From Sphingomonas sp. 67-36 (lineage in GTDB: Bacteria > Pseudomonadota > Alphaproteobacteria > Sphingomonadales > Sphingomonadaceae): a stretch of 64,000 bases of DNA. The translations under genes and the position numbers were made by a program. The notes beneath the pieces were generated by a model. That model searched no databases, had not been told where the DNA came from, and saw only the letters and a program-made list of their open reading frames with translations. Positions 1 to 64,000 of the stretch are shown here, piece by piece. The stretch is from positions 24,825 to 88,824 of the forward strand of contig MKSU01000004.1 in assembly GCA_001897375.1 (NCBI GenBank), written 5' to 3'. Each line of letters opens with the position of its first letter. Position 1 is the stretch's first letter.

Positions 1-1180
1 TATTGTGTTCGCGCAGGTAATAGATGCCGGTCTGGCCGTGCAGCTTGTTGTCAAAGGCATTGAACGCCAGCCGCAGTTCCTGGCTGAGCTGATTGTCCCA
101 CTCATGCCCGAAATCGGTCGATTCGATCTGGTTGGGCGGGTTTACCGGGTTGCTGAAGAATGGCGTCAGGAAACGGAAGTCGACCTTGCGCACCGCCGTG
201 AGCGAGGTGAGCTTGCCGAGCGGCGTATCGAGATTGATCTCCGCGCTGTAGGTCTGGGTGAAGCGCTTGATATAGCCGTCGGTATAGGCGTTCACGGTGC
301 GCGGATCGGGATTGATGCCGACGCAGTGGATGCCGCCCGCGAAGGCGGTGTTGCAGATATTGTGGCGCGGGTTGCCCAACTGGTCCTGATTCGACAGATC
401 GGCGCGCAACGTGATGTCGAGCGCGTCGGTGGGCACGAAACGCAGCGCGATCCGCCCGGTCGTCAGATTCTCGTTGTTCACCCGGTTGCCGGTGGTCTCG
501 TTATATTCGAACCCGTCGCGCTGCTTGTGCGAGAAGCCGACCGACAGGAAGGTGGTGTCGGTGATCGGCGTGTTGCCATAGGCGACGATGCTGTAGCGGT
601 TATAATTGCCGTAGGTGCCCTCCATATGGAACGAGGGATCGGCAGAAGGCTTGCGGCTGATGAACTGGACGATGCCGCCGATCGCATTCTTGCCGAACAA
701 TGTGCCCTGCGGTCCGCGCAGCACCTCGACGCGCTCCAGATCCATGGCGTCGAGATCGGGGATGCCGCCGCGCCCGGCATAGACGCCGTCGACGAATACC
801 ACCACCGAGGCGTCGCCGCCGGCATTCTGGCTGATCCCCGAGGCGCTGCCGATGCCGCGCATCGAGAAATTCTGGTTGATCGGATCGACCTGGCCGATGC
901 TGAGGCCGGGGGTGCGGGCGGCGATATCCTGCACGGATTCGATATTGTTGCTCTTGAGCTGCTCGGAATTGAACGCCGACACCGCGACCGGCACGTCCTG
1001 AAGCCGCTGCTCGCGGCGCTGCGCGGTGACGATGATGTCGCCGGCGGCCTGCGCTGCCTGCGAATCCTGCGATGCGGGGGCGGGAGCTTCCTGCGCCCAT
1101 GCCGTCGCCGGCATGGCAAGCGCCGGCGTGAGCGCGCTCGACACGATGACCAACCGCCGCAGGTCGGCTATTTTCGCCAT
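1..1180 (-). CDS. TonB-dependent receptor, N-terminal part (runs off left edge)
   Basis: Outer-membrane TonB-dependent receptor of the sphingomonad type; its substrate cannot be told from this part. About 393 codons are open from the ATG at 1180 to the window edge without a stop. The N-terminus has a signal peptide ending near AWAQ, then a TonB box-like IIVTAQRREQRLQDVP, then a plug domain with the family hallmarks SMRGIGSASG, VEVLRGPQGTLFGKNAIGG and the start of the barrel. The start is supported by GGGAGAGGA about 5 bases upstream. An inverted repeat lies just upstream at 1207-1222. The next gene, a TetR regulator, is transcribed in the same direction behind it and seems to belong to the efflux operon rather than to this receptor. 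Confidence 0.9.
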   Translation of the reverse strand, partial: MAKIADLRRLVIVSSALTPALAMPATAWAQEAPAPASQDSQAAQAAGDIIVTAQRREQRLQDVPVAVSAFNSEQLKSNNIESVQDIAARTPGLSIGQVDPINQNFSMRGIGSASGISQNAGGDASVVVFVDGVYAGRGGIPDLDAMDLERVEVLRGPQGTLFGKNAIGGIVQFISRKPSADPSFHMEGTYGNYNRYSIVAYGNTPITDTTFLSVGFSHKQRDGFEYNETTGNRVNNENLTTGRIALRFVPTDALDITLRADLSNQDQLGNPRHNICNTAFAGGIHCVGINPDPRTVNAYTDGYIKRFTQTYSAEINLDTPLGKLTSLTAVRKVDFRFLTPFFSNPVNPPNQIESTDFGHEWDNQLSQELRLAFNAFDNKLHGQTGIYYLREHN

Positions 1181-1206
1181 TCGATCCTCTCCCGGAAGAT
1201 ATTTTT

Positions 1207-1222
1207 GTTAGTTGCCTAACTA
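1207..1222. promoter_or_regulatory. Nested inverted repeat upstream of the TonB receptor, candidate operator
   Basis: GTTAG (1207-1211) pairs with CTAAC (1216-1220), and in a second register TAGTT (1209-1213) pairs with AACTA (1218-1222). This AT-rich palindrome sits 27 bases upstream of the receptor start in GC-rich DNA. It is a plausible site for a MarR- or TetR-type regulator; which one is unknown. Confidence 0.45.
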
Positions 1223-1287
1223 TAATACTTCCCGGAGCCAGCGGCAAGTGATTGATTTCCGCTCGTCCCGCGTGCGATCCGATGGGT

Positions 1288-2022
1288 TTATCCGTGAAGC
1301 TCGCGATCAGCGATGATGCCGCAGCCGCAGGTCGGGACGGTCACCTGGAACACCCGCCGCCTCGACAGCGGCGTGTCGCAGGTCTCGCATCGTTCGAGCG
1401 CATCGAGTTCCCGCTCGACGATCGAACGTAGCTGCGCGCACAAGGTGCGGTGGCCGCGTCCGCCCTGCTCGGCCATGATGACCCATTGGCACAATCCGCT
1501 GCCCAGCGTGGCGATCAGATCGGCAAGGTCGCAGCGCGCCTCCGCCCTGCGCTCGCCCGGCGCATAAGCGGTGAGCGCGGCGATCAGCGCGGCGCGGACG
1601 CGGTCGCGCATCTCCTCCTGCAGCTTCGCGATGCGGGGATTGCGCGCGGATTCGGCCATGATCTCCGGCATCAGGCGATAGCCGTCGACATCCTCGTCAT
1701 AGCTGGTGAAGGTCAATATCCACTCGTGCACCGCGGCCCGGTTGCCGGTGAGGATCGCCTCGTTCAGCGCCGCTTCGTCGAGGAATTGCGAGAAATCGCG
1801 GCGCGCGATGGCGACGATGATATCCTCCTTCGAGGCGAAGTCCCGGTAGATCTGGCCGACCTTGACCCCGCTCGCGCCGGCGATCTGCGCGACGCCGGTT
1901 CCGTGGAAGCCGTTTTCGATGAACAGGCGGCGGGAAGTTTCGAGGATATGCTCACGGCGGCGGGCGGCGCGTGATGCGCGGTCTTCCTTGCTGCGATGCA
2001 AAAAATCGGTTCTCTCCATCAT
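1288..2022 (-). CDS. TetR/AcrR family repressor of the adjacent RND efflux operon, with a cysteine-rich tail
   Basis: TetR-type repressor of about 244 residues. The N-terminal helix-turn-helix is clear (REHILETSRRLFIENGFHGTGVAQIAGASGVKVGQIYRDFASKED), followed by a helical ligand-binding domain. The start is taken at the ATG pair at 2022/2019; the frame is open up to an ATG at 2088, but that codon lies inside the palindromic operator. It is divergent from an RND adaptor-pump-channel operon, the usual arrangement for an efflux repressor. The odd feature is the C-terminus, about 35 residues beyond the normal fold, with C212-x2-C215 and C232-x-C234, which looks like a small metal-binding knuckle. 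Repression of the pump is inferred from position; the ligand is unknown. Confidence 0.88.
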   Translation of the reverse strand: MMERTDFLHRSKEDRASRAARRREHILETSRRLFIENGFHGTGVAQIAGASGVKVGQIYRDFASKEDIIVAIARRDFSQFLDEAALNEAILTGNRAAVHEWILTFTSYDEDVDGYRLMPEIMAESARNPRIAKLQEEMRDRVRAALIAALTAYAPGERRAEARCDLADLIATLGSGLCQWVIMAEQGGRGHRTLCAQLRSIVERELDALERCETCDTPLSRRRVFQVTVPTCGCGIIADRELHG

Positions 2023-2066
2023 CTTCTGTCTTGTCTTGGCTCCGGCTCGGGCGTAATTCGCGCAAA

Positions 2067-2090
2067 ACGTGAGTGAACGATCACTCACGT
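2067..2090. promoter_or_regulatory. Perfect palindromic TetR operator between repressor and RND operon
   Basis: Two perfect 10-base arms, ACGTGAGTGA and TCACTCACGT, separated by ACGA. The palindrome lies between the divergent TetR gene and the efflux adaptor gene and covers the expected -35 position of a promoter with a -10-like TAGCAT at 2093-2098. Length, symmetry and location fit a TetR-family operator controlling both directions. Confidence 0.8.
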
Positions 2091-2115
2091 ACTAGCATAA
2101 AAGTCGGGAACGTTC

Positions 2116-3276
2116 ATGAGAAAATTCGCACCCGCGCTCGCGCTTGCGCTGCTCCTCCCGGCCTGCGGGCAGGGTGCGCCGGACCAGCAGCGCGGCCCGG
2201 CGCAGGTCGGTGTCGTCACCGTGCGCTCGCAGCCGGTGACGCTGACGACGGAGCTTCCCGGCCGGACGGTCGCCTATGAAACGTCGGAGGTTCGCCCGCA
2301 GGTGAACGGCCTGATCCTCGCGCGCCTGTTCGAGGAAGGGGATTCGGTCCGGCAAGGGCAGCCGCTCTACCGCATCGATCCGCAGCCCTATAAGGCGAGC
2401 GAGGCAAGCGCGGCGGCCGCGCTGACGCGCGCCCGCGCGGCGATCGCCTCCACCGGCGCGCTGGCGCGGCGCTCTGGCGAACTGGTCAGGATCAATGCGA
2501 TCGCGCGACAGGATTACGAGAATGCGCAGACGCAGGCGGAGCAGGCGCGCGCCGATGTCGCCGCGCAGGAGGCGGCGCTGCGCTCGGCGCGGATCGACCT
2601 CGCGCGCACCACGATCCGCGCGCCGATCTCGGGGCGGATCGGCCGTTCCGATTTCACCACCGGCGCGCTGGTGACGGCGTCGCAGGCGAACGCGCTGACC
2701 ACGATCCAGCGGCTCGATCCGATCTATGTCGATGTCCAGCAGTCGAGCGCCGAGGTGCTCAAGCTGCGCCAGCAGATTCTCGCCGGCCGGCTCTCCCGCG
2801 ATGGCGGGGCGGCCCGCGTCCGGCTGAGGCTGGAGGACGGATCGACCTATCCGATCGAGGGCGAGATGAAGTTCACCGACGTCTCGGTCGATCCGACGAC
2901 CGGGAGCCAGGCGATCCGCATCCGCTTCGCCAACCCGCGCGGCCTGCTGCTGCCGGGCATGTATGTCCGCGCGCAACTGGTCGAGGGCACGCAGGCGCAG
3001 GGCCTGCTCGTTCCCCAGCGCGCCGTCAGCCGCGACGAGCGCGGGCAGGCGACCGTCATGATCGTCGGCAAGGGCGACAAGGTCGAGCAGCGCGTGATCC
3101 AGGCGGCCCGCACGGTCGGCGATTCGTGGCTGGTCACCGGCGGCCTGAAGGACGGCGAGCGCGTGATCGTCGAGGGCGGGATGATGATCCAGCCGGGGAT
3201 GCCGGTGAAGCCCGCGCCCTGGTCGCCGAAGAACGATGCCGCCGCGAAGCCGGCGGCGCAGGCGCAGGCGAAGTAA
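2116..3276 (+). CDS. RND efflux periplasmic adaptor (AcrA/MexA family lipoprotein)
   Basis: Membrane fusion protein that links the inner-membrane RND pump to the outer-membrane channel. It has 386 residues, the usual length. The N-terminus is a lipoprotein signal with lipobox LPAC (Cys17). The lipoyl/barrel-sandwich halves flank an alpha-helical hairpin at about residues 90-160 (RTTIRAPISGRIGRS follows it), and the C-terminal beta-barrel and membrane-proximal domain end in an Ala/Lys-rich tail. It is first in a three-gene operon, 6 bases before the pump gene, under the palindromic TetR operator. Drug specificity cannot be read from the sequence. Confidence 0.95.
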   Translation: MRKFAPALALALLLPACGQGAPDQQRGPAQVGVVTVRSQPVTLTTELPGRTVAYETSEVRPQVNGLILARLFEEGDSVRQGQPLYRIDPQPYKASEASAAAALTRARAAIASTGALARRSGELVRINAIARQDYENAQTQAEQARADVAAQEAALRSARIDLARTTIRAPISGRIGRSDFTTGALVTASQANALTTIQRLDPIYVDVQQSSAEVLKLRQQILAGRLSRDGGAARVRLRLEDGSTYPIEGEMKFTDVSVDPTTGSQAIRIRFANPRGLLLPGMYVRAQLVEGTQAQGLLVPQRAVSRDERGQATVMIVGKGDKVEQRVIQAARTVGDSWLVTGGLKDGERVIVEGGMMIQPGMPVKPAPWSPKNDAAAKPAAQAQAK

Positions 3277-3282
3277 GCCCGT

Positions 3283-6200
3283 ATGTCACGCTATTTCATC
3301 GATCGGCCCATCTTCGCATGGGTCATCGCGATCATCCTGATGCTCGCGGGCGGGCTGGCGATCCGCTCGCTGCCGGTTGCGCAATTCCCGGAGATCGCGC
3401 CGCCGACGGTGTCGATCTCCGCCATGTATCCCGGCGCCGACGCCGAGACGCTGGAACGCACCACGACGCAGATCATCGAGCAGCAGCTCAAGGGCATCGA
3501 CCATCTGCGCTATTTCTCGTCCTCGTCCTCGTCGGCGGGGTCGGTGACGATCACGCTGACGTTCGAGCAGGGCACCAATCCGGACATCGCCCAGGTGCAG
3601 GTGCAGAACAAGCTTCAGGCCGCCACGCCGCTGCTCCCCCGCGAGGTGCAGCAGCAGGGCCTGCAGGTGCAGAAGTCGGCGGCCAATTTCCTTGTCATCA
3701 CCGGCCTCTATTCGAAGGACGGATCGCACAGCGCCACCGATCTGGCGGACATGGTCGTCTCGCGCTTCCAGGACCCGGTCAGCCGGGTGAACGGCGTGGG
3801 CGAGGTGCAGGTGTTCGGCGGCCAATATGCGATGCGTATCTGGGTCGATCCGCTGAAGCTCAACGCCTATCAGCTCACGATCGCGGACGTGACGGCGGCG
3901 ATCCAGGCGCAGAACGCGCAGGTTGCCGCCGGCCAGATCGGCGCGCAGCCGGCGCCGAAGGAGCAGATGCTCAACGCCACCGTCTCCGTCCAGTCGCGCC
4001 TCCAGACGCCGGAGCAGTTCGGCGCGATCCGCCTGAAGAACGGGACGGACGGCTCGGTCGTGCGCCTGTCCGACGTCGCGCGTACCGAACTGGGCGCGGA
4101 GAATTACGGCTTCGACACGCGTTACAACGGACAGCCGGCATCCGGCTTCGGCGTGAAGCTGGCGTCAGGTGCGAACGCGCTCGCCACCGTCGATGCGGTG
4201 AAGGCGCGCGTGGCGGAGATCGCCAAGGGGCTGCCGTCGGATGTCGCGGTGGTCTATCCTTACGATACCACGCCGTTCGTGCGCCTGTCGGTGAAGCAGG
4301 TGGTCGAGACGCTGTTCGAGGCGGTGGTGCTCGTCTTCCTCGTGATGTTCCTGTTCCTGCAGAACTGGCGGGCGACGCTGGTGCCGACGATCGCGGTGCC
4401 GGTCGTGCTGCTCGGCACCTTCGCGGTGATGGCGGTGGCCGGCTTCACGATCAACACGCTCACGCTGTTCGGCATGGTGCTGGCGATCGGCCTGCTGGTG
4501 GACGATGCGATCGTGGTGGTCGAGAATGTCGAGCGCCTGATCGTCACCGAAGGGCTGAGTCCGAAGGCCGCCGCGCGCAAGTCGATGGACGAGATCAGCG
4601 GCGCGCTGATCGGCATCGGCATGGTGCTGTCGGCGGTGTTCCTGCCGATGGCGTTCTTCGGCGGCTCGACGGGCGTGATCTATCGCCAGTTCTCGATCAC
4701 CATCGTTTCCGCGATGGTGCTGTCGGTGCTGGTCGCGCTGATCCTGACGCCCGCGCTCTGCTCCACATTGCTGCGGCCGCATGACCCGACGAAGCACGAC
4801 GGCGATGGCCCGCTGGAGCGCTTCTTCCGCTGGTTCAACGACAGGTTCGATCGCGGCCGCGAGAAATATGAGCAGGGCGTGCGCGGCACGACGCGCCACT
4901 GGAAGCGTTCGGTCGTCATCTATCTGGTGATCGTGCTCGGCATGGGGCTGCTGTTCTGGCGGATGCCCACCGCCTTCCTGCCCGATGAGGATCAGGGCGC
5001 GGTGATGGCGATGGTGCAGGGGCCGTCGGGCGCAACCACCGCGCGCACCGAGAAGGGGCTGGAACTGGTGCGCCGCCACTTCCTGAGCGATCCGGCGGTG
5101 GAGGCGGTGTTCACGATCAACGGCTTCAGCTTCGCGGGGCAGGGGCAGAACGCCGGCCTCGCCTTCATCCATCTGAAGCCGTGGGGGGATCGGCCGGGCG
5201 CGAAGAACAAGGCGCAGGCGGTCGCCGGCCGCGCGATGGGGGCCTTCGCGCAATATAAGGACGGCATGATCTTCGCGCTGGTGCCGCCGGCGGTGTCGGA
5301 ACTGGGCAATGCCACCGGCTTCGACCTCCAGCTCGTCGATACCGGCAATATCGGGCATGAGCGACTGACGCAGGCGCGCAACATGCTGCTCGGCATGGCC
5401 GGGCAGGACAAGCACCTCGCGCAGGTCCGCCCGATGAGTCTCGACGATGCGCCGCAGCTCAAGATCAATGTCGATCAGGACAAGGCGCGCGCGCTGGGCC
5501 TCGATCTGGACGCGATCAATTCGACCATCTCGACCGCGTGGGGCGGCGCCTATGTCAACGATTTCATCGATCGCGGGCGGGTGAAGCGCGTCTATGTCCA
5601 GGCCGACGAGCCATACCGGCTGCGCCCGGAGGATCTGGGCAGCTTCTACGTTCGCGGCGCGAGCGGGCAGATGGTGCCGTTCAGCGCCTTCTCCACGCTC
5701 GAATGGAGCAAGGGGCCGGTGCAACTCACCCGTTACAACGGCCTCCCGGCGACCGAAATTCAGGGCGGCGCAGCGCCGGGCGTCAGCACCGGCGACGCGA
5801 TGAAGGCGATGGAGGAGATTCAGGCCAAGCTGCCGCCTGGCACCGGGCTGGAATGGACCGGCCTCTCCTATGAGGAGCGCCTGTCGAGCGGGCAGGCGCC
5901 GGCGCTCTATGCGTTGTCGCTGCTGATCGTCTTCCTGTGCCTTGCCGCGCTGTACGAAAGCTGGTCGGTGCCGGTTTCGGTGATCCTGGTGGTGCCGCTC
6001 GGTATCGTCGGCGCGCTGCTCGCCGCGACGCTGACGGGGCTGAACAACGACATCTATCTTCAGGTCGGCCTCATCACGACGATCGGCGTCTCGGCCAAGA
6101 ACGCGATCCTCATCGTGGAATTCGCCGAGGAGCGGATCGCGGAGGGGATGCGGCCGTTCGACGCCGCGGTCGAGGCCGCCCGGCTGCGCCTGCGCCCGAT

Positions 6201-6429
6201 CCTGATGACCAGCTTCGCCTTCGTGTTCGGCGTGTTGCCGCTGGCGATCACCACCGGCGCGGGAGCCGGTGGGCAGAATGCGATCGGCCGGTCGGTGGTC
6301 GGCGGTATGCTCTCCGCCACCGTGCTGGCGATCTTCTTCGTGCCGATGTTCTTCGTCCTCGTGCTGCGGCTGTTCGGCCATCGCGAAGATGCGCCCGGCC
6401 ATGAGGACGCGCAGGGAGTTTCCGCGTGA
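3283..6429 (+). CDS. RND multidrug efflux pump (AcrB/MexB-type, HAE1 family)
   Basis: Inner-membrane proton-driven transporter that expels hydrophobic or amphiphilic compounds. It has 1048 residues, standard for HAE1 pumps, and opens with the typical [13 protein letters not shown]. Twelve transmembrane segments and two large periplasmic loops are evident. The proton-relay aspartates fall at D407 and D408 in [16 protein letters not shown], the same numbering as AcrB. The C-terminal half has the second RND repeat with [21 protein letters not shown]. The stop overlaps the start of the outer-membrane channel gene by four bases, so translation is coupled. HAE1 membership is firm; the substrates are not known. 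Confidence 0.97.
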
Positions 6430-7853
6430 CCAGTCGTTTCCGTACCCTTGCCATGCTCGCCGGCGCGACCGCGCTGACGGCGTGCAACCTCGCCCCGAAA
6501 TACGTCCGCCCGGTCGGCGCCGTCCCGGCGGAATTGCCGCAGGGCGGCCCCTATCCGTCCGCCGCAACCGACGCGCCGGACGTCACCAAGGTCGGCTGGC
6601 GCGATTTCTTCCTCGACGCGCGGCTGCGGCAGGTGATCGAGACCGGGCTGGCGAACAACCGCGACCTGCGCGTCGCCGCCGCGAACGTGCTTCAGGCGCG
6701 CGCGCAATATCGCGTGCAGCGCGCCGATCTGGTGCCCTCGACCAATGTGAGCGCCGGCGCGACCTACACCAACAGCGCGGCGAGCGCCGGCGGCGGGGCA
6801 GCGGCGGGCGGGGCGACGTCGACTAATTTGGACATCTATTCGGTCAACGCCGGCTTCTCCTCGTTCGAACTCGACCTGTTCGGCCGCACTCGCAACCTCA
6901 GCCGCGCCGCGCTGGAACGCTATTTCGCCAGTGAGGAAGCGCAGCGATCGGCGCGTATCAGCCTGATCGCGGAGATCGCGACCGCCTGGCTGACGCTGGC
7001 GTCCGACCGCGATCAGCTCGCGCTGTCCGAGCAGACGCTCAGGACGTTCGAGCAGACGCTGGAGTTGACGCGCGCGCAATTCCGCATCGGCGTCGCATCG
7101 GAACTGGAGGCGCGGCAGGCGGAGACGAACTATCAGGGCGCGCGCAACGATATCGCCGCGCTGCGCACGCGGATCGCGCAGGACCAGAATGCGCTGAACC
7201 TGCTGGCCGGCGCGCCTGTGGCCGCCGATCTGCTGCCGTCCGCGCTGGGCGAGGGGCAGGTGACGCTGGATGCCCTGCCGGGCGACCTTTCCTCGCGGGT
7301 GCTGCTGCGCCGCCCGGACGTGTTGCAGGCGGAGCATCAGCTCATCGCGGAGAACGCCAATATCGGCGCGGCGCGCGCGGCCTTCTTCCCGACGATCTCG
7401 CTCACCGCGACGCTCGGGACGATCTCCACCGCGCTCGGCGGCCTGTTCTCCAGCGGCAGCTTCACCTACACCGCCACGCCGACCGCGGCGCTGCCGCTGT
7501 TCGACGGCGGGCGCAACGCTGGCAACCTGGCTTACGCCAAGGCGTCGCGGGACGCGGCGGTGGCGACCTATGAAAAGTCGATCCAGTCGGCGTTCCGCGA
7601 GGTGGCCGACGCGCTGGCGCTGCGCGGCACGATCGGCGAGCAGATCGCCGCGCAGGGCGCGCGGGTAGAGGCGGCGCGGGTGGCGGCGCGCCTGTCCGAC
7701 GCGCGCTATCGCGCCGGGGTCGATTCCTTCCTCACCGCGCTCGACGCGGAGCGCACCGCTTATGCGGCGCAGCAGCAGCTCCAGACGACGCGGCTCGCCC
7801 GTTTGAGCAACCTGGTCGAGTTGTATCGCGCGCTTGGCGGCGGGCTGGATTGA
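6426..7853 (+). CDS. Outer-membrane efflux channel lipoprotein (OprM/NodT family)
   Basis: TolC-like trimeric channel that completes the tripartite RND pump. It has 475 residues. The N-terminus is a lipoprotein signal with lipobox LTAC (Cys20), followed by NLAPKYVRP, the usual opening of this family. Two outer-membrane-efflux-protein repeats are visible, with long helical stretches and the [20 protein letters not shown] motif at the start of the second repeat. It overlaps the pump gene by ATGA, forming the third gene of the operon. Confidence 0.95.
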
Positions 7854-7895
7854 AATCTTCCTTCGATAGCTTGCCTTTTTGCGTAACGTACATAT

Positions 7896-7918
7896 CCTCT
7901 CCTTAACGAAAGGAGAGG
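7896..7918 (+). promoter_or_regulatory. Hairpin that sequesters the Shine-Dalgarno of the following small gene
   Basis: CCTCTCCTT (7896-7904) and AAGGAGAGG (7910-7918) form a perfect 9-base-pair stem with an AACGA loop. The 3' arm contains the purine-rich ribosome binding site, and the ATG follows at 7923. If the leader is transcribed whole, translation of the 88-residue protein would need the stem to open, as in RNA thermometers or protein-controlled leaders. Alternatively the repeat could be a DNA operator. Confidence 0.55.
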
Positions 7919-7922
7919 AGTG

Positions 7923-8189
7923 ATGGATCGAATCGAGCTTGTTGCGAATCAGGCCGGCGACAAGAGCTTCGTGATCTTGCAGAGCCTGCTTTGTCTGCTG
8001 CGCGAGAAGAATCTGCTGACGCGCGCGGATATCGAGGAATTGTGCGAGAAGGTCGAGGCCCGCGCCAGCGATCACACGCAAGACCCGTTGCCCTGCTGCG
8101 TCGAGGAAGCGGCGGCTGCCGCGAACGAGATGAAGAAGCTGGGCCAATATATCGGGAGTCGCTACGGCGGGAAGCACCGCCGCATCTGA
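7923..8189 (+). CDS. Small conserved-looking hypothetical protein (88 aa)
   Basis: Small soluble, mostly helical protein that I do not recognise. It contains a leucine-rich stretch (FVILQSLLCLLREKNLLTRADIEELCEKVEAR), a Cys-Cys pair in LPCCVEEA, and a basic C-terminus (GGKHRRI). The ATG at 7923 is chosen because a strong AGGAGAGGAG lies immediately upstream; a GTG at 7920 is in frame but too close. The ribosome binding site is the 3' arm of a perfect hairpin. It lies 69 bases after the efflux channel gene in the same direction and converges with the aminotransferase gene. Good codon use and the strong binding site argue that it is real. Confidence 0.7.
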   Translation: MDRIELVANQAGDKSFVILQSLLCLLREKNLLTRADIEELCEKVEARASDHTQDPLPCCVEEAAAAANEMKKLGQYIGSRYGGKHRRI

Positions 8190-8206
8190 CCTTCCCGCTT
8201 TTCCGG

Positions 8207-9376
8207 TCAGCCTGATCGACCGGCCAGCCATTGCCCGAGCCGCCCGGCGGCTTCGGCAAGAATATCGTCCGGCTTGGCGAAGCACAGGCGGAGGAGGCCG
8301 CGCGGCGCGGCATCGCTCATATAGAAAGGCGACAGCGGAATGCTTGCTACGCCGGCCTCATGCACGAGCCGCCGGGCCAGGGCGGCGTCATCCCCGCGCA
8401 CGCCCGACGCGGCGAGATCCACGGTGAGGAAATAGGTTCCCTCGCTTGGCAGGACGGCGAAGCCGGCCGCCGTCAGCAGCGCGCTCAGATAATTGCGCGA
8501 ACGCTCGAGTTCAGTACGCGAGCGGGCGAAGAAATCGTCGTCCAGGCCAAGGCCGCGCGCCACCGCGATTTGCAAGCAGGGTGGCGTGGTGAAGGTGAGG
8601 AACTGATGCGCGCGGGTGATAGGCTGCAGCAGTCGGGGCGCCGCGACGACGAAGCCGACCTTCCACCCCGTCAGGCCGAAGATCTTGCCCGCCGAGCCGA
8701 TCTTCACCGCCCGTTCCGCCATGCCGGGCAGCGCGATCATCGGCACATGGCGCGCGCCGTCGAACACCACATGCTCCCACACCTCGTCGCAGATCGCGAC
8801 CAGATCGTGCGCGACGCATAGCTCGGCGAGTTCAGCCAGTTCTGCGCGCGAGAACAAGCGCCCGGTGGGGTTGTTCGGATTGTTGAGTACGATCGCGCGC
8901 GTGCGCGGGCCGATCGCCGCTGCCACCTCCCCGATCGGCAGGCGCCAGTCGGGCGGCCGCATCGTCACCGCCCGCGCCATGCCGCCGGCACGTTCCACCA
9001 GCGGGCGATAGGCGTCGTACATCGGCTCCAGCAGGATCACCTCGTCGCCGGCGGAGACGATCGCGAGCAGGGAGGCGGCGATCGCCTCGGTCGCGCCGGA
9101 GGTGACGAGCACGTCGCTTGCCGCGATGTCGAGCGACTGGAACCGCTCGTACCAGCCTGCCACGGCCTCGCGCAGCACCGGCAGACCGGCGGAGGGCGGA
9201 TATTGGTTCGGCCCGGCCAGCACTGCATCTGCCGCCGCGCGGAGCAGTTCCTCCGGCCCGACCGTATCGGGAAAACCCTGTCCGAGATTGATCGCCCCCG
9301 TCTCGCGCGCCAGCCCGGACATCTCCTCGAAGATGGTGGTCGCCATCGTGGCATAGACAGGGTTCACGCGATCCAT
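8207..9376 (-). CDS. PLP-dependent class I/II aminotransferase (YbdL/kynurenine aminotransferase-like)
   Basis: Fold-type I pyridoxal-phosphate aminotransferase of 389 residues. The cofactor lysine is K231 in SAGKIFGLTGWKVGF. Other family marks are INLGQGFPD near the N-terminus, NNPNNPTGRLF, AICDEVWEHVVF and a C-terminal arginine region (LLRLCFAK). The LGQGFPD opening and overall length resemble the methionine/kynurenine aminotransferase branch, so methionine or aromatic amino acids are plausible substrates, but this is inferred from motifs alone. It lies 75 bases downstream of a flavodoxin-like oxidoreductase gene on the same strand. Confidence 0.92.
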   Translation of the reverse strand: MDRVNPVYATMATTIFEEMSGLARETGAINLGQGFPDTVGPEELLRAAADAVLAGPNQYPPSAGLPVLREAVAGWYERFQSLDIAASDVLVTSGATEAIAASLLAIVSAGDEVILLEPMYDAYRPLVERAGGMARAVTMRPPDWRLPIGEVAAAIGPRTRAIVLNNPNNPTGRLFSRAELAELAELCVAHDLVAICDEVWEHVVFDGARHVPMIALPGMAERAVKIGSAGKIFGLTGWKVGFVVAAPRLLQPITRAHQFLTFTTPPCLQIAVARGLGLDDDFFARSRTELERSRNYLSALLTAAGFAVLPSEGTYFLTVDLAASGVRGDDAALARRLVHEAGVASIPLSPFYMSDAAPRGLLRLCFAKPDDILAEAAGRLGQWLAGRSG

Positions 9377-9451
9377 CCTCGAAGCAGGCCGGTGCGCCTG
9401 TCTGCCGCACCGGCCACGGGGATGGAAGACGCCTGCGCTATGTCGCGCGCC

Positions 9452-10117
9452 TCATTGCGCGAGCTTGTCGACCTTCTGCCGCTCGTGGGCCGTGCTGAGC
9501 ACCGCGCTGCACACCAGCCGCGCGCGCTCGGTGACGCGCTCCAGGCATTGCGCGGCATAATCGGGCGTGAGCGGCGTCACGATCGAATCGAGATGCTCAT
9601 GCTCGACGCTGGCGAAGGAGAAGATCGTTTCGAGATAGGAATCGAACGCCTCCCGCATCCCCTCCCATTGCCCGCGCTCGGCCAGCCACGGGAGCGTCGA
9701 GCCGGAGGTCGTCAGCAGCACGAACCGCTTGTCGTGGAGGATCGTATGCTGCTTGTTGTGGCGGATCGCGCTGGCGGTCAGCCCCGCGCCAAGTACGCGA
9801 TCGATATAGCCGGTGATGATCGCCGGCGGCATCCCGAACCAGATCGGATAGACCAGCACGATGACGCTTGCGTCATGCACCAGCCCAAGTTCGCGCTCTA
9901 CATCGGGGGAGAGGCGGAAATCGCTCGCCTCCGGGCGTTCCTCCGCGCGCAGCAGCGGATCGAAGTTCCGCGCGTAGAGATCGTGGATCGTCGCGGCCTG
10001 GCCGCATTCGCGCACCGCATCGGCATAAGCGGCGGCGACGGCATGATTGAAGCTGTCGCTCGCGGGATGGCCGAGGATGACCAGATGATGAAGATCGGCT
10101 GGCGTGACGTTGCGCAT
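9452..10117 (-). CDS. Flavodoxin-fold NAD(P)H quinone oxidoreductase family protein
   Basis: Cytoplasmic flavoprotein of the NQO/KefF/MdaB type, expected to transfer hydride to quinones or act in detoxification. The 221-residue frame opens with a Rossmann-like HLVILGHPASDSFNHAVAAAYADAV and carries VLVYPIWFGMPPAIITGYIDRVL, the conserved FMN-binding region. The start is set at the ATG at 10117 because GGAGGGAA precedes it; the open frame runs on to 10228 without support. It is divergent from aidB across 123 bases. The physiological substrate is not evident. Confidence 0.85.
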   Translation of the reverse strand: MRNVTPADLHHLVILGHPASDSFNHAVAAAYADAVRECGQAATIHDLYARNFDPLLRAEERPEASDFRLSPDVERELGLVHDASVIVLVYPIWFGMPPAIITGYIDRVLGAGLTASAIRHNKQHTILHDKRFVLLTTSGSTLPWLAERGQWEGMREAFDSYLETIFSFASVEHEHLDSIVTPLTPDYAAQCLERVTERARLVCSAVLSTAHERQKVDKLAQ

Positions 10118-10240
10118 CGGGTTCCCTCCGCCCGGCGGAAGCCGGCTCGATGATGGAACACCGCCGCGCGGCCACGGTTCCGAAGCATGGCGCGACGGCG
10201 AGGGCCGTCCTATGCTGGCGGCCGACAATCACGGAGCGAC

Positions 10241-11863
10241 ATGATGACCGCGATCCGCCCGATCGACCGGCTCGACACGCATGAGGTGTTCAACCAGCCG
10301 CCGCCGCTCGAGGATGTGAACCTGTTCACCGGCGATCGCGCGCTGGGCGAGGCGGTGGCGAAGGCAGGCGGCGCGGCTCATGCGGGGCGACTCGCCGAAC
10401 TCGGCGCGCGTTGCGGATCGGCGGAGGTGATCGACTGGGGCGTCGAGGCCAATCGCAACGTGCCGGTGCTCGATACGTTCGACCGCTACGGCCGGCGCGT
10501 CGACGAGGTGCGCTTCCACCCCGCCTATCACGAGCTGATGCGGCTGGGGCTGGAGAGCGGCTTCGCCTCGGTCGCGTGGGACGGTACGGATACCGGGCAC
10601 GTCGCCCATGCGGCGATCCTCTATCTCACGGGACAGGCGGATTCGGGCACGAGCTGCCCGATGACGATGACCTATGCGGCGGTGCCCGCGCTCGCCGCCA
10701 CGCCGGAGGTCGCCGCGACATGGGTGCCGCGTATCACCGCCGGGCGCTACGACTCGGCGGCGCGGCCCGCGGCGGAGAAGGCCGGCGTCACGATCGGCAT
10801 GGCGATGACCGAGAAGCAGGGCGGATCGGACGTGCGCGCCAACACCACCCGCGCCGAGCCGACAGGCGAGGGCCATTGGTATCGCCTGACCGGCCACAAA
10901 TGGTTCTGCTCCGCGCCGATGTGCGACGCCTTCCTCACGCTCGCTTATGCCGAAGGCGGGCTGACCTGCTTCCTCGTCCCGCGCTGGCTGCCGGACGGGG
11001 AGCGCAATGCCGGTTTCCGCGTGATGCGGCTCAAGGACAAGATGGGCGACCGCTCCAATGCCTCGTCCGAAATCGAATATCACGGTGCGCTCGCCGAGCG
11101 GCTCGGGCCGGAGGGGCGCGGTGTCGCGACGATCATCCAGATGGTGCAGCACACCCGGCTCGATTGCGTGATCGGCTCCGCGCAGCAGATGCGCGGGGCG
11201 GTGGCGCAGGCGCTGTGGCATACCGCGCACCGCTCCGCCTTTCAGCGCCGGTTGATCGACCAGCCAGCGATGGCCGCCGTGCTCGCCGATCTCGCGGTGG
11301 AAAGCGAGGCGGCGGCGATGCTCGGCTTCCGGCTGGCGCAGGCGTTCGACGAGGATGATCCGGTCGCCCGGCTGCTCACCCCGCTCGCCAAATACTGGGT
11401 GTGCAAGCGTACGCCCGGCGTGGTCAACGAGGCGATGGAGTGCCACGGCGGCGCCGGCTATATCGAGACCGGCCCGATGCCGCGCCTGTTCCGCCAGTCG
11501 CCGCTCAATGCGATCTGGGAGGGATCGGGCAATGTCATCGCGCTGGATCTGCTGCGCGCGCTGGCCCGCGAGCCGGAGGGCGTCGAGGCATTACGAGACT
11601 TCCTCGCCGGCGCGCGGGGGCGGATCGGCGCCTATGACGCGTGGCTCGACGCGATCGACCTCAGGTCCGCGAACGAGTCCAACGCGCGGTTGCTGGTCGA
11701 GCGGCTGGCGCTCGCGGCGCAGGCGGCGGTGCTGATCGACTGGGACAGCCCGATCGCGGAGGCATTCTGCGCGCTGCGGTTCGGACAGCGCGGCTCCGCG
11801 TATGGCGCTCATGACGCCGCAATCGACACGCACGCGATCATCGAGCGCGCCGCCCCCGTTTGA
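10241..11863 (+). CDS. aidB: AidB-type acyl-CoA dehydrogenase family flavoprotein
   Basis: FAD protein of the acyl-CoA dehydrogenase fold related to the alkylation-response protein AidB. Hallmarks are the N-terminal THEVFNQPPPLEDVNLF, VRFHPAYHELM, GMAMTEKQGGSDVRANTT, GHKWFCSAPMCDAFL, MEcHGGaGYIE (residues about 405-415) and IWEGSGNV. The size of 540 residues matches AidB. The ATG at 10241 or 10244 follows GGAGCG. AidB proteins bind DNA and protect against alkylation, although some homologues in catabolic settings may act as isovaleryl-CoA-like dehydrogenases. Here it stands beside an oxidoreductase and the amine-utilisation island, so a metabolic role is possible. Confidence 0.9.
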   Translation: MMTAIRPIDRLDTHEVFNQPPPLEDVNLFTGDRALGEAVAKAGGAAHAGRLAELGARCGSAEVIDWGVEANRNVPVLDTFDRYGRRVDEVRFHPAYHELMRLGLESGFASVAWDGTDTGHVAHAAILYLTGQADSGTSCPMTMTYAAVPALAATPEVAATWVPRITAGRYDSAARPAAEKAGVTIGMAMTEKQGGSDVRANTTRAEPTGEGHWYRLTGHKWFCSAPMCDAFLTLAYAEGGLTCFLVPRWLPDGERNAGFRVMRLKDKMGDRSNASSEIEYHGALAERLGPEGRGVATIIQMVQHTRLDCVIGSAQQMRGAVAQALWHTAHRSAFQRRLIDQPAMAAVLADLAVESEAAAMLGFRLAQAFDEDDPVARLLTPLAKYWVCKRTPGVVNEAMECHGGAGYIETGPMPRLFRQSPLNAIWEGSGNVIALDLLRALAREPEGVEALRDFLAGARGRIGAYDAWLDAIDLRSANESNARLLVERLALAAQAAVLIDWDSPIAEAFCALRFGQRGSAYGAHDAAIDTHAIIERAAPV

Positions 11864-11872
11864 TACGGCCGG

Positions 11873-12559
11873 TCACTGCCTCTTGAAATCGCGCACCAGG
11901 GCTTTGAATGCCTCTATCGAGACTTCCATCAGGCAGCCCATTTGCGGCGTGAATGGCTTGTCGTGGCCGGCGAAGATCGTGGAACCTTCCATCGAATAGG
12001 AGATGAACAGGGTCAGCATCTCCCGCTCTTCTTCGGTCAGATCGGGGCGCATCTCCGCCACCACTTCCAGCAACGGTCGCCGGGCGCGAGCGTATAGCTC
12101 GTGCATCCGGTCGTAAACGAAGGGGTCGTGGTTCGACAAAGCCCAGAGCTCGGGGAACAGCCGCGTCGTCTTCCTGGTGGTGATGTCGTTGAGCACCAGC
12201 AGGCAATAGCGTTCCAGCCGCTGCTCCGGGCTGTGGCCGGGGCTGTGGACGATCGCGTCGAACTCCTGCTCGTAGCTGCGGATCACCGCGTCGAGCAACT
12301 CGCGCACCAGGTCCTCCCGCGTGCGATAGTGATAGGTGAGGTTGCCGAATTTCATCCCGCAGGCCGCCGCGACTCGGCGCATCGACATGGCGCGGTAACC
12401 CTCGTCGATCAGGATCGAAAGCGCGGCGAGCAGGATCATTTCGCGCGTCTCCCGGCCCTTCGAATAGCCGCCGTCGCGCTCGGGCACGATCAGGTCGGTA
12501 ATGAGGCCGGGGATATTATCAGATTGATTCACCGTAATTATCCTCTCTGTCTGTGCCAT
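11873..12559 (-). CDS. TetR family regulator, divergent from the aromatic amine dehydrogenase operon
   Basis: TetR-type regulator of 228 residues. The DNA-binding domain is at about residues 35-85 (MILLAALSILIDEGYRAMSMRRVAAACGMKFGNLTYHYRTREDL), and a helical effector domain follows. The N-terminus has a longer leader than usual (about 30 residues before the first helix). The ATG at 12559 has a weak ATAGGAA upstream. It faces aauB across 125 bases that contain a promoter and an 18-base direct repeat, so control of the amine operon by repression is likely. Its own 3' end lies 9 bases from the aidB stop, tail to tail. Confidence 0.88.
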   Translation of the reverse strand: MAQTERIITVNQSDNIPGLITDLIVPERDGGYSKGRETREMILLAALSILIDEGYRAMSMRRVAAACGMKFGNLTYHYRTREDLVRELLDAVIRSYEQEFDAIVHSPGHSPEQRLERYCLLVLNDITTRKTTRLFPELWALSNHDPFVYDRMHELYARARRPLLEVVAEMRPDLTEEEREMLTLFISYSMEGSTIFAGHDKPFTPQMGCLMEVSIEAFKALVRDFKRQ

Positions 12560-12582
12560 TTCCTATAACAAATAATCAAAAA

Positions 12583-12614
12583 TAGGTCACGAGACAAATT
12601 TAGGTCGATTGACA
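12583..12614. promoter_or_regulatory. Direct repeat TAGGTC-n4-..GACA (18-bp period), candidate operator for the amine operon
   Basis: TAGGTC occurs at 12583-12588 and 12601-12606, and GACA follows each at 12593-12596 and 12611-12614, giving two 14-base half-sites 18 bases apart. The second copy merges with the -35 hexamer of the predicted aauB promoter, a good position for a repressor. The likely ligand is the divergent TetR protein, by inference. Confidence 0.4.
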
Positions 12615-12638
12615 TGTTTACCCCTCATCCATCATGAT
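12609..12638 (+). promoter_or_regulatory. Predicted sigma-70-type promoter of the amine dehydrogenase operon
   Basis: A perfect -35 TTGACA at 12609-12614 is followed after 18 bases by a -10-like CATGAT at 12633-12638 (4 of 6 matches). The aauB start is 47 bases further on. It overlaps the direct repeat described at 12583-12614. Confidence 0.5.
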
Positions 12639-12684
12639 TCGGGGCAAGCCGCTTCGGATCGGCATTGTCAGGAGAGGGAAACGG

Positions 12685-13866
12685 ATGAGGTTGTTCGTCC
12701 GGCTGTTGTCGACCGCGCTCGGCCTCGCGGTGCTGCCTGCTCATGCCGCCACGCCGGCCGAGCCCTATGCCAAGCCGCTGCCGGAGGAAGCGATCCCGAG
12801 CGTCTCGGCGCTGCCGGGGCAATGGCCGAAAAGCTGGGTGCTCATCAACGATTTCCACTTCAACGCGATCGTCGACGGGCGGGTGGTGGTCGTCGACACC
12901 TCCTCGGCCAATCAGCCGCTGAAGGGGATCGTCCGGGCGGCGCAATTCGCCAACTCGCTCGTCTCGACGAAGCGCGGCGAGATACTGACCAGCGAGACCT
13001 TCTACTCCCGCCTGACGCGCGGTGAGCGCACCGACGCGATCACCATCTGGGACATGGCCGACCTGAAACCCAAGGGCGAGATCGTGCTGCCCGGCGGCAA
13101 GCGGCAGCTCTCCGTCACCTATCCGAACCTGTTCCAGTTCACCAATGGCGAGAAATGGGCGCTGGTCGCCAATTTCACCCCCGCCCAGTCGGTCACCGTG
13201 GTCGATCTGGACGGGCGCAAGGTGCTCAACGAGATCGACCTGCCGGGCTGCGCGCAAATCTATCCCACCGGCCAGCGCGGTTTCTCCAGCCTGTGCGCCG
13301 ACGGCTCGATCTTCAGCGCGACGCTCGACGATCAGGGCAAGGTGGCGACGTCCAGGACGATCAAGGCGGTGCAGGACATCGACAGGCAGCCGCTGTTCAG
13401 CGCGCCCGCGATGGTCGGCCGCACCGCATGGTTCGTCAGCCAGCACGGCATGTTGCAGGGTTTCGACCTGTCCGGCGATGTCGCGCGGCCGATCCCCGGC
13501 GCGTTCAGCGTCGGCACGGCCGAGGGCGCCGCGCCGGAATGGCGGCCGAGCGGGTGGCAAGTGATCAACGCCGATGCGGCCGGCCGGCTCTACGTGCTGA
13601 TGAATCCGGCCGGTAAGGAAGGCAGTCACAAGGACGGCGGCACCGAAGTGTGGGTGATCGATCCCGCGAAGAAGGCCCGTGTCGCGCGCTATCCGCTCAA
13701 GGCCCAGTCGGTCGCCGTAGCCGTCACGCGCGAGGATAGGCCGCATATGGTGCTGGCGCGCGCCGACGGCGTGATCGACGTCTATGACGCCGCCAGCGGC
13801 GCCTTCGTGCGCACGCTGGGGGCGACCGTGGCGTTCAACCCGATCGTCATCACCCCGGTGCAATGA
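12685..13866 (+). CDS. aauB: Aromatic amine dehydrogenase heavy (alpha) chain
   Basis: Large beta-propeller subunit of the periplasmic quinoprotein amine dehydrogenase; it forms an alpha2beta2 complex with the TTQ light chain and shapes the substrate channel. It has 393 residues with a signal peptide (LFVRLLSTALGLAVLPAHA). The mature part shows repeated blades, such as ITIWDMADLKPKGEIVLPGGKRQL, VTVVDLDGRKVLNEIDLPGCAQIYPTG and TEVWVIDPAKKARVARYPL. The start at 12685 follows AGGAGAGGG; the frame is open from 12634. It is followed by E, D and A genes in the order known for mau/aau clusters, with an ATGA overlap to the next gene. Identity as aau rather than mau rests on the light chain. Confidence 0.9.
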   Translation: MRLFVRLLSTALGLAVLPAHAATPAEPYAKPLPEEAIPSVSALPGQWPKSWVLINDFHFNAIVDGRVVVVDTSSANQPLKGIVRAAQFANSLVSTKRGEILTSETFYSRLTRGERTDAITIWDMADLKPKGEIVLPGGKRQLSVTYPNLFQFTNGEKWALVANFTPAQSVTVVDLDGRKVLNEIDLPGCAQIYPTGQRGFSSLCADGSIFSATLDDQGKVATSRTIKAVQDIDRQPLFSAPAMVGRTAWFVSQHGMLQGFDLSGDVARPIPGAFSVGTAEGAAPEWRPSGWQVINADAAGRLYVLMNPAGKEGSHKDGGTEVWVIDPAKKARVARYPLKAQSVAVAVTREDRPHMVLARADGVIDVYDAASGAFVRTLGATVAFNPIVITPVQ

Positions 13867-14360
13867 TGACGCCATTGGCCCTGTTCCTTGCGCTGGTGCT
13901 CGGCGTGTCCGCCGCGCACAAGGCGCATTCCCCGACGCGCCTCGGCGCCGCTGCGGCGCGACTGGCGGGAGTATCCTTGCCGGCCGGGCAGTTGCTGCTG
14001 GTGTTGACCGGCGCTGCGGAGGCGGTCGCCGCACTGTGCCTCGTCCTCCCCGTTGCCACGACGGCGGGCGCGACGACCGCCGCCGCTTTGTGGACCGCTT
14101 ATGCGCTGGCGCTGTGGCGCCGCCGAGGCGAGGTGCTCGATTGCGGCTGCGATCTCGTCGACCGGCCGCGCCCGATCGGGCCGGGACAGATATTGCGCGC
14201 GGCGCTGCTCGCCAGCCTCGCGCTTGCGCTCGCGTTGCTGCCCGCCGCCGCTTCGACCTTCTCGGCGGAAGCGTTGCTCGCCGCGCTTGGCCTTTTCGCA
14301 CTCTACCTCGGGGCGTCGGAAATTCTCGCCATTCCCCGCCCCGCCTGGAGGAAATCCTGA
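13863..14360 (+). CDS. aauE: Amine dehydrogenase maturation protein MauE/AauE (membrane)
   Basis: Integral membrane protein of 165 residues needed, by family knowledge, for light-chain processing, disulfide formation or translocation in methylamine dehydrogenase systems. Four to five hydrophobic segments are visible (PLALFLALVLGVSAAH, AGQLLLVLTGAAEAVAALCLVL, TTAAALWTAYALALW, ILRAALLASLALALALL, LLAALGLFALYLGASEIL). A conserved-type LDCGCDL with two cysteines follows the third segment, in keeping with a DoxX/VKOR-like redox role. It overlaps aauB by ATGA and aauD by one base (TGATG), so it is translationally coupled. Confidence 0.88.
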   Translation: MMTPLALFLALVLGVSAAHKAHSPTRLGAAAARLAGVSLPAGQLLLVLTGAAEAVAALCLVLPVATTAGATTAAALWTAYALALWRRRGEVLDCGCDLVDRPRPIGPGQILRAALLASLALALALLPAAASTFSAEALLAALGLFALYLGASEILAIPRPAWRKS

Positions 14361-14950
14361 TGCTGGTATCGCAATTGCTGTTGTGGACGGCGGTGATCGT
14401 CGAGGGCCTGCTGATCGCCGCGCTCGCGCGCCAGATCGGCATCCTGCACGAGCGCATCGCCCCGGCCGGCGCACTGACGCTGCACCAGAAGGTGACGGTG
14501 GGCGAGGTGGCGACGCCGATGACGGTCGTGACGATCGACGGCGCCCGGCTGGAGGTGGGCGGCAGGCGTGACGGGCGCAGCCAGCTCCTGTTCTTCGCCT
14601 CGCCCGATTGCCCGGTGTGCAAATCACTGCTGCCGGTGGTGCGCTCGGCCACGAAGGCGGAGGGGAACTGGCTGGACGTGGTGATCGCCGGAGACGGTGC
14701 GCAGCCGGCCTATCGCAAGCTCGCGAGCGAACACGGATTGGGCGGCCTGCCGCTGGTGCTGTCCGAGGCACTGGGCCGCGCGTTCGGCGTCTCTAAGCTG
14801 CCCTATGCGGTACTGCTGGACGAAGAGGGGCGGGTCGCCTCGCTCGGCCTCGTCAACAGCCGCGAGCATCTCGAAAGCCTGTTCGCTGCCAAGGAGCATG
14901 GGGTCGCCTCGATCCAGGACTTCCTTGCCCGTCGTCAGAAGGAAGCGTGA
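14360..14950 (+). CDS. aauD: Thioredoxin-like amine dehydrogenase maturation protein MauD/AauD
   Basis: Membrane-anchored thioredoxin-fold protein of 196 residues thought to form or isomerise the many disulfides of the TTQ light chain. An N-terminal transmembrane helix (SQLLLWTAVIVEGLLIAALA) is followed by a periplasmic thioredoxin domain with the redox motif C84-P-V-C87 in FFASPDCPVCKSLLP and the cis-Pro-like SKLPYAVLLDEEG. The ATG at 14360 is preceded by GGAGGAAA and overlaps the aauE stop. The light-chain gene starts 3 bases after its stop. The family match is clear. Confidence 0.92.
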   Translation: MLVSQLLLWTAVIVEGLLIAALARQIGILHERIAPAGALTLHQKVTVGEVATPMTVVTIDGARLEVGGRRDGRSQLLFFASPDCPVCKSLLPVVRSATKAEGNWLDVVIAGDGAQPAYRKLASEHGLGGLPLVLSEALGRAFGVSKLPYAVLLDEEGRVASLGLVNSREHLESLFAAKEHGVASIQDFLARRQKEA

Positions 14951-14953
14951 GCC

Positions 14954-15502
14954 ATGGCCGGTTTTGACAAGATAGCCGAACGCTTCACGCGCTCGATCGC
15001 GCGCGGCACCTCGCGGCGCAGCCTGCTGGCGACGCTGGGGATGGGGATGACCGGCGCAGCCGTCTTCCCGGTGCTGCCGGTGGCGCGCGCCTCCACCCAT
15101 CCGGGCGGCGCGGCGCATCCGCCGGTCACTTCTGGCATCGCGCAGGATCCGGGCGACCGCACGACCTGCGATTACTGGCGTTATTGCGCGATCGACGGCT
15201 TCCTGTGCACCTGCTGCGGCGGCACGGTGAACACCTGCCCGCCAGGGACGGAGATGTCGCCGATCACCTGGATCGGCACCTGCACGAACCCGGCCGACAA
15301 GCGCGCCTATATCATCAGCTACAACGATTGCTGCGGCGTCTCGTCGTGTGGCCAGTGCCTGTGCAACCGCAACGAGGGCGACCGGCCGCAGGTCCGCACG
15401 CAATCGAACAACGATTATAATTGGTGCCTCGGCACCGAGAGCAGCATCTACAATTGCTCGACGGCGGTGATCGTCGGCGTCGCGCTGGACCAGCCGCAGT
15501 GA
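14954..15502 (+). CDS. aauA: Aromatic amine dehydrogenase light (beta) chain, TTQ subunit
   Basis: Catalytic small subunit; two tryptophans become tryptophan tryptophylquinone (TTQ), which oxidatively deaminates primary amines in the periplasm. The 182-residue precursor has a twin-arginine signal (SRRSLLATLG). Cofactor tryptophans are W106 (PITWIGTC) and W157 (DYNWCLG), 51 residues apart as in methylamine dehydrogenase (57/108). The aspartates matching D32 and D76 of that enzyme are D81 and D125. The mature part has 14 cysteines. The segment IDGFLCTCCGGTVNTCPPG agrees with the Alcaligenes aromatic amine dehydrogenase, as I recall it, rather than the methylamine enzyme (GNICDCSGG). Phenylethylamine, tyramine or similar amines are therefore the likely substrates. 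Confidence 0.93.
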   Translation: MAGFDKIAERFTRSIARGTSRRSLLATLGMGMTGAAVFPVLPVARASTHPGGAAHPPVTSGIAQDPGDRTTCDYWRYCAIDGFLCTCCGGTVNTCPPGTEMSPITWIGTCTNPADKRAYIISYNDCCGVSSCGQCLCNRNEGDRPQVRTQSNNDYNWCLGTESSIYNCSTAVIVGVALDQPQ

Positions 15503-15948
15503 AGGCGCTGGCGATCCTTGCGCTGCTGACGCCCGCGACGGCGCTGGCGGCGGGACCGGACGGGGCGGCGATCTTCACCCGCTGCGCCGCCTGTCACACC
15601 AAAACCGGCGCCGGCGTGCCGGGCGCCTATCCGCCGCTCGGCGCCGATTTCCGCGCGCTTGCGACGAAGCCGGACGGGCGGCGTTATCTCGCGCTGGCGG
15701 TGCTGAAGGGCCTGTCCGGCCCCTTGACGGTGGAGGGCAAGACCTATCGCAACGTCATGCCGGCGCAGGGCGGGCTGGACGAGGCGGCCGTTGCGGCGGT
15801 GCTCAACCACGTCGGCACGGCGATCGCCAGGACGGGGCCGGCGTTCAAGCCGTTCACCCCGGCGGAGGTCGCCGGTTACAAGGCAGGCGCCGGATCGATG
15901 ACCGGCGCGGATGTCGCCAGGCTGCACGGCGCGGCGGACGGCAAATGA
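15499..15948 (+). CDS. Periplasmic single-haem cytochrome c of the amine operon (I)
   Basis: Small c-type cytochrome of 149 residues, probably accepting electrons from the TTQ enzyme. A cleavable signal (ALAILALLTPATALAAG) precedes one haem site, C29-A-A-C-H33; YRNVMPAQ supplies a likely axial methionine. The start is the GTG at 15499, which overlaps the aauA stop (GTGA). The frame is open further upstream, but that region is aauA coding sequence. In Alcaligenes the aau cluster also encodes a small cytochrome c, and azurin is a known acceptor of that enzyme; electron acceptance here is inferred from position. Confidence 0.87.
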   Translation: MKALAILALLTPATALAAGPDGAAIFTRCAACHTKTGAGVPGAYPPLGADFRALATKPDGRRYLALAVLKGLSGPLTVEGKTYRNVMPAQGGLDEAAVAAVLNHVGTAIARTGPAFKPFTPAEVAGYKAGAGSMTGADVARLHGAADGK

Positions 15949-16424
15949 AACCGGCGCTTGTCCTGCTGCTCTCCGGCCTTATTGCGGGCCTGATCGCGGC
16001 GGGCGGCGTGGCGCAACAGCCCGGTGCGATGCCCGGCGTTAGCAATCCGGCGCAGGCGCATGTCGATTACAAGCTGAAATGCCAGGGATGCCACCGCATC
16101 GACGGCAGCGGCGACGATTTCAGCAACCCGCCGATGCGGGGGACGCTCGCGCTTTTCCTGACGGTACCGGGCGGTCGCGAGTTCATCGGGCGAGTGCCGG
16201 GCGTGGCGACAGCCGATCTGGACGACGCGCGCCTCGCCAATCTCGTCAACTGGACGCTCTACACTTTCGATCCGCAGCACGTGCCGGCCAGCTTCCGCCC
16301 CTATACGGCGGCGGAGATCGGCGCGCTGCGACAAAACCCCCTCCGCCTTGAACGCGTCGAAACGAGAGCGCGTCTGGTGGCGGGCTTCATGCAGGCAGGA
16401 AAAGATCAGCACATCAAAAATTAG
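15945..16424 (+). CDS. Single-haem cytochrome c of the amine operon (II)
   Basis: Second c-type cytochrome, 159 residues, with an N-terminal hydrophobic signal or anchor (LVLLLSGLIAGLIAAGGVA) and one haem site C46-Q-G-C-H50 followed by RIDGSGDD. M-R-G at about residue 64 or a later methionine could be the sixth ligand. It overlaps the first cytochrome gene by ATGA. The C-terminal 40 residues are basic and lack a clear motif. Together the two cytochromes could carry electrons from the dehydrogenase to the oxidase. Neither has the two haem sites of MauG. Confidence 0.85.
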   Translation: MKPALVLLLSGLIAGLIAAGGVAQQPGAMPGVSNPAQAHVDYKLKCQGCHRIDGSGDDFSNPPMRGTLALFLTVPGGREFIGRVPGVATADLDDARLANLVNWTLYTFDPQHVPASFRPYTAAEIGALRQNPLRLERVETRARLVAGFMQAGKDQHIKN

Positions 16425-16439
16425 GGGAGGTCTCGGGCA

Positions 16440-18661
16440 ATGAAGGATCTTTTGTTGTTGCGGGCGAGCGGGGCGGCACTGGCCGTCGCCGTCGCCCTCG
16501 TGGCGCCGCCGGTTCTGGCGCAGGCGGCGGACACGCCGGAAGCCAATGCGCCGGGCGAAATCATCGTCACGGCGACCAAGCGTTCGGAAAGCCTCCAGTC
16601 GGTGCCGATCTCGGTCTCGGCAATCGGCGGGGACGATCTTTCCAAATCGCGCACCACCAGCGTCGACGATCTGACCAGCAAGGTCGCCAACCTCCAGATG
16701 ACCGGCATCGTCGGCGACAACACGCCGATCTTCAGCCTGCGCGGCGTGTCGATGTCGGACTACAGCCTCAACCAGTCCAGCCCGGTCGCGACCTATTATG
16801 ACGAGGTCTACAAGGGCAATTTCGCCTTCCTCGGCGTGGCCATGTACGATCTGGAGCGGGTGGAGGTGCTGCGCGGGCCGCAGGGCACGCTCTATGGCAA
16901 GAACACCACCGGCGGCGCGGTCAACATCATCAGCCGTGACGCCGCGCTCGGCGAGACCGGCGGCTACATCAACGCGGGCTATGGCAATTACAACCGCGTC
17001 GACGTGAACGGCGCGATCAACCTGGCGCTGGGCGACAAGGCCGCGCTGCGCGTCGCGGGCACCTACAGCCATGCCGACGGTGGTTCAGGAACGTCCTGCC
17101 CGGCATGCCCGATCTCGCCGAAACGCGCGAGTTCGCCTTCCGCGCCACGCTGCACTGGGAGCCGACCGACCGGTTGAAGCTGGTGCTGCGCGGCTCGGTC
17201 AGCGAGCAGACGCCGCACAATTACGGCATCTATGCGCAGAACGCGGATCAGACGCGCGTCGACGGCCTCGACCGCTATCACATCGCCTCCGACATCGCGA
17301 CGCGCCGTATCGCCCGCACGCAATCGGTGGCGTTGACCGCCAACTACGAACTGACCGATGCGCTGACGCTGACCAGCATCACTTCCTATGACCACGGCAC
17401 CCTGTTCTTCACCGAGGACACGGACGGCCAGGCGAACAAGACGCTGGAAATCCCCTATGGCGACCGCGCCAGCCAGTTCGCGCAGGACCTGCGCCTGACC
17501 AGCAACCTGTCCGGGCCGTTCGACTTCATCTTCGGCCTCTATTTCAATCGCGAGAAGGTGTTCAACACCACCTCCTTCCAGATATTCAATGATGTCGATC
17601 TCAATGAGGACGGCCGGATCGACGCCGCCGATTGCGCCGCGGGGGTGGAGGACGGCACCTTCGTCGCCTGCAAGGTGAAGAACCGCTTCGATCAGGTGAA
17701 AAAGAGCTTCGCGGCCTATACCGACCTCAAGTTCAGGGTGAGCGACGCGATCACCTTGCGCGGCGGCCTGCGCTACACCCACGATATCGGGCGGCAGACC
17801 GGCTTCCGGTCCGACGCGTTCGGGGTGGACGATGTGCTGGTGGCGAATTTGATCCCGCTCACCTCCGCCTCGTTCAAGACGGACAATCTCTCCGGCAAGA
17901 TCGGGCTGGACTACAAGCTGGCCGACGGCAACCTGCTCTATGCCAGCATCAGCCGGGGCTATCGCGCGCCGAGCTTCAACGCGCAGGCGTTCTTCCAGCC
18001 GGACGAAGTTTCCGTCGCGCGGGCGGAGAAGGTCACTTCCTATGAGATCGGCGCCAAGACCCGCATGTTCGACCGGCGCGTCACGCTGAATCTCGCCGCC
18101 TTCTACTACGATTACCGCAACCAGCAGTTCATCAACGTCGATCCGGCCACCGCAGCGCAGACATTGCTCAACATCCCCAAGTCGCGCATCTTCGGCGGCG
18201 AGGCCGAGCTGACCGCGCGCATCGTGGACGGCTTCCAGCTACATGGCGGACTGGGCCTGCTGTCGACCAAGATCATCGAGGGCACAGTCAGCGGCGCGGA
18301 CGTCGCCGGGCACAAGCTGGCCAACGCGCCGTCCTTCACCTTCAACATCGGGCCGGACATCACGCTGGCGCGCGGCAGCTTCGGCACGATCAGCCTGCAT
18401 CCAGCGCTGTCCTATCAGTCCAGCCAGTATTTCGAGGTGATCAACGAGCCGATCCTGCAGCAGAAGGGCTATGCGCTGCTCGACGCGCATCTCGATTATG
18501 AAAGCGCGGATGGGCACGTCACCGCATCGGCCTGGGTGAAGAATGCTGCGCAGCAATTCTACTTCACCTCACGGGTCGATCTGCTCGCCGGCTTCGGCTT
18601 CATCTACAACCATATCGGCAACCCGCGTACCTATGGCATCACGCTGGGCTACAAGATCTGA
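16440..18661 (+). pseudogene. TonB-dependent receptor of the amine operon, interrupted by a one-base frameshift
   Basis: TonB-dependent outer-membrane receptor of about 740 residues if the frame is repaired. Part one (16440 to about 17080) encodes the signal peptide, TonB box-like EIIVTATKRSESLQSVP and the plug with VEVLRGPQGTLYGKNTTGGAVNIISR. Part two (from about 17082 to 18661) encodes the barrel and ends in the typical GITLGYKI. The join falls at 17079-17083 in GACGGTGGTTC: adding one base after GACGG restores a continuous TYSHADG-WFRNVLPGMPD. The ribosome binding site GGGGAGG overlaps the preceding cytochrome stop. Both halves keep good codon use and motifs, so a recent inactivation, an assembly error or a phase-variable event are all possible. 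Confidence 0.85.
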
Positions 18662-18681
18662 CGAACGCGCTGGAGAGGATA

Positions 18682-20085
18682 ATGACCGACTATCGGATGC
18701 TGATCGGTGGCAAGCTCGTCGACGCGGGCGAGCATATGGAGGTCGTCAACCCGGCGACGGGGGAGGCCTTCGCCGCCGTGCCCCGCGCCAGCGCCGCCGA
18801 TGCGGATGCCGCGATCGTCGCCGCCCGCGCCGCGCAGCCGGCATGGGCCGCGCGGCCGATCGCGGAGCGCCGCGCGGCGATCGTCGCGCTGGCGGACGCG
18901 ATCGCGGCGAACGGCGACGAACTCGCCCGCCTGCTGACGATGGAGCAGGGCAAGCCGCTCGCCGAGGCGAAGGGCGAGATCGCGTGGACCGAGGGCTATC
19001 TGCGCCACTATGCCACGCTGGAACTGCCGGATCGCATCATTCAGGATGACGAGAACGGCTACATCGCGGTGCGCCACCAGCCGCTCGGCGTGGTGGTGGG
19101 GATCATCGCTTGGAACTTCCCGCTGCTGGTCGCCTGCTGGAAGATCGGGCCGGCTGTGCTCGCGGGCAATGCGATCGTGCTCAAGCCCGCGCCTACGACG
19201 CCGGTCACCGCGCTTCGCCTGGGCGAACTGGCGAAGGACATCTTCCCGGCGGGTGTGGTCAACATCATCACCGACGCCAACGATCTCGGGCCGCACCTGA
19301 CGGCGCATCCCGATGTCGCCAAGGTCGGCTTCACCGGCTCCACCGCCACCGGCAAGAGGATCGCTGCCAGCAGCGCCGATACGCTCAAGCGCATCACGCT
19401 GGAACTGGGCGGCAATGACGCCGCGATCGTGCTGAACGACGTGGACGTGCGCGAGACGGCGCGTGCGATCTTCGACAGCGCCTTCCTCAACTGCGGGCAG
19501 GTGTGCCTCGCGGTGAAGCGCGCCTATGTCCACGCCGACATCTACGACGCGATGTGCGCCGAACTGGCGCGGCTGGCGGAGGAAGCGGTGGTCGGCGACG
19601 GGCTGGAGCAGGGCGCGCGGATCGGCCCGATCCAGAACCGGATGCAGTTCGAGAAGGTGAAGGGCTTCCTCGACGCCGCGCGTGCGGAGGGCAATATCAT
19701 CGCCGGCGGCAAGGCGATGGAGCGCGCCGGCTATTTCATCGAGCCGACCATCGTCCGCGACGTGACCGACGGCGCGAAGATCGTCGACGAGGAGCAGTTC
19801 GGCCCGATCCTGCCGGTGATCCGCTTCGATGACGTGGAGGATGTGATCGCGCGCGCCAACGCCTCCGATTACGGCCTTGGCGGATCGGTGTGGAGCAAGG
19901 ATATCGACCGCGCCACCGATATCGCCGGGCGGATCGACGCCGGGCAGGTATGGGTCAACCAGCATGTCGCGATCGGCCCGCACATCCCGATGGCCGGCTT
20001 CAAGCAATCCGGCCTCGGCGCGGAGCAGTCGGTCGAGGGACTGGCCGAATATACGCAGCTCAAGGTGGTGAACGTCAAACGATGA
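18682..20085 (+). CDS. NAD(P)-dependent aldehyde dehydrogenase
   Basis: Aldehyde dehydrogenase superfamily member of 467 residues, expected to oxidise the aldehyde produced by the amine dehydrogenase to the acid. The catalytic cysteine is C275 in FLNCGQVCLAVKR and the general base E241 in LELGGND. The oxyanion asparagine is in IAWNFPLLVACWK, and the nucleotide fold includes VGFTGSTATGK. GGAGAGGATA precedes the ATG. It lies 20 bases behind the TonB receptor and overlaps the ligase gene by ATGA. The cytoplasmic location means the aldehyde must cross the inner membrane. The cofactor preference is not certain. Confidence 0.92.
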   Translation: MTDYRMLIGGKLVDAGEHMEVVNPATGEAFAAVPRASAADADAAIVAARAAQPAWAARPIAERRAAIVALADAIAANGDELARLLTMEQGKPLAEAKGEIAWTEGYLRHYATLELPDRIIQDDENGYIAVRHQPLGVVVGIIAWNFPLLVACWKIGPAVLAGNAIVLKPAPTTPVTALRLGELAKDIFPAGVVNIITDANDLGPHLTAHPDVAKVGFTGSTATGKRIAASSADTLKRITLELGGNDAAIVLNDVDVRETARAIFDSAFLNCGQVCLAVKRAYVHADIYDAMCAELARLAEEAVVGDGLEQGARIGPIQNRMQFEKVKGFLDAARAEGNIIAGGKAMERAGYFIEPTIVRDVTDGAKIVDEEQFGPILPVIRFDDVEDVIARANASDYGLGGSVWSKDIDRATDIAGRIDAGQVWVNQHVAIGPHIPMAGFKQSGLGAEQSVEGLAEYTQLKVVNVKR

Positions 20086-21743
20086 ACGGACTTTCCATCG
20101 CCAGCGGGCCGACCGATACCCCGCTGCTGGAGATCACCATCGGCGAGGCGTTGCGCCATGCTGCGGAGCGGTGGGGCGACGATCTGGCGCTCGTCTCGCG
20201 TCATCAGGCGATCCGCTGGACATGGCGCGAGTTCGACGCAGAGGTCGATCGTGTCGCCACCGGCCTGCTGGCGCGCGGCGTGGGGAAGGGCGACCGGGTC
20301 GGCATCTGGGCGCCGAATTGCGCCGAATGGGCGGTGATCCAGTTCGCCACCGCGCGGATCGGCGCGATCCTCGTCAACATCAACCCGGCCTATCGCGTGA
20401 CGGAGGTCGAATATGCGCTGAACAAGGTCGGCTGCGCGATGCTGGTGACGGCGGCCCGTTTCAAGAGCAGCGACTATCTCGCCATGCTACGCGAGATCTG
20501 GCCGGCGAAGGTGCCGGGGCTGCGGCTGATCGTTACGCTCGGCAGCGACGCGCACGACGGCTTCTTGCCGTGGGGCGAGCTTCGCGTCGCGCCCGATGCG
20601 CCTGCGCTGACGGCGGCGGAGACCGCGCTCGATCCGAATGACGCGATCAACATCCAGTTCACAAGCGGCACCACCGGCCTGCCGAAGGGCGCGACGCTCA
20701 CCCATCGCAACATCCTCAACAACGGCTATTTCACCGCGCGCACCCTGCACCTGACGCCCGCGGACCGCATCTGCGTGCCGGTGCCGCTGTATCATTGCTT
20801 CGGCATGGTGCTGGGCAATCTGGCGGCGGTGACGAGCGGCGCGGCGCTGGTCTATCCGGCGGAAAGCTTCGATCCCGTCCGCGTGCTGGAGGCGGTGGCG
20901 GCGGAGCGCTGCACCGCGCTCTACGGCGTGCCGACGATGTTCATCACCATCCTCAACCACTCCATTCTGGCGGTCACCGACACCTCGTCGCTGCGCACAG
21001 GCATCCTTGCCGGCTCGCCGTGCCCGCTCGCCACGATGCTCGAGGTGATGGAGCGCCTCAACATGCGCGAGGTGACGATCGGTTACGGCATGACCGAGAC
21101 CAGCCCGCTCACCACCCAGACCGCCACCGACGATCCGATCGAGGAGCGCGTCGGCTCGGTCGGCCGCGTGCATCCCCATGCGCAGGCGAAGATCGTCGGT
21201 CCGAACGGCGCGACCCTGCCTTATGGCGAGCAGGGTGAATATTGCTCGCGCGGCTATGCGGTGATGCGCGGCTATTGGGACGATCCCGAAAAGACCGCCG
21301 AGGCGATCGATGCCGACGGCTGGATGCATTCCGGCGACCTCGCAACGATGGACGAGCGCGGCTACGTCCGTATCACCGGCCGTATCAAGGACATGATCAT
21401 TCGTGGCGGCGAGAACATCTATCCGCGCGAGATCGAGGAGTTCCTGCTCGGCCATGATGCGGTCGCCGACGCGCAGGTATTCGGCGTGGCGGACGAGACC
21501 TATGGCGAGGAGGTCTGCGCCTGGATCATCCCGCGCCCCGATGCGACGCTGTCCGCCGAGGAAGTGCTGGCGCACTGCAAGGGCCGCATCGCCCACTACA
21601 AGGTGCCGCGCTACATCCGCATCGTCGAGGCGTTCGCGATGACCGTCACCGGCAAGGCGCAGAAGTTCGAGATGCGCCGCGTCATGGAAGCGGAGCTGGA
21701 AGCGCGGGACTTGCGGACCGAACGTCAGCTATCGCGGCCGTAG
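20082..21743 (+). CDS. AMP-dependent acyl-CoA synthetase/ligase
   Basis: ANL-superfamily CoA ligase of 553 residues that would activate a carboxylic acid through an acyl-AMP. The P-loop is INIQFTSGTTGLPKGATLTH, followed by YGMTETSPLT, the hinge YVRITGRIKDMIIRGGENIYP and the catalytic lysine region TVTGKAQKFEMRR. It resembles medium- and long-chain or aryl-alkanoate ligases of the FadD type rather than the shorter PaaK phenylacetate ligases. The ATG overlaps the aldehyde dehydrogenase stop. In context it would activate the acid derived from the amine; it is the last gene of the operon. Confidence 0.92.
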   Translation: MNGLSIASGPTDTPLLEITIGEALRHAAERWGDDLALVSRHQAIRWTWREFDAEVDRVATGLLARGVGKGDRVGIWAPNCAEWAVIQFATARIGAILVNINPAYRVTEVEYALNKVGCAMLVTAARFKSSDYLAMLREIWPAKVPGLRLIVTLGSDAHDGFLPWGELRVAPDAPALTAAETALDPNDAINIQFTSGTTGLPKGATLTHRNILNNGYFTARTLHLTPADRICVPVPLYHCFGMVLGNLAAVTSGAALVYPAESFDPVRVLEAVAAERCTALYGVPTMFITILNHSILAVTDTSSLRTGILAGSPCPLATMLEVMERLNMREVTIGYGMTETSPLTTQTATDDPIEERVGSVGRVHPHAQAKIVGPNGATLPYGEQGEYCSRGYAVMRGYWDDPEKTAEAIDADGWMHSGDLATMDERGYVRITGRIKDMIIRGGENIYPREIEEFLLGHDAVADAQVFGVADETYGEEVCAWIIPRPDATLSAEEVLAHCKGRIAHYKVPRYIRIVEAFAMTVTGKAQKFEMRRVMEAELEARDLRTERQLSRP

Positions 21744-21807
21744 ATGCTCTCGCAGAAGGCCGACCGGTTGCCGTCGCCGCTCGCGGCGGGCGATCGGCGA
21801 TTTGGTT

Positions 21808-22605
21808 TTACCGTAGGGTCGAACGAGGGGTGGGGGCCAGATACAGGACCTGCGGCCTCCGCTCCTCCGCGTCCCTCAGGCCGCCCGCGACGTCATCCTT
21901 CCAGGCCTTGCTCCGAACGAGCTGCCGCATCGCGCGATCGAATGCTGCGTGGTCATTGGCGCGGGAGAACCAGACGAATAGCTTTTCGCCTTGACGCACC
22001 GGCAGAGGCGGGAAATTATTGGCCTGCTCCTCCGGCACATAGGCGCCGATCACCGGCAGCCCCGCGCTATGCAACCGTGGCGCGACGCGATCGCGGAAGA
22101 AGGTCGCGAGGCCTTCATCCGGCGCTTTCCAGAGATAATGGATGGTCGCGACCACCACGCCCGCCGCCGGTGCCGGAGCACCGACCGCCGTCCGGCCACT
22201 CGCAGGAGCGGCAAAGCCGGAACCGCGCCACGCCGGGCGGAGCAGCAGCACATTGTCGTTGTCGACAAGCATCGCATTGGCCTCGCCGCGATGCGCGTGC
22301 CAAGTCGGGCCGAAATAGAAGTCGTTGAGCGATCGCTGGCGCGTCGCCATGTTCGGAAAAGCGCGGATCCAGGTGAAGCGATCCACGTCGTCCATGTCGC
22401 GGAACTGGCCGACGAGCCGCGCGCCAACCTCTTCTTGACTGTCGACGAACGCGCGTTCGAACAGGGCGATCATCGCATCACGCTTTCCGGGCGCGATCTT
22501 GTATTGCCGCAGCTCGATTACCGGATGGTCGTCGGCGACCGGCGATTGCTGTGCCACGCTCGTTCCCGCGACCAGCGCCAGCGCCATGGCGAACGCGGGC
22601 TTCAT
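21808..22605 (-). CDS. Secreted NIPSNAP-family protein
   Basis: Exported protein of 265 residues with signal peptide MKPAFAMALALVAGTSVAQQ. The mature part begins VIELRQYKIAPGKRDAMIALFERAF and includes FTWIRAFPNMATRQRSLNDFYFGPTWHAH, typical of the dimeric ferredoxin-like NIPSNAP fold; a second, weaker copy is in the C-terminal half (FFRDRVAPRLHSAGLPVIGAYVPE). Members are of uncertain biochemical role. The ATG at 22605 overlaps the stop of the DUF1579-like gene (ATGA), so the two form a translationally coupled pair. It converges with the CoA ligase gene. Confidence 0.82.
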   Translation of the reverse strand: MKPAFAMALALVAGTSVAQQSPVADDHPVIELRQYKIAPGKRDAMIALFERAFVDSQEEVGARLVGQFRDMDDVDRFTWIRAFPNMATRQRSLNDFYFGPTWHAHRGEANAMLVDNDNVLLLRPAWRGSGFAAPASGRTAVGAPAPAAGVVVATIHYLWKAPDEGLATFFRDRVAPRLHSAGLPVIGAYVPEEQANNFPPLPVRQGEKLFVWFSRANDHAAFDRAMRQLVRSKAWKDDVAGGLRDAEERRPQVLYLAPTPRSTLR

Positions 22606-23078
22606 GTCTTCACGAAATCCATGATCCAGTTGGTTTCCCAATTGGCGCCGCCGTCATCCGAAAAGGCCTGCTCCCAGCGCGGCCCGGCATCGCCCGGCGG
22701 GGTCCAGAGGAAACGCACCCGGATCGGCCGCCCTTCGAAATTGTCGTCGCCGTGGAAAGTGCCGGTGCCGCCCGCGAAGCTGCCGGTCATCGGTGGATCG
22801 AGCTTCGGATCGCGCCCGTCGATCCAGTGGATCGTCCATCGGTCTGTCGTCTGATCGTGAAGGCGCAGGGTGCAGGCCTGATAGCTTCCGTCGGGCAGAT
22901 CGATGACATTCTCATCGAAATTGCCATGGCCGGCGAGGATCGGGCGCGCGCGCATCGTGCCGCCGAATTCGTCCCATCGAGTATCCCTCGCCAGCCGCCT
23001 ACGCAGCTTGCGATGGCGCACGTCCCAGTTGCCGATCAGAAAATCGAAATCGCGCATCGTTTCGTGTCCGCCGCCCAT
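22602..23078 (-). CDS. DUF1579-like conserved hypothetical protein
   Basis: Cytoplasmic protein of 158 residues. The pattern FDFLIGNWDVRHRKLRRRL, FDENVIDLPDGSYQACTLRLHDQTTDRWTIHWID and FRGRPIR/VRFLWTPPG-like segments, with a C-terminal RWEQAFSDDGGANWETNWIMDF, matches proteins annotated as DUF1579-like beta-barrels of unknown function. The start at 23078 is backed by GGGGAGG. It is divergent from a TetR regulator across a 77-base region that contains an inverted repeat, so it may be controlled by that regulator. No enzymatic motif is seen. Confidence 0.72.
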   Translation of the reverse strand: MGGGHETMRDFDFLIGNWDVRHRKLRRRLARDTRWDEFGGTMRARPILAGHGNFDENVIDLPDGSYQACTLRLHDQTTDRWTIHWIDGRDPKLDPPMTGSFAGGTGTFHGDDNFEGRPIRVRFLWTPPGDAGPRWEQAFSDDGGANWETNWIMDFVKT

Positions 23079-23119
23079 CCGTCCTCCCCTGACGTCGAGT
23101 CAGGCCAATAACAGACGGG

Positions 23120-23136
23120 TTGACCTGTTTTGTCAA
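23120..23136. promoter_or_regulatory. Inverted repeat TTGAC-n7-GTCAA between divergent genes, candidate TetR operator
   Basis: TTGAC (23120-23124) and GTCAA (23132-23136) are perfect arms with a 7-base spacer, sitting between the DUF1579-like gene and the TetR gene. The left arm also provides a -35-like TTGACC for the TetR gene, with a weak TATTGG at 23144-23149. Autoregulation is the likely reading. Confidence 0.45.
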
Positions 23137-23155
23137 TCCCAGCTATTGGAAAGGC

Positions 23156-23737
23156 ATGGCAGGGCGAACCCGCACCAATGATCCCACCGGAATGCGTAAC
23201 CGCGTGATCGACGTGGCGTCGGCTGCGTTCCAGACGAGCGGTTACAATGCGACCAGCGTGAACGACATCCTGAAGGCCTCGGGCGTGAGCGGCGGCGCGC
23301 TGCATCATCACTTTCCGACCAAGAAACACCTGATCGAAGCGGTGCTGCGGGAGCGGGTTGCGGTGGAGGTGAACGGAACGTGGGCGCGGGCGGTGCGCGA
23401 CGCACCGGATGCGCTGACGGGCATCTTTTCGGTATTCGAAGCCGTGGCGGATGCGCTCGATGCGCAAGGGAGCGTCTCGGGCTGCCCGTTGGGCAATATC
23501 GCGCTCGAGCTCTCCGCTTCCGATCAGGAATTGCGCGCGCTGATCGACGCCGAATATCGCAAATGGCGGACGGCGATCGTCGAGAAGCTTCGCGCGGACG
23601 GATCGGACATGGCCGATCCCGAAGGCTTTGCGGTGACGGTGGTCGCGCTGTTCACCGGAGCGATGTCGCTCGCCAAGGTCGAGCAGAACGGCCAGCCGTT
23701 GCGCCACTGCGCCGCCCGGCTCGGGATGCTGGCGTGA
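23156..23737 (+). CDS. TetR/AcrR family regulator (LmrA/YxaF-like)
   Basis: TetR-type regulator of 193 residues. Helix-turn-helix at about residues 15-60 (VIDVASAAFQTSGYNATSVNDILKASGVSGGALHHHFPTKKHLIEAVL). The effector domain contains SGCPLGNIALELSASDQELRALI, a pattern of the LmrA/YxaF C-terminal family. The start at 23156 follows GGAAAGG. A secreted hydrolase gene begins within its stop (GTGA overlap), so it and the hydrolase are one unit, divergent from the NIPSNAP/DUF1579-like pair. Confidence 0.88.
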   Translation: MAGRTRTNDPTGMRNRVIDVASAAFQTSGYNATSVNDILKASGVSGGALHHHFPTKKHLIEAVLRERVAVEVNGTWARAVRDAPDALTGIFSVFEAVADALDAQGSVSGCPLGNIALELSASDQELRALIDAEYRKWRTAIVEKLRADGSDMADPEGFAVTVVALFTGAMSLAKVEQNGQPLRHCAARLGMLA

Positions 23738-25041
23738 AGCGCGGCTTCCTCGCCCTGCTGGCGGCCGTGCTCGCCACGCCGTCATTCGCGGCGGGGACGG
23801 ATTGCCGGATCGGTTCCTATGCTCTCGGCGACGGCCGCAACCTCGATATCGGCCCGTCCGAAGGAACCGCGCTGCGCTGGCGGCTGGAGGATGGCACCAC
23901 CGGCAAGCTCACGCCCGCCGGATCGGGGCGATGGATCAGCACGCTCGGCTGGACCGATCGCCCGGATGGCAAGACCGTCACCTTCGATTGCGACCGGGGG
24001 ACGATCCGCTTCGCGCAGGTTAGCGGCAAGCGCATTCCGTTCGACGTCACCGAGACGAGGTTCAGGGGCGCCGGCGTCGACCTCGCCGGTCGGCTCATCT
24101 TGCCGAGAGGCGCTGGCAAGGTGCCGATCGTCATCCTGATCCACGGATCGGAGCATGATTCCGGCATCGCCAACTTCGCCCTGCAGCGGCAATTCGCCGC
24201 GCGCGGCATCGGCGTCTTCGTCTATGACAAGCGCGGCACCGGGGCGTCGGGCGGCCGATATACGCAGGACTATCTGCTGCTCGCCGACGATGCGATCGCG
24301 GCGATGCATGAGGCGAAGCGGCTGGCCGGCACGCGAGCGGGCAAGGTGGGCTATCAGGCGGGCAGCCAGGGAGGCTGGGTCGCGCCGCTCGCCGCGCGGA
24401 TCGAGCCGGTTGATTTCGTCATCGTCGGCTTCGGGCTGGCAGTGTCGCCGCTGGAGGAGGATCGCGAGGCGATCGCGCTCAATATGCGTGATCGCGGCTA
24501 TGGCCCGGACGTCATGGCCAAGGCGATGGAGGTCGCGGATGCGACCGCCGCGGTGATGCTCAGCGATTTCCGCGAAGGCTATGACGGGATCGCGGCGGTG
24601 CGGCGGAAATACGGGCAAGAGCCGTGGTTTCGCGATGTCCGTGGTGACGTGAGCTACGTCCTGCTGGAGAAGGACGCGGCGGAATTGCGGGATCTGGGGC
24701 CGGTGCTGCTGGCCGGCGCCCCCTGGCAATATGATCCGATGCCGGTGTTGCGCAACCTCGCCGTCCCGCAGCTCTGGATATTGGCCGAGAACGACATTGA
24801 CGCGCCGAGCGCGGAGACCGCGCGCCGATTGAAGGCGCTGGCGGCGAACGGACGTCCGATCACCACCGTCATGTTCCCGCGCACCGAACACGGCATCTAC
24901 GAATATGAGACTGGCCCCGACGGCAAGCGTCTCTCGACGCGCCAGCCGGACGGTTATTTCCGCATGATGGTCGATTTCATCCGCAACGGCCGGATCGGGG
25001 CGGACTACGGCACGGCGCGGATCGCCGGGCCGGCGGGATGA
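23734..25041 (+). CDS. Secreted alpha/beta hydrolase
   Basis: Exported alpha/beta-hydrolase of 435 residues, starting at a GTG that overlaps the TetR stop. Signal peptide RGFLALLAAVLATPSFAAG is followed by an N-terminal beta-rich region of about 100 residues, then the hydrolase core: VIVILIHGSEHDSG-type oxyanion loop (VPIVILIHGSEHDSG), the nucleophile elbow AGSQGGW, and a late acidic and histidine pair in ILAENDIDAPS and PRTEHGIYEYE. It resembles the dienelactone hydrolase/BAAT-like esterases. The long N-terminal domain is unlike minimal esterases. The substrate is unknown; the neighbouring TetR probably responds to it or its product. Confidence 0.85.
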   Translation: MKRGFLALLAAVLATPSFAAGTDCRIGSYALGDGRNLDIGPSEGTALRWRLEDGTTGKLTPAGSGRWISTLGWTDRPDGKTVTFDCDRGTIRFAQVSGKRIPFDVTETRFRGAGVDLAGRLILPRGAGKVPIVILIHGSEHDSGIANFALQRQFAARGIGVFVYDKRGTGASGGRYTQDYLLLADDAIAAMHEAKRLAGTRAGKVGYQAGSQGGWVAPLAARIEPVDFVIVGFGLAVSPLEEDREAIALNMRDRGYGPDVMAKAMEVADATAAVMLSDFREGYDGIAAVRRKYGQEPWFRDVRGDVSYVLLEKDAAELRDLGPVLLAGAPWQYDPMPVLRNLAVPQLWILAENDIDAPSAETARRLKALAANGRPITTVMFPRTEHGIYEYETGPDGKRLSTRQPDGYFRMMVDFIRNGRIGADYGTARIAGPAG

Positions 25042-25111
25042 TGTGGCGGGGGCAGGGGATCGGACTGGTCCGGGTCATGTCCGCGCATTCCGGGGAAGGA
25101 GGGCTTGTCGC

Positions 25112-26446
25112 TCAAAACCCGCCGTGCAGGCGTAGCGCGATAACGTTGGCGGGGCCGCGATCGCGGTTGTAGCCGGGGTTGGCGATGAACTGATAGTCGA
25201 TCGTCACGTCGATGCCTTTGCGCGGCTGCCAGTCGTAATAAGCTTCCGCGATCGCCTCCGCGCCGAGATGGGGCAGGCGGCCGTCGCCGATCAGCACGCC
25301 GATCCCGCCAGCGTCGAGATACCGCCGGTGCTCCGCCGTGATGCCGTTGACCACCATCGCCAGCCCGACCGTGTCGTCCGCCCGGCCCCAATGCGCGCCC
25401 TTCAGCGCTCCGCCGATCGCGGCGCTGCGATCGACGTCGGTGAAGTCGTAGGGTTCGATCGCGCCGTCGGCCACGCCCGCGCGCGCGAACAGGCCGAGCG
25501 TGTCGGTCAGTTCCTGCTCCAGGTTCACGTCCATGCCGGGCCGGTTCATCACCCGCCGCACCAGCGCCGTGTCGGGGACGGCGCCGTTGCTCGCCGCCAG
25601 CGCGAGCGCGTCGTCGAAGCGGCCGAAGCGGCCGTGGTTGCGGAACAATGTCACCCGTACCGCGCCGGGGTGGCCGGCGATCGAATGGCGATGCTCGATT
25701 TCCAGATCGAGCTGGTTCTGGCTGAAATCCTGCTCCAGCGTCTCCCCGTTCGGCACTTTCGACAGGTTGAACGCGCCGAGCCGCAGCGTCCATGCACCCT
25801 GATACCATTCGGCCGCGACGCCGGTGCTGTAGCCCCAGGCATCTGCCGCATAATCGAACGTGCCCGCGTCGACGATCGCCCAGTTGAGGAAATCGCCGCG
25901 CGGATCATGGGCGTAGCGATTGGTGTCGAACACGTCGCCAACGCCGAACTTGCCGATCGTCAGCACCAGCCGGTCGGCGCGCCGGCGCCCCGCGAACTGG
26001 TTGGCGGCGGCCTCGACCGCCTCGCTGTCTCCGCCCAGCCCGATCGTCTGGCGGAAGAACAGGCGTTGCAGCCGGACATAGGGCGTGCTCCTGCCGACCT
26101 TATAGGCCTCCGCGCTGGGAAAGCCCGCGACGCCCAGCGTATCGGACAGCCCGAAGCCCTGATCGACCTCCGGGTTGATCCACGCCTCCGCCCCGTCCCA
26201 CGGCCGCACACCTGCGTAGAGCGTGGCGTCGAACGTCTCCCGCACCTGCCGGGGCGCCAGGCTGTTCGGCCCGGAATAGGGCGAGCGGAAGCCGAACACC
26301 CCCTGCGTCACCAGCGTCGCCTGCGCATGGACCGCCCAATCCGCGCTCCCCGTGTCCGGCGCGGCATCCTGTGCCAGCGCCGGGGCGGAGAGCAGCGCGC
26401 CGGCGAGCAGGATGGAGTGAGGGAGGAGAGGACGCCGGTTGGTCAA
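25112..26446 (-). CDS. OprB-like carbohydrate-selective porin
   Basis: Outer-membrane porin of about 444 residues. Signal peptide LLPHSILLAGALLSAPALAQ, then alternating beta-strands such as WAVHAQATLVTQGVFGFRSPYSG, ADRLVLTIGKFGVGDVFDTNRYAHDPRGDFLNW, GAWTLRLGAFNLS and a final aromatic-containing strand (NVIALRLHGGF), as in the OprB/alginate-type porin family. There is no ATG near the signal; the best start is the TTG at 26446 with AAGGAAG upstream (26452-26458), though the frame is open to 26533. It lies about 100 bases after phoU on the same strand, but a palindrome at 26508-26521 suggests its own control. Confidence 0.85.
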   Translation of the reverse strand: MTNRRPLLPHSILLAGALLSAPALAQDAAPDTGSADWAVHAQATLVTQGVFGFRSPYSGPNSLAPRQVRETFDATLYAGVRPWDGAEAWINPEVDQGFGLSDTLGVAGFPSAEAYKVGRSTPYVRLQRLFFRQTIGLGGDSEAVEAAANQFAGRRRADRLVLTIGKFGVGDVFDTNRYAHDPRGDFLNWAIVDAGTFDYAADAWGYSTGVAAEWYQGAWTLRLGAFNLSKVPNGETLEQDFSQNQLDLEIEHRHSIAGHPGAVRVTLFRNHGRFGRFDDALALAASNGAVPDTALVRRVMNRPGMDVNLEQELTDTLGLFARAGVADGAIEPYDFTDVDRSAAIGGALKGAHWGRADDTVGLAMVVNGITAEHRRYLDAGGIGVLIGDGRLPHLGAEAIAEAYYDWQPRKGIDVTIDYQFIANPGYNRDRGPANVIALRLHGGF

Positions 26447-26507
26447 GAAGACTTCCTTCGGAAACGGAATCGATCCTGATCTGCCGTCTGCCCGTCCACA
26501 TGTCCTG

Positions 26508-26521
26508 TTACGATATCGTAA
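26508..26521. promoter_or_regulatory. 14-base perfect palindrome upstream of the OprB-like porin
   Basis: TTACGATATCGTAA is a perfect palindrome 62 bases upstream of the proposed TTG start, in the gap between phoU and the porin gene. It is AT-rich in a GC-rich genome and looks like a repressor site. The binding protein is unknown. Confidence 0.5.
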
Positions 26522-26549
26522 GGTTGCCGACACTCCCCGTTCGCCGGGC

Positions 26550-27275
26550 TCACCCCGGTTCGTTGGCTCCGCCTTCGTCGATGCCCTGCTCCGCGCGCGA
26601 GGACAGTTTCGAGGAGGTGTAGGTCGAATAGATCAGTTCGGCGATGTTGGTCGCCTGATCGCCGGTCCGCTCCAGGCTCTTGGCCGCGAGCAGGAGCTGG
26701 CCGACCGCCGGAATGGTCGAGGCGTCGTTCGCCATCTGGGCGAGCAGCGCCAGGAACACGCGCTGATATTCCTCGTCGATGCGCGCATCGCCCTCATAGA
26801 CCGCCTTGGCTTTTTCCGGATCACGCGCGGCATAGGCGTTGAGCACGCCGACCAGCATGTCATAGGCGCGGGAGCCAAGCTCGCTCAGCACCCTGGCCGC
26901 GCGGCGCTCGGTCGGCGAGCGCATCGACGGCACCCGGCGCGCGACGCCCTTGGCATAATCCCCGACGCGCTCCAGATAGCCGGAGACGCGATGCGCCATC
27001 AGCACCTCGCGCAGATCGTCCGCGAAGGGGGAGCGGCGCATCAGCGTCTGGATCACCTGCTGGTCGATCCGGCGCTCGATCGCGTCGATCGCCGCGTCGC
27101 CCTCCACCACCTTGCGCGCGCGCTCGTCATCGGCGTCTGCCAGGGCGGAGAGCGCGTTGGCCAGCGCATATTCGGCCAGCCCGCCCATCTCCATCACGGC
27201 GGCGCGCAATCCGCCCAGTTCCGCATCGAATGCCGCGACGGTATGGCGATCGCCGCTGCCGGTATTGTCGTTCAT
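26550..27275 (-). CDS. phoU: Phosphate signalling protein PhoU
   Basis: Cytoplasmic helical-bundle protein that links the Pst transporter to the PhoR kinase and restrains the Pho regulon when phosphate is ample. It has 241 residues with two PhoU repeats: AELGGLRAAVMEMGGLAEYALANAL and AARDPEKAKAVYEGDARIDEEYQRVF, and the signature SLERTGDQATNIAELIYS near the end. The start at 27275 is 8 bases after pstB on the same strand, with GTGAGG-type purines upstream. It closes the pstSCAB-phoU operon. PhoR and PhoB genes are not in the window. Confidence 0.95.
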   Translation of the reverse strand: MNDNTGSGDRHTVAAFDAELGGLRAAVMEMGGLAEYALANALSALADADDERARKVVEGDAAIDAIERRIDQQVIQTLMRRSPFADDLREVLMAHRVSGYLERVGDYAKGVARRVPSMRSPTERRAARVLSELGSRAYDMLVGVLNAYAARDPEKAKAVYEGDARIDEEYQRVFLALLAQMANDASTIPAVGQLLLAAKSLERTGDQATNIAELIYSTYTSSKLSSRAEQGIDEGGANEPG

Positions 27276-27283
27276 CTCTTGCC

Positions 27284-28162
27284 TCACCCAAATCGGCCGG
27301 TGACATAGTCGCGCGTGCGCTTCAGCTTCGGCGCGGCGAAGAATTCTTCCGTCGGCCCGAACTCGATCATCCGGCCGAGGAACATGAAGCCGGTATGCTG
27401 CGCCAGCCGCGCGGCCTGGTGCAGATTGTGGGTGACGATCACGATCGTCACATTGTCGGTCAGCTCGTTGAGCGTGTCCTCCAGCTTCGCGGTGGAGATC
27501 GGGTCCAGCGCGGAGGCCGGCTCGTCGAGCAGCAGCACCTCCGGGTCGATCGCCAGCCCGCGCGCGACGCACAGCCGCTGCTGCTGCCCGCCCGACAGGC
27601 CGAGGCCGGATTCCCTGAGCTTGTCCTTCACCTCGTCCCACAAGGCGGCGCGGCGCAGCGCGCGTTCGACGATCTCGTCCATCTCCGCGCCCCGCACCTT
27701 CTTGTAGAGGCGAACGCCGAACGCGATGTTCTCGTAGATCGACATGGGGAAGGGCGTCGGCTTCTGGAACACCATGCCGACGCGCGCGCGCAGAGTCGCG
27801 AGATCCATGCGGTTCGGCGTAATCTCCGCCGCGTCGCCGTCGCGCGCGCGCAGACGGGCGACATTGGCCTTGTCGCCCAGCACGTCCTGTCCGTCGAGCA
27901 GGATACGGCCCACCGCATGCTGGCCCGAATAAAGCTCGTAGATGCGGTTCAGCGTGCGCAGCAGCGTCGACTTGCCGCAGCCGGACGGGCCGATCAGCGC
28001 GGTGATCCTGTTGCGCTCGACCGGCAGGTCGACGCCGAACAGCGTCTGCTTCTTGCCGTAGAAGAAGTCGAGATTGCGCGCCTCCAGGACGAGGTTTTCC
28101 GCCGGGGGCGCGGTGATCGAGCTTTCGACCGCCTCGCCCGCCTCGTTGTCGATGAGGCTCAT
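27284..28162 (-). CDS. pstB: Phosphate ABC transporter ATP-binding protein PstB, with a 20-residue insertion
   Basis: ATPase subunit of the high-affinity phosphate transporter. It has 292 residues, longer than the usual 255-260. Walker [10 protein letters not shown], signature [14 protein letters not shown], Walker [14 protein letters not shown] and switch histidine VTHNLHQA are intact. The N-terminus carries about 25 extra residues before [16 protein letters not shown]. Between ILLDGQDVL and [18 protein letters not shown] there are about 20 residues more than in E. coli PstB; at DNA level this lies between near-identical 17-base repeats 60 bases apart (27776-27792 and 27836-27852). The start overlaps the pstA stop by ATGA. 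Confidence 0.95.
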
Positions 28163-29010
28163 GATGCTTTCCTGTGGATGATCGCGCGTCCCGCGATGTT
28201 GATGGCCAGCACCGACGCCGCGATCAGCAGCGCGCCGGCCCAGGCGAGGCGCTGCCAGTCGTCATAGGCGCTGAGCGCGAACTGGAAGATGGTGGTGGGC
28301 AGGCTGGCGATCGGTTGCAGCAGGTTCATGCTGAAGAACTGGTTGCCGAGCGAGGTGAACAACAGCGGCGCCGTCTCGCCGGAGATGCGCGCGAAGCCGA
28401 GCAGGCCGGCGGTGAGCAGGCCGGTCGCCGCCGATCGCCACACGATCTTGCGCACGACGAAGGCGCGCGTCGCGCCCAGCGCCATGCCCGCCTCGCGCAA
28501 GGCGGTCGGTTGCAGCAGCAGGATATCCTCCGTCGTCCGCGTGACGATCGGCACCGCGAGGATGGCGAGCGCGATCGAGCCGGCGAGCGCGGAGAAATGA
28601 CCGATCACGTTGCGGACCAGCAGCTCCGACACGAACAGGCCGATCAGGATCGACGGCGCGGAGAGCAGGACGTCGTTGAGGAAGCGCACCGCATGGCCCA
28701 GCTTCGTCCGCCCGCCATATTCGGAGAGCCATGTCCCCGCGAGCACGCCGACCGCCACGGCGAACACCATCGCCAGCCCGCACAGGATCACCGAGCCGAC
28801 GATCGCGTTGAGCAGCCCGCCGCGCGATCCCGGCGCGGGCTGGGACATGGTGAACAAGTCGCCGTTGATCCCGCCGATGCCCTTCGACAGCAGCGACCAG
28901 CCGATCAGCGCCAGTGCGCCGAGCGCGATCACCGCCGTCAGCCCGCAGGCGGCAACGAAGATCAGGTTGACGATCGAGCGGCGGCGCGCGCGGGCGGTCA
29001 TCCGGGTCAT
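28159..29010 (-). CDS. pstA: Phosphate ABC transporter permease PstA
   Basis: Second membrane subunit of the phosphate transporter, 283 residues with six transmembrane helices. Family marks include [42 protein letters not shown], the EAA-loop region [20 protein letters not shown] and [18 protein letters not shown]. The ATG at 29010 overlaps the pstC stop, with a second in-frame ATG at 29001 as an alternative start. Order pstS-pstC-pstA-pstB-phoU is the standard one. Confidence 0.95.
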
Positions 29011-29942
29011 CGCGTCGTCCTCGCGAGCAGCAGGCGGGCGAGCGCCAGCACGCCGAAGGTGATGAGGAACAGCACCAGCCCGAGCGCGACCAGCGCGGCG
29101 CTGTGCATGTCGGTGCTGGCCTCGGCGAATTCGTTGGCGATCGTCGAGGCGATGGTGGAGCCCGAATCGAACAGGCTCTTGGGGAAGCCGTGCGAGTTGC
29201 CGATGATGAAGGTCACCGCCATCGTCTCGCCCAGCGCGCGCCCCAGCCCGAGCATGATGACGCCCAGCACGCCGGTGCGGACATAGGGGATGCAGATCCG
29301 CCACGTCACCTCGAACGAGGTGCAGCCGATGCCGAACCCCGCCTCGCGCACCTGCGCCGGGACGGTGAGCAGCAGCTCGCGGAACACCGCCGCCATATAA
29401 GGCAGGATCATGATGGCGAGGATGATCGAGGCGGTGAAGATATTGGCGCCGTTGGGCACGCCCTGCGTCAGCGTGTCGAGCCACGATCCGGGCGTGACCG
29501 CCATCGCCAGCGGTTGCTGCACGGCCCGCGCGAACCACGGCGCGAACACGAACAGGCCCCACATGCCATAGACGATCGAGGGGATGCCGGCGAGCAGCTC
29601 CACCGCCACCGCGATCGGCCGCGCGAGCCGCTCCGGCGCGAACTCGGTGAGGAACACCGCCACGCCGATCGCCAGCGGCAGCGCGATGGCGAGCGACAGG
29701 AAGGAAGTGACGAGCGTGCCGACGATCGGCCCCGCCGCGCCGTAGATATCGTCCACCGGGTTCCAGCGCTCGCTCGTCAGGAAGCCGAAGCCGAACTTGG
29801 CGAACGCCGGCCAGCCGCCGACCGCGAGGCTGACCACCACGCCCGCGAGGATCACGAGCAGCAGGGTCGCCGCCGACAGGCACAGGTAGCGGAAGATATC
29901 TTCGCCGAGCGGGCTGCGGCCGGCTGCGGTGGGATCGTTCAT
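29007..29942 (-). CDS. pstC: Phosphate ABC transporter permease PstC
   Basis: First membrane subunit of the phosphate transporter, 311 residues. Typical segments are GPIVGTLVTSFLSLAIALPLAIGVAVFLTEFAP, ELLAGIPSIVYGMWGLFVFAPW, the EAA-loop REAGFGIGCTSFEVTWRICIPY and LGRALGETMAVTFIIGNS. The ATG at 29942 follows AAGGAA at a good distance. The gap to pstS is 68 bases, so the operon probably continues through it. Confidence 0.95.
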   Translation of the reverse strand: MNDPTAAGRSPLGEDIFRYLCLSAATLLLVILAGVVVSLAVGGWPAFAKFGFGFLTSERWNPVDDIYGAAGPIVGTLVTSFLSLAIALPLAIGVAVFLTEFAPERLARPIAVAVELLAGIPSIVYGMWGLFVFAPWFARAVQQPLAMAVTPGSWLDTLTQGVPNGANIFTASIILAIMILPYMAAVFRELLLTVPAQVREAGFGIGCTSFEVTWRICIPYVRTGVLGVIMLGLGRALGETMAVTFIIGNSHGFPKSLFDSGSTIASTIANEFAEASTDMHSAALVALGLVLFLITFGVLALARLLLARTTR

Positions 29943-30010
29943 CCCGGTTCCTTGAATGGGGGAGGGGGGCGCGCCCGCGATGCCGGCGCGCCGCCCCGGG
30001 GGGCAAAGGA

Positions 30011-31045
30011 TCAGCGGGAGACGTAAACCGGCTTGCCGCCCGAGGTGACGTTCGTCGCCCATTGCTTGCGGATCGCGGCCTTCACCGGCGCCGGCAGCGG
30101 CACGAAGTCCAGCTTCGCCGCCTCGGCATCGCCGTTCTTGTATGCCCAATCGAAGAACTTCAGCACCGCCTGCCCGTTGGCGGCGTTGGTCTGGTTGCGG
30201 CGCATCAGGATGAAGGTCGCGCCGGTGATCGGCCACGCCGCCGCGCCCGGCTGGTCGAGCAGCAGCAGATAATTGCCCGGCGCGCTCGCCCAGCGCGCCC
30301 CGGCGGCGGCCGCCGCGAAGTTCGCTGCATTGGCCGGAACGAACTTGCCCGCCTTGTTCTGCACCGCCACGTAGGGGAGGTTGTTCTGCCTGGCATAGGC
30401 ATATTCGACGTAACCGATCGAGCCGGCGGTCTGCTTGACGAAGGCGGTCACGCCGTCATTGCCCTTGCCGCCGAGGCCGGTCGGCCATTCGACCGCGTCG
30501 CTCGCGCCGACCTTCTTCGCCCATTCGGCGTTCTTCATCGACAGATAGGAGGTGAACAGGAACGAGGTGCCCGAGCCGTCCGAACGGTGGACGACGGTGA
30601 TCGCCGCCGGCGGGATGCGCAGTTCCGGGTTCAGCCTGGTGATCGCCGGATCGTTCCAGCGGCGGATCTTGCCGAGGAAGATGTCGCCGAGCACCTGCCC
30701 GGTCAGATGCAGGCGGCCGGCGCGCAGGCCGTTGAAATTCACCACCGGCACGACGCCGCCCACGACGGTCGGGAACTGGTAAAGCCCGGCCTCGCTCAGT
30801 TCCTGCGGCTTCAGCGGCTTGTCGCTTGCGCCGAAATCGACGGTGCCGGCCTTGATCTGCTTGATGCCGCCGCCGGAGCCGATCGCCTGGTAATTCATGC
30901 GCTGGCTGGCCTGCTTGCTGTAGATCTCCGCCCAGCGGGCATAGATCGGGGCGGGGAAGGTCGCCCCCGCGCCGGAAATGTCAGCAGCGATGGCGGCGCC
31001 CCCAACGGCAACCGCCGCCGCGCCAATCACGAACTTCTTGAACAT
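30011..31045 (-). CDS. pstS: Periplasmic phosphate-binding protein PstS
   Basis: Phosphate-binding component of the ABC transporter, 344 residues. Signal peptide FKKFVIGAAAVAVGGAAIAA is followed by ISGAGATFPAPIYARW, the phosphate-contacting segments GSGGGIKQIKAGTVDFGASD and VVHRSDGSGTSFLFTSYLS, and TAGSIGYVEYAYA. Start at 31045 with GAGGAGC upstream. A Pho-box candidate lies at 31128-31145, so induction by PhoB under phosphate limitation is expected. It is preceded on the same strand by a porin gene that has its own Pho-box-like site. Confidence 0.96.
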   Translation of the reverse strand: MFKKFVIGAAAVAVGGAAIAADISGAGATFPAPIYARWAEIYSKQASQRMNYQAIGSGGGIKQIKAGTVDFGASDKPLKPQELSEAGLYQFPTVVGGVVPVVNFNGLRAGRLHLTGQVLGDIFLGKIRRWNDPAITRLNPELRIPPAAITVVHRSDGSGTSFLFTSYLSMKNAEWAKKVGASDAVEWPTGLGGKGNDGVTAFVKQTAGSIGYVEYAYARQNNLPYVAVQNKAGKFVPANAANFAAAAAGARWASAPGNYLLLLDQPGAAAWPITGATFILMRRNQTNAANGQAVLKFFDWAYKNGDAEAAKLDFVPLPAPVKAAIRKQWATNVTSGGKPVYVSR

Positions 31046-31127
31046 TGGATGCTCCTCAGATCCGAACGCGCGCAGCCCGATTCGCGCAGGATGTCCCACG
31101 TTGCTTCGGGTGCTCTGCGCGCGTTCG

Positions 31128-31145
31128 ATGACAGGTGTGTGACAA
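31128..31145 (-). promoter_or_regulatory. Pho box candidate upstream of pstS
   Basis: On the minus strand TTGTCAC (31145-31139), four bases, then CTGTCAT (31134-31128): two 7-base direct repeats in the spacing of the PhoB consensus, with 7 of 7 matches in the second repeat and 5 of 7 in the first. It is 83 bases upstream of the pstS start. Confidence 0.7.
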
Positions 31146-31146
31146 T

Positions 31147-32847
31147 TCAGAACGGGTAGTAACGGAGGCTGAAGAAGCCGATGTCCTCCTTGGCTGTCGG
31201 CGCGCCGCCCTGCGTGACCTCGAACGTGTCGCGCAGGGTGTGGCTGTACTGGATGCCGGCCTGCACGCGGCCCCACGGCCCCTGCATCATCCGCTGCCAG
31301 AAGCCGGCGGTGAGCTGCTTCACCGCCCTGGTCTGCACGGTGCAGGGCAGCGATGAGCCTTCGATCAGGCAGCCGGTGCCGATGAAGTTCGGGTTGCCGA
31401 GGCCGTAATTGACTCCGCCGACCGTGGCGTAATGCGCGTCCTCGCTTTCCTCGCCGCCGAACACGTAGATGTCGAGCGTCTTGGTCGGATGCGCGGTGAG
31501 GCCGCCGAGCAGCATGTATTCGCGCACCGGCGCCAGCGTGCCGTCCGGGTTGAACGTCACGTCCGGCAGCGCGCTCGCGCCGTAGCGCCCGATGCCCCGG
31601 CCGACGATCCCGCTGAATTGCACATCCAGCAGGCCGGGCACGATCTGGGTCGCGATGCCGCCGCCGACGCCCCAGCCGCGGAAGTTGCGGTTCGCGCCGT
31701 CCAGCCGCTCGTAGAAGTCGCGCACCATGCCGAACGCCTCGACATGCAGCGTGCGGCCGCCGGCATAGGCGCCTTCATAGGCGACCTTGCCGATCACGTC
31801 GGGATAGTGGTTGATCGACAGCGCGTTCTCGCTGATGCCGTTGCCGCCGAAGCCGCTGCCCGCCGGCACCGTGGTGACGAGGCTCGCGATCGCCGGGACG
31901 GTGCCGCCGAAGGTGGTCTGCGGATTTTCGAGCGAGAGCGCGAACCACCATTTCCTGTCCACGTCCACCGTCAGGCGAAGCTGCGGCTGGCGGGTGAAGA
32001 CGAAGCCGGGAACGTATTGCGCCTCGACCACCGGCGGGGTGACCTCGTTGCGCGGCGTGATGCCCTTGCCGTTCAGCGTGGCGAGCGACCAGTTCTGGCC
32101 GAACAGCAGATGCGCGGTGACGTCGTCGTTCAGCTTCTCGTCGACCGTGCCGTAGAGGTGGCGGATGCGCGGGCTGTATGAATTGGTCTGGTTCGAATTG
32201 GCGGTGACGCCGGCGGCCTGGAAGTCGAACTCGCCGTACATCGCGAGATGCGTCTGCTTGCCGGGATCGCCCTCGACCAGCAGCGACAGGCGGCTCTGGC
32301 GCGCCGTCATGCGATATTCGTGGGTGTTGGCCACACGGCTCTGCGGGAAGGGGATGTTGTTGAAACTCGACGCGATATCCGCGCCGGTGTTGTTGCTGCG
32401 GTAGATCGAGGTCATCTCGACGAAGCCGCCCGGCGTGATCCTGATGCCCTTGAAGGGCAGGTGATCGGGCTTCTCCATCTTGTCGATCCGGCGCGTCAGT
32501 TCCTCGTTCTGCTGCGTCAGCGAGGCGATCGCGGTGGCGCTGGCGCTGGCGGTATCGACCGCCGGCGCCGGGACGGGAGCGGCGGGCGGCGGCGCGGCGG
32601 CGAGACGGGTGGTGGCCGCCGACTGCTCGGCAAGCTGCTGGCGCAGGTCGGCGATCTCGGCGCGAAGCTGCGCGATCTCCTCGTGCACGCCATCGCTCGC
32701 GGCGGCGCGGCGCGGACGGGAACAATTGTGCTGCCGGCTTTTCGCGCCATGCGCGGCGCAGCGATGCGCCCCCGCCGGATCAGCCCATGCGCTTGTGCTG
32801 CATGCCAGCGCCATCGCCGACACGCCTAGGAAGAAGGCCCGTTTCAC
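31147..32847 (-). CDS. Outer-membrane porin with coiled-coil N-terminus, probable phosphate-regulated porin
   Basis: Outer-membrane protein of 566 residues. Signal peptide FFLGVSAMALACSTSAWA, a periplasmic coiled coil at about residues 55-80 (EIAQLRAEIADLRQQLAEQ) with a Pro/Ala-rich stretch and a second short coil (SLTQQNEELTRRIDKME), then a beta-barrel ending in FFSLRYYPF. The layout resembles DcaP/OprO-type porins. The start is GTG at 32847 with AAAGGG upstream. Its place directly upstream of pstS, and Pho-box-like repeats before both genes, suggest it imports phosphate or phosphorylated compounds across the outer membrane. Substrate selectivity is inference. Confidence 0.85.
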   Translation of the reverse strand: MKRAFFLGVSAMALACSTSAWADPAGAHRCAAHGAKSRQHNCSRPRRAAASDGVHEEIAQLRAEIADLRQQLAEQSAATTRLAAAPPPAAPVPAPAVDTASASATAIASLTQQNEELTRRIDKMEKPDHLPFKGIRITPGGFVEMTSIYRSNNTGADIASSFNNIPFPQSRVANTHEYRMTARQSRLSLLVEGDPGKQTHLAMYGEFDFQAAGVTANSNQTNSYSPRIRHLYGTVDEKLNDDVTAHLLFGQNWSLATLNGKGITPRNEVTPPVVEAQYVPGFVFTRQPQLRLTVDVDRKWWFALSLENPQTTFGGTVPAIASLVTTVPAGSGFGGNGISENALSINHYPDVIGKVAYEGAYAGGRTLHVEAFGMVRDFYERLDGANRNFRGWGVGGGIATQIVPGLLDVQFSGIVGRGIGRYGASALPDVTFNPDGTLAPVREYMLLGGLTAHPTKTLDIYVFGGEESEDAHYATVGGVNYGLGNPNFIGTGCLIEGSSLPCTVQTRAVKQLTAGFWQRMMQGPWGRVQAGIQYSHTLRDTFEVTQGGAPTAKEDIGFFSLRYYPF

Positions 32848-32904
32848 TATACCGCCCTTTCACCATTGGCTTTCTCCCGTGCGGCGGGCCAATAGGGGCG
32901 TTCG

Positions 32905-32922
32905 ATGACAGAATTGCGACAC
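32905..32922 (-). promoter_or_regulatory. Pho-box-like site upstream of the porin gene
   Basis: On the minus strand GTGTCGC, four bases, then CTGTCAT (32911-32905). The second repeat is perfect; the first matches only partly. The 14-base string GCGTTCGATGACAG at its + strand edge is identical to the one at the pstS box. A TATTGG follows 10 bases downstream on the minus strand as a possible -10. Confidence 0.5.
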
Positions 32923-32960
32923 GCATCGCGGAAGTGTCGCGCGGCGCAGCGGCGCCGGGT

Positions 32961-33719
32961 TTATAGCAGCAGATCCTGCGGGCTGGGCCGCCCGACATTG
33001 CCGCCGCCGCGCCGCCGCGCCATCTCCGTCTCGGCGGTGAAGCGGATGTCGGGATCGCGATCGGTGAGGAATCCGATCAGGCTGTCCTCGTCGATCTCGC
33101 GCCAGTCCTTGCCGCGATCGGGGCCGTAGCGGACGCGCGGCAGCAGCCCCGGCAGGCGCGACCATTCGAGGAGCTGGGCGAGGCTCGCCTCGTTGAGCAT
33201 GTCGCGCAGGTGGAAGGCGGTGACATAGGCGTCGGGAAAGGCGCGATGCGCGGGCAGCCCGCGCTCGTGTACCAGCCCCTCCGGCTTGCGCCAGTAGCGC
33301 AGCACCTGATTGGAGAAGCTCGGCGAATCCGGCCATAGCCGGAGCGCGCATTTCCACGTGCAGATCCATTCCGCGCCGTGGGTAAGCGCCGGGGTGCAGA
33401 ACACCTGCTCGAAATCCGCCCGATGCGCGGCGAGCGCGACGCGGCGCGGCCACGGATCGAGCACCTGCCGCGCGACGTCATGCCACCACGGCGCATCGGC
33501 GACATCCTCGTCGCGGATATGGTGGATCGCCTGCGTGATCGGCGGCATCGGGCGGCCGGGATTGACCATGCGGTTGCCGCCGTCGCCCGACAGCTCCCAC
33601 CGGCCGTCGGCGCCGAGCGCCACGTCCTGCCAGCCGATCTCGCACACCCCGTGCTGGGGCGGGGCGGGGCCGGTGGTTTCGAGATCGACGACGCGGATGA
33701 TGCTTGGCGTGGGACGCAT
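32961..33719 (-). CDS. DnaQ-like 3'-5' exonuclease family protein
   Basis: DEDDh exonuclease-fold protein of 252 residues. Exo I is VVDLETTGPAPPQHGVCEIGW, a middle AHRADFEQVF and Exo III HRAFPDAYVT supply the acidic residues and histidine, so it is likely active on DNA or RNA 3' ends. The C-terminal 70 residues (LPGLLPRVRYGPDRGKDWREID and a basic tail) occur in related proteins of this group. The start at 33719 is 4 bases after the phosphohexomutase stop; the frame is open from 33749. It is the last gene of the mipZ unit. Its repair or editing role is not known. Confidence 0.85.
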   Translation of the reverse strand: MRPTPSIIRVVDLETTGPAPPQHGVCEIGWQDVALGADGRWELSGDGGNRMVNPGRPMPPITQAIHHIRDEDVADAPWWHDVARQVLDPWPRRVALAAHRADFEQVFCTPALTHGAEWICTWKCALRLWPDSPSFSNQVLRYWRKPEGLVHERGLPAHRAFPDAYVTAFHLRDMLNEASLAQLLEWSRLPGLLPRVRYGPDRGKDWREIDEDSLIGFLTDRDPDIRFTAETEMARRRGGGNVGRPSPQDLLL

Positions 33720-33723
33720 CGCC

Positions 33724-35109
33724 TTAATGTGGGGCCTCGGGCGCGCCATGTCGAGCGACGCCGCTGAGCGCGAGCTGCGCGTCGATCGCGGCGAGGGTGC
33801 GGGCGAGGGAATCGGCGTCCGGCGCTTCGGCGCGGGCGGTCAGCATGTCCTCGGTGTGGGAAACCCTGAGGAGCCACCAGCCGTCGCGCGTGGTGACCCT
33901 CGCGCCGTCGACGGTGTCGACCACCGCGCCCGCGTCGCGCAGCCGTGCGACGACCTCCGCCACCACCGCCTCCTTGCGCGCCGGATCGACCGCGAAGCGC
34001 AGTTCCGGCGTGCTGACCAGCGGCGGCATCGCGTCGCGCAGCGCCGCCAGCGTCCGGCCCGAGGCATCGACCGCGTCGATCAGCCGCACCGCCGCGTGGA
34101 GCGCGTCGTCGAACCCCAGCCAGTCGCCACCGAAGAAGATATGGCCGCTCATCTCGCCGGCGATCGGCGCGTCCAGCTCGCGCATCATCGCCTTGATGTT
34201 GCTGTGGCCCGATTTCCACATCACCGGCCGTCCGCCGAGCGCGGCGATGCGATCGAACAGCGCGCTGCTCGACTTGACGTCGGCGACGATCGCCGCGCCG
34301 GGGAATGCACGCAGCACAGGCTCGACCAGAATGGACAGGATCTGGTCGCCGCGCAGCACGCGGCCCTCGCCGTCGATCGCGCCGATCCGGTCCCCGTCGC
34401 CGTCGAAGGCCACGCCGAAATGGAGCTTCTTCGCCGCGACCAGCGCGCTGAGGTCGGCAAGGTTGGCGTCGTCGGTGGGATCGGGATGATGATGCGGGAA
34501 ATTGCCGTCGACGTCGGTGAACAGCAGGTGATGCTCACCCGGCAGCAGCTTGACGAGCTGCTCGATCGCCGGGCCAGCGGCGCCGTTCCCCGCGTCCCAG
34601 CCGATGCGCAACGCGCCGGTGCAGCCTTCCGCGACGCGGCGGACATAGGAATCGAGCACGTCGACGGTGGAAACGCGCCCGGCGCCCGCTTCCCAATCCC
34701 CCGTCTCCGCCATCCGCGCGAGATCGCGGATCGCCGCGCCGAACACCGGGCGACACTGGTGGAGCATCTTGAAGCCGTTGTGATCGCCGGGATTGTGGCT
34801 GCCTGTTACCTGTATCCCGCCATCCACGGCTAGGGTCGCGGCGGCGTGATAGAGCATCGGCGACGGGCCGAGGCCGATCCGCACCACGTCCACGCCGCTG
34901 GCGGTCAGCCCCTCGACCAGCGCCGACTCCAGCGCGGGGGAGGTCAGCCGCCCGTCATAGCCGACCGCGACCGCCGAGCCGCCCGTCCGCCGAACCAGCG
35001 TGCCGAAGCTCCGGCCCAGCGCGGCCGCATCCGCCTCGTGCAGCGTCCGTCCGACCACGCCGCGGATATCGTAATCGCGCAGGATCGAGGGGGCGAAACG
35101 ATGCGTCAT
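33724..35109 (-). CDS. Phosphomannomutase/phosphoglucomutase
   Basis: Alpha-D-phosphohexomutase of 461 residues that interconverts 1- and 6-phosphates of mannose and glucose for polysaccharide and LPS precursors. The phosphoserine is S104 in VTGSHNPGDHNGFKM (TGSHNP in place of the common TASHNP). The metal loop is AFDGDGDRIG, the sugar loop GEMSGHIFFG, and the phosphate-binding C-terminal domain has RVSHTED. It resembles AlgC and the sphingomonad PgmG. Start at 35109 with GGAGAG. The gene stands 11 bases behind a J-domain gene and 4 bases before the exonuclease gene. Confidence 0.93.
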   Translation of the reverse strand: MTHRFAPSILRDYDIRGVVGRTLHEADAAALGRSFGTLVRRTGGSAVAVGYDGRLTSPALESALVEGLTASGVDVVRIGLGPSPMLYHAAATLAVDGGIQVTGSHNPGDHNGFKMLHQCRPVFGAAIRDLARMAETGDWEAGAGRVSTVDVLDSYVRRVAEGCTGALRIGWDAGNGAAGPAIEQLVKLLPGEHHLLFTDVDGNFPHHHPDPTDDANLADLSALVAAKKLHFGVAFDGDGDRIGAIDGEGRVLRGDQILSILVEPVLRAFPGAAIVADVKSSSALFDRIAALGGRPVMWKSGHSNIKAMMRELDAPIAGEMSGHIFFGGDWLGFDDALHAAVRLIDAVDASGRTLAALRDAMPPLVSTPELRFAVDPARKEAVVAEVVARLRDAGAVVDTVDGARVTTRDGWWLLRVSHTEDMLTARAEAPDADSLARTLAAIDAQLALSGVARHGAPEAPH

Positions 35110-35120
35110 CAACTCTCCGG

Positions 35121-35390
35121 TTACGCCGCGCGGCCCAGCAGCAGGTCGCGCGCGGCGTTCAATTCGCGCGCGCGGTTGTCGGAGCCGCCGTGGTCTGGAT
35201 GCGCCTCGGCCATCAGCCGGCGGTGCGCGGCGCGGATCGCCTCCGCATCCGCACGCGGCCCGACGCCGAGCAGCGCGCGCGCCGCCTTCCGCTCCGCCGG
35301 CTCCGGGCGCTTCGGCTTCGCGCCCAGCGCATCCTTCCACAGCCGCCAGCCGGCATAGGCGACGAGCAGCGCGAGGACGAACTTCGCCAT
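35121..35390 (-). CDS. Membrane-anchored J-domain protein (TIM14/DnaJ-like)
   Basis: Small protein of 89 residues with an N-terminal membrane anchor (AKFVLALLVAYAGWRLW), a basic linker and a C-terminal J-domain that carries the essential HPD in LMAEAHPDHGGSD. Such proteins stimulate an Hsp70 (DnaK) near the membrane. The ATG at 35390 overlaps the mipZ stop (TGATG), so translation is coupled. The client is unknown. Confidence 0.88.
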   Translation of the reverse strand: MAKFVLALLVAYAGWRLWKDALGAKPKRPEPAERKAARALLGVGPRADAEAIRAAHRRLMAEAHPDHGGSDNRARELNAARDLLLGRAA

Positions 35391-36220
35391 CAGGCGAACA
35401 GCGGCAGCGCCGGTTCCGGAAGCGCCAGCCCCGCCATCATCTCGCGCAATTCCTGCCGTGCCGCGACATGGCTCAGCCCCATCGCGCCGAATTCCTTCGC
35501 GTCCAGCATGGTGAGGCCGGCGGGGAACAATTCGCGATAGATCACGCGCTCGCCAAGGCCGGGGATGATGCGGAAGCCGACGCGCTTGGAGAGCTGGTCC
35601 AGCGCCTCAGACACGCGGCGCATGTTGCGCGCCTCGATATGCTGGAGGCGGTTCCTCAGCACCACCCAGTCGATCGTCGTGCCGTCCGCCTTGGCGCGGG
35701 CCTTGCGCGCGTCCCAGATCAGCTCCGAATAGAAGCTGGGGCGCGTCACCTTGAAGGTTTCGGGGTGGACCTGCCCGATCAGGTCGAAATCGACGAAGCT
35801 GTCGTTCATCGGCGTGACCAACGTGTCGGCGCGGGCGGCGGCGAGTCGCGCCAGCGGGTCGTCGCGGCCCGGCGTGTCGACCACCAGATAGTCGCTGCCG
35901 TCAGCGAGGTCGGCGAACAGCGCCTCGAAATTGCCGCCCTCCTTGCCGTCGCCGGTGGCGTGGCGCGGCACCGCCAGCTCCGCCCCGGTCCGCCGCACCG
36001 TCTCGGCGCGATTGTCCAGATAGCGGCCCATGGTGCGCTGGCGATGATCGAGATCGAGGCAGGCGACTCGCGTCCCCTGCGCCGCCAGCGCGATCGCGAC
36101 GTGCACCGCCGTGGTCGATTTTCCCGTCCCGCCCTTCTCATTCGCGAAGACGATGACGTGGGTCTGTCCGTTACCGCTGGGCAATTCGTCGAATCCCTTG
36201 TTGATCCCCTGGATAGGCAT
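35390..36220 (-). CDS. mipZ: Division-site positioning ATPase MipZ (ParA/MinD family)
   Basis: ParA-type ATPase that forms a gradient from the ParB-bound origins and keeps FtsZ rings at midcell in alphaproteobacteria. It has 276 residues with a deviant Walker A, FANEKGGTGKSTTAVH, LDLDHRQRTMGRYLDNR, DTPGRDDPLARLA and the MipZ-specific PMNDSFVDFDLIGQV, WVVLRNRLQHIEARN and RVIYRELFPAGLTMLD. The ATG at 36220 has only a weak binding site; a TTG at about residue 13 (DELPSGNG) is an alternative. It is divergent from panC across 42 bases and heads an operon with the J-domain, mutase and exonuclease genes. Confidence 0.95.
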   Translation of the reverse strand: MPIQGINKGFDELPSGNGQTHVIVFANEKGGTGKSTTAVHVAIALAAQGTRVACLDLDHRQRTMGRYLDNRAETVRRTGAELAVPRHATGDGKEGGNFEALFADLADGSDYLVVDTPGRDDPLARLAAARADTLVTPMNDSFVDFDLIGQVHPETFKVTRPSFYSELIWDARKARAKADGTTIDWVVLRNRLQHIEARNMRRVSEALDQLSKRVGFRIIPGLGERVIYRELFPAGLTMLDAKEFGAMGLSHVAARQELREMMAGLALPEPALPLFA

Positions 36221-36262
36221 CCATAGAAGCCCGGTCCGTCGAGGACGAGGGGGTAAGATCGC

Positions 36263-37108
36263 GTGTTGATCGTTCGTGACCTTGCCGCATTGCGTGATGC
36301 GGTGAGGGAGTTTCGTGCTGAGGGCATGCGCGTCGCGCTGGTGCCGACGATGGGTGCGCTGCATGCCGGGCATATCGCGCTGGTCGAGGCGGCCAGGCGG
36401 CCGGGCACGAAGGTGGTCGCGTCGATCTTCGTCAATCCGAAGCAGTTCGGGCCGAACGAGGATCTGTCCCGCTATCCCCGCCGCGAGATGGCGGACCTCA
36501 AGATGCTGGAGGAGGGCGGCTGCGACGTCGCATGGCTGCCGGCGGTGGAGACGATGTACCCGGAGGGCTTTTCGACCGGCGTGCACGTGTCCGGCGTCAC
36601 CGAGGGGTTGGACGGCGCGTCGCGCCCCGGCCATTTCGACGGCGTGGCGACGGTGGTTTCCAAGCTTTTCAATCAGGTGACGCCTGATGCTGCCTATTTC
36701 GGCGAGAAGGACTACCAGCAGCTTCAGGTGATCCGCCGCATGGTGGCGGACATGGATTTCGATATCGAGATCGTCGGCGTGCCGACGCAGCGTGACGACG
36801 ACGGCCTCGCGCTGTCCTCGCGCAACATCTACCTCGACGAGACCGAGCGGCAGAAGGCGGTGGCTTTGCCCCGTGTGCTGGGTATCGCGGCGCGCGCGAT
36901 CGGGCGCGGCGACGATCCCGCCGCCGCGCTGGCGGAGGCGGAGGCGAGTCTGGAGGCCGCCGGCTTCGCGGTGGACTATGTCGCGCTGGTCGATGCCGAG
37001 ACGCTCGGCACCGAGCCGGAGGCAGGTCGCCCCCGGCGGCTGCTCGCCGCGGCGCGGATGGGGGCGACGCGGCTCATCGACAACATCGCGGTCGACGATG
37101 GGCAATAG
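36263..37108 (+). CDS. panC: Pantothenate synthetase
   Basis: Condenses pantoate and beta-alanine with ATP to pantothenate, the precursor of coenzyme A. It has 281 residues. ATP-binding motifs are VPTMGALHAGHIALV (HIGH-like) and ALSSRNIYL; pantoate contacts include FVNPKQFGPNEDLSRYPR and FGEKDYQQLQVIRRM. The start is GTG at 36263 with GAGGGGGT upstream; TTG at 36266 is the alternative. Length and motifs are standard. Confidence 0.95.
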   Translation: MLIVRDLAALRDAVREFRAEGMRVALVPTMGALHAGHIALVEAARRPGTKVVASIFVNPKQFGPNEDLSRYPRREMADLKMLEEGGCDVAWLPAVETMYPEGFSTGVHVSGVTEGLDGASRPGHFDGVATVVSKLFNQVTPDAAYFGEKDYQQLQVIRRMVADMDFDIEIVGVPTQRDDDGLALSSRNIYLDETERQKAVALPRVLGIAARAIGRGDDPAAALAEAEASLEAAGFAVDYVALVDAETLGTEPEAGRPRRLLAAARMGATRLIDNIAVDDGQ

Positions 37109-37192
37109 ATAGGCTTAACGCCGTTAACCATTTTTGAAGACCATCTGCCGCAGACCTTGCGATCGGTTCATCATGAAACCGGGGGCAAAGGG

Positions 37193-37489
37193 ATGGGGAA
37201 TAGTCTCAAGAGCGCGAATTTCCTGATCGAAAGCCGGCTGCGCGACGCCGCGCGCGGGGATTCGATGGCGTGCTACGATCTTGGCGTGGCCTATTCGACC
37301 GGCACGTCCGGCGTGGTCTTCGACCTGATCGAGGCGCACAAATGGTTCAACCTCGCCGCGATCGCGGGCGACGAGGCGGCGCAGGCCGCCCGCGCCGAGA
37401 TCGCCGGCGACATGACCGCACGCGAAATCGCCACCGCCCAGCGCGCCGCGCGCGACTGGATGGGCGCGCACCGGGCGCGGGCGGCCTAG
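37193..37489 (+). CDS. Small SEL1-repeat-like protein
   Basis: Protein of 98 residues without a signal peptide. Residues about 15-60 (ARGDSMACYDLGVAYSTGTSGVVFDLIEAHKWFNLAAIAGDEAAQ) match one to one-and-a-half SEL1/TPR-like repeats, with the usual AxxxLGxxY...A..W...AA pattern. Similar single-repeat proteins are common in alphaproteobacteria but have no known role. The ATG at 37193 is preceded by a purine-rich GGGGGCAAAGGG. It converges with topA. Confidence 0.75.
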   Translation: MGNSLKSANFLIESRLRDAARGDSMACYDLGVAYSTGTSGVVFDLIEAHKWFNLAAIAGDEAAQAARAEIAGDMTAREIATAQRAARDWMGAHRARAA

Positions 37490-37496
37490 TCCTCCC

Positions 37497-37524
37497 GCCG
37501 CCCCTCCCTTGTGTGGGGAGCGGC
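37497..37524. terminator. Imperfect hairpin between convergent genes, possible terminator
   Basis: GCCGC (37497-37501) pairs with GCGGC (37520-37524), with an inner TCCC/GGGA pairing and a small bulge. It sits in the 40-base gap between the SEL1-like gene and topA. There is no U-tract, so termination is tentative. Confidence 0.3.
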
Positions 37525-37529
37525 AGGCG

Positions 37530-40052
37530 CTATTTCTTGACCGCCGGTTTCTTCGCGGTCGTCTTCTTCTTCGGCGCGGACTTCTTCTTGCCCTTCGCCG
37601 GAGCCGCCGCCGCGCGGGCGTCGATCAGTTGCGCGGCTTCCTCCAGCGTGAGCTGGTCCGGCGCGATCGTCTTGGGCAATGTGGCGTTGGTGGTGCCGTC
37701 GGTGACATAGGGGCCGTAGCGCCCCTCCATCAGCTTGATCTCCGCCTCGGTGCGCGGATGCGGGCCGAGCACCCTGAGCGGTTCCCTGCTCGCGCCGCGC
37801 TGCGGACGACCGCCGCCGGCCGCCGCCTCCGCCAGCTTCACCACGGCGGCGTTCATCCCCGTCTCGAACACCTCGGTGGTGGACTGGAGCCGGGCATATT
37901 TGCCGTCATGTGCGAGGTACGGCCCGTAACGTCCTATGGAAGCAGTGATCGGCTTGCCCGTTTCCGGGTGGTCGCCGATCGTGCGCGGCAGGCTGAGCAG
38001 CTTGAGCGCCCATTCCAGATCCAGCTCGCCGATATCCTTCGGGATCGAGGCGCGCTTCGCCTCCTTGCCCTCGCCGAGCTGGATATAGGGGCCGAACCGC
38101 CCGGACTTGCGCTCCACCTCCAGCCCGGTCTCGGGATCGCGGCCGAGCGATTCCGGGCCGGCGCTCTCCCCGTTCTCGCCGCCCGGCTGGGCGAAGCGGC
38201 GGGTATATTTGCATTCCGGGTAATTGGAGCAGGCGATGAACGCGCCGAACCGGCCCCCGCGCAGGGCGAGCTTGCCGTCGCCGCAATTCGGGCAGGCGCG
38301 CGGATCGCCGCCGTCCGCCCGTTCCGGGAACAGGAAGGGCGCGAGGAACTGGTCGAGCGCGGCGGTGATGTCCGAGGGCTTCTGCTCCATCACCTCGGTC
38401 GTGCGCGGCTTGAAATCGCGCCAGAAGGCTTCCAGCACCGCCTGCCACTGCGCGCGGCCACCGGACACGTCGTCCAGCTCCTCTTCCAGCTCGGCGGTGT
38501 AATCATAGCCCACGTAACGCTCGAAGAAGCGTTCGAGGAAGGCCGTCACCAGCCGCCCGCTCTCCTCCGCGAAGAAGCGGTTCTTCTCGATGCGGACGTA
38601 AGAACGATCCTTAAGCGTCTGGATAATAGAGGCATAAGTGGAGGGGCGGCCGATCCCCAGTTCCTCCATGCGCTTCACCAGCGAGGCTTCCGAGAAGCGC
38701 GGCGGCGGCTGGGTGAAATGCTGCTCGGCTTCGACCGCTTTCTTTGCGGGCGCATCGCCCTCGCGCATCCGGGGGAGGCGGCGGGCGTCATCGCCCTCGG
38801 CATCGTCCACGCCTTCCTCGTAGAGCGCGAGATAGCCGGTGAACAGGACGACCTGCCCGGTCGCGCGCAGGATGTGGCGGCCGGTGCCGTCCGCCAGCTC
38901 CACCGTGGTGCGCTCCATCCGCGCCGACGCCATCTGGCTCGCCAGCGCGCGCTTCCAGATCAGCTCGTAGAGGCGGCCATGGTCGCCGGAGCCGGCGCGG
39001 TCGCGGCCGAAATCGGTCGGGCGGATCGCCTCGTGCGCTTCCTGCGCGTTCTTCGCCTTGGTCTGATACTGGCGCGGCTTGTCCGGTACGTAGCTCGCGT
39101 CATAGCGATCGGCGACCGCCTTACGCGCCGCCGCGATGGCGGAACCGTCCATCTGCACGCCGTCCGTCCGCATATAGGTGATCGCGCCGTCTTCGTAGAG
39201 CGCCTGTGCGATCCGCATCGTGTGGCTGGCGGAGAAACCGAGCTTGCGCGCCGCCTCCTGCTGGAGCGTCGAGGTGGTGAAGGGCGGCGGCGGGTTGCGC
39301 GTCGCGGGCTTGGTCTCGACCGACTGGACGGTGAAGCGCCCGGCCTCGACATCGGCTTTGGCGCGGCTCGCGGTGCCCTCGTCGCCGATCGACAGGCGAT
39401 CGAGCTTTTTGCCTTCCCACTGGACGAGGCGGGCGGCGAATTGCGTGCCGTCCTGCTCCATCGTCGCGGTGACCGACCAATATTCCTGCGACTTGAACGC
39501 CTCGATCTCGCGCTCGCGATCGACGATCAGGCGCAGTGCGACCGATTGCACGCGCCCCGCCGATTTCGCCCCCGGCAGCTTGCGCCACAGCACGGGCGAG
39601 AGCGTGAAGCCGACCAGATAATCGAGCGCGCGCCGCGCCTTATAGGCGTCGATCAGGTCGGTATCGAGGTCGCGCGGGGCGGCCATCGCCGCCGTCACGG
39701 CGGGCTTGGTGATCGCGTTGAAGGTGACGCGCTCCACCTTGTCGGGCAGCGCCTTGCGGCTGCGCAGCACCTCGCGGACGTGCCACGAGATCGCCTCGCC
39801 CTCGCGATCGGGGTCGGTGGCGAGGATCAGGCGATCGGCCTTCTTCGCCTCGTCGGCGATTGCCTTCAGCTGCCTGGCCTTGTCGGCGTAATTCTCCCAT
39901 TCCATCGCGAAGCCGTCGTCGGGATCGACCGATCCGTCCTTCGGCGGCAGATCGCGGACATGGCCGTAGCTCGCGAGGACGCGATAATCGGCGCCGAGAT
40001 ATTTCTCGATGGTTTTCGCCTTGGCCGGCGATTCGACGATGACGAGCTGCAT
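37530..40052 (-). CDS. topA: DNA topoisomerase I
   Basis: Type IA topoisomerase that relaxes negative supercoils. It has 840 residues. The Toprim domain opens with LVIVESPAKAKTIEKYLG and includes ATDPDREGEAISWH; the catalytic tyrosine is in ITYMRTDGVQM; the C-terminal region has one Cys4 zinc motif (ACPNCGDGKLALRGGRFGAFIACSNYPECKYTRRF) and several topoisomerase C-repeats with the SGRFGPYIQLGEG pattern, ending in a Lys/Ala-rich tail (KKKSAPKKKTTAKKPAVKK). The start at 40052 is at the MQLVIVES motif; the frame is open further to 40142 without need. It follows dprA and a small membrane gene. Confidence 0.96.
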   Translation of the reverse strand: MQLVIVESPAKAKTIEKYLGADYRVLASYGHVRDLPPKDGSVDPDDGFAMEWENYADKARQLKAIADEAKKADRLILATDPDREGEAISWHVREVLRSRKALPDKVERVTFNAITKPAVTAAMAAPRDLDTDLIDAYKARRALDYLVGFTLSPVLWRKLPGAKSAGRVQSVALRLIVDREREIEAFKSQEYWSVTATMEQDGTQFAARLVQWEGKKLDRLSIGDEGTASRAKADVEAGRFTVQSVETKPATRNPPPPFTTSTLQQEAARKLGFSASHTMRIAQALYEDGAITYMRTDGVQMDGSAIAAARKAVADRYDASYVPDKPRQYQTKAKNAQEAHEAIRPTDFGRDRAGSGDHGRLYELIWKRALASQMASARMERTTVELADGTGRHILRATGQVVLFTGYLALYEEGVDDAEGDDARRLPRMREGDAPAKKAVEAEQHFTQPPPRFSEASLVKRMEELGIGRPSTYASIIQTLKDRSYVRIEKNRFFAEESGRLVTAFLERFFERYVGYDYTAELEEELDDVSGGRAQWQAVLEAFWRDFKPRTTEVMEQKPSDITAALDQFLAPFLFPERADGGDPRACPNCGDGKLALRGGRFGAFIACSNYPECKYTRRFAQPGGENGESAGPESLGRDPETGLEVERKSGRFGPYIQLGEGKEAKRASIPKDIGELDLEWALKLLSLPRTIGDHPETGKPITASIGRYGPYLAHDGKYARLQSTTEVFETGMNAAVVKLAEAAAGGGRPQRGASREPLRVLGPHPRTEAEIKLMEGRYGPYVTDGTTNATLPKTIAPDQLTLEEAAQLIDARAAAAPAKGKKKSAPKKKTTAKKPAVKK

Positions 40053-40113
40053 TGTGGTCTGAACGCTGTCCCTTACGTGTACGCGCGAGGGTGGAGAGGT
40101 GTCGCGGTGGCCG

Positions 40114-40482
40114 TCAAGAGCGCGGCGTGGCGCGCCACGCAAGCAGGAATCCGACGCCGAGCGCCAGATCGATCAGCCCGAACGGCAGCAGGAAGGCCGG
40201 CGCGCGGCCTTGTACGTAAAGGATCGCGACCGGCACGCCGAACACCAGCTTTTCCACCACGCACACCGGCATCAGCGCGCGATAGCGCGGTGGATCGCCG
40301 CCGATGATCCAGAAGATGAGCTGGAACGCGCTGGCCGTGCCGATGAAGCCATAGGCGACCGCCTCCGCGCCGACGGGCGGCGTTTGCAGATATTGCGGGA
40401 GGAGGACGATCAGGCCGTAGATCGCCGCGCCGCGGAACCAGCGCGATATCCATTTCGGTGCCGTCATTCCGATTCCCGTCAT
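40114..40482 (-). CDS. Small integral membrane protein, unknown
   Basis: Protein of 122 residues with about four hydrophobic segments (AAIYGLIVLLPQYL, VAYGFIGTASAFQLIFWIIGG, LMPVCVVEKLVFGVPVAILYV, FLLPFGLIDLALGVGFLLAW) and short loops. No motif is recognised. The ATG at 40482 overlaps the dprA stop (ATGA), and topA begins 61 bases after its stop, so it belongs to the plsY-dprA-topA unit. Confidence 0.75.
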   Translation of the reverse strand: MTGIGMTAPKWISRWFRGAAIYGLIVLLPQYLQTPPVGAEAVAYGFIGTASAFQLIFWIIGGDPPRYRALMPVCVVEKLVFGVPVAILYVQGRAPAFLLPFGLIDLALGVGFLLAWRATPRS

Positions 40483-41549
40483 ATCAGGCTCACCCGTGCC
40501 CCGGCATGACGCTCCAGCCGCCCGGCCAGTTCCAGCTCCAGCAGCACGATCTGCACCACCGCCGGGACGAGGCCGGACTGGCGGACCAGCTCGTCCACCG
40601 CCACCGGCACCGGGCCGAGCAATCCGCTGACCGCGCACCGGGCGGCATCGTCCGCATCGGCCGGCGGCGCGCTGCCGAACGAGACGCCGGGCGCGCGGAC
40701 GGATCGAGGATCGATCGGGCGGACCTGTTCCAGCACGTCGGCGGCGTTCTGCACCAGGATCGCGCCCTCGCGGATCAGGAGGTTGCAGCCCTGCGCGCGC
40801 GGATCGAGCGGGCTGCCGGGCACCGCCATCACCTCACGCCCCGCCTCGCCGGCGAGCCGCGCGGTGATGAGCGAGCCGGATTTCGGTGCGGCCTCCACCA
40901 CCACCGTCCCCGCCGCGATACCGGCGATGATGCGGTTGCGATGCGGGAAATGCCGCGCGCGCGGCTCGGTGCCGGGCGGCATCTCCGCGATCAGCAGCGC
41001 CTCGGTCGCGATCCGCTCCTGAAGCGCGGCATTCTCGGGCGGATAGGCGACGTCGATCCCGCCCGCGATCACCGCGATGGTGGCGGGCCCCGCGCCCATA
41101 TGCGCGGCGGTGTCGATCCCGCGCGCGAGGCCGGAGACGACCGCCGCGCCCTCGCGCGCCAGATCGTGCGCCAGCTCGCGGGCGAAGCGGCAGGCGGCGG
41201 CGGAAGCGTTGCGCGCGCCGACGATGGCGATCGTCGGGCGGCGCGCGAGCGCGCCGTCGCCGCGAACGATGATCGCGGGCGGGGCATTCTCCAGCTCGGC
41301 GAGCAGCGGCGGGTAATCGGGGTCGCCGAGGAACAGATAGCGCGCGCCGAGGCCGGCGACCTGCTTCATCTCGCGCTCGATCGTGCGCGGGTCGGGCGGA
41401 GTTGGGGCCTTGCCGCCGCCGCGCCGGGCGAGGTCGGGCAGCGCCTCCAGCGCCCGCGCCGCGTCGCCGAAGCGCGCGATGAGCTGCCGCCAGGTGATCG
41501 GGCCGATGCCGGGCGTGCGGATCAGCCGCAGCCGGTCGATATCACTCAC
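40479..41549 (-). CDS. dprA: DNA-processing protein DprA/Smf
   Basis: Single-strand DNA-binding protein that loads RecA onto incoming DNA in natural transformation; also present in species not known to be competent. It has 356 residues: an N-terminal SAM-like region, a Rossmann-fold core with IAIVGARNASAAACRFA, VVSGLARGIDTAAH, FPHRNRIIAGIAAGTVVVEAAPKSGSLITA and VPGSPLDPRAQGCNLLIREGA, then a C-terminal winged-helix (DML1-like) domain. The start is a GTG at 41549 that overlaps the plsY end by 8 bases. Confidence 0.94.
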   Translation of the reverse strand: MSDIDRLRLIRTPGIGPITWRQLIARFGDAARALEALPDLARRGGGKAPTPPDPRTIEREMKQVAGLGARYLFLGDPDYPPLLAELENAPPAIIVRGDGALARRPTIAIVGARNASAAACRFARELAHDLAREGAAVVSGLARGIDTAAHMGAGPATIAVIAGGIDVAYPPENAALQERIATEALLIAEMPPGTEPRARHFPHRNRIIAGIAAGTVVVEAAPKSGSLITARLAGEAGREVMAVPGSPLDPRAQGCNLLIREGAILVQNAADVLEQVRPIDPRSVRAPGVSFGSAPPADADDAARCAVSGLLGPVPVAVDELVRQSGLVPAVVQIVLLELELAGRLERHAGARVSLI

Positions 41550-42108
41550 GCTGGCTGCCGACCCTCGGTTCCGTTCCCTCGACCAGCCGGGCGATGTTGG
41601 CGCGATGCTTCCACAGCACGACCAGCGTCAGCGCGATCAGCAGCGGCACGATGTCGAACCAGCCGAACGCCGCCGCCGCGACCGGCGCGGCGATCGCCGC
41701 CGCCATCCCGGCGAGCGACGAGACGCGCAGCACCGCAAGCAGCCCGAGCCAGACGACCGCATAGACAAGGCCAAGCTCCCAGTGCAGCGCCAGCACGACG
41801 CCCATCAGCGTCGCGACGCCCTTGCCGCCGCGGAAGGCGAGCCATACCGGATAGCAATGGCCGAAGAACGCGCCCGCAGCGGCGAGCGCGGCATTGCCGG
41901 GGAACATCCGCTCGACGATCGTGACGGCGGCGAAACCCTTGGCCATGTCGAGCAGCAGGGTGGCGGCGGCCAGCCCCTTGCGCCCGGTGCGCAGCACGTT
42001 GGTGGCGCCGATATTGCCGGAGCCGATCGCGCGTAAATCCCCCGCGCCGAACATGCGCGTAAGGATCACGCCGAAGGGGATCGAGCCGAGAAGATAGCCG
42101 ATCAGCAA
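41542..42108 (-). CDS. plsY: Acyl-phosphate:glycerol-3-phosphate acyltransferase PlsY
   Basis: Integral membrane enzyme for the first acyl transfer in phospholipid synthesis, using acyl-phosphate from PlsX. Motifs are GYLLGSIPFG, GSGNIGATNVLR and FRGGKGVATLMGV; about five transmembrane segments are visible. The frame has no ATG start. TTG at 42108 gives 188 residues but leaves only one residue before the first conserved segment; an upstream CTG at 42147 preceded by AGGGGGCAG would add 13 residues, closer to family length. The true start is therefore unsettled. It heads the plsY-dprA-(membrane protein)-topA cluster. Confidence 0.92.
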   Translation of the reverse strand: MLIGYLLGSIPFGVILTRMFGAGDLRAIGSGNIGATNVLRTGRKGLAAATLLLDMAKGFAAVTIVERMFPGNAALAAAGAFFGHCYPVWLAFRGGKGVATLMGVVLALHWELGLVYAVVWLGLLAVLRVSSLAGMAAAIAAPVAAAAFGWFDIVPLLIALTLVVLWKHRANIARLVEGTEPRVGSQRE

Positions 42109-42283
42109 CGCCGCGCACGGCGCAAGCCAGATAATTCCGGTTTCCAGACCTGCCCCCTGTTTTAGCTTAGCACATATTTAGCTGATAGAATCGGTCTGTG
42201 CCACTGACCTACATCAATCCCGATCAAATATCCGATCCGATCGCGACGTTGTTCTGACCGGCTTTGGCCCTTAGGTCGGGAGC

Positions 42284-43075
42284 ATGAGCGACGCCCGGCC
42301 GATCCTGTTCTTCGATTCGGGGGTGGGCGGCCTGTCGATCGTCGCGCCGGCGCGCGCGGCGCTGCCCGAGGCGCGGTTCATCTACGTCGCGGATTCGGCG
42401 GGCTTCCCCTATGGCACCAAGAGCGAGGCGGAGATCGCGGCGCGCGTTCCCGCGCTGCTCGGGCGGCTGGCGGAGCGTTACCGGCCGCGCCTGATCGTGA
42501 TCGCGTGCAACACCGCCTCCACCATCGCGCTCGCCGCCGTCCGGCAGGCACTTGACCTGCCGATCGTCGGGACGGTGCCCGCGATCAAGCCGGCGGCGGC
42601 GATGAGCGAAACCCGCGCGATCGGCGTGCTCGGCACCGAGGCGACGGTGCGGCAAGCCTATGTCGACGATCTCGCCGCGCGCTTCGCCGGGGATTGTCGG
42701 GTGATCCGCCACGGCTCGGCCGAACTGGTCCAGCTCGCCGAAGCCAAATTGCGCGGCGAGCCGGCAGATCCCGCGCGCTATGCCGCCGTGCTGGCCGGGC
42801 TGTTCGACCAGCCGGGGGGCGAGGCGATCGACGTGATCGTCAACGCCTGCACTCACTTCCCGCTGGTCGAGGCGGAACTGGCCGCCGCCGCCGGATCGCA
42901 TCGCGTGCGCTTCGTCGATGGCGGCGCGGGGATCGCGCGGCGCATCGCCCATCTCACCGATGGGCAGGATTTCGCGCGCGAGGCGGAGGATGTCGCGGTG
43001 TTCACCGGCGCGGGCGGGGAGGCGCTGGCGCCCGCGCTGGCGCGCTACGGCTTTCCCCGGATCGAACGCCTCTGA
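42284..43075 (+). CDS. murI: Glutamate racemase
   Basis: Cofactor-independent racemase that makes D-glutamate for peptidoglycan. It has 263 residues. Opening ILFFDSGVGGLSI, the catalytic cysteines in VIACNTASTIA and VNACTHFPLVEAEL, and YVADSAGFPYGTKSE are all typical. Start at 42284 with GGGAGC. It is divergent from plsY across about 140 bases in which I see no clear site. A membrane protein gene begins 2 bases after its stop. Confidence 0.95.
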   Translation: MSDARPILFFDSGVGGLSIVAPARAALPEARFIYVADSAGFPYGTKSEAEIAARVPALLGRLAERYRPRLIVIACNTASTIALAAVRQALDLPIVGTVPAIKPAAAMSETRAIGVLGTEATVRQAYVDDLAARFAGDCRVIRHGSAELVQLAEAKLRGEPADPARYAAVLAGLFDQPGGEAIDVIVNACTHFPLVEAELAAAAGSHRVRFVDGGAGIARRIAHLTDGQDFAREAEDVAVFTGAGGEALAPALARYGFPRIERL

Positions 43076-43077
43076 TC

Positions 43078-44703
43078 GTGCGCGGCCGGCTGCTCGTCAT
43101 CGCGGCCTGGCTGCTGGCGATGGGCATCGCCTTCGCGCAACCGATCGCCAGCGGCTTCGCGCTCGGCTTCGGCGATCGCGTCGATGCGCTGATCGAGATC
43201 AGCCTGCTCGAACATTGGCGCAACGTGCTGAGCGGCGCGGCGGCGTGGAACGCGCCGTTCTATTTCCATCCGCATCCGATCGTGCTCGGCTATAACGACG
43301 GCTATCTGCTGTCGGGGCTGTTCTATTCCGGTTGGCGGACGGTGGCCGACCCGTTCCTGGCCGACACGCTGACCGCCGCGACGTGGAAGACGATCGGCTT
43401 CTTCGCGAGCTACGTGCTCGTCGCGAAGGTGCTGCGCTGGGGTCGGGGGACCGCGATCCTCGTCGCGGTGATGCTCACCATCGCCAACGGCATGGCGGTG
43501 CAGGCGGTCCATGCGCAGCTTCAGACGGTGGCGCTGGTGCCGCTCGCCTTCGCGCTGGCGATCACGGCGGCGCGTGCCTCGGCGCGGGGCGAGGCGATCC
43601 GCGCCGCCGTGCTGGCGGCAGCGCTGGCGCTGCTGATGGCGGCGTGGCTGCTCACCGCTTACTACATGGCGTGGTTCACCATCTGGTTCGGCTGCCTGTT
43701 CGTTGCTTGCCGGGCATGGTGCGAGCGACGCACGTTGCCGGGCACCGGTCTCGCATCGCTGCGCCGCCATGCCGTGCCGCTAGCGACGGCAGCGGCGGTG
43801 TTCGCGATCGCGGCAATCCCGTTTCTAACCGTCTATCTGCCCAAGGCACATGAGACCGGGGAGCACGGCTATGCGGCGATGGCAGCCTATCTCGTCACGC
43901 CGCTGGTCGACATGATCGACGTGGGGCCGGGCAATCTGCTGTGGGGCTGGCTGTGGAACGGGCCGGCCGTGCCGGGCGACGAACATGTCAGCGGCTTCCC
44001 GCCGCTGCTGTTCGCGCTGGCGGTCGCGGCGGCGTGGCGTGTCCTGCGGCACGGCGAATCGTTCCCGCCGGTACTGCGGACCTATGCGCTGGCGATCGTC
44101 GTCGGCTGGGCGCTGACGCTGCAATTGTGGCTGTTTTCGCCATGGGGACTGGTGCTTCGGCTCGTGCCCGGCGCGTCGGGGTTGCGAGTCGTGCTGCGCT
44201 TCCAGCTTTTCCTGATCCTGCCGCTGCTGCTGCTGACGGCGGCGGTGTGGCGCGAGCGGCTGGCGGCGCTGGCGCGCGCCCGGCCATGGCGCGCGGCCGC
44301 GATCGTGTTCCTGCTGCTCGCCGAGCAGATCAACCTCGACCCCGCCGCCGCCGCGCTCGACGCGCGCGAGCAGCGCGCCGCCTTGTGGTCGATCCCCGCG
44401 CCGCCGCCCGCCTGCCGCAGCTTCTACGTCGTCGCAGCGCGCGTGCGCGAACCGGTCTTCCGCACGCCGGCGGAGCACGCGCAGTTCGCGCACAATGTCG
44501 ATGCGATGCTGCTCGCTGAGCTTTGGCGGGTGCCGACGATCAACGGCTGGGCGACCTTCACCCCGCCGGACTGGAGCTTCGCCCGTCCGCTCGATCAGGA
44601 TTACGAGCGGCGCGTGGCCTTCTACGCCCGCATCCACGATCTTCATGGCCTCTGCCGGCTCGACGTGCGCGAACGGCAGCCATGGTCGATGGCGGCGCCA
44701 TAG
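43078..44703 (+). CDS. Polytopic membrane protein, glycosyltransferase (GT-C)-like
   Basis: Integral membrane protein of 541 residues with about ten transmembrane helices, several of them consecutive (LLVIAAWLLAMGIAFAQPIA, VLAAALALLMAAWLLTAYYMAWFTIWFGCLFVA, LATAAAVFAIAAIPFLTVYL, FQLFLILPLLLLTAAVW), a periplasmic-looking loop after the first helix with HWRNVLSGAAAWNAPFYFHPHPIVLGYND, and a soluble C-terminal part. This layout recalls GT-C glycosyltransferases that use polyprenyl-linked sugars, but I cannot name the family. It starts with GTG at 43078, two bases after murI. Confidence 0.7.
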   Translation: MRGRLLVIAAWLLAMGIAFAQPIASGFALGFGDRVDALIEISLLEHWRNVLSGAAAWNAPFYFHPHPIVLGYNDGYLLSGLFYSGWRTVADPFLADTLTAATWKTIGFFASYVLVAKVLRWGRGTAILVAVMLTIANGMAVQAVHAQLQTVALVPLAFALAITAARASARGEAIRAAVLAAALALLMAAWLLTAYYMAWFTIWFGCLFVACRAWCERRTLPGTGLASLRRHAVPLATAAAVFAIAAIPFLTVYLPKAHETGEHGYAAMAAYLVTPLVDMIDVGPGNLLWGWLWNGPAVPGDEHVSGFPPLLFALAVAAAWRVLRHGESFPPVLRTYALAIVVGWALTLQLWLFSPWGLVLRLVPGASGLRVVLRFQLFLILPLLLLTAAVWRERLAALARARPWRAAAIVFLLLAEQINLDPAAAALDAREQRAALWSIPAPPPACRSFYVVAARVREPVFRTPAEHAQFAHNVDAMLLAELWRVPTINGWATFTPPDWSFARPLDQDYERRVAFYARIHDLHGLCRLDVRERQPWSMAAP

Positions 44704-44748
44704 TTTTCCGCTGGCGAAGTTGCTGACATCGCGGTAAGCGGCCCGGAC

Positions 44749-45993
44749 ATGAGCATCGAGCATCACGAGGCGCGTCCGGTGGATTACGGACGGGTCTTCA
44801 ATCAGGCGATCGACCGGCTCCACGCCGAGGGCCGTTATCGCGTGTTCATCGACATCCTGCGCAACAAGGGCATGTTCCCCAATGCGCGGTGCTTCGCCGG
44901 GCATAACGGGCCGAAGCCGATCACCGTGTGGTGCTCGAACGACTATCTCTCGATGGGCCAGCATCCGAAGGTGATCGCGGCGATGGAGGAGGCGCTGCAC
45001 GATGTCGGCGCCGGCTCCGGCGGCACGCGCAACATCGGCGGCAACACCCATTACCACATCGACCTTGAGGCCGAGCTTGCCGATCTGCACGGCAAGGAAG
45101 GCGCCTTGCTGTTCACCTCCGGCTATGTCTCGAACGAGGCGACGCTGGCGACGGTGGCGAAGGTGCTGCCGGGCTGCATCATCTTCTCCGACGAGCTGAA
45201 CCACGCCAGCATGATCGCGGGCATCCGCAATTCGGGCTGCGAGAAATACGTCTTCCGCCACAACGACCTCGCGCATCTGGAGGAATTGCTGGCGGCGGCC
45301 GATCCCTCGCTGCCGAAGCTGATCGCGTTCGAGAGCGTCTATTCGATGGAGGGCGACGTCGCGCCGATCGCGGCGATCTGCGACCTCGCCGACAAATATA
45401 ACGCGCTGACCTATCTCGACGAGGTGCACGCGGTCGGCATGTACGGCCCGCGCGGCGGCGGCATCTCCGAGCGCGACGCGGTGGCGGAACGGCTGACGAT
45501 CATCGAGGGCACGCTGGGCAAGGCGTTCGGCGTGATGGGCGGCTATATCGCGGCCGACAAGGTCGTCATCGACGTGATCCGCTCCTATGCGCCGGGGTTC
45601 ATCTTCACCACCTCGCTGTCGCCGGTGCTGGTCGCCGGTGTGCTGGCGAGCGTCCGCCACCTCAAGGCGAGCAGCGTCGAGCGCGAGGGGCAGCAGGCGT
45701 CGGCGGCGAAGCTGAAGGCGATGTTCGCCGAGGCCGGGCTGCCGGTGATGATGGGCGAGACGCACATCGTGCCGCTGATGGTCGGCGATCCGGTGAAGGC
45801 GAAGAAGATCAGCGATATCCTGCTGGCGGAATACGGCATCTACGTCCAGCCGATCAACTATCCCACCGTGCCGCGCGGCACCGAGCGGCTGCGCTTCACC
45901 CCCGGCCCGACGCATAATGAAATGATGATGCGCGAGCTGACCGACGCGCTGGCCGAAATCTGGGACCGGCTGGAGATCAGGAAGGCGGCCTGA
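44749..45993 (+). CDS. hemA: 5-aminolevulinate synthase
   Basis: PLP enzyme that condenses glycine and succinyl-CoA to 5-aminolevulinate, the C4 (Shemin) route to haem used by alphaproteobacteria. It has 414 residues. Marks are [60 protein letters not shown] and the cofactor lysine in [17 protein letters not shown]. It begins at ATG 44749 after a 45-base gap. A degenerate repeat-like palindrome lies just after its stop. Haem demand from the cytochromes in the window would depend on it. Confidence 0.96.
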
Positions 45994-46006
45994 GGGCATT
46001 CACCGT

Positions 46007-46025
46007 CATTCCTGCGCAGGCTGGA
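46007..46025. repeat. Degenerate REP-like palindrome after hemA
   Basis: CCTGCGCAGG (46011-46020) is a perfect 10-base palindrome within ATTCCTGCGCAGGCTGGAA. It resembles the short dispersed intergenic palindromes of sphingomonad genomes. Only one copy is seen in the window, so the assignment is tentative. Confidence 0.35.
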
Positions 46026-46070
46026 ACGGCCATCGCCATCGGGAGAGGGGCGTGGCTCCCTCCTCCTTCG

Positions 46071-46601
46071 TCATTTTCCCGAGATGCGCGCTTCGTAGGC
46101 GTCTATATCCTCTTTCGGATAGGAAGCATCGATGCGCGCTCTCCTTCCTTCGCAATTTGTCTGCAACGAAGCTGGGATGGCAGCGGCCATCGCGCGATTA
46201 TAATCGATTTCAAAGTTGGATAGTAACGCTGCGCACAGAGATTCTTCCGGCGAGGCTGATAGTTCGGGCCGTTCGAAGCCGCCGATTTCATCGAGGCGGA
46301 TCTTGTCCCATTCGAACGTCGCGCAACGTTTGATGCCGGGTGCGACCCACATCATGCCTTCCTGGGCATTCCAGAAAAAGAAGCGCGTTTCGCCCTGCGC
46401 GATGTCCCTTTTCACCGCTTCCTGAACATTCAGGCCGCGGATGGCTCTGGCGCAGGACAGCATGTGGGCGGCACGGTTCGGCATGATAGCGCGCGCCTCT
46501 TTCCTCTCGGATTCCTTTTGAGGCGCCATGCCGCTTTGCTGACAGCCGGAAAGCTGCGGCAGGAGACATGCGATCAAAAGAACCAGACGATCACGCGCCA
46601 T
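46071..46601 (-). CDS. Hypothetical lipoprotein
   Basis: Exported lipoprotein of 176 residues with signal RLVLLIACLLPQLSGC (lipobox LSGC, Cys20). The mature part is soluble, has four further cysteines (CARAIRG, IKRCATFEW, SLCAALL, TNCEGRR) that could form two disulfides, and shows no domain I recognise. The start at 46601 follows GGGAGGG. GC content is visibly lower than that of its neighbours (many AA/TT dinucleotides), and it sits alone between hemA (convergent) and queG, hinting at recent acquisition. Confidence 0.7.
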   Translation of the reverse strand: MARDRLVLLIACLLPQLSGCQQSGMAPQKESERKEARAIMPNRAAHMLSCARAIRGLNVQEAVKRDIAQGETRFFFWNAQEGMMWVAPGIKRCATFEWDKIRLDEIGGFERPELSASPEESLCAALLSNFEIDYNRAMAAAIPASLQTNCEGRRARIDASYPKEDIDAYEARISGK

Positions 46602-46678
46602 GACTATGCCCTCCCTCCCGAGGCGACAGGTTCTATGGAATGTTCTGCCGATCGCGGAAATAATGCAAGTTCAGGGTG

Positions 46679-47713
46679 TTATGGCTTGGTGAGCCGCCCC
46701 ATCGCCCAGACGGCCATCTCCCGCACCACCGCGTTCGCATCGTCCAGCAGCGGACGCACCGCTTCCACCAGACCCGTGTCCCCGCTGTTGCCGGCCGCGA
46801 TCAGGCAGTTGCGCACCATCCGGTCGCGGCCGATGCGCTTGATCGGGGAGCCGGCGAACACCTGCCGAAAGCCGGCGTCGTCCAGCCCGAGCAATTCGTC
46901 GAGATGCGGCGCGACCAGTTCCGCGCGCGGCGCGAAGGCCATGTTGGCGCGCGCGGCCTGCGCGAACTTGTTCCATGGGCAGGCGGCGAGGCAATCGTCA
47001 CAGCCGTAGATGCGGTTGCCGATCGCCTCGCAGAATTCCTCCGGGATCGGCCCGGCGTGCTCGATCGTCAGATAGGAGATGCAGCGCCGCGCATCGAGCC
47101 GATAGGGCGCGGGGAAGGCGCCGGTCGGGCAGGCGCGCTGGCAGGCGTCGCACGAGCCGCATGTGTCCCGCCCGGCCTCGTCCGGCTCAAGCGCCAGCGT
47201 GGTGTAGATCGCGCCGAGGAACAGCCAGCTTCCGTCCGACCGGCTGACGAGGTTGGTGTGCTTGCCCTGCCAGCCGAGCCCCGCCGCCTCCGCCAGCGGC
47301 TTCTCCATGACCGGCGCGGTATCGACGAACACCTTGAGGTCGCCGCCCGCCTCCGCCACCATCCAGCGGGCGAGCGCCTTCAGCGCCTTCTTGACGATAT
47401 CGTGGTAATCCTGCCCCTGCGCATAGACCGAGATACGCCCGCGCGTGGATTCGGCCGCGAGCCGCATCGGATCCTCGCGCGGGGCATAGCTCATGCCGAG
47501 CGCGATCACGCTCCGCGCCTCGGGCCACAGCCCGGCGGGGCTTTCGCGGTGATGCGCGCGCGATTCCATCCACAGCATGTCGCCGTGCGCGCCCTCCGCC
47601 AGCCACGCGCGCAGCCGCTCGGCCGCGTGCGGTGTCGCATCGGCGCGCGCGATGCCGCAGGCCGTGAAGCCGAGGTCGGCCGCCTTCGCCTTGAGACGGG
47701 ATTCGAAGGGCAT
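46679..47713 (-). CDS. queG: Epoxyqueuosine reductase QueG
   Basis: Cobalamin- and iron-sulfur-dependent enzyme that performs the last step of queuosine synthesis in tRNA. It has 344 residues. Two [4Fe-4S] motifs are present, CGSCDACQRACPTGAFPAPY and CDDCLAACPWNKFAQ; the N-terminal part contains the cobalamin-binding ALGMSYAPREDPM and the active-site DTAPVMEKPLAEAAGLGWQGKHTN; a HEAT-like tail ends in AVVREMAVWAMGRL. The ATG at 47713 follows GGTGGAAG; a GTG at 47725 is in frame. It is divergent from an ABC transporter ATPase gene. Confidence 0.95.
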   Translation of the reverse strand: MPFESRLKAKAADLGFTACGIARADATPHAAERLRAWLAEGAHGDMLWMESRAHHRESPAGLWPEARSVIALGMSYAPREDPMRLAAESTRGRISVYAQGQDYHDIVKKALKALARWMVAEAGGDLKVFVDTAPVMEKPLAEAAGLGWQGKHTNLVSRSDGSWLFLGAIYTTLALEPDEAGRDTCGSCDACQRACPTGAFPAPYRLDARRCISYLTIEHAGPIPEEFCEAIGNRIYGCDDCLAACPWNKFAQAARANMAFAPRAELVAPHLDELLGLDDAGFRQVFAGSPIKRIGRDRMVRNCLIAAGNSGDTGLVEAVRPLLDDANAVVREMAVWAMGRLTKP

Positions 47714-47754
47714 GTTTACTTCCACCGGCTATCCGCTAGCACATGCCGGAGACC

Positions 47755-48672
47755 ATGAGCGATAATCCAGCGATCACCGCCAGCGGCCTCGTCAAGCGTT
47801 TCGGCGGGCGGCGCGTGGTGGACGGGCTCGATCTGATCGTGCCGCGCGGCACGGTCTATGGCGTGCTCGGCCCGAACGGCGCGGGCAAGACGACCACGCT
47901 GCGCACGCTGCTCGGCATCATCGAGCCGGACGAGGGCAGCCGCACCCTGCTCGGCTTCAGCCATCCCCGCGATGCGAGCGATCTGGTCGGCTACCTTCCC
48001 GAGGAGCGCGGTCTCTACCCGGCGATGAAGGCGCGCGAGGCGATCGCCTTCATGGGCGCGCTGCGCGGCCTGCCGTGGGCGGAGGGGCGCGAGCGCGCGG
48101 TCGCGCTGCTTGAGCAGAACGGCCTCGGCCATGCCGCCGACCAGAAGATCCGCAAATTGTCCAAGGGCATGGCGCAGCTCGTCCAGTTGCTCGGCTCGGT
48201 GGTGCATCGACCGGAACTGCTGGTGCTCGACGAGCCTTTTTCCGGCCTCGATCCGGTCAATCAGGAGCGGCTGGAGGCGCTGGTGCTCGCCGAGCGCGAT
48301 CGCGGCGCGACGATCCTGTTTTCCACGCATGTGATGGCCCACGCCCAGCGGCTGTGCGACCGGCTGGCGATCATCGCGCGCGGCAAGCGCCGCTTCGAGG
48401 GCACGGTGGAGCAGGCGCGCGCGCTGCTGCCGCAGCAGGTGCTCTACACGCCGCATTTCCCCGATGGCGCGATCCGCGCGCTGCTGCCGCCCGATGCGGT
48501 GCCGGCGGGGGAGGGGTGGCGCTTCGAGCTGCCGCGCGAGGGGATCGAGGGGCTGCTGAAGCGGCTGATCGACGCGGGCCACGGCATTTCCGGTCTGTCG
48601 ATCGAGCGGCCGGGGCTGCACGAGGCGTTCGTCCGCATCGTCGGCGAGGCGGACCGGGAGGAAGCGGCATGA
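47755..48672 (+). CDS. ABC transporter ATP-binding protein (NatA-like)
   Basis: ATPase of an ABC-2 type exporter, 305 residues from the ATG at 47755 (309 from 47743; GGAG lies between them). Walker A GPNGAGKTTTLRTLLG, signature KLSKGMAQLVQLLG, Walker B LLVLDEPFSGLDPVNQ and switch FSTHVMAHAQRLCDRL are complete. About 90 C-terminal residues follow the core, as in DrrA/NatA-type exporters. The stop overlaps the permease start by ATGA. The substrate (sodium, drug or other) cannot be told. Confidence 0.9.
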   Translation: MSDNPAITASGLVKRFGGRRVVDGLDLIVPRGTVYGVLGPNGAGKTTTLRTLLGIIEPDEGSRTLLGFSHPRDASDLVGYLPEERGLYPAMKAREAIAFMGALRGLPWAEGRERAVALLEQNGLGHAADQKIRKLSKGMAQLVQLLGSVVHRPELLVLDEPFSGLDPVNQERLEALVLAERDRGATILFSTHVMAHAQRLCDRLAIIARGKRRFEGTVEQARALLPQQVLYTPHFPDGAIRALLPPDAVPAGEGWRFELPREGIEGLLKRLIDAGHGISGLSIERPGLHEAFVRIVGEADREEAA

Positions 48673-49916
48673 GCCGGCTTCCCCGCGCCGTCCGCCAGAC
48701 GCTGACCATCGCGCGGCGCGATTTCGTCGCGACGGTGTTCACGCCGATCTTCCTGCTGTTCCTGCTCGCGCCCGTCGTCATGGGGGCGTTCGGCGCGATC
48801 GGCGGGCTGGGGGCGCAGAGCGTCTCCGACGGTGCCGCCGAGAAGGCGCGCGTGGTGGCGATCGTGCCCGCGCGCGAGGGTGCGCTGCTGCGCGAGGCGG
48901 ATGCCGCGCTACGCCCGATCTTCCCACGCGATGCCAGCCCGCCCGCGCTGGAGATCCGCGCGCCGGCGAGCGATGCGTCCGCGCAGGCGCGCGCCGCGCT
49001 CGCGACGCCCGGTGTCGACGTTGCCGCGACGCTCGCCGGGCCGCTCGACCGGCCGCACATCCTGCGCGCGGCCGACGCCCGGCGCGCGGGCGCCTATCTC
49101 GCCGCGCTCGCCGACCGCGCGACCCGCGTCGCGCGCGATCCGGCGGCGCGCTCCGTCCCGCAGGTCGAGGTGGTGGATCGCGAGCGGCCGAGCGCCCGCA
49201 CGCGCGGCGCCTCCGCCTTCTTCGCGGTGTTCGGCGTGTTCTTCCTCACCCTGTTCCTCTCCGGCCAAGTGGTCGGCACGATGGCGGAGGAGCGCAACAA
49301 CAAGGTGATCGAGGTGCTCGCCGCCGCCGTGCCGCTGGAAAGCGTGTTCCTCGGCAAGCTGATCGGCATGTTCGGCGTGGCGGCGCTGTTCGTCGCCTTC
49401 TGGGGCGTGGTGGTGAGCCAGATCGGCGCGCTGCTGCCGGGCGGCGGGCTGGCCGGCATGGCGGCGCCCGCCGTGGGGGCAGCGCCGTTCGCCTTGCTGT
49501 TCGTGGCCTATTTCGCGATGGCTTATCTGCTGCTCGGCTCGGTGTTCCTCGGCGTCGGCGCGCAGGCATCGACGATGCGCGAGATCCAGATGCTCTCGCT
49601 GCCGATCACCGTGACGCAGGTCGGCATGTTCGCCTTGTCCTCCGCCGCCGCGGCGCATCCGGGAAGCTGGATGGCGACCTTCGCCGAGGTCTTTCCGCTG
49701 TCGTCGCCGTTCGCGATGGTCGCCCGCACGGTGAATGCGCCGGAACTGTGGCCGCATTTGCTGGCGCTCGGCTGGCAGGCCTTGTGGGTCGGGGTGTTCG
49801 TCATGATCGGCGCGCGGCTGTTCCGGCGCGGCGTGCTCCAGTCCGGCAGCCCGGCGGGCGCATGGCGCAAGCTGTTCAACCGCACCGAGCAGGCGGGCGA
49901 TCGCGTCGGCTATTGA
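48669..49916 (+). CDS. ABC-2 type transporter permease (NatB-like)
   Basis: Membrane subunit of the exporter, 415 residues. One N-terminal transmembrane segment (FVATVFTPIFLLFLLAPVVMGAFGAIG) precedes a large extracytoplasmic domain of about 140 residues, then five more helices start at SAFFAVFGVFFLTLFLSGQVVGTMAEERNNKVIEVLAAAVPLESVFLGKL. The ERNNKVIEVL...GK motif is typical of NatB/ABC-2 permeases. It is coupled to the ATPase gene by an ATGA overlap; the P450 gene follows 49 bases later. Confidence 0.9.
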   Translation: MSRLPRAVRQTLTIARRDFVATVFTPIFLLFLLAPVVMGAFGAIGGLGAQSVSDGAAEKARVVAIVPAREGALLREADAALRPIFPRDASPPALEIRAPASDASAQARAALATPGVDVAATLAGPLDRPHILRAADARRAGAYLAALADRATRVARDPAARSVPQVEVVDRERPSARTRGASAFFAVFGVFFLTLFLSGQVVGTMAEERNNKVIEVLAAAVPLESVFLGKLIGMFGVAALFVAFWGVVVSQIGALLPGGGLAGMAAPAVGAAPFALLFVAYFAMAYLLLGSVFLGVGAQASTMREIQMLSLPITVTQVGMFALSSAAAAHPGSWMATFAEVFPLSSPFAMVARTVNAPELWPHLLALGWQALWVGVFVMIGARLFRRGVLQSGSPAGAWRKLFNRTEQAGDRVGY

Positions 49917-49965
49917 CATTCGTGTCAGCTAGCGCTTTCCTCATGCCAGGGATGAGGAGATAGCC

Positions 49966-51210
49966 ATGGCCACGCTGGCGAAGGATGCGAGCGAATTCGG
50001 TGCCGTCGATCCGCTCGACGTCAGCCGACCGGAGCTTTACCGCGACGATACCTGGCAGGCGCCGTTCGCGACGCTGCGCGCCACCGCGCCGGTGCATCGG
50101 GTCGAGCATTCGGAATATGGGCCGTATTGGTCGGTCTCCACCTACAAGCCGATCGTCGAGGTCGAATCGCTGCCCGATCTCTATTCCTCCGAAGCCGGCG
50201 GCATCACGCTCGCCGACTTCATCGAGGAATCGTCGGACGTGCGGATGCCGATGTTCATCGCGCGCGACCGCCCGGTGCATACCGGCCAGCGCCGCACCGT
50301 CGCCCCGGCCTTCACCCCGTCCGAGATGACGCGCATGTCCGGCGACATCCGCCGCCGCACGGAGGAAGTGCTGGACAGCCTGCCCTATGGCGAGGGCTTC
50401 GATTGGGTCGACAAGGTCTCGATCGAACTGACCACGCAGATGCTGGCGATCCTGTTCGATTTCCCGTGGGAGGATCGGCGCAAGCTGACCTTCTGGTCCG
50501 ACTGGGCCGGCGATATCGAGATCGTCAAGAACGAGGAACTGCGCCAGCAGCGGCTGGAATATATGTATGAGTGCGGCGCCTACTTCCAGAACCTGTGGAA
50601 CCAGAAGGTCGGCAAGCCGCAGACGCCGGACCTCATCAGCATGATGATCCATTCCGACGCGATGAGCCACATGGATCATTTCGAGTTCCTCGGGAACCTG
50701 ATCCTGCTGATCGTCGGCGGCAACGACACGACGCGCAACACCATGTCTGCCATCGCCTATGGCCTCGACAAATTCCCCGATCAGCGCGCGAAGCTGGAGG
50801 GCGATCCGTCGCTGATCCCCAATGCGGTGAGCGAGGTGATCCGCTGGCAGACCCCGCTCGCGCACATGCGCCGCACCGCGACGGCGGATACCGAGTTGAT
50901 GGGGCAGCAGATCAAGGCCGGCGACAAGCTGGCGCTATGGTATATCTCCGCCAACCGCGACGAGACGGTGTTCGGCGACGATGCGAACGACATCGTGGTC
51001 GATCGCGCCAATGCGCGGCGGCATCTGGCGTTCGGCCACGGCATCCACCGCTGCGTCGGCGCGCGGCTGGCGGAATTGCAGGTCGGCATCCTGCTGGAGG
51101 AAATGGCCAAGCGCCGGATGCGCGTGAACGTCACCGGCGCGCCGGAGCGCGTGTCGGCGTGCTTCGTCCACGGCTATCGCAAGCTGCCGGTGGAATTGAG
51201 CCGCTATTGA
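49966..51210 (+). CDS. Cytochrome P450, CYP153-like
   Basis: Soluble class I P450 of 414 residues. The I-helix is LIVGGNDTTRNTMS, the EXXR region is VSEVIRWQTPLAHMRRTA, and the haem cysteine is C363 in FGHGIHRCVGARLAELQ. IELTTQMLAILFDFPWEDRRKL, VIRWQTPLAHMRRTA and the RCVGxRLAELQ loop are strongly CYP153-like; that family hydroxylates alkanes and fatty acids at the terminal carbon. The ATG at 49966 follows GAGGAG. No ferredoxin or ferredoxin reductase gene lies nearby, so electrons must come from elsewhere. A strong hairpin follows the stop. Confidence 0.93.
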   Translation: MATLAKDASEFGAVDPLDVSRPELYRDDTWQAPFATLRATAPVHRVEHSEYGPYWSVSTYKPIVEVESLPDLYSSEAGGITLADFIEESSDVRMPMFIARDRPVHTGQRRTVAPAFTPSEMTRMSGDIRRRTEEVLDSLPYGEGFDWVDKVSIELTTQMLAILFDFPWEDRRKLTFWSDWAGDIEIVKNEELRQQRLEYMYECGAYFQNLWNQKVGKPQTPDLISMMIHSDAMSHMDHFEFLGNLILLIVGGNDTTRNTMSAIAYGLDKFPDQRAKLEGDPSLIPNAVSEVIRWQTPLAHMRRTATADTELMGQQIKAGDKLALWYISANRDETVFGDDANDIVVDRANARRHLAFGHGIHRCVGARLAELQVGILLEEMAKRRMRVNVTGAPERVSACFVHGYRKLPVELSRY

Positions 51211-51222
51211 TAAGGGGGCGCC

Positions 51223-51248
51223 CCGGAGGCGGGAAAACCCGCCTCCGG
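51223..51248 (+). terminator. Strong hairpin after the P450 gene, likely terminator
   Basis: CCGGAGGCGGG (51223-51233), loop AAAA, CCCGCCTCCGG (51238-51248): a perfect 11-base-pair stem starting 13 bases after the P450 stop. It has no U-tract, so it may act as a transcript end stabiliser or a factor-dependent terminator. Confidence 0.6.
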
Positions 51249-51319
51249 TCGGTCGCTGTGGTTGGCGGTGAGAGTGCGGTTGTCTTCGCCCCAGTTTCGG
51301 ACATTCGTGGAGCTTGCGC

Positions 51320-51904
51320 TCATTTTTGACTGAAGCGCCACTTTCGGAGCGCCTGAACACCGGCAAGCGCGATCAGTGCTACCCCAGAAACCAGCCAAAC
51401 TACTCCCCATCCATGAAGAACATCGGTTCTAGTGGACATCTTCCAAATCAGCCCTATCCCAATAAGCGCAGCAAGCGACAGGTTCCCGTAGGTAATTTTG
51501 GAGAAGGCAAGCGTACGCGCTTCTTCCTTCGTCATTGCAGCGCCTTCCGGGGTTCGACGTTCCAAGTCGCGGGCTGGCGCATTCCAAGCCCAGTAAAAGA
51601 TCGCGATGAAAGGTACCAAGATTGCCGCGATTCCGGTCCACATGGCCGTTTGCGCCATAGGACTATCAGAATCTGGGAACAGCCAGACCAATAGAATTAT
51701 CAGGCCAACCGTGGCCGGAAGGATGGACCACATAGCGTAACGGATGCGCCGGTTGAATGTTGCTATGAACTGATTGCGCTCCATCTCGCTCACGCGAATT
51801 GGGGCGCCTTTCTGCCCCCTGCGATAAACGTACCCACGGGAGTCGCCCGAGAACTGATCTGCGAAGAGTTGTCGCACCCGATCGAGGTGAGGGGTGGAGA
51901 GCAT
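51320..51904 (-). CDS. Hypothetical membrane protein
   Basis: Protein of 194 residues with about four transmembrane segments in two pairs (YAMWSILPATVGLIILLVWLF, TGIAAILVPFIAIFYWAW, GNLSLAALIGIGLIWKM, VVWLVSGVALIALAGVQAL) and a charged N-terminal region of about 50 residues. I know no family for it. Base composition is less GC-rich than its neighbours. A promoter-like pair lies at 51939-51967. It is alone, between the P450 and ftsH genes. Confidence 0.7.
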   Translation of the reverse strand: MLSTPHLDRVRQLFADQFSGDSRGYVYRRGQKGAPIRVSEMERNQFIATFNRRIRYAMWSILPATVGLIILLVWLFPDSDSPMAQTAMWTGIAAILVPFIAIFYWAWNAPARDLERRTPEGAAMTKEEARTLAFSKITYGNLSLAALIGIGLIWKMSTRTDVLHGWGVVWLVSGVALIALAGVQALRKWRFSQK

Positions 51905-51938
51905 AGCAACAAGCTAGCGGGAAGTGTGACAGCGTGCA

Positions 51939-51967
51939 ATATTCGCTTCCGACCCAACAACAGCCAA
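51939..51967 (-). promoter_or_regulatory. Predicted promoter of the hypothetical membrane protein
   Basis: On the minus strand TTGGCT (51967-51962), 17 bases, then GAATAT (51944-51939). Each hexamer has four or more matches to the sigma-70 consensus. The start codon is 35 bases downstream. Confidence 0.45.
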
Positions 51968-51997
51968 CCGCGTGCGCGGACTGCCACGAACCACCCC

Positions 51998-52029
51998 ATA
52001 AAAGAAAAACCCCGGCGCAACGGCCGGGG
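51998..52029 (-). terminator. Rho-independent terminator of ftsH
   Basis: On the minus strand GCCGGGG... a stem of 7 base pairs (CCCCGGC 52010-52016 with GCCGGGG 52023-52029), a 6-base loop, then a T-rich TTTTTCTTTTAT tract (52009-51998). It begins about 35 bases after the ftsH stop. Confidence 0.85.
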
Positions 52030-52064
52030 CTTCCCTCAAAAACCGAGCGATAAACCCGCCCGCG

Positions 52065-54032
52065 TCACGCCCCCGCAGGCGACGGATTCCCGAATGGGCC
52101 GGTCGGCCGCCGCGTCTTGGGGATCGAGGTGCCGGCGGCGCGGACCGCCGCTGCCTTGGGGCCATGGTCGGCGCGGCCGATCTCCTCGCCGGCGATCAGC
52201 TTCTTGATCTCGTCGCCGGTCAACGTCTCATATTCGAGCAGCGCGCCGGCCAGCGAGTGAAGCTGGTCGATATGCTCGCCGAGCACCTCCTTGGCGCGGG
52301 CGAGGCCGCCTTCGACGATCGAGCGGATCTCGTCGTCGATGAGCTGCTGCGTCTGGTTCGACATGCGGACGGGCTGGGAGGAAGAATAGCCGAGAAAGCT
52401 CTCGCCCTCCGGCTGCGAATATTCGACCGGGCCGACCTTGTCCGACATGCCCCACTTGGTGACCATGTCGCGTGCGAGGCCGGTGGCGTACTGGATGTCG
52501 CCCGATGCGCCGGACGATACCTTGTCGTACCCGAAGATGATCTCCTCCGCGACGCGCCCGCCCATCGAGACGGCGAGGTTCGCGTACATCTTGTCGCGGT
52601 GATAGCTGTACGAATCGCGCTCCGGCAGGCGCATCACCATGCCCAAAGCGCGGCCGCGCGGGATGATCGTCGCCTTGTGGATCGGGTCCGACGCCGGCTC
52701 GTGCAGCGCGACGATCGCATGGCCTGCCTCGTGATAGGCGGTCATCCGCTTCTCGTCTTCGGTCATCACCATCGAGCGGCGCTCGGCGCCCATCATCACC
52801 TTGTCCTTGGCCTCCTCGAACTCGGCCATCGCGACGAGCCGCTTGCCCTTGCGCGCGGCCGTCAGCGCCGCCTCGTTGACGAGGTTGGCGAGGTCCGCGC
52901 CCGAGAAGCCCGGCGTGCCGCGCGCGATGGTGCGGCTGTCGACGTCGGGCGCCAGCGGCACCTTCTTCATATGGACTTCGAGGATCTTCACGCGGCCCTC
53001 GATATCCGGGCGCGGCACGACCACCTGCCGGTCGAAGCGGCCCGGCCGCAGCAGCGCCGGATCGAGCACGTCGGGCCGGTTGGTCGCGGCGATGATGATG
53101 ATGCCCTCGTTCGCCTCGAACCCGTCCATTTCGACGAGGAGCTGGTTCAGCGTCTGCTCGCGCTCGTCGTTGCCGTTGCCGAGGCCCGCGCCGCGATGGC
53201 GGCCCACCGCGTCGATCTCGTCGATGAACACGATGCAGGGCGCGGATTTCTTGGCCTGCTCGAACATGTCCCTGACACGGGACGCGCCGACGCCGACGAA
53301 CATCTCCACGAAGTCAGAGCCGGAGATGGTGAAGAACGGCACGCCCGCCTCACCCGCGATGGCGCGGGCGAGCAGCGTCTTGCCGGTGCCGGGCGAGCCG
53401 ACCAGCAGCGCGCCCTTCGGAATCTTGCCGCCGAGGCGGGCGAATTTCGACGGGTCCTTCAGGAACTCGACGATCTCCTGCAACTCCTCGCGCGCCTCGT
53501 CGATGCCCGCGACGTCGTCGAAGGTGACCTTGCCCTCCTTCTGCGTCAGCATGCGCGCGCGGCTCTTGCCGAAGCCCATCGCGCCCGATCCGCCGCCCTT
53601 CTGCATCTGGCGCATCACGAGGAAGGCGATGCCGAGGAACAGCATGAACGGCAGCGCCTGCACCAGCACATATTGCCAGATCGACGGCCCGTCCTCCGGC
53701 TTGCCGGAAATCGCGACGCTCGCCTTGCGCAGCCGGTCGGTGAGCTGCGGATCGGTGACCGGATAGGTCTTGAACTTGTCGCCCGACTTGAACGTGCCGG
53801 TGATCATGTCACGGCTGACGTTGACGTCCTTCACCGTGCCCTGGTCGACCTTGTCGAGGAAGGTCGAATAGGCGATCGTGTTGCCCTGCGCGGCCGGCGT
53901 CTTGCTGTCGAACATCGTGACGACCAGCGCGAGCGCCAGCAAAATGCCCACCCAGATGAGCAGGCTTTTCATCCACGGGTTCGGTCCGCCGCCGTTATTG
54001 TCGGAGCCGGGCTGCTTGTCCTTGTCGATCAT
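52065..54032 (-). CDS. ftsH: ATP-dependent zinc metalloprotease FtsH
   Basis: Hexameric membrane-bound AAA+ protease that degrades unstable and damaged proteins. It has 655 residues: two N-terminal transmembrane helices ([19 protein letters not shown] and [20 protein letters not shown]) flanking a periplasmic domain, the AAA core with Walker A GSPGTGKT and Walker [13 protein letters not shown], pore loop [30 protein letters not shown], and the zinc site H434-E-A-G-H438. Start at 54032 with AAAGG. A sigma-70-like promoter precedes it, and a terminator follows, so it can be expressed alone from the tilS side. Confidence 0.97.
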
Positions 54033-54051
54033 GCGCTACCTTTCACGCCCC

Positions 54052-54079
54052 AATATAGGCGACGACAAGTTAATGCCAA
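54052..54079 (-). promoter_or_regulatory. Predicted ftsH promoter
   Basis: On the minus strand TTGGCA (54079-54074), 16 bases, then TATATT (54057-54052), ending 19 bases before the ftsH ATG. Both hexamers match the sigma-70 consensus well. It lies in the 61-base tilS-ftsH gap. Confidence 0.6.
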
Positions 54080-54093
54080 TGGAACAACGGCGT

Positions 54094-55083
54094 TCAGTGT
54101 GATCGACGCGACGGCGCCTTCGCGATCGTCCACCGGTCGCCGCGCGGGGTGAGCATCACGCCGGCCTGGGTCGCCCGCGTTTCGGCTTCGAGCGAATCGA
54201 GCAACGGCTCGATATTGGCGGCCTCGTTCCACGCCGGGGCGGTGATGGCGTGACGCGTGCGCGTCTCCGCGATCGCACGGCGGGCGAGGCGGCGGCGCAA
54301 TTCGCGCGGCAGGCCGGTGACGTCGAGGATGAGCGGGGAATCGCCGCGCGCGCGTTCCGCCCATAGCCGCTCGACGTTCCACGCCAGCGCCTCCTCCGCC
54401 TCCGCCAGCGCGGCGGCGGATTGGGCGAGGGCGAGCGGGTCGAGCGCGGGCGTCGCGGCGAGCAATTCGCGGAACCGCGTGCGGTCATGGCGCGGATCGG
54501 CATTGCTGGGATCGTCGACGAAGGGCGCGCCGGCAGCCGCCGCGATCGCGCGCAGTTCCGCCCGCCGCCAGCCGAGCAGCGGCCGGACCACCGGGAAGCC
54601 GGCGATCACCGCGCGCCCGCGCACCCCGGAAAGCCCCGCGACGCCCGAGCCGCGCGCGGCGCGCATCACGAAGGTCTCCGCCTGATCGTCGGCATGGTGC
54701 GCGGTGGCGAGCGCATCGGCGCCATGCTCGCGCGCCCAATCCGACAACAGCGCATAGCGCGCCTCCCGCGCCCGCGCCTGGATGCTCGCGCCGGCGATCG
54801 GCTCTGATGGCGCGAGGATGGCGTGGGGAATACCGAACGCCGCGCAATGTCGCGCGACCATCGCGGCCTCATCGGCGGCGGCGGGGCGGAGGCGGTGATC
54901 GACGGTCGCGGCGATCACCGTGCCGGCCGGCAGCGCCGCGTGAGCGAGCGCAAGCAGCGCCATGCTGTCCGGCCCGCCCGACACGGCGAGCGCGAGCCTG
55001 CCCTTGCCCGGCGCGACACGGGCGAGATCGGCGCGGAAACGGTCGATGGCGGCGGGGGAGGGCATCCTCTTCGATCCGCCCAT
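54094..55083 (-). CDS. tilS: tRNA(Ile)-lysidine synthetase TilS
   Basis: Modifies C34 of the CAU-anticodon isoleucine tRNA to lysidine, changing its codon reading from AUG to AUA. It has 329 residues with the PP-loop LALAVSGGPDSMALLALAHAAL, the paired HHADDQAETFVMRAARGSGVAGLSG and RPLLGWRRAELRA. It is of the short alphaproteobacterial form. The start is at 55083 or, if shorter, 55065 (MPSPAAIDR). It lies between cpoB and ftsH on the same strand, a common alphaproteobacterial order. Confidence 0.93.
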   Translation of the reverse strand: MGGSKRMPSPAAIDRFRADLARVAPGKGRLALAVSGGPDSMALLALAHAALPAGTVIAATVDHRLRPAAADEAAMVARHCAAFGIPHAILAPSEPIAGASIQARAREARYALLSDWAREHGADALATAHHADDQAETFVMRAARGSGVAGLSGVRGRAVIAGFPVVRPLLGWRRAELRAIAAAAGAPFVDDPSNADPRHDRTRFRELLAATPALDPLALAQSAAALAEAEEALAWNVERLWAERARGDSPLILDVTGLPRELRRRLARRAIAETRTRHAITAPAWNEAANIEPLLDSLEAETRATQAGVMLTPRGDRWTIAKAPSRRSH

Positions 55084-55115
55084 ACAAAGCGGCAGCCCGT
55101 CTCAGCCGGCCTGCT

Positions 55116-56033
55116 TCACTTGCACTTCGCCGCCGCGCGGGCGCGGGTGATGTTGGCCTGCATCGCGGCGTCGATCTTCGCGCCATAGACGTCGGACAGC
55201 TCGCCATAGACCTTGCAGGCGTCGGCCGGCTTGTTGAGCTTCATCAGCGACTGGCCGAGATAATAGAGGCTCTCGGGCGCGCGTTCGCCGTCCGGCATCT
55301 TCTTGTAATTGTCGTAGAAAGCGATCGAGGCGAGGCTCGGCTTGCCGTCGTCGAGATAGGAACGGCCGAGCAGGTTCTGCGCAAAGCTGGCGCGGCGTGA
55401 GCGCGGATAGTCGGCGACCACCTTCTTGAACTGTGCTTCGGCCTCCGGATAGAGCTTCGCGGCCCATAGCCGGTAGCCGTAGATATAATCGTCCTCGTCG
55501 GGCTGCGCGGTGTTCGGCTTCTCGACAGCGGCGACCAGCTTCGCGCGCGCCGGATCCTTGCCGGCGGCGGGCGCGGGGGCGGATGCTTCGGGCTTGCGGC
55601 CGGGCGCGGGCGGCGGCGAGGCGGGGGTCGCCGCACCCTCGATCGGGCCGCCGGTGCCGGGCGCGGGACCGACGCTGTTGAAGCGTGCGTCGACTTCCTT
55701 GCGATAGGCGGCGAACTGCTCCTCAAGCTGACGCATGCGATATTGCGCCTGCTCGATCTGCCCGGTCATCGACGCCATCTGCTGCTCCAGCGAGCCGACG
55801 CGCTGGGTGAGGTCGGCGATCACCGGCGTGGCTGGGGCGCCGATCTCGCGCTCCGGCGCGGGCGCGCCGGTGATCTGCGGCTCGATCGAGGGCGCGCCGC
55901 CGGGGAACACCTTGCGCTGCACCGCGCGCATCTCGCTCTCCAGCTTGCCGACGCGGCCATCCAGCCCCGATTGCGCGACGGCGGGAACCGCCCAGCACAT
56001 CGCCGCACCTGCCAACAACACCAACTTGCGCAT
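55116..56033 (-). CDS. cpoB: Tol-Pal system / cell division coordinator CpoB (YbgF)
   Basis: Periplasmic TPR protein linking Tol-Pal-driven outer-membrane constriction to peptidoglycan synthesis at division. It has 305 residues: signal peptide RKLVLLAGAAMCWAVPAVAQ, an N-terminal coiled coil (LTQRVGSLEQQMASMTGQIEQAQYRMRQLEEQFAAYRKEV), a Pro/Ala linker and three C-terminal TPRs starting at YIYGYRLWAAKLYPEAEAQFKKVVADYPRS. The ATG at 56033 is chosen with GAGGG nine bases upstream; another at 56042 is too close. The tol-pal genes themselves are not in the window. Confidence 0.92.
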   Translation of the reverse strand: MRKLVLLAGAAMCWAVPAVAQSGLDGRVGKLESEMRAVQRKVFPGGAPSIEPQITGAPAPEREIGAPATPVIADLTQRVGSLEQQMASMTGQIEQAQYRMRQLEEQFAAYRKEVDARFNSVGPAPGTGGPIEGAATPASPPPAPGRKPEASAPAPAAGKDPARAKLVAAVEKPNTAQPDEDDYIYGYRLWAAKLYPEAEAQFKKVVADYPRSRRASFAQNLLGRSYLDDGKPSLASIAFYDNYKKMPDGERAPESLYYLGQSLMKLNKPADACKVYGELSDVYGAKIDAAMQANITRARAAAKCK

Positions 56034-56097
56034 CGCCGTCATCCCTCGAAGCGCGGAACGCGCCCCTGCAAACCAAGACATCATTCCGTGACCGTGA

Positions 56098-57033
56098 TCA
56101 ATCCCGCGCGTCCGCCGCCGCTGCATTGCCGCCATCCGCCGGCGCGGCGGGAGCCGGATCGGCGAAAGCGGGCGGACGCGCGGCGGCGGGCGTGGCCGTG
56201 GCGCGCGGCGACGGCGTGGCGGAGGGCTTGGCCGCAGGGACCACCGCCGACGCATTGCCGCCGGCCGAGACGCGCGCGGCGAGCGCGGCGGCGCCGACCG
56301 GCACGTCCTTGATCGGATGCGATCCGTCGCCGAGCGGCGGCAGCGCCGAGCCGTTCAGCGTCACGGTCAGCTTGTCCGGGCGGCCGACGTTGATCTTCGG
56401 GTCTTTCGCGTCGGGCGGCACGTCATAGCGGTCGCCCGCCTTCATCGTGCCGAGGAACAGCGTCTTGTCGTCGGCGTCATAGACGCGCAGCCACACGCTG
56501 TCGCTGGCGGTCAGCGTGACATGGCCGGGGCCAGCTTGCGGCGCGGTGGAGGGATGGCTTGCGGGAACCGGGACGCTCACCGCCGGGGCCGGCGCGGCGC
56601 CGGTGCCGCCTCCTCGCCACATCCCGACCGCGAACCACAGCACCGCGAGCACCACCACCGCCAGCGCGACGCCGGCGGCGACGATCACCAGCCCGCGCGA
56701 GGGCACGCGCGAGGGATCGGCAATCTCATAGGGCTGATATTGCGCGACCGGACGGCCGATGCGCGCCACTTCCTCGCGCGTCGCGCGGGCCAGTTCCACC
56801 TCGTCCTCGCCGACCGTGCGGGCATAGGCGCGCACGAAACCGACCGCATAGGTGGGCGAGGGGAGGGAATCGTAGCTGCCGTTCTCGATCGCCTCCAGAT
56901 GGCGCTGCGGCACGCGGGTGCGCGCGGCGATCTCCGCCAGCGACATGCCCTGCGCCTCGCGCGCGCTACGCAATCGCTCCCCGACCGGGCGGGGGAAAAG
57001 CGTCGTCTGTTCGCCGGGGGCGGCGTCGGTCAT
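56098..57033 (-). CDS. RodZ-like helix-turn-helix membrane protein
   Basis: Bitopic protein of 311 residues: cytoplasmic HTH_25 domain (VGERLRSAREAQGMSLAEIAARTRVPQRHLEAIENGSYDSLPSPTYAVGFVRAYAR), one transmembrane helix (GLVIVAAGVALAVVVLAVLWFAVGMW) and a periplasmic DUF4115 domain (VTLTASDSVWLRVYDADDKTLFLGTMKAGDRYDVP), with an Ala/Pro-rich tail. This is the architecture of the cell-shape protein RodZ, which links MreB to the wall machinery. Start at 57033 with CGGAGAT; the frame is open to 57102. It lies between ptsP and cpoB. Confidence 0.9.
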   Translation of the reverse strand: MTDAAPGEQTTLFPRPVGERLRSAREAQGMSLAEIAARTRVPQRHLEAIENGSYDSLPSPTYAVGFVRAYARTVGEDEVELARATREEVARIGRPVAQYQPYEIADPSRVPSRGLVIVAAGVALAVVVLAVLWFAVGMWRGGGTGAAPAPAVSVPVPASHPSTAPQAGPGHVTLTASDSVWLRVYDADDKTLFLGTMKAGDRYDVPPDAKDPKINVGRPDKLTVTLNGSALPPLGDGSHPIKDVPVGAAALAARVSAGGNASAVVPAAKPSATPSPRATATPAAARPPAFADPAPAAPADGGNAAAADARD

Positions 57034-57149
57034 CGAAATCTCCGGCTGCGGACCACGACCTTCGAATATTGCTCGGCCCGCTGTTCCAGCGACGTGTCCC
57101 AAAGCCGGACTTGCCTGTCAATCGCGCGTGCCGGGCGCTGGTCCACCAT

Positions 57150-59435
57150 CTAGCCCAATTCGACGCCCCGTGCGGCGGCGAAAGCGGCGATCGCGCCGCG
57201 GAAATCGCGCGGCGGGGCGGCGAGCAGCCGCTGCATCTCCGCCATCGCCGCGCCACGATCGAGCGAGCGGATCATCGCCTTGATCGGGCCGACCGCCGCC
57301 GGGGTGATCGAGAGCCGCTCGATGCCCAGGCCGATCAGCGCCATCGCCTCCAGCGGACGCCCGCCCATCTCGCCGCACACGGTGAGCGTCACGCCCGCCG
57401 CGCGCGCCGGCTCCACCACGCTCGCCACGAAGCGCAGGATCGCGGCGGAGAGCCAGTCGTAACGCTCGGCCAGCTTGGGATTGGCGCGGTCGGCGGCGAA
57501 CAGGAACTGCGTCAGGTCGTTGGTGCCGATCGACAGGAACTGGAGCTTGGGCAGCAGCAGGTCCAGCTGATAGGCGAGGCTCGGCACCTCCAGCATCGCG
57601 CCGTAGCGGATCTCGTTCGGCAGCCGCCGCCCGCGCGCCGCGAGCCAGTCGCGCTGCGCCTCGAACAGTTCGCGCGCCTCGTCGAACTCCCATGCCTCCG
57701 ACACCATCGGGAACATCACGTTGAGCGTGCGCCCGGCGGCGGCCTCCAGCAGCGCGCGGGCCTGCACCTTCATCAGCCCGTCGCGCTCCAGCCCGAGCCG
57801 CAGCGCGCGCCAGCCCATCGCGGGATTCTCCTCCCCGGCGGGATCGTCCTTGAGATAGGGCAGCGCCTTGTCGCCGCCGATGTCGATCGTGCGGAACACC
57901 ACCGGGCGGTCGCCGGCGGCGTCCAGCACCTCGCGATAGAGCCGCTGCTGCCGCTCGCGCGAGGGCAGGGTGGCGGAGACGAGGAACTGGAATTCGGTGC
58001 GGAACAGCCCGATCCCGTCCGCCCCGGTCAGGTCCAGCGCAGCCACGTCGTCGCGCAGGCCGGCGTTGACCATCACCGTCAGGCGGTGCCCGTCCTTCGT
58101 CTCGGGCGCGACCTCGCGCAGCGCGGCATAAGCGGCGCGGCGCTTCTGGCGCAGCGCGAGCTTGGCGTCGAACGCCTCCTCCATCCCGGCGGAGGGACGC
58201 ACGACGACCGAGCCTTCGCTCACGTCGAGCAGCAGCAGGTCGCCGTCCGCGATCAGCCGGCGCACGTCGCGCACGCGGCCCAGCACCGGCACGCCCATCG
58301 CCCGCGCGACGATCGTGACGTGCGCGGTGAGCGAGCCTTCCTCGAGGATCACGCCCTTCAGCCGGCGGCGATCATATTCGAGCAATTCCGCCGGGCCGAG
58401 GTTGCGCGCGATCAGGATCGTATCCTGTCTCAGCCCAAGCTGCGCGGCGGTGCCCATCTGGCCGGAGACGATGCGCAGCAGGCGGTTGGAGAGATCCTCC
58501 AGATCGTGCATCCGGTCCGCCAGCAGCGGATCGTCGATCTGGCGCATCCGCTGGCGGGTGCGCTGCTGGACCCGCTCGATCGCCGCCTCGGCGGTGAGGC
58601 CGCTGTCGATCGCCTCGTTGATCCGCCGGCCCCAGCCCTCGTCATAGGCGAACATCTTGTAGGTGGCGAGCACCTCCTCATGCTCGCCGCCGACGCCGAA
58701 CTCCGCCTCGCGCGTCATGCGGTCGATCTGCTCGCGCATCTTGTCGAACGCGGCATAGACGCGGTGCCGCTCCGCCTCGGTATCCTCCGCGACGGTATGC
58801 TCGATCGTGATGCGCGGCTGGTGGAACACGGCATAGCCGGCCGCCATGCCGTCGACCAGCTTCTGGCCGGAGATGCGCACGCTGGCGGTGGATTGCGGGC
58901 GGGCGCCGCCGGCCGCGCCGCTGGGCCCGTCGATCAGCCCGGCATTGGCGATCAGCTCCGACAGCACCATCGCCACGGTTTGCAACGCCTCGATCTCGAC
59001 ATCGGCATATTTGCGCGCTTCGTGATGCTGGACGGCGAGGACGCCGACCGCGCGCTCGCGGCGGATGATCGGGACGCCGGCGAAGCTCTGGAAACGATCC
59101 TCGCCGGTTTCGGGGCGATAGGCGAAATGCGGGTGGCTGGCCGCCTCGTCGAGGTTGAGCACCTCCACGTCCGCCGCGATCGTGCCGACCAGCCCCTCGC
59201 CGAGCGCGAGCTTGGTGACGTGCACCGCGGCGGGATCGAGGCCGCGCGTCGCGAACAGCTCCAGCACCCCCTCGCGCAGCAGGTAGATCGAGCAGACCTC
59301 GCTATCCAGCGCCTCGCCGATGATCTCCACCACCTGATTGAGCTTGGCCTGCGCATTCGATCGCGCGGCCATGACATCGTGGAGGCGGACGAGGATCTCG
59401 CGGGCGGAGGCGGCGGCGGACAGCGGCATGGTCAT
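57150..59435 (-). CDS. ptsP: Nitrogen-type PTS enzyme I (PtsP)
   Basis: PEP-protein phosphotransferase of the regulatory PTS-Ntr, which passes phosphate to NPr and EIIA-Ntr. It has 761 residues: N-terminal GAF domain (about 20-160), then the enzyme I domains. The phosphorylated histidine is H372 in EEGSLTAHVTIVARAMGVPVLG; the PEP-binding barrel has GLFRTEFQFL, FRTIDIGGDKALPYL, IGTNDLTQFLFAADR and the active-site VCGEMGGRPLEA. The stop is 117 bases before the RodZ-like start. NPr and EIIA genes are outside the window. Confidence 0.95.
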   Translation of the reverse strand: MTMPLSAAASAREILVRLHDVMAARSNAQAKLNQVVEIIGEALDSEVCSIYLLREGVLELFATRGLDPAAVHVTKLALGEGLVGTIAADVEVLNLDEAASHPHFAYRPETGEDRFQSFAGVPIIRRERAVGVLAVQHHEARKYADVEIEALQTVAMVLSELIANAGLIDGPSGAAGGARPQSTASVRISGQKLVDGMAAGYAVFHQPRITIEHTVAEDTEAERHRVYAAFDKMREQIDRMTREAEFGVGGEHEEVLATYKMFAYDEGWGRRINEAIDSGLTAEAAIERVQQRTRQRMRQIDDPLLADRMHDLEDLSNRLLRIVSGQMGTAAQLGLRQDTILIARNLGPAELLEYDRRRLKGVILEEGSLTAHVTIVARAMGVPVLGRVRDVRRLIADGDLLLLDVSEGSVVVRPSAGMEEAFDAKLALRQKRRAAYAALREVAPETKDGHRLTVMVNAGLRDDVAALDLTGADGIGLFRTEFQFLVSATLPSRERQQRLYREVLDAAGDRPVVFRTIDIGGDKALPYLKDDPAGEENPAMGWRALRLGLERDGLMKVQARALLEAAAGRTLNVMFPMVSEAWEFDEARELFEAQRDWLAARGRRLPNEIRYGAMLEVPSLAYQLDLLLPKLQFLSIGTNDLTQFLFAADRANPKLAERYDWLSAAILRFVASVVEPARAAGVTLTVCGEMGGRPLEAMALIGLGIERLSITPAAVGPIKAMIRSLDRGAAMAEMQRLLAAPPRDFRGAIAAFAAARGVELG

Positions 59436-59594
59436 CAGCTATCAGAGCGAAGCCTTGGGTGCCACGCAACATTATGTTGGCGGGTATGATGGATGGGGAA
59501 AGGAGCCGATGCGGCAATCCGGCCGCGATGCACGAAAGGCCGGAGAAATGGCGGTTGTCGCGAAATCGGTTGATCTATCGCGGCGCGCTTCGCC

Positions 59595-59828
59595 TCAGGC
59601 GAGCGCGGCCATGTAATGCGCGCACTTGCGGCGGCGCTCCTGTCCCTGCAGCGTCAGCACGAGATGGCCGAGCTGGCGGCGGATCAGCCCCTGGTCGGTC
59701 AATGCCTCGATCGTTCGCTGGGGCTGTTCGCGCGGGAGAATCAGGATCGTGCCCGCGCGCCGCGCCGACCACAGGATGCGTTCAATCTCCTCCGGCGGTA
59801 ATGGCGTGCCGGACCCGTGCTTTGCCAT
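59595..59828 (-). CDS. Small hypothetical protein, winged-helix-like
   Basis: Protein of 77 residues, opening MAKHGSGTPLPPEEIERILWSARRAG. A strand-like TILILPREQ and the pattern QRTIEALTDQGLIRRQLGHLVLTLQGQERR resemble the recognition helix and wing of a winged-helix fold, but the match is only visual. The ATG at 59828 follows a GGGGGG run; the frame is open to 59915. It is flanked by gaps of about 159 and 134 bases. The upstream gap carries a hairpin and a palindrome. The role is unknown. Confidence 0.6.
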   Translation of the reverse strand: MAKHGSGTPLPPEEIERILWSARRAGTILILPREQPQRTIEALTDQGLIRRQLGHLVLTLQGQERRRKCAHYMAALA

Positions 59829-59852
59829 GCGACCCCCCGACCCACGGGAATA

Positions 59853-59877
59853 GCTGCGATTATGAATGGATCGCAGC
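59853..59877. repeat. Perfect 8-base inverted repeat upstream of the small hypothetical gene
   Basis: GCTGCGAT (59853-59860) and ATCGCAGC (59870-59877) with a 9-base loop lie between acs and the 77-residue protein gene, 24 bases upstream of that gene's start. It could be a leader hairpin, an operator or the acs terminator stem (no T-tract). Confidence 0.45.
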
Positions 59878-59887
59878 CATTCCGGTC

Positions 59888-59899
59888 CGATTCGAATCG
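59888..59899. promoter_or_regulatory. 12-base perfect palindrome in the acs-hypothetical gap
   Basis: CGATTCGAATCG is a perfect palindrome located 11 bases from the inverted repeat above; part of it recurs at once (CGATTCG at 59898-59904). Possible protein-binding site. Confidence 0.35.
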
Positions 59900-59962
59900 A
59901 TTCGTCAAGCGTCACGCTGGATGAATCCCGTTACGGAAAGGTGAATCGGGGGATTCGGGGGA

Positions 59963-61900
<1,938 letters not shown>

Positions 61901-61949
61901 CGAACTCTCCTTCGCGGTTCCCGTAGCTCCGCCGCCGCCGCCGGACAAC

Positions 61950-61976
61950 TTGGCAGTGCATCGGTTTCGCTATAAA
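61950..61976 (+). promoter_or_regulatory. Predicted promoter of the reductase gene
   Basis: TTGGCA (61950-61955) and TATAAA (61971-61976), spaced 15 bases apart, 33 bases before the reductase ATG. Good hexamers with a slightly short spacer. It sits in the acs-reductase divergent region. Confidence 0.45.
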
Positions 61977-62008
61977 ACCCGATGCGACATTTCCGGAGGG
62001 GATTGGCG

Positions 62009-63025
62009 ATGGCCGGCACCGTGCTCGTGACAGGAGGCAGCGGCTATATCGCCGGCTTCCTGATCCGCCTGCTCATCGAGCGCGGCTGGACCGTCAACAC
62101 CACGATCCGCAACCTCGCCAGGGAGCCGGAGGTGCGCGCCGCGCTGGGCGTGCCGGCCGAGCGGCTGCGCTTCTTCGCAGCCGATCTGGAGCGTGACGAC
62201 GGCTGGGCGGAGGCGATGGCCGGATGCAGCCATGTCGCGCACGTCGCCTCACCTTTCCCGGCGGAGAAGATGCCGGACGAGGCGCTGATCCGGCCCGCGC
62301 GTGACGGGGCGCTGCGCGCATTGCGCTTCGCGAAGGAAGCGGGCGTGGAAAGGTTCGTCCTCACCTCGTCGGTGGCGGCGGTGGCCTACGGTCACGAACC
62401 GCTCAACGGCGACCTCTACACCGAGGCGGACTGGACCGACGTCACTGCGCCGGGCACCTCGGCCTATGTCAAATCCAAGACGATCGCGGAGCGCGCCGCG
62501 CGGGACTGGATGGCGGAGAACGGCGCGGGGATGGAATTCTGCTCGGTCAACCCGGCGGCGGTGCTGGGTCCGGTGATGAGCGCGGATTTCTCCACCTCGA
62601 TCCAGCTCGTGCAGCGGATGCTCGACGGATCGCTGCCCGGCTTTCCGCGCATCGGCTTCGGCGTGGTCGACGTGCGCGATCTCGCCGAGCTTCACCTGCG
62701 CGCGCTTGAGACGCCGGGGCTGGACGGCGAGCGGTTCATCGGCTCCGGGCGCTTCATGATGATGGAGGAGGGCGGCGCGATCCTGCGCGCGCGGCTGGGC
62801 GAGAAGGCGCGCAAGGTGCCGAAGCGCCGCATCCCCGATTTCGTCGTGCGGCTGATCGGCCTGTTCGACGGCGCCGTCGGGCAGATCGTCGGCGAACTGG
62901 GCCGCGTGCGGGCGACCGATGCGGGCCATGCGGAGCGCGTGCTCGGCTGGAAGACGCGCGATGAGGGGGATTCGATCGTGGATACGGCGGAGAGCCTGAT
63001 CGAGCGAGGGATCGTGAAGGTTTAA
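62009..63025 (+). CDS. NAD(P)-dependent extended-SDR reductase (dihydroflavonol-4-reductase-like)
   Basis: Extended short-chain reductase of 338 residues. The Rossmann motif is VLVTGGSGYIAGFLIRLLIERG; HVASPFP is the second binding strand; the catalytic pair is in TSAYVKSKTIAE (Y and K), with S in VLTSSVAAVAYG upstream. It resembles DFR/cinnamoyl-CoA-reductase-like epimerase-family proteins; the substrate is unknown. GGAGGGG precedes the ATG at 62009. It is followed by a GNAT gene after 29 bases. Confidence 0.9.
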   Translation: MAGTVLVTGGSGYIAGFLIRLLIERGWTVNTTIRNLAREPEVRAALGVPAERLRFFAADLERDDGWAEAMAGCSHVAHVASPFPAEKMPDEALIRPARDGALRALRFAKEAGVERFVLTSSVAAVAYGHEPLNGDLYTEADWTDVTAPGTSAYVKSKTIAERAARDWMAENGAGMEFCSVNPAAVLGPVMSADFSTSIQLVQRMLDGSLPGFPRIGFGVVDVRDLAELHLRALETPGLDGERFIGSGRFMMMEEGGAILRARLGEKARKVPKRRIPDFVVRLIGLFDGAVGQIVGELGRVRATDAGHAERVLGWKTRDEGDSIVDTAESLIERGIVKV

Positions 63026-63054
63026 AGAGGTGTCCATCTGCTAGGAGAAGGTTC

Positions 63055-63585
63055 ATGACGTTCGACATGCGGCGATGGTCGGAAAACTACAGAGATGCCT
63101 TTGCGGACATGCAAGGCGATCCTGAGGTCATGGCCGATCTGGGAGGGCCATACGACCGGGCCGCCAGCAACGAAAAGTTTGATCGATATCGTGACGCCTG
63201 GGCTATCGACGGCATTTCGCGATGGGCCGTCGTCGATAGCGCCGATCATTTCCTTGGTTATGCCGGCGTGATGAAGCGCGGCGATCCCGATCATCCGCTG
63301 GGTTCGCATTACGAGATCGGATGGCGATTTCGCCGCGACGCATGGGGGCGGGGTCTGGCAACCGAAAGTGCGCGTCGGGCGCTCGATCACGCGTGGACGG
63401 TTCTGGATGCGCCGGAGATCTTTTCATACACTGGTGCAGATAACCGGCGATCCCGGAAGGTCATGGAGCGGCTCGACCTCAGGCGGGATGCCGCGCGCGA
63501 TTTCACCGCGCGTTATCCCAGAGGTGACTGGACCGGATTGCTATGGGTGGCGGAACGGCCGGCAGCGAACGCGGCTATCGGCTGA
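63055..63585 (+). CDS. GNAT family N-acetyltransferase
   Basis: Acetyltransferase of 176 residues, closest in look to RimJ/RimL-type enzymes. The acetyl-CoA motif A is YEIGWRFRRDAWGRGLATESARRALDHAWTVL, followed by IFSYTGADNRRSRKVMERLDLRRD, the usual ASxxxLxKLGF-like region. The start at 63055 has AGGAGAAGG. Codon use is a little less GC-rich than that of neighbours. The target (protein, tRNA or small molecule) is unknown. Confidence 0.88.
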   Translation: MTFDMRRWSENYRDAFADMQGDPEVMADLGGPYDRAASNEKFDRYRDAWAIDGISRWAVVDSADHFLGYAGVMKRGDPDHPLGSHYEIGWRFRRDAWGRGLATESARRALDHAWTVLDAPEIFSYTGADNRRSRKVMERLDLRRDAARDFTARYPRGDWTGLLWVAERPAANAAIG

Positions 63586-63598
63586 ATTCCTCACCCCC

Positions 63599-64000
63599 TC
63601 ACACCACCCGATAAGGCACCACCCTGCGCACCGAAGGTTCCACCGCGATCGCGCGGTCGGTCGGCGGGAAGGCGCGCTGGTCGCAATCGTCGCGCGGGCA
63701 CAGGCGGCAGGAGATGCCGATCGGTGTGGGCGCGCGGGTGCGGTCCACCGCGTCGGCATAGACGAAATCGGCGGCGTGCGTCGCCTCGCAGCCGAGCACC
63801 ACGGCATAGCGCCGGGGCGCGCGCGCGAAGCTGCCGGAGGGTTTCACCAGCCCCTTCGCCATCGAGATATAGCGCACGCCGTCCGGCGTCTCGGCGTGCT
63901 GGACGAGGATGCGGTCGGGGATCGCGACCGCCTCGTGAACATGCCACAGCGGGCAGGCCCCGCCGAAGCGCGCGAATTGCAGGCGGGTGGCGGAGTGGCG
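63599..64000 (-). CDS. XRE-family/DUF2083 transcriptional regulator, C-terminal fragment
   Basis: The last 133 residues of a gene that enters from the right edge. ARFGGACPLWHVHEAVAIPDRIL, YAVVLGCEATHAADFVYAD and PIGISCRLCPRDDCDQRAFPPTDR are the signature of the DUF2083 domain at the end of ScfR/RamB/PrpR-type regulators, which have an N-terminal helix-turn-helix and an IrrE-like middle domain. Several cysteines (GAC, GC, C-x2-C-x4-C) could hold an iron-sulfur cluster, as reported for mycobacterial PrpR. Members control acetate or propionate use; acs lies 1.7 kb away. The N-terminal part is outside the window. Confidence 0.85.
   Translation of the reverse strand, partial: RHSATRLQFARFGGACPLWHVHEAVAIPDRILVQHAETPDGVRYISMAKGLVKPSGSFARAPRRYAVVLGCEATHAADFVYADAVDRTRAPTPIGISCRLCPRDDCDQRAFPPTDRAIAVEPSVRRVVPYRVV

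Follow-up and report, generated by a model that had tools for sequence, protein, structure and literature searches.

Results

The window, that is, the whole 64,000-nucleotide stretch of Sphingomonas sp. 67-36 DNA that was analysed, carries at positions 11873-21743 an island consisting of a divergent TetR gene, aauB-mauE-mauD-aauA, the genes of two cytochromes c (C1 and C2), and genes for a TonB receptor, an aldehyde dehydrogenase (ALDH) and a CoA ligase:

11873..12559, minus strand: TetR/BetI-type regulator, divergent (PF00440, E 8.9e-10; PF13977, E 2.5e-8)
12560..12633, no strand: intergenic region between the divergent genes, placed by its position between TetR and aauB
12634..13866, plus strand: aauB, TTQ amine dehydrogenase heavy chain (PF06433, E 2.5e-41)
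13863..14360, plus strand: mauE-like membrane protein (PF07291, E 4.8e-11)
14360..14950, plus strand: mauD-like thiol-disulfide protein (TIGR02661, E 6.9e-50)
14954..15502, plus strand: aauA, TTQ light chain with a twin-arginine leader (PF02975, E 7e-49; AADH 2agl, E 1.8e-44)
15499..15948, plus strand: cytochrome C1, c552-like, axial-Met loop present (PF00034; 1c52, E 5.2e-25)
15945..16424, plus strand: cytochrome C2, c552-like, without the axial-Met loop (1c52 profile match in two blocks, E 4e-24)
16440..17177, plus strand: TonB-dependent receptor, plug part, frame ending early (PF07715, E 3.1e-17)
17105..18661, plus strand: TonB-dependent receptor, barrel part, in another frame (PF00593, E 1.4e-44)
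18682..20085, plus strand: aldehyde dehydrogenase (PRK13473, 441 bits; StyD, 419 bits; both under cut-off)
20082..21743, plus strand: AMP-forming acyl-CoA ligase (NF009233/PRK12583 fatty acid CoA ligase, 792 bits; cut-off 832)

Pfam and NCBIfam profile matches bear out the gene names, order and place given in a preliminary description of this DNA, and its remark that the genes are joined by overlaps or short gaps behind a divergent TetR gene also holds: by ORF coordinates neighbouring genes overlap by at most 4 bp or are separated by 3-20 bp, and the regulator matches PF00440. The island had further been called complete, which is right in that all genes are present but not for the TonB receptor gene, split over two frames. 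Judging from its position, the intergenic region likely holds putative promoters for both directions and a putative TetR operator. The real start of aauB may be a later in-frame ATG at 12685, ahead of a signal-like stretch. The mauE-like protein had no match in the NCBIfam scan, and the mauD-like protein reached 169 bits against TIGR02661, under the curated cut-off of 188.6. The best PDB chain for the ALDH, which is taken as cytoplasmic, no leader being visible by eye, was 8yen (E 1e-144), followed by 4o5h; for the ligase, a fatty-acyl-CoA synthase came first and a feruloyl-CoA synthetase next. An ACAD gene at 10187-11863 was rejected as an operon member, since none of 130 loci gave a tblastn match at E 1e-8.

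The amine dehydrogenase

Numbered from the alignment with 2agl_D, the window light chain has W109, W160 and D128, which we take to be the two TTQ tryptophans and the catalytic Asp. W109 is present in 155/155 rows, W160 in 153/153 and D128 in 154/154 covering rows, and an RR motif (lenient pattern) occurs in the leader of all 80 named relatives. The heavy chain is closest in the PDB to AADH (2h3x, E 2.5e-49; best MADH 4y5r, E 1.6e-37), while the light chain is barely nearer to AADH than to MADH (154.9 vs 152.0 bits). By residues and similarity the enzyme is assigned as an aau-type TTQ amine dehydrogenase, with covalent TTQ predicted. A tree was built from 118 columns after L204 and nine loci judged to be duplicates (L058, L067, L070-L073, L077, L080 and L187) had been dropped; its resolution is low, with numerous weak forks and with warnings for long branches and for the AADH row. 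In it the AADH of Alcaligenes faecalis sits in a clade that does not include the window light chain. Phe169 of that enzyme was considered as a sign of substrate and set aside as uninformative, the position being Tyr in 152/153 covering rows, those of the AADH clade included.

The two cytochromes

C1 aligns with Thermus thermophilus c552 (1c52) over residues 21-129 of 149. The window copy has both CxxCH and the Met that is presumably the heme axial ligand, a residue conserved in 99/102 aligned C1 sequences after two without an in-frame CxxCH (L072 and L133, one contig) had been left out. C2 had no match in the Pfam and NCBIfam scans, although CxxCH is present in 153/153 C2 sequences, once in the window copy. 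Its best fold match is the same Thermus c552, aligned as two blocks, and it lacks the stretch equal to 2fwl_A residues 51-73, where the axial Met sits. Past CxxCH, the column richest in Met has that residue in 88 of the 153 sequences and Leu in 52, and no column of this alignment has His or Lys at half or above. C2 is not a MauG, and at most MauG-like in action, given its one CxxCH, lack of a Pfam match and c552-like fold.

C2 adjoins the light chain in 153/158 loci. A genome-wide scan, scoring at most nine candidates per genome, found strong C2 matches in 37/377 family genomes, every one of them TTQ-positive. The lone strong C2 without a light-chain match (G296:C9) follows a C1 fragment at a contig end and precedes TonB, ALDH and ligase genes, which fits a contig break. 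C2 was absent from all eight mau loci compared, six of them Paracoccus plasmids, and those eight carry MauG. Members of the locus set served to build the models for C1, C2, MauG, MauF, MauJ and amicyanin.

Conservation of gene order

Loci entered the 158-locus set through similarity to the window light chain or through a PF02975 match, and the set includes duplicates: nine of the family-genome loci are on contigs that also appear under a name, and counts of ORF families, gene order, C2 adjacency, residues and Met columns keep them. We scored as full order AauB-MauD-AauA-C2-TonB-ALDH-CoA ligase, with MauE and C1 optional. The search of sphingomonad genomes for the same gene order, as the preliminary description had proposed, returned it in 34/80 named related loci and 14/50 family-genome loci, 7 of these 14 being contigs already among the named loci. 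Of the other 46 named loci, 22 are truncated near the light chain (contig end <6.5 kb downstream or <3.2 kb upstream of it) and 24 have a gene missing in range or another order. A divergent TetR gene accompanies 33/34 full-order named loci, and the full order occurs, among others, in Sphingomonas, Novosphingobium, Sphingobium, Sphingopyxis, Sphingosinicella and Erythrobacter. When 2047 ORFs from 130 loci were clustered, the ten largest families all corresponded to island genes or to ORFs antisense to them, and a different TonB family, present in 25 loci, ranked eleventh. The gene order is thus not chance, the layout is common across sphingomonads, and the dehydrogenase genes stay together there, as a unit, with the TonB receptor, ALDH and CoA ligase genes whose linkage had been noted before. 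A single neighbouring receptor alone would mean little, since PF00593 is matched 73 times in the host genome.

In Gammaproteobacteria and other Alphaproteobacteria the TonB gene lies upstream of aauB instead (for example L143, L147, L152, L154, L135 and L140), so the link between TonB and TTQ genes survives rearrangement. No same-strand TonB gene was found within the ranges used in 64/153 non-reference rows of the tree set, some of these, L085 among them, being contig-cut or ORF-overlap misses; in the clade of A. faecalis AADH this applies to 11/13 non-reference rows.

A TTQ light chain was found in 39/397 family genomes and 13/398 phylum genomes, 2 of the 13 being fragmentary; TTQ dehydrogenases, previously called rare, are better described as uncommon but not very rare. 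The light chain is missing from all 10 same-genus genomes listed, which marks the island as accessory. Wide prior documentation of the layout had been named among the grounds for refuting the observation: it is indeed widespread in genomes, but our literature search found no published account of a TTQ layout linked to TonB and CoA-ligase genes.

The TonB receptor frame

Plug and barrel domains are both present at the window locus, but in two frames. The split, near 17,080, coincides with a one-base length difference from each of four relatives aligned. The gene is a single ORF in 64/71 related loci and was called split in 7/71, two of these seven calls coming from one contig. The broken frame in the window copy could be produced by either sequencing error or decay.

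Discussion

Beyond the observed gene identities, order, conservation, TTQ residues and co-occurrence, we read the island, a gene set conserved in soil and water bacteria, as a TetR-controlled operon that serves the catabolism of a primary amine and leads from TonB-dependent uptake through periplasmic TTQ deamination to an acyl-CoA, and put the probability of this at about 0.8. Transport, export, electron route, CoA product and regulation we infer. The receptor would carry the amine, or a larger amine-holding compound, through the outer membrane. Periplasmic AauBA, matured with the assistance of MauE and MauD and with a Tat leader on its light chain, would convert the amine to aldehyde and ammonia, and the c552-like C1 would take electrons away. 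The host genome has no match to PF00127, a blue-copper model that does not span every cupredoxin, and the cytochromes are therefore the likely electron acceptors. The aldehyde would pass the inner membrane, to be oxidised by the ALDH to an acid from which the ligase would form the acyl-CoA, while C2 may be a dedicated accessory of the aau-type enzyme, in electron transfer or TTQ finishing. To call this path self-contained, as was done before, is too strong: the island genes include no inner-membrane carrier, and the TonB frame is broken in the window copy. A published precedent for the first step is a sphingomonad TonB receptor that imports an aromatic compound (PMC6874591). If correct, our reading would describe a periplasmic route for amine use that is widespread among sphingomonads and equipped with a dedicated outer-membrane receptor. 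Saro_1685, listed as 'Amine dehydrogenase' in the Novosphingobium aromaticivorans periplasm (PMC3608174), was considered as proof of expression and rejected, as we could not match its identity; that strain's TTQ light chain, as found here, is SARO_RS19980, on pNL2.

The nature of the amine is harder to read. That it is an arylalkylamine, as the preliminary description held, is unproven. A pathway for phenylethylamine, tyramine or tryptamine, delivering an aryl-acetyl-CoA to ring degradation, would suit an aau-type enzyme whose nearest PDB relative is AADH and an ALDH resembling phenylacetaldehyde dehydrogenases (StyD, with a cut-off of 850 bits; 4o5h). Above-cut-off PaaA/PaaC matches are also commoner in island genomes, which were picked by hand (9/17 vs 40/380, Fisher p 3.7e-5, kinship uncorrected). 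Yet the host genome has no PaaA/PaaC match, so phenylacetyl-CoA would miss its usual aerobic outlet there, and 7/16 other island genomes have none above cut-off (G127 and G296 of those having weak matches), which led us to reject PaaA/PaaC as a universal outlet. With the light chain placed beyond the A. faecalis AADH clade in the low-resolution tree and the ligase nearest a fatty-acid subfamily, we consider an aromatic amine doubtful. A short or medium alkyl amine, possibly branched, whose acyl-CoA would enter beta-oxidation, is a tentative option to which we give somewhat less than even odds. It would agree with the PRK12583 affinity of the ligase and the missing PaaA/PaaC of the host, as well as with two features of other loci: L125 has an extra MbcS/acetate-ligase-like enzyme (493 bits, under cut-off), and in L068, L103 and L107 the operon is followed by an enoyl-CoA hydratase-like gene, scanned in L103 only. 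Against it, the specificity of ligase and ALDH cannot be read from sequence, feruloyl-CoA synthetase is the second-best ligase structure, the Paa enrichment points the opposite way, and a related clade adjoins Rieske and catechol genes. It may also be that the operon is decaying in Sphingomonas sp. 67-36, as a broken TonB gene within an accessory cluster absent from the same-genus genomes would suggest; this seems unlikely to us, because the remaining genes are open with TTQ residues intact, a single-base draft error would give the same picture, and some of the seven split calls elsewhere may be errors.

The role of C2 bears on how TTQ is finished. C2 may stand in for MauG in TTQ maturation, and an electron-carrier role fits its sequence too. 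In the bolder form of this idea, which we regard as improbable though worth stating, C2, perhaps with C1 as second heme, would be a mono-heme MauG replacement that carries out the last oxidation of both light-chain tryptophans to TTQ in aau-type enzymes; since the Met loop is lost, its heme iron would have an open or weakly held sixth site. If true, there would be two unrelated finishing systems for TTQ. Alternatively, with chances about even, C1 and C2 could be successive electron carriers replacing azurin or amicyanin, TTQ being finished by a distant di-heme enzyme encoded elsewhere in the genome. The host does have one MbnH/MauG-like di-heme protein (MbnH 265 bits, MauG 155 bits, both under cut-off), and MauG-model matches with E up to 1e-3 are enriched in TTQ genomes (21/39 vs 59/358), even if MauG above cut-off occurs in 0/397 family genomes. 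A weak MauG-like match (45 bits) lies 4.4 kb upstream of the L075 light chain on the same strand, left out of our locus counts, which took MauG only at >=150 bits; moreover, C2-bearing loci lack both amicyanin and MauG, and C2 could replace either. This is countered by the 18/39 TTQ genomes without a MauG-model match, none of which has CCP_MauG (PF03150), and by the lack of a conserved axial Met in C2, unusual for a carrier. How TTQ forms in aau-type enzymes, when many such genomes lack a MauG-like protein, thus becomes a testable question.

Comparison with known systems

The mau cluster of Paracoccus denitrificans shares with the island heavy and light chains, MauE, MauD and a similar light-chain leader. 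MauF, amicyanin, MauJ, MauG and a NapG/NapH-annotated pair belong to the mau cluster only, whereas C1, C2, TonB, ALDH and CoA ligase are present in the island. With models built from four mau loci, MauG, MauF, MauJ and amicyanin were all recovered in three of these, amicyanin being missing in the fourth, and none was found at the window locus.

Closer are the aau plasmid clusters of Pseudomonas aeruginosa (plasmid RW109) and Cupriavidus HN-2, which have the same BEDA order, a TTQ light chain, two cytochromes c after aauA and no MauF, MauJ or MauG nearby; in HN-2 an ALDH gene comes next. Unlike the island, neither plasmid locus has an annotated TonB receptor or CoA ligase. The earlier suggestion that the TonB and CoA-ligase linkage departs from described clusters is therefore upheld, as it differs from mau and these plasmid aau clusters are TonB-less. 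The A. faecalis aau cluster is likewise reported to contain cytochrome-like genes. The island light chain forms a clade separate from the AADH set, and residue 172 is Ser in 63/63 covering island rows, as against Thr in 9/12 of that set.

Among individual proteins, C1 and C2 are both like Thermus thermophilus c552 (1c52), C2 without its Met-bearing stretch. DdvT (PMC6874591), likened here by its description, is also a sphingomonad TonB receptor in catabolism, with a lignin biphenyl as its own substrate. Finally, the TonB-cytochrome-BEDA cluster on pNL2 of N. aromaticivorans is, like the island, a TonB-linked TTQ dehydrogenase with C2, and its light chain is 53% identical to that of the island; it differs in having TonB upstream, with Rieske, amidase and catechol ortho-cleavage genes alongside.

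Results

Every gene that the preliminary description had reported for the amine dehydrogenase island was recovered, arranged as follows:

11873-21743: a TetR gene divergent from nine same-strand genes, in the order aauB, mauE, mauD, aauA, C1, C2, TonB receptor, aldehyde dehydrogenase, AMP-forming CoA ligase
15499-15948, co-directional with aauA: C1, a cytochrome c
15945-16424, co-directional with aauA: C2, a c552-like cytochrome that lacks the axial-Met loop and is associated with loci for the tryptophan-derived cofactor TTQ in which MauG is missing

Between neighbouring island genes there is either an overlap of at most 4 bp or a gap of 3-20 bp. The borders first proposed are good, because the ten largest families obtained by clustering 2047 ORFs from 130 loci were island genes or ORFs antisense to them; the eleventh (25 loci) was a further TonB family, and apart from it none with most of its members outside the interval exceeded 10 loci. 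The claim of a complete island stood for gene content but not for the TonB gene, where a break had been missed: the gene is split over two frames, and near 17,080 it differs by one base from each of four aligned relatives. It forms one ORF in 64 of 71 related loci and was called split in 7; intact copies therefore exist, and the break in the window may reflect either decay or an error in the draft assembly.

The light chain (aauA) combines a twin-arginine leader with the two tryptophans of TTQ and the catalytic Asp. The heavy chain is clearly closer to aromatic amine dehydrogenase (AADH) than to methylamine dehydrogenase (MADH; E 2.5e-49 vs 1.6e-37), the light chain barely so (154.9 vs 152.0 bits). 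At light-chain position 172 (AADH numbering) the AADH and MADH references have Thr; Ser occurs in 134 of the 153 rows covering the position, including all 63 island rows. Four loci from Gammaproteobacteria MAGs (L149, L155, L158, L160) carry tandemly duplicated heavy- and light-chain genes, aauB-aauA-aauB-mauD-aauA-C2. On a Thermomicrobium roseum plasmid (L204), four light-chain-like matches lie beside a long MauE-annotated protein, and C2, MauG and heavy chain all went unmatched there.

The best named light-chain relative among the matches listed was that of Sphingomonas lycopersici (90% identical). Light chains were found in 39/397 family genomes and 13/398 phylum genomes (two fragmentary), and in none of the ten same-genus genomes listed. 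A light-chain genome scan yielded 80 named loci listed of 544 relatives seen, and 34 of these 80 showed the order AauB-MauD-AauA-C2-TonB-ALDH-CoA ligase, and in 33 of the 34 a divergent TetR is present; the other 46 either end near the light chain (22) or are missing some gene within range or are ordered differently (24). The other 38 TTQ-positive family genomes contributed 50 loci; 14 of these also showed the full order, 7 of the 14 being on the same contigs as named loci. The preliminary observation is borne out, and the wider layout is common among genomes; no published description of it was found in the open-licence papers searched.

Since the host genome (4.0 Mb, 32 contigs) holds 73 PF00593 matches, a TonB neighbour by itself would be weak evidence; the case for a link rests on conserved gene order and on its persistence through rearrangement. 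Among 153 non-reference tree rows, a same-strand TonB gene lay downstream in 63, upstream in 26 and on neither side in 64, within the ranges used. Alteromonas, Paraglaciecola and Sessilibacter, as well as several MAGs of Alphaproteobacteria, have a TonB gene ahead of aauB. In the clade with the A. faecalis AADH, where loci from Burkholderia, Cupriavidus, Pseudomonas and Paracoccus group, such a gene is missing within the ranges used from 11 of the 13 non-reference rows.

Discussion

The most valuable lead from the island is C2. Model searches placed it near the light chain in 153 of 158 loci, and as an ORF distinct from C1 in 152 of 157 non-window loci. Of the five loci that have no C2, four are mau loci with MauG; the fifth, a distant Thermomicrobium locus, has neither. 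Four further mau loci also carry MauG, and in none of the eight did C2 find a match, even with E allowed up to 10. A locus from Sphaerotilus, new to the set, carries both cytochromes, and MauG went unmatched there. Across 377 family genomes, 37 contained strong C2 matches (at least 144 bits), 48 places in total, and every one of the 37 is TTQ-positive; in the rest no match exceeded 41 bits. Two other TTQ-positive genomes, G379 and G380, were not listed in this search and apparently not drawn into it. All but one of the 48 places adjoin a light chain, and the exception is consistent with a contig break.

C1 can be aligned with Thermus c552, and 99 of 102 C1 sequences retain the Met that serves as axial heme ligand. 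C2 found no match in Pfam or NCBIfam; its profile matches the same c552 in two blocks, and the skipped stretch between them carries the Met. Beyond CxxCH, even in the column richest in Met only 88 of 153 C2 sequences have Met and 52 have Leu, and no column holds His or Lys in half of them. An LN-type motif was found in 144 of 153 C2 and in 73 of 102 C1 sequences; its distance from the heme His is 50-51 in 142 of those C2 and 67-69 in those C1. An AlphaFold model of C2 (pLDDT 89) had c552 as its best fold match, at a modest E of 0.013, with no match at E 0.001. Judging from these alignments, the sixth heme site of C2 is probably open or unusual.

MauG carries out the six-electron oxidation that completes TTQ; it uses two hemes, one of them five-coordinate and reactive towards peroxide (PMC6405878). 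Because MauG works in this way, it is reasonable to propose, tentatively and with a probability of about 0.3, that C2 is a mono-heme stand-in for MauG. Dedicated electron transfer by C2 would account for the co-occurrence with TTQ equally well, since the loci are without amicyanin as well; PF00127 has no match in the host genome. MauG itself was above its cut-off in 0/397 family genomes; matches below it, in 21/39 TTQ genomes vs 59/358 others, leave room for a distant enzyme, and none of the remaining 18 TTQ genomes matched CCP_MauG PF03150. In one island locus (L075 3739-5148), a MauG-like match, weak at 45 bits, stands 4.4 kb upstream of the light chain and in the same orientation; it too leaves such room. 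The host genome gave a single match to the CCP_MauG family (L162 1048-2067), which is nearest MbnH (265 bits, under cut-off) and lies on contig C3, the island being on C4.

As to substrate, we lean slightly towards an alkyl amine for this island, with an arylalkylamine a close second. The CoA ligase is nearest a fatty-acid CoA ligase subfamily, and PaaA and PaaC have no match in the host genome; above-cut-off PaaA/PaaC are enriched in island genomes (9/17 vs 40/380, uncorrected for kinship). Locus L125 has an extra MbcS-like ligase, and L068, L103 and L107 an enoyl-CoA hydratase-like gene downstream. A related clade adjoins Rieske genes and, on N. aromaticivorans pNL2, also catechol genes: there (L166 1-14516) TonB, cytochrome and TTQ amine dehydrogenase adjoin Rieske, amidase and catechol ortho-cleavage genes, a neighbourhood that suggests an aromatic amine pathway. 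In L140 (13489-20111), reductase, Rieske dioxygenase alpha/beta, CoA ligase, thiolase-like and SDR genes lie 3' of a TonB-AauBEDA-ALDH locus.

Whereas the mau cluster has amicyanin and MauG, the island has neither. We place the island with the aau type, in a new form.
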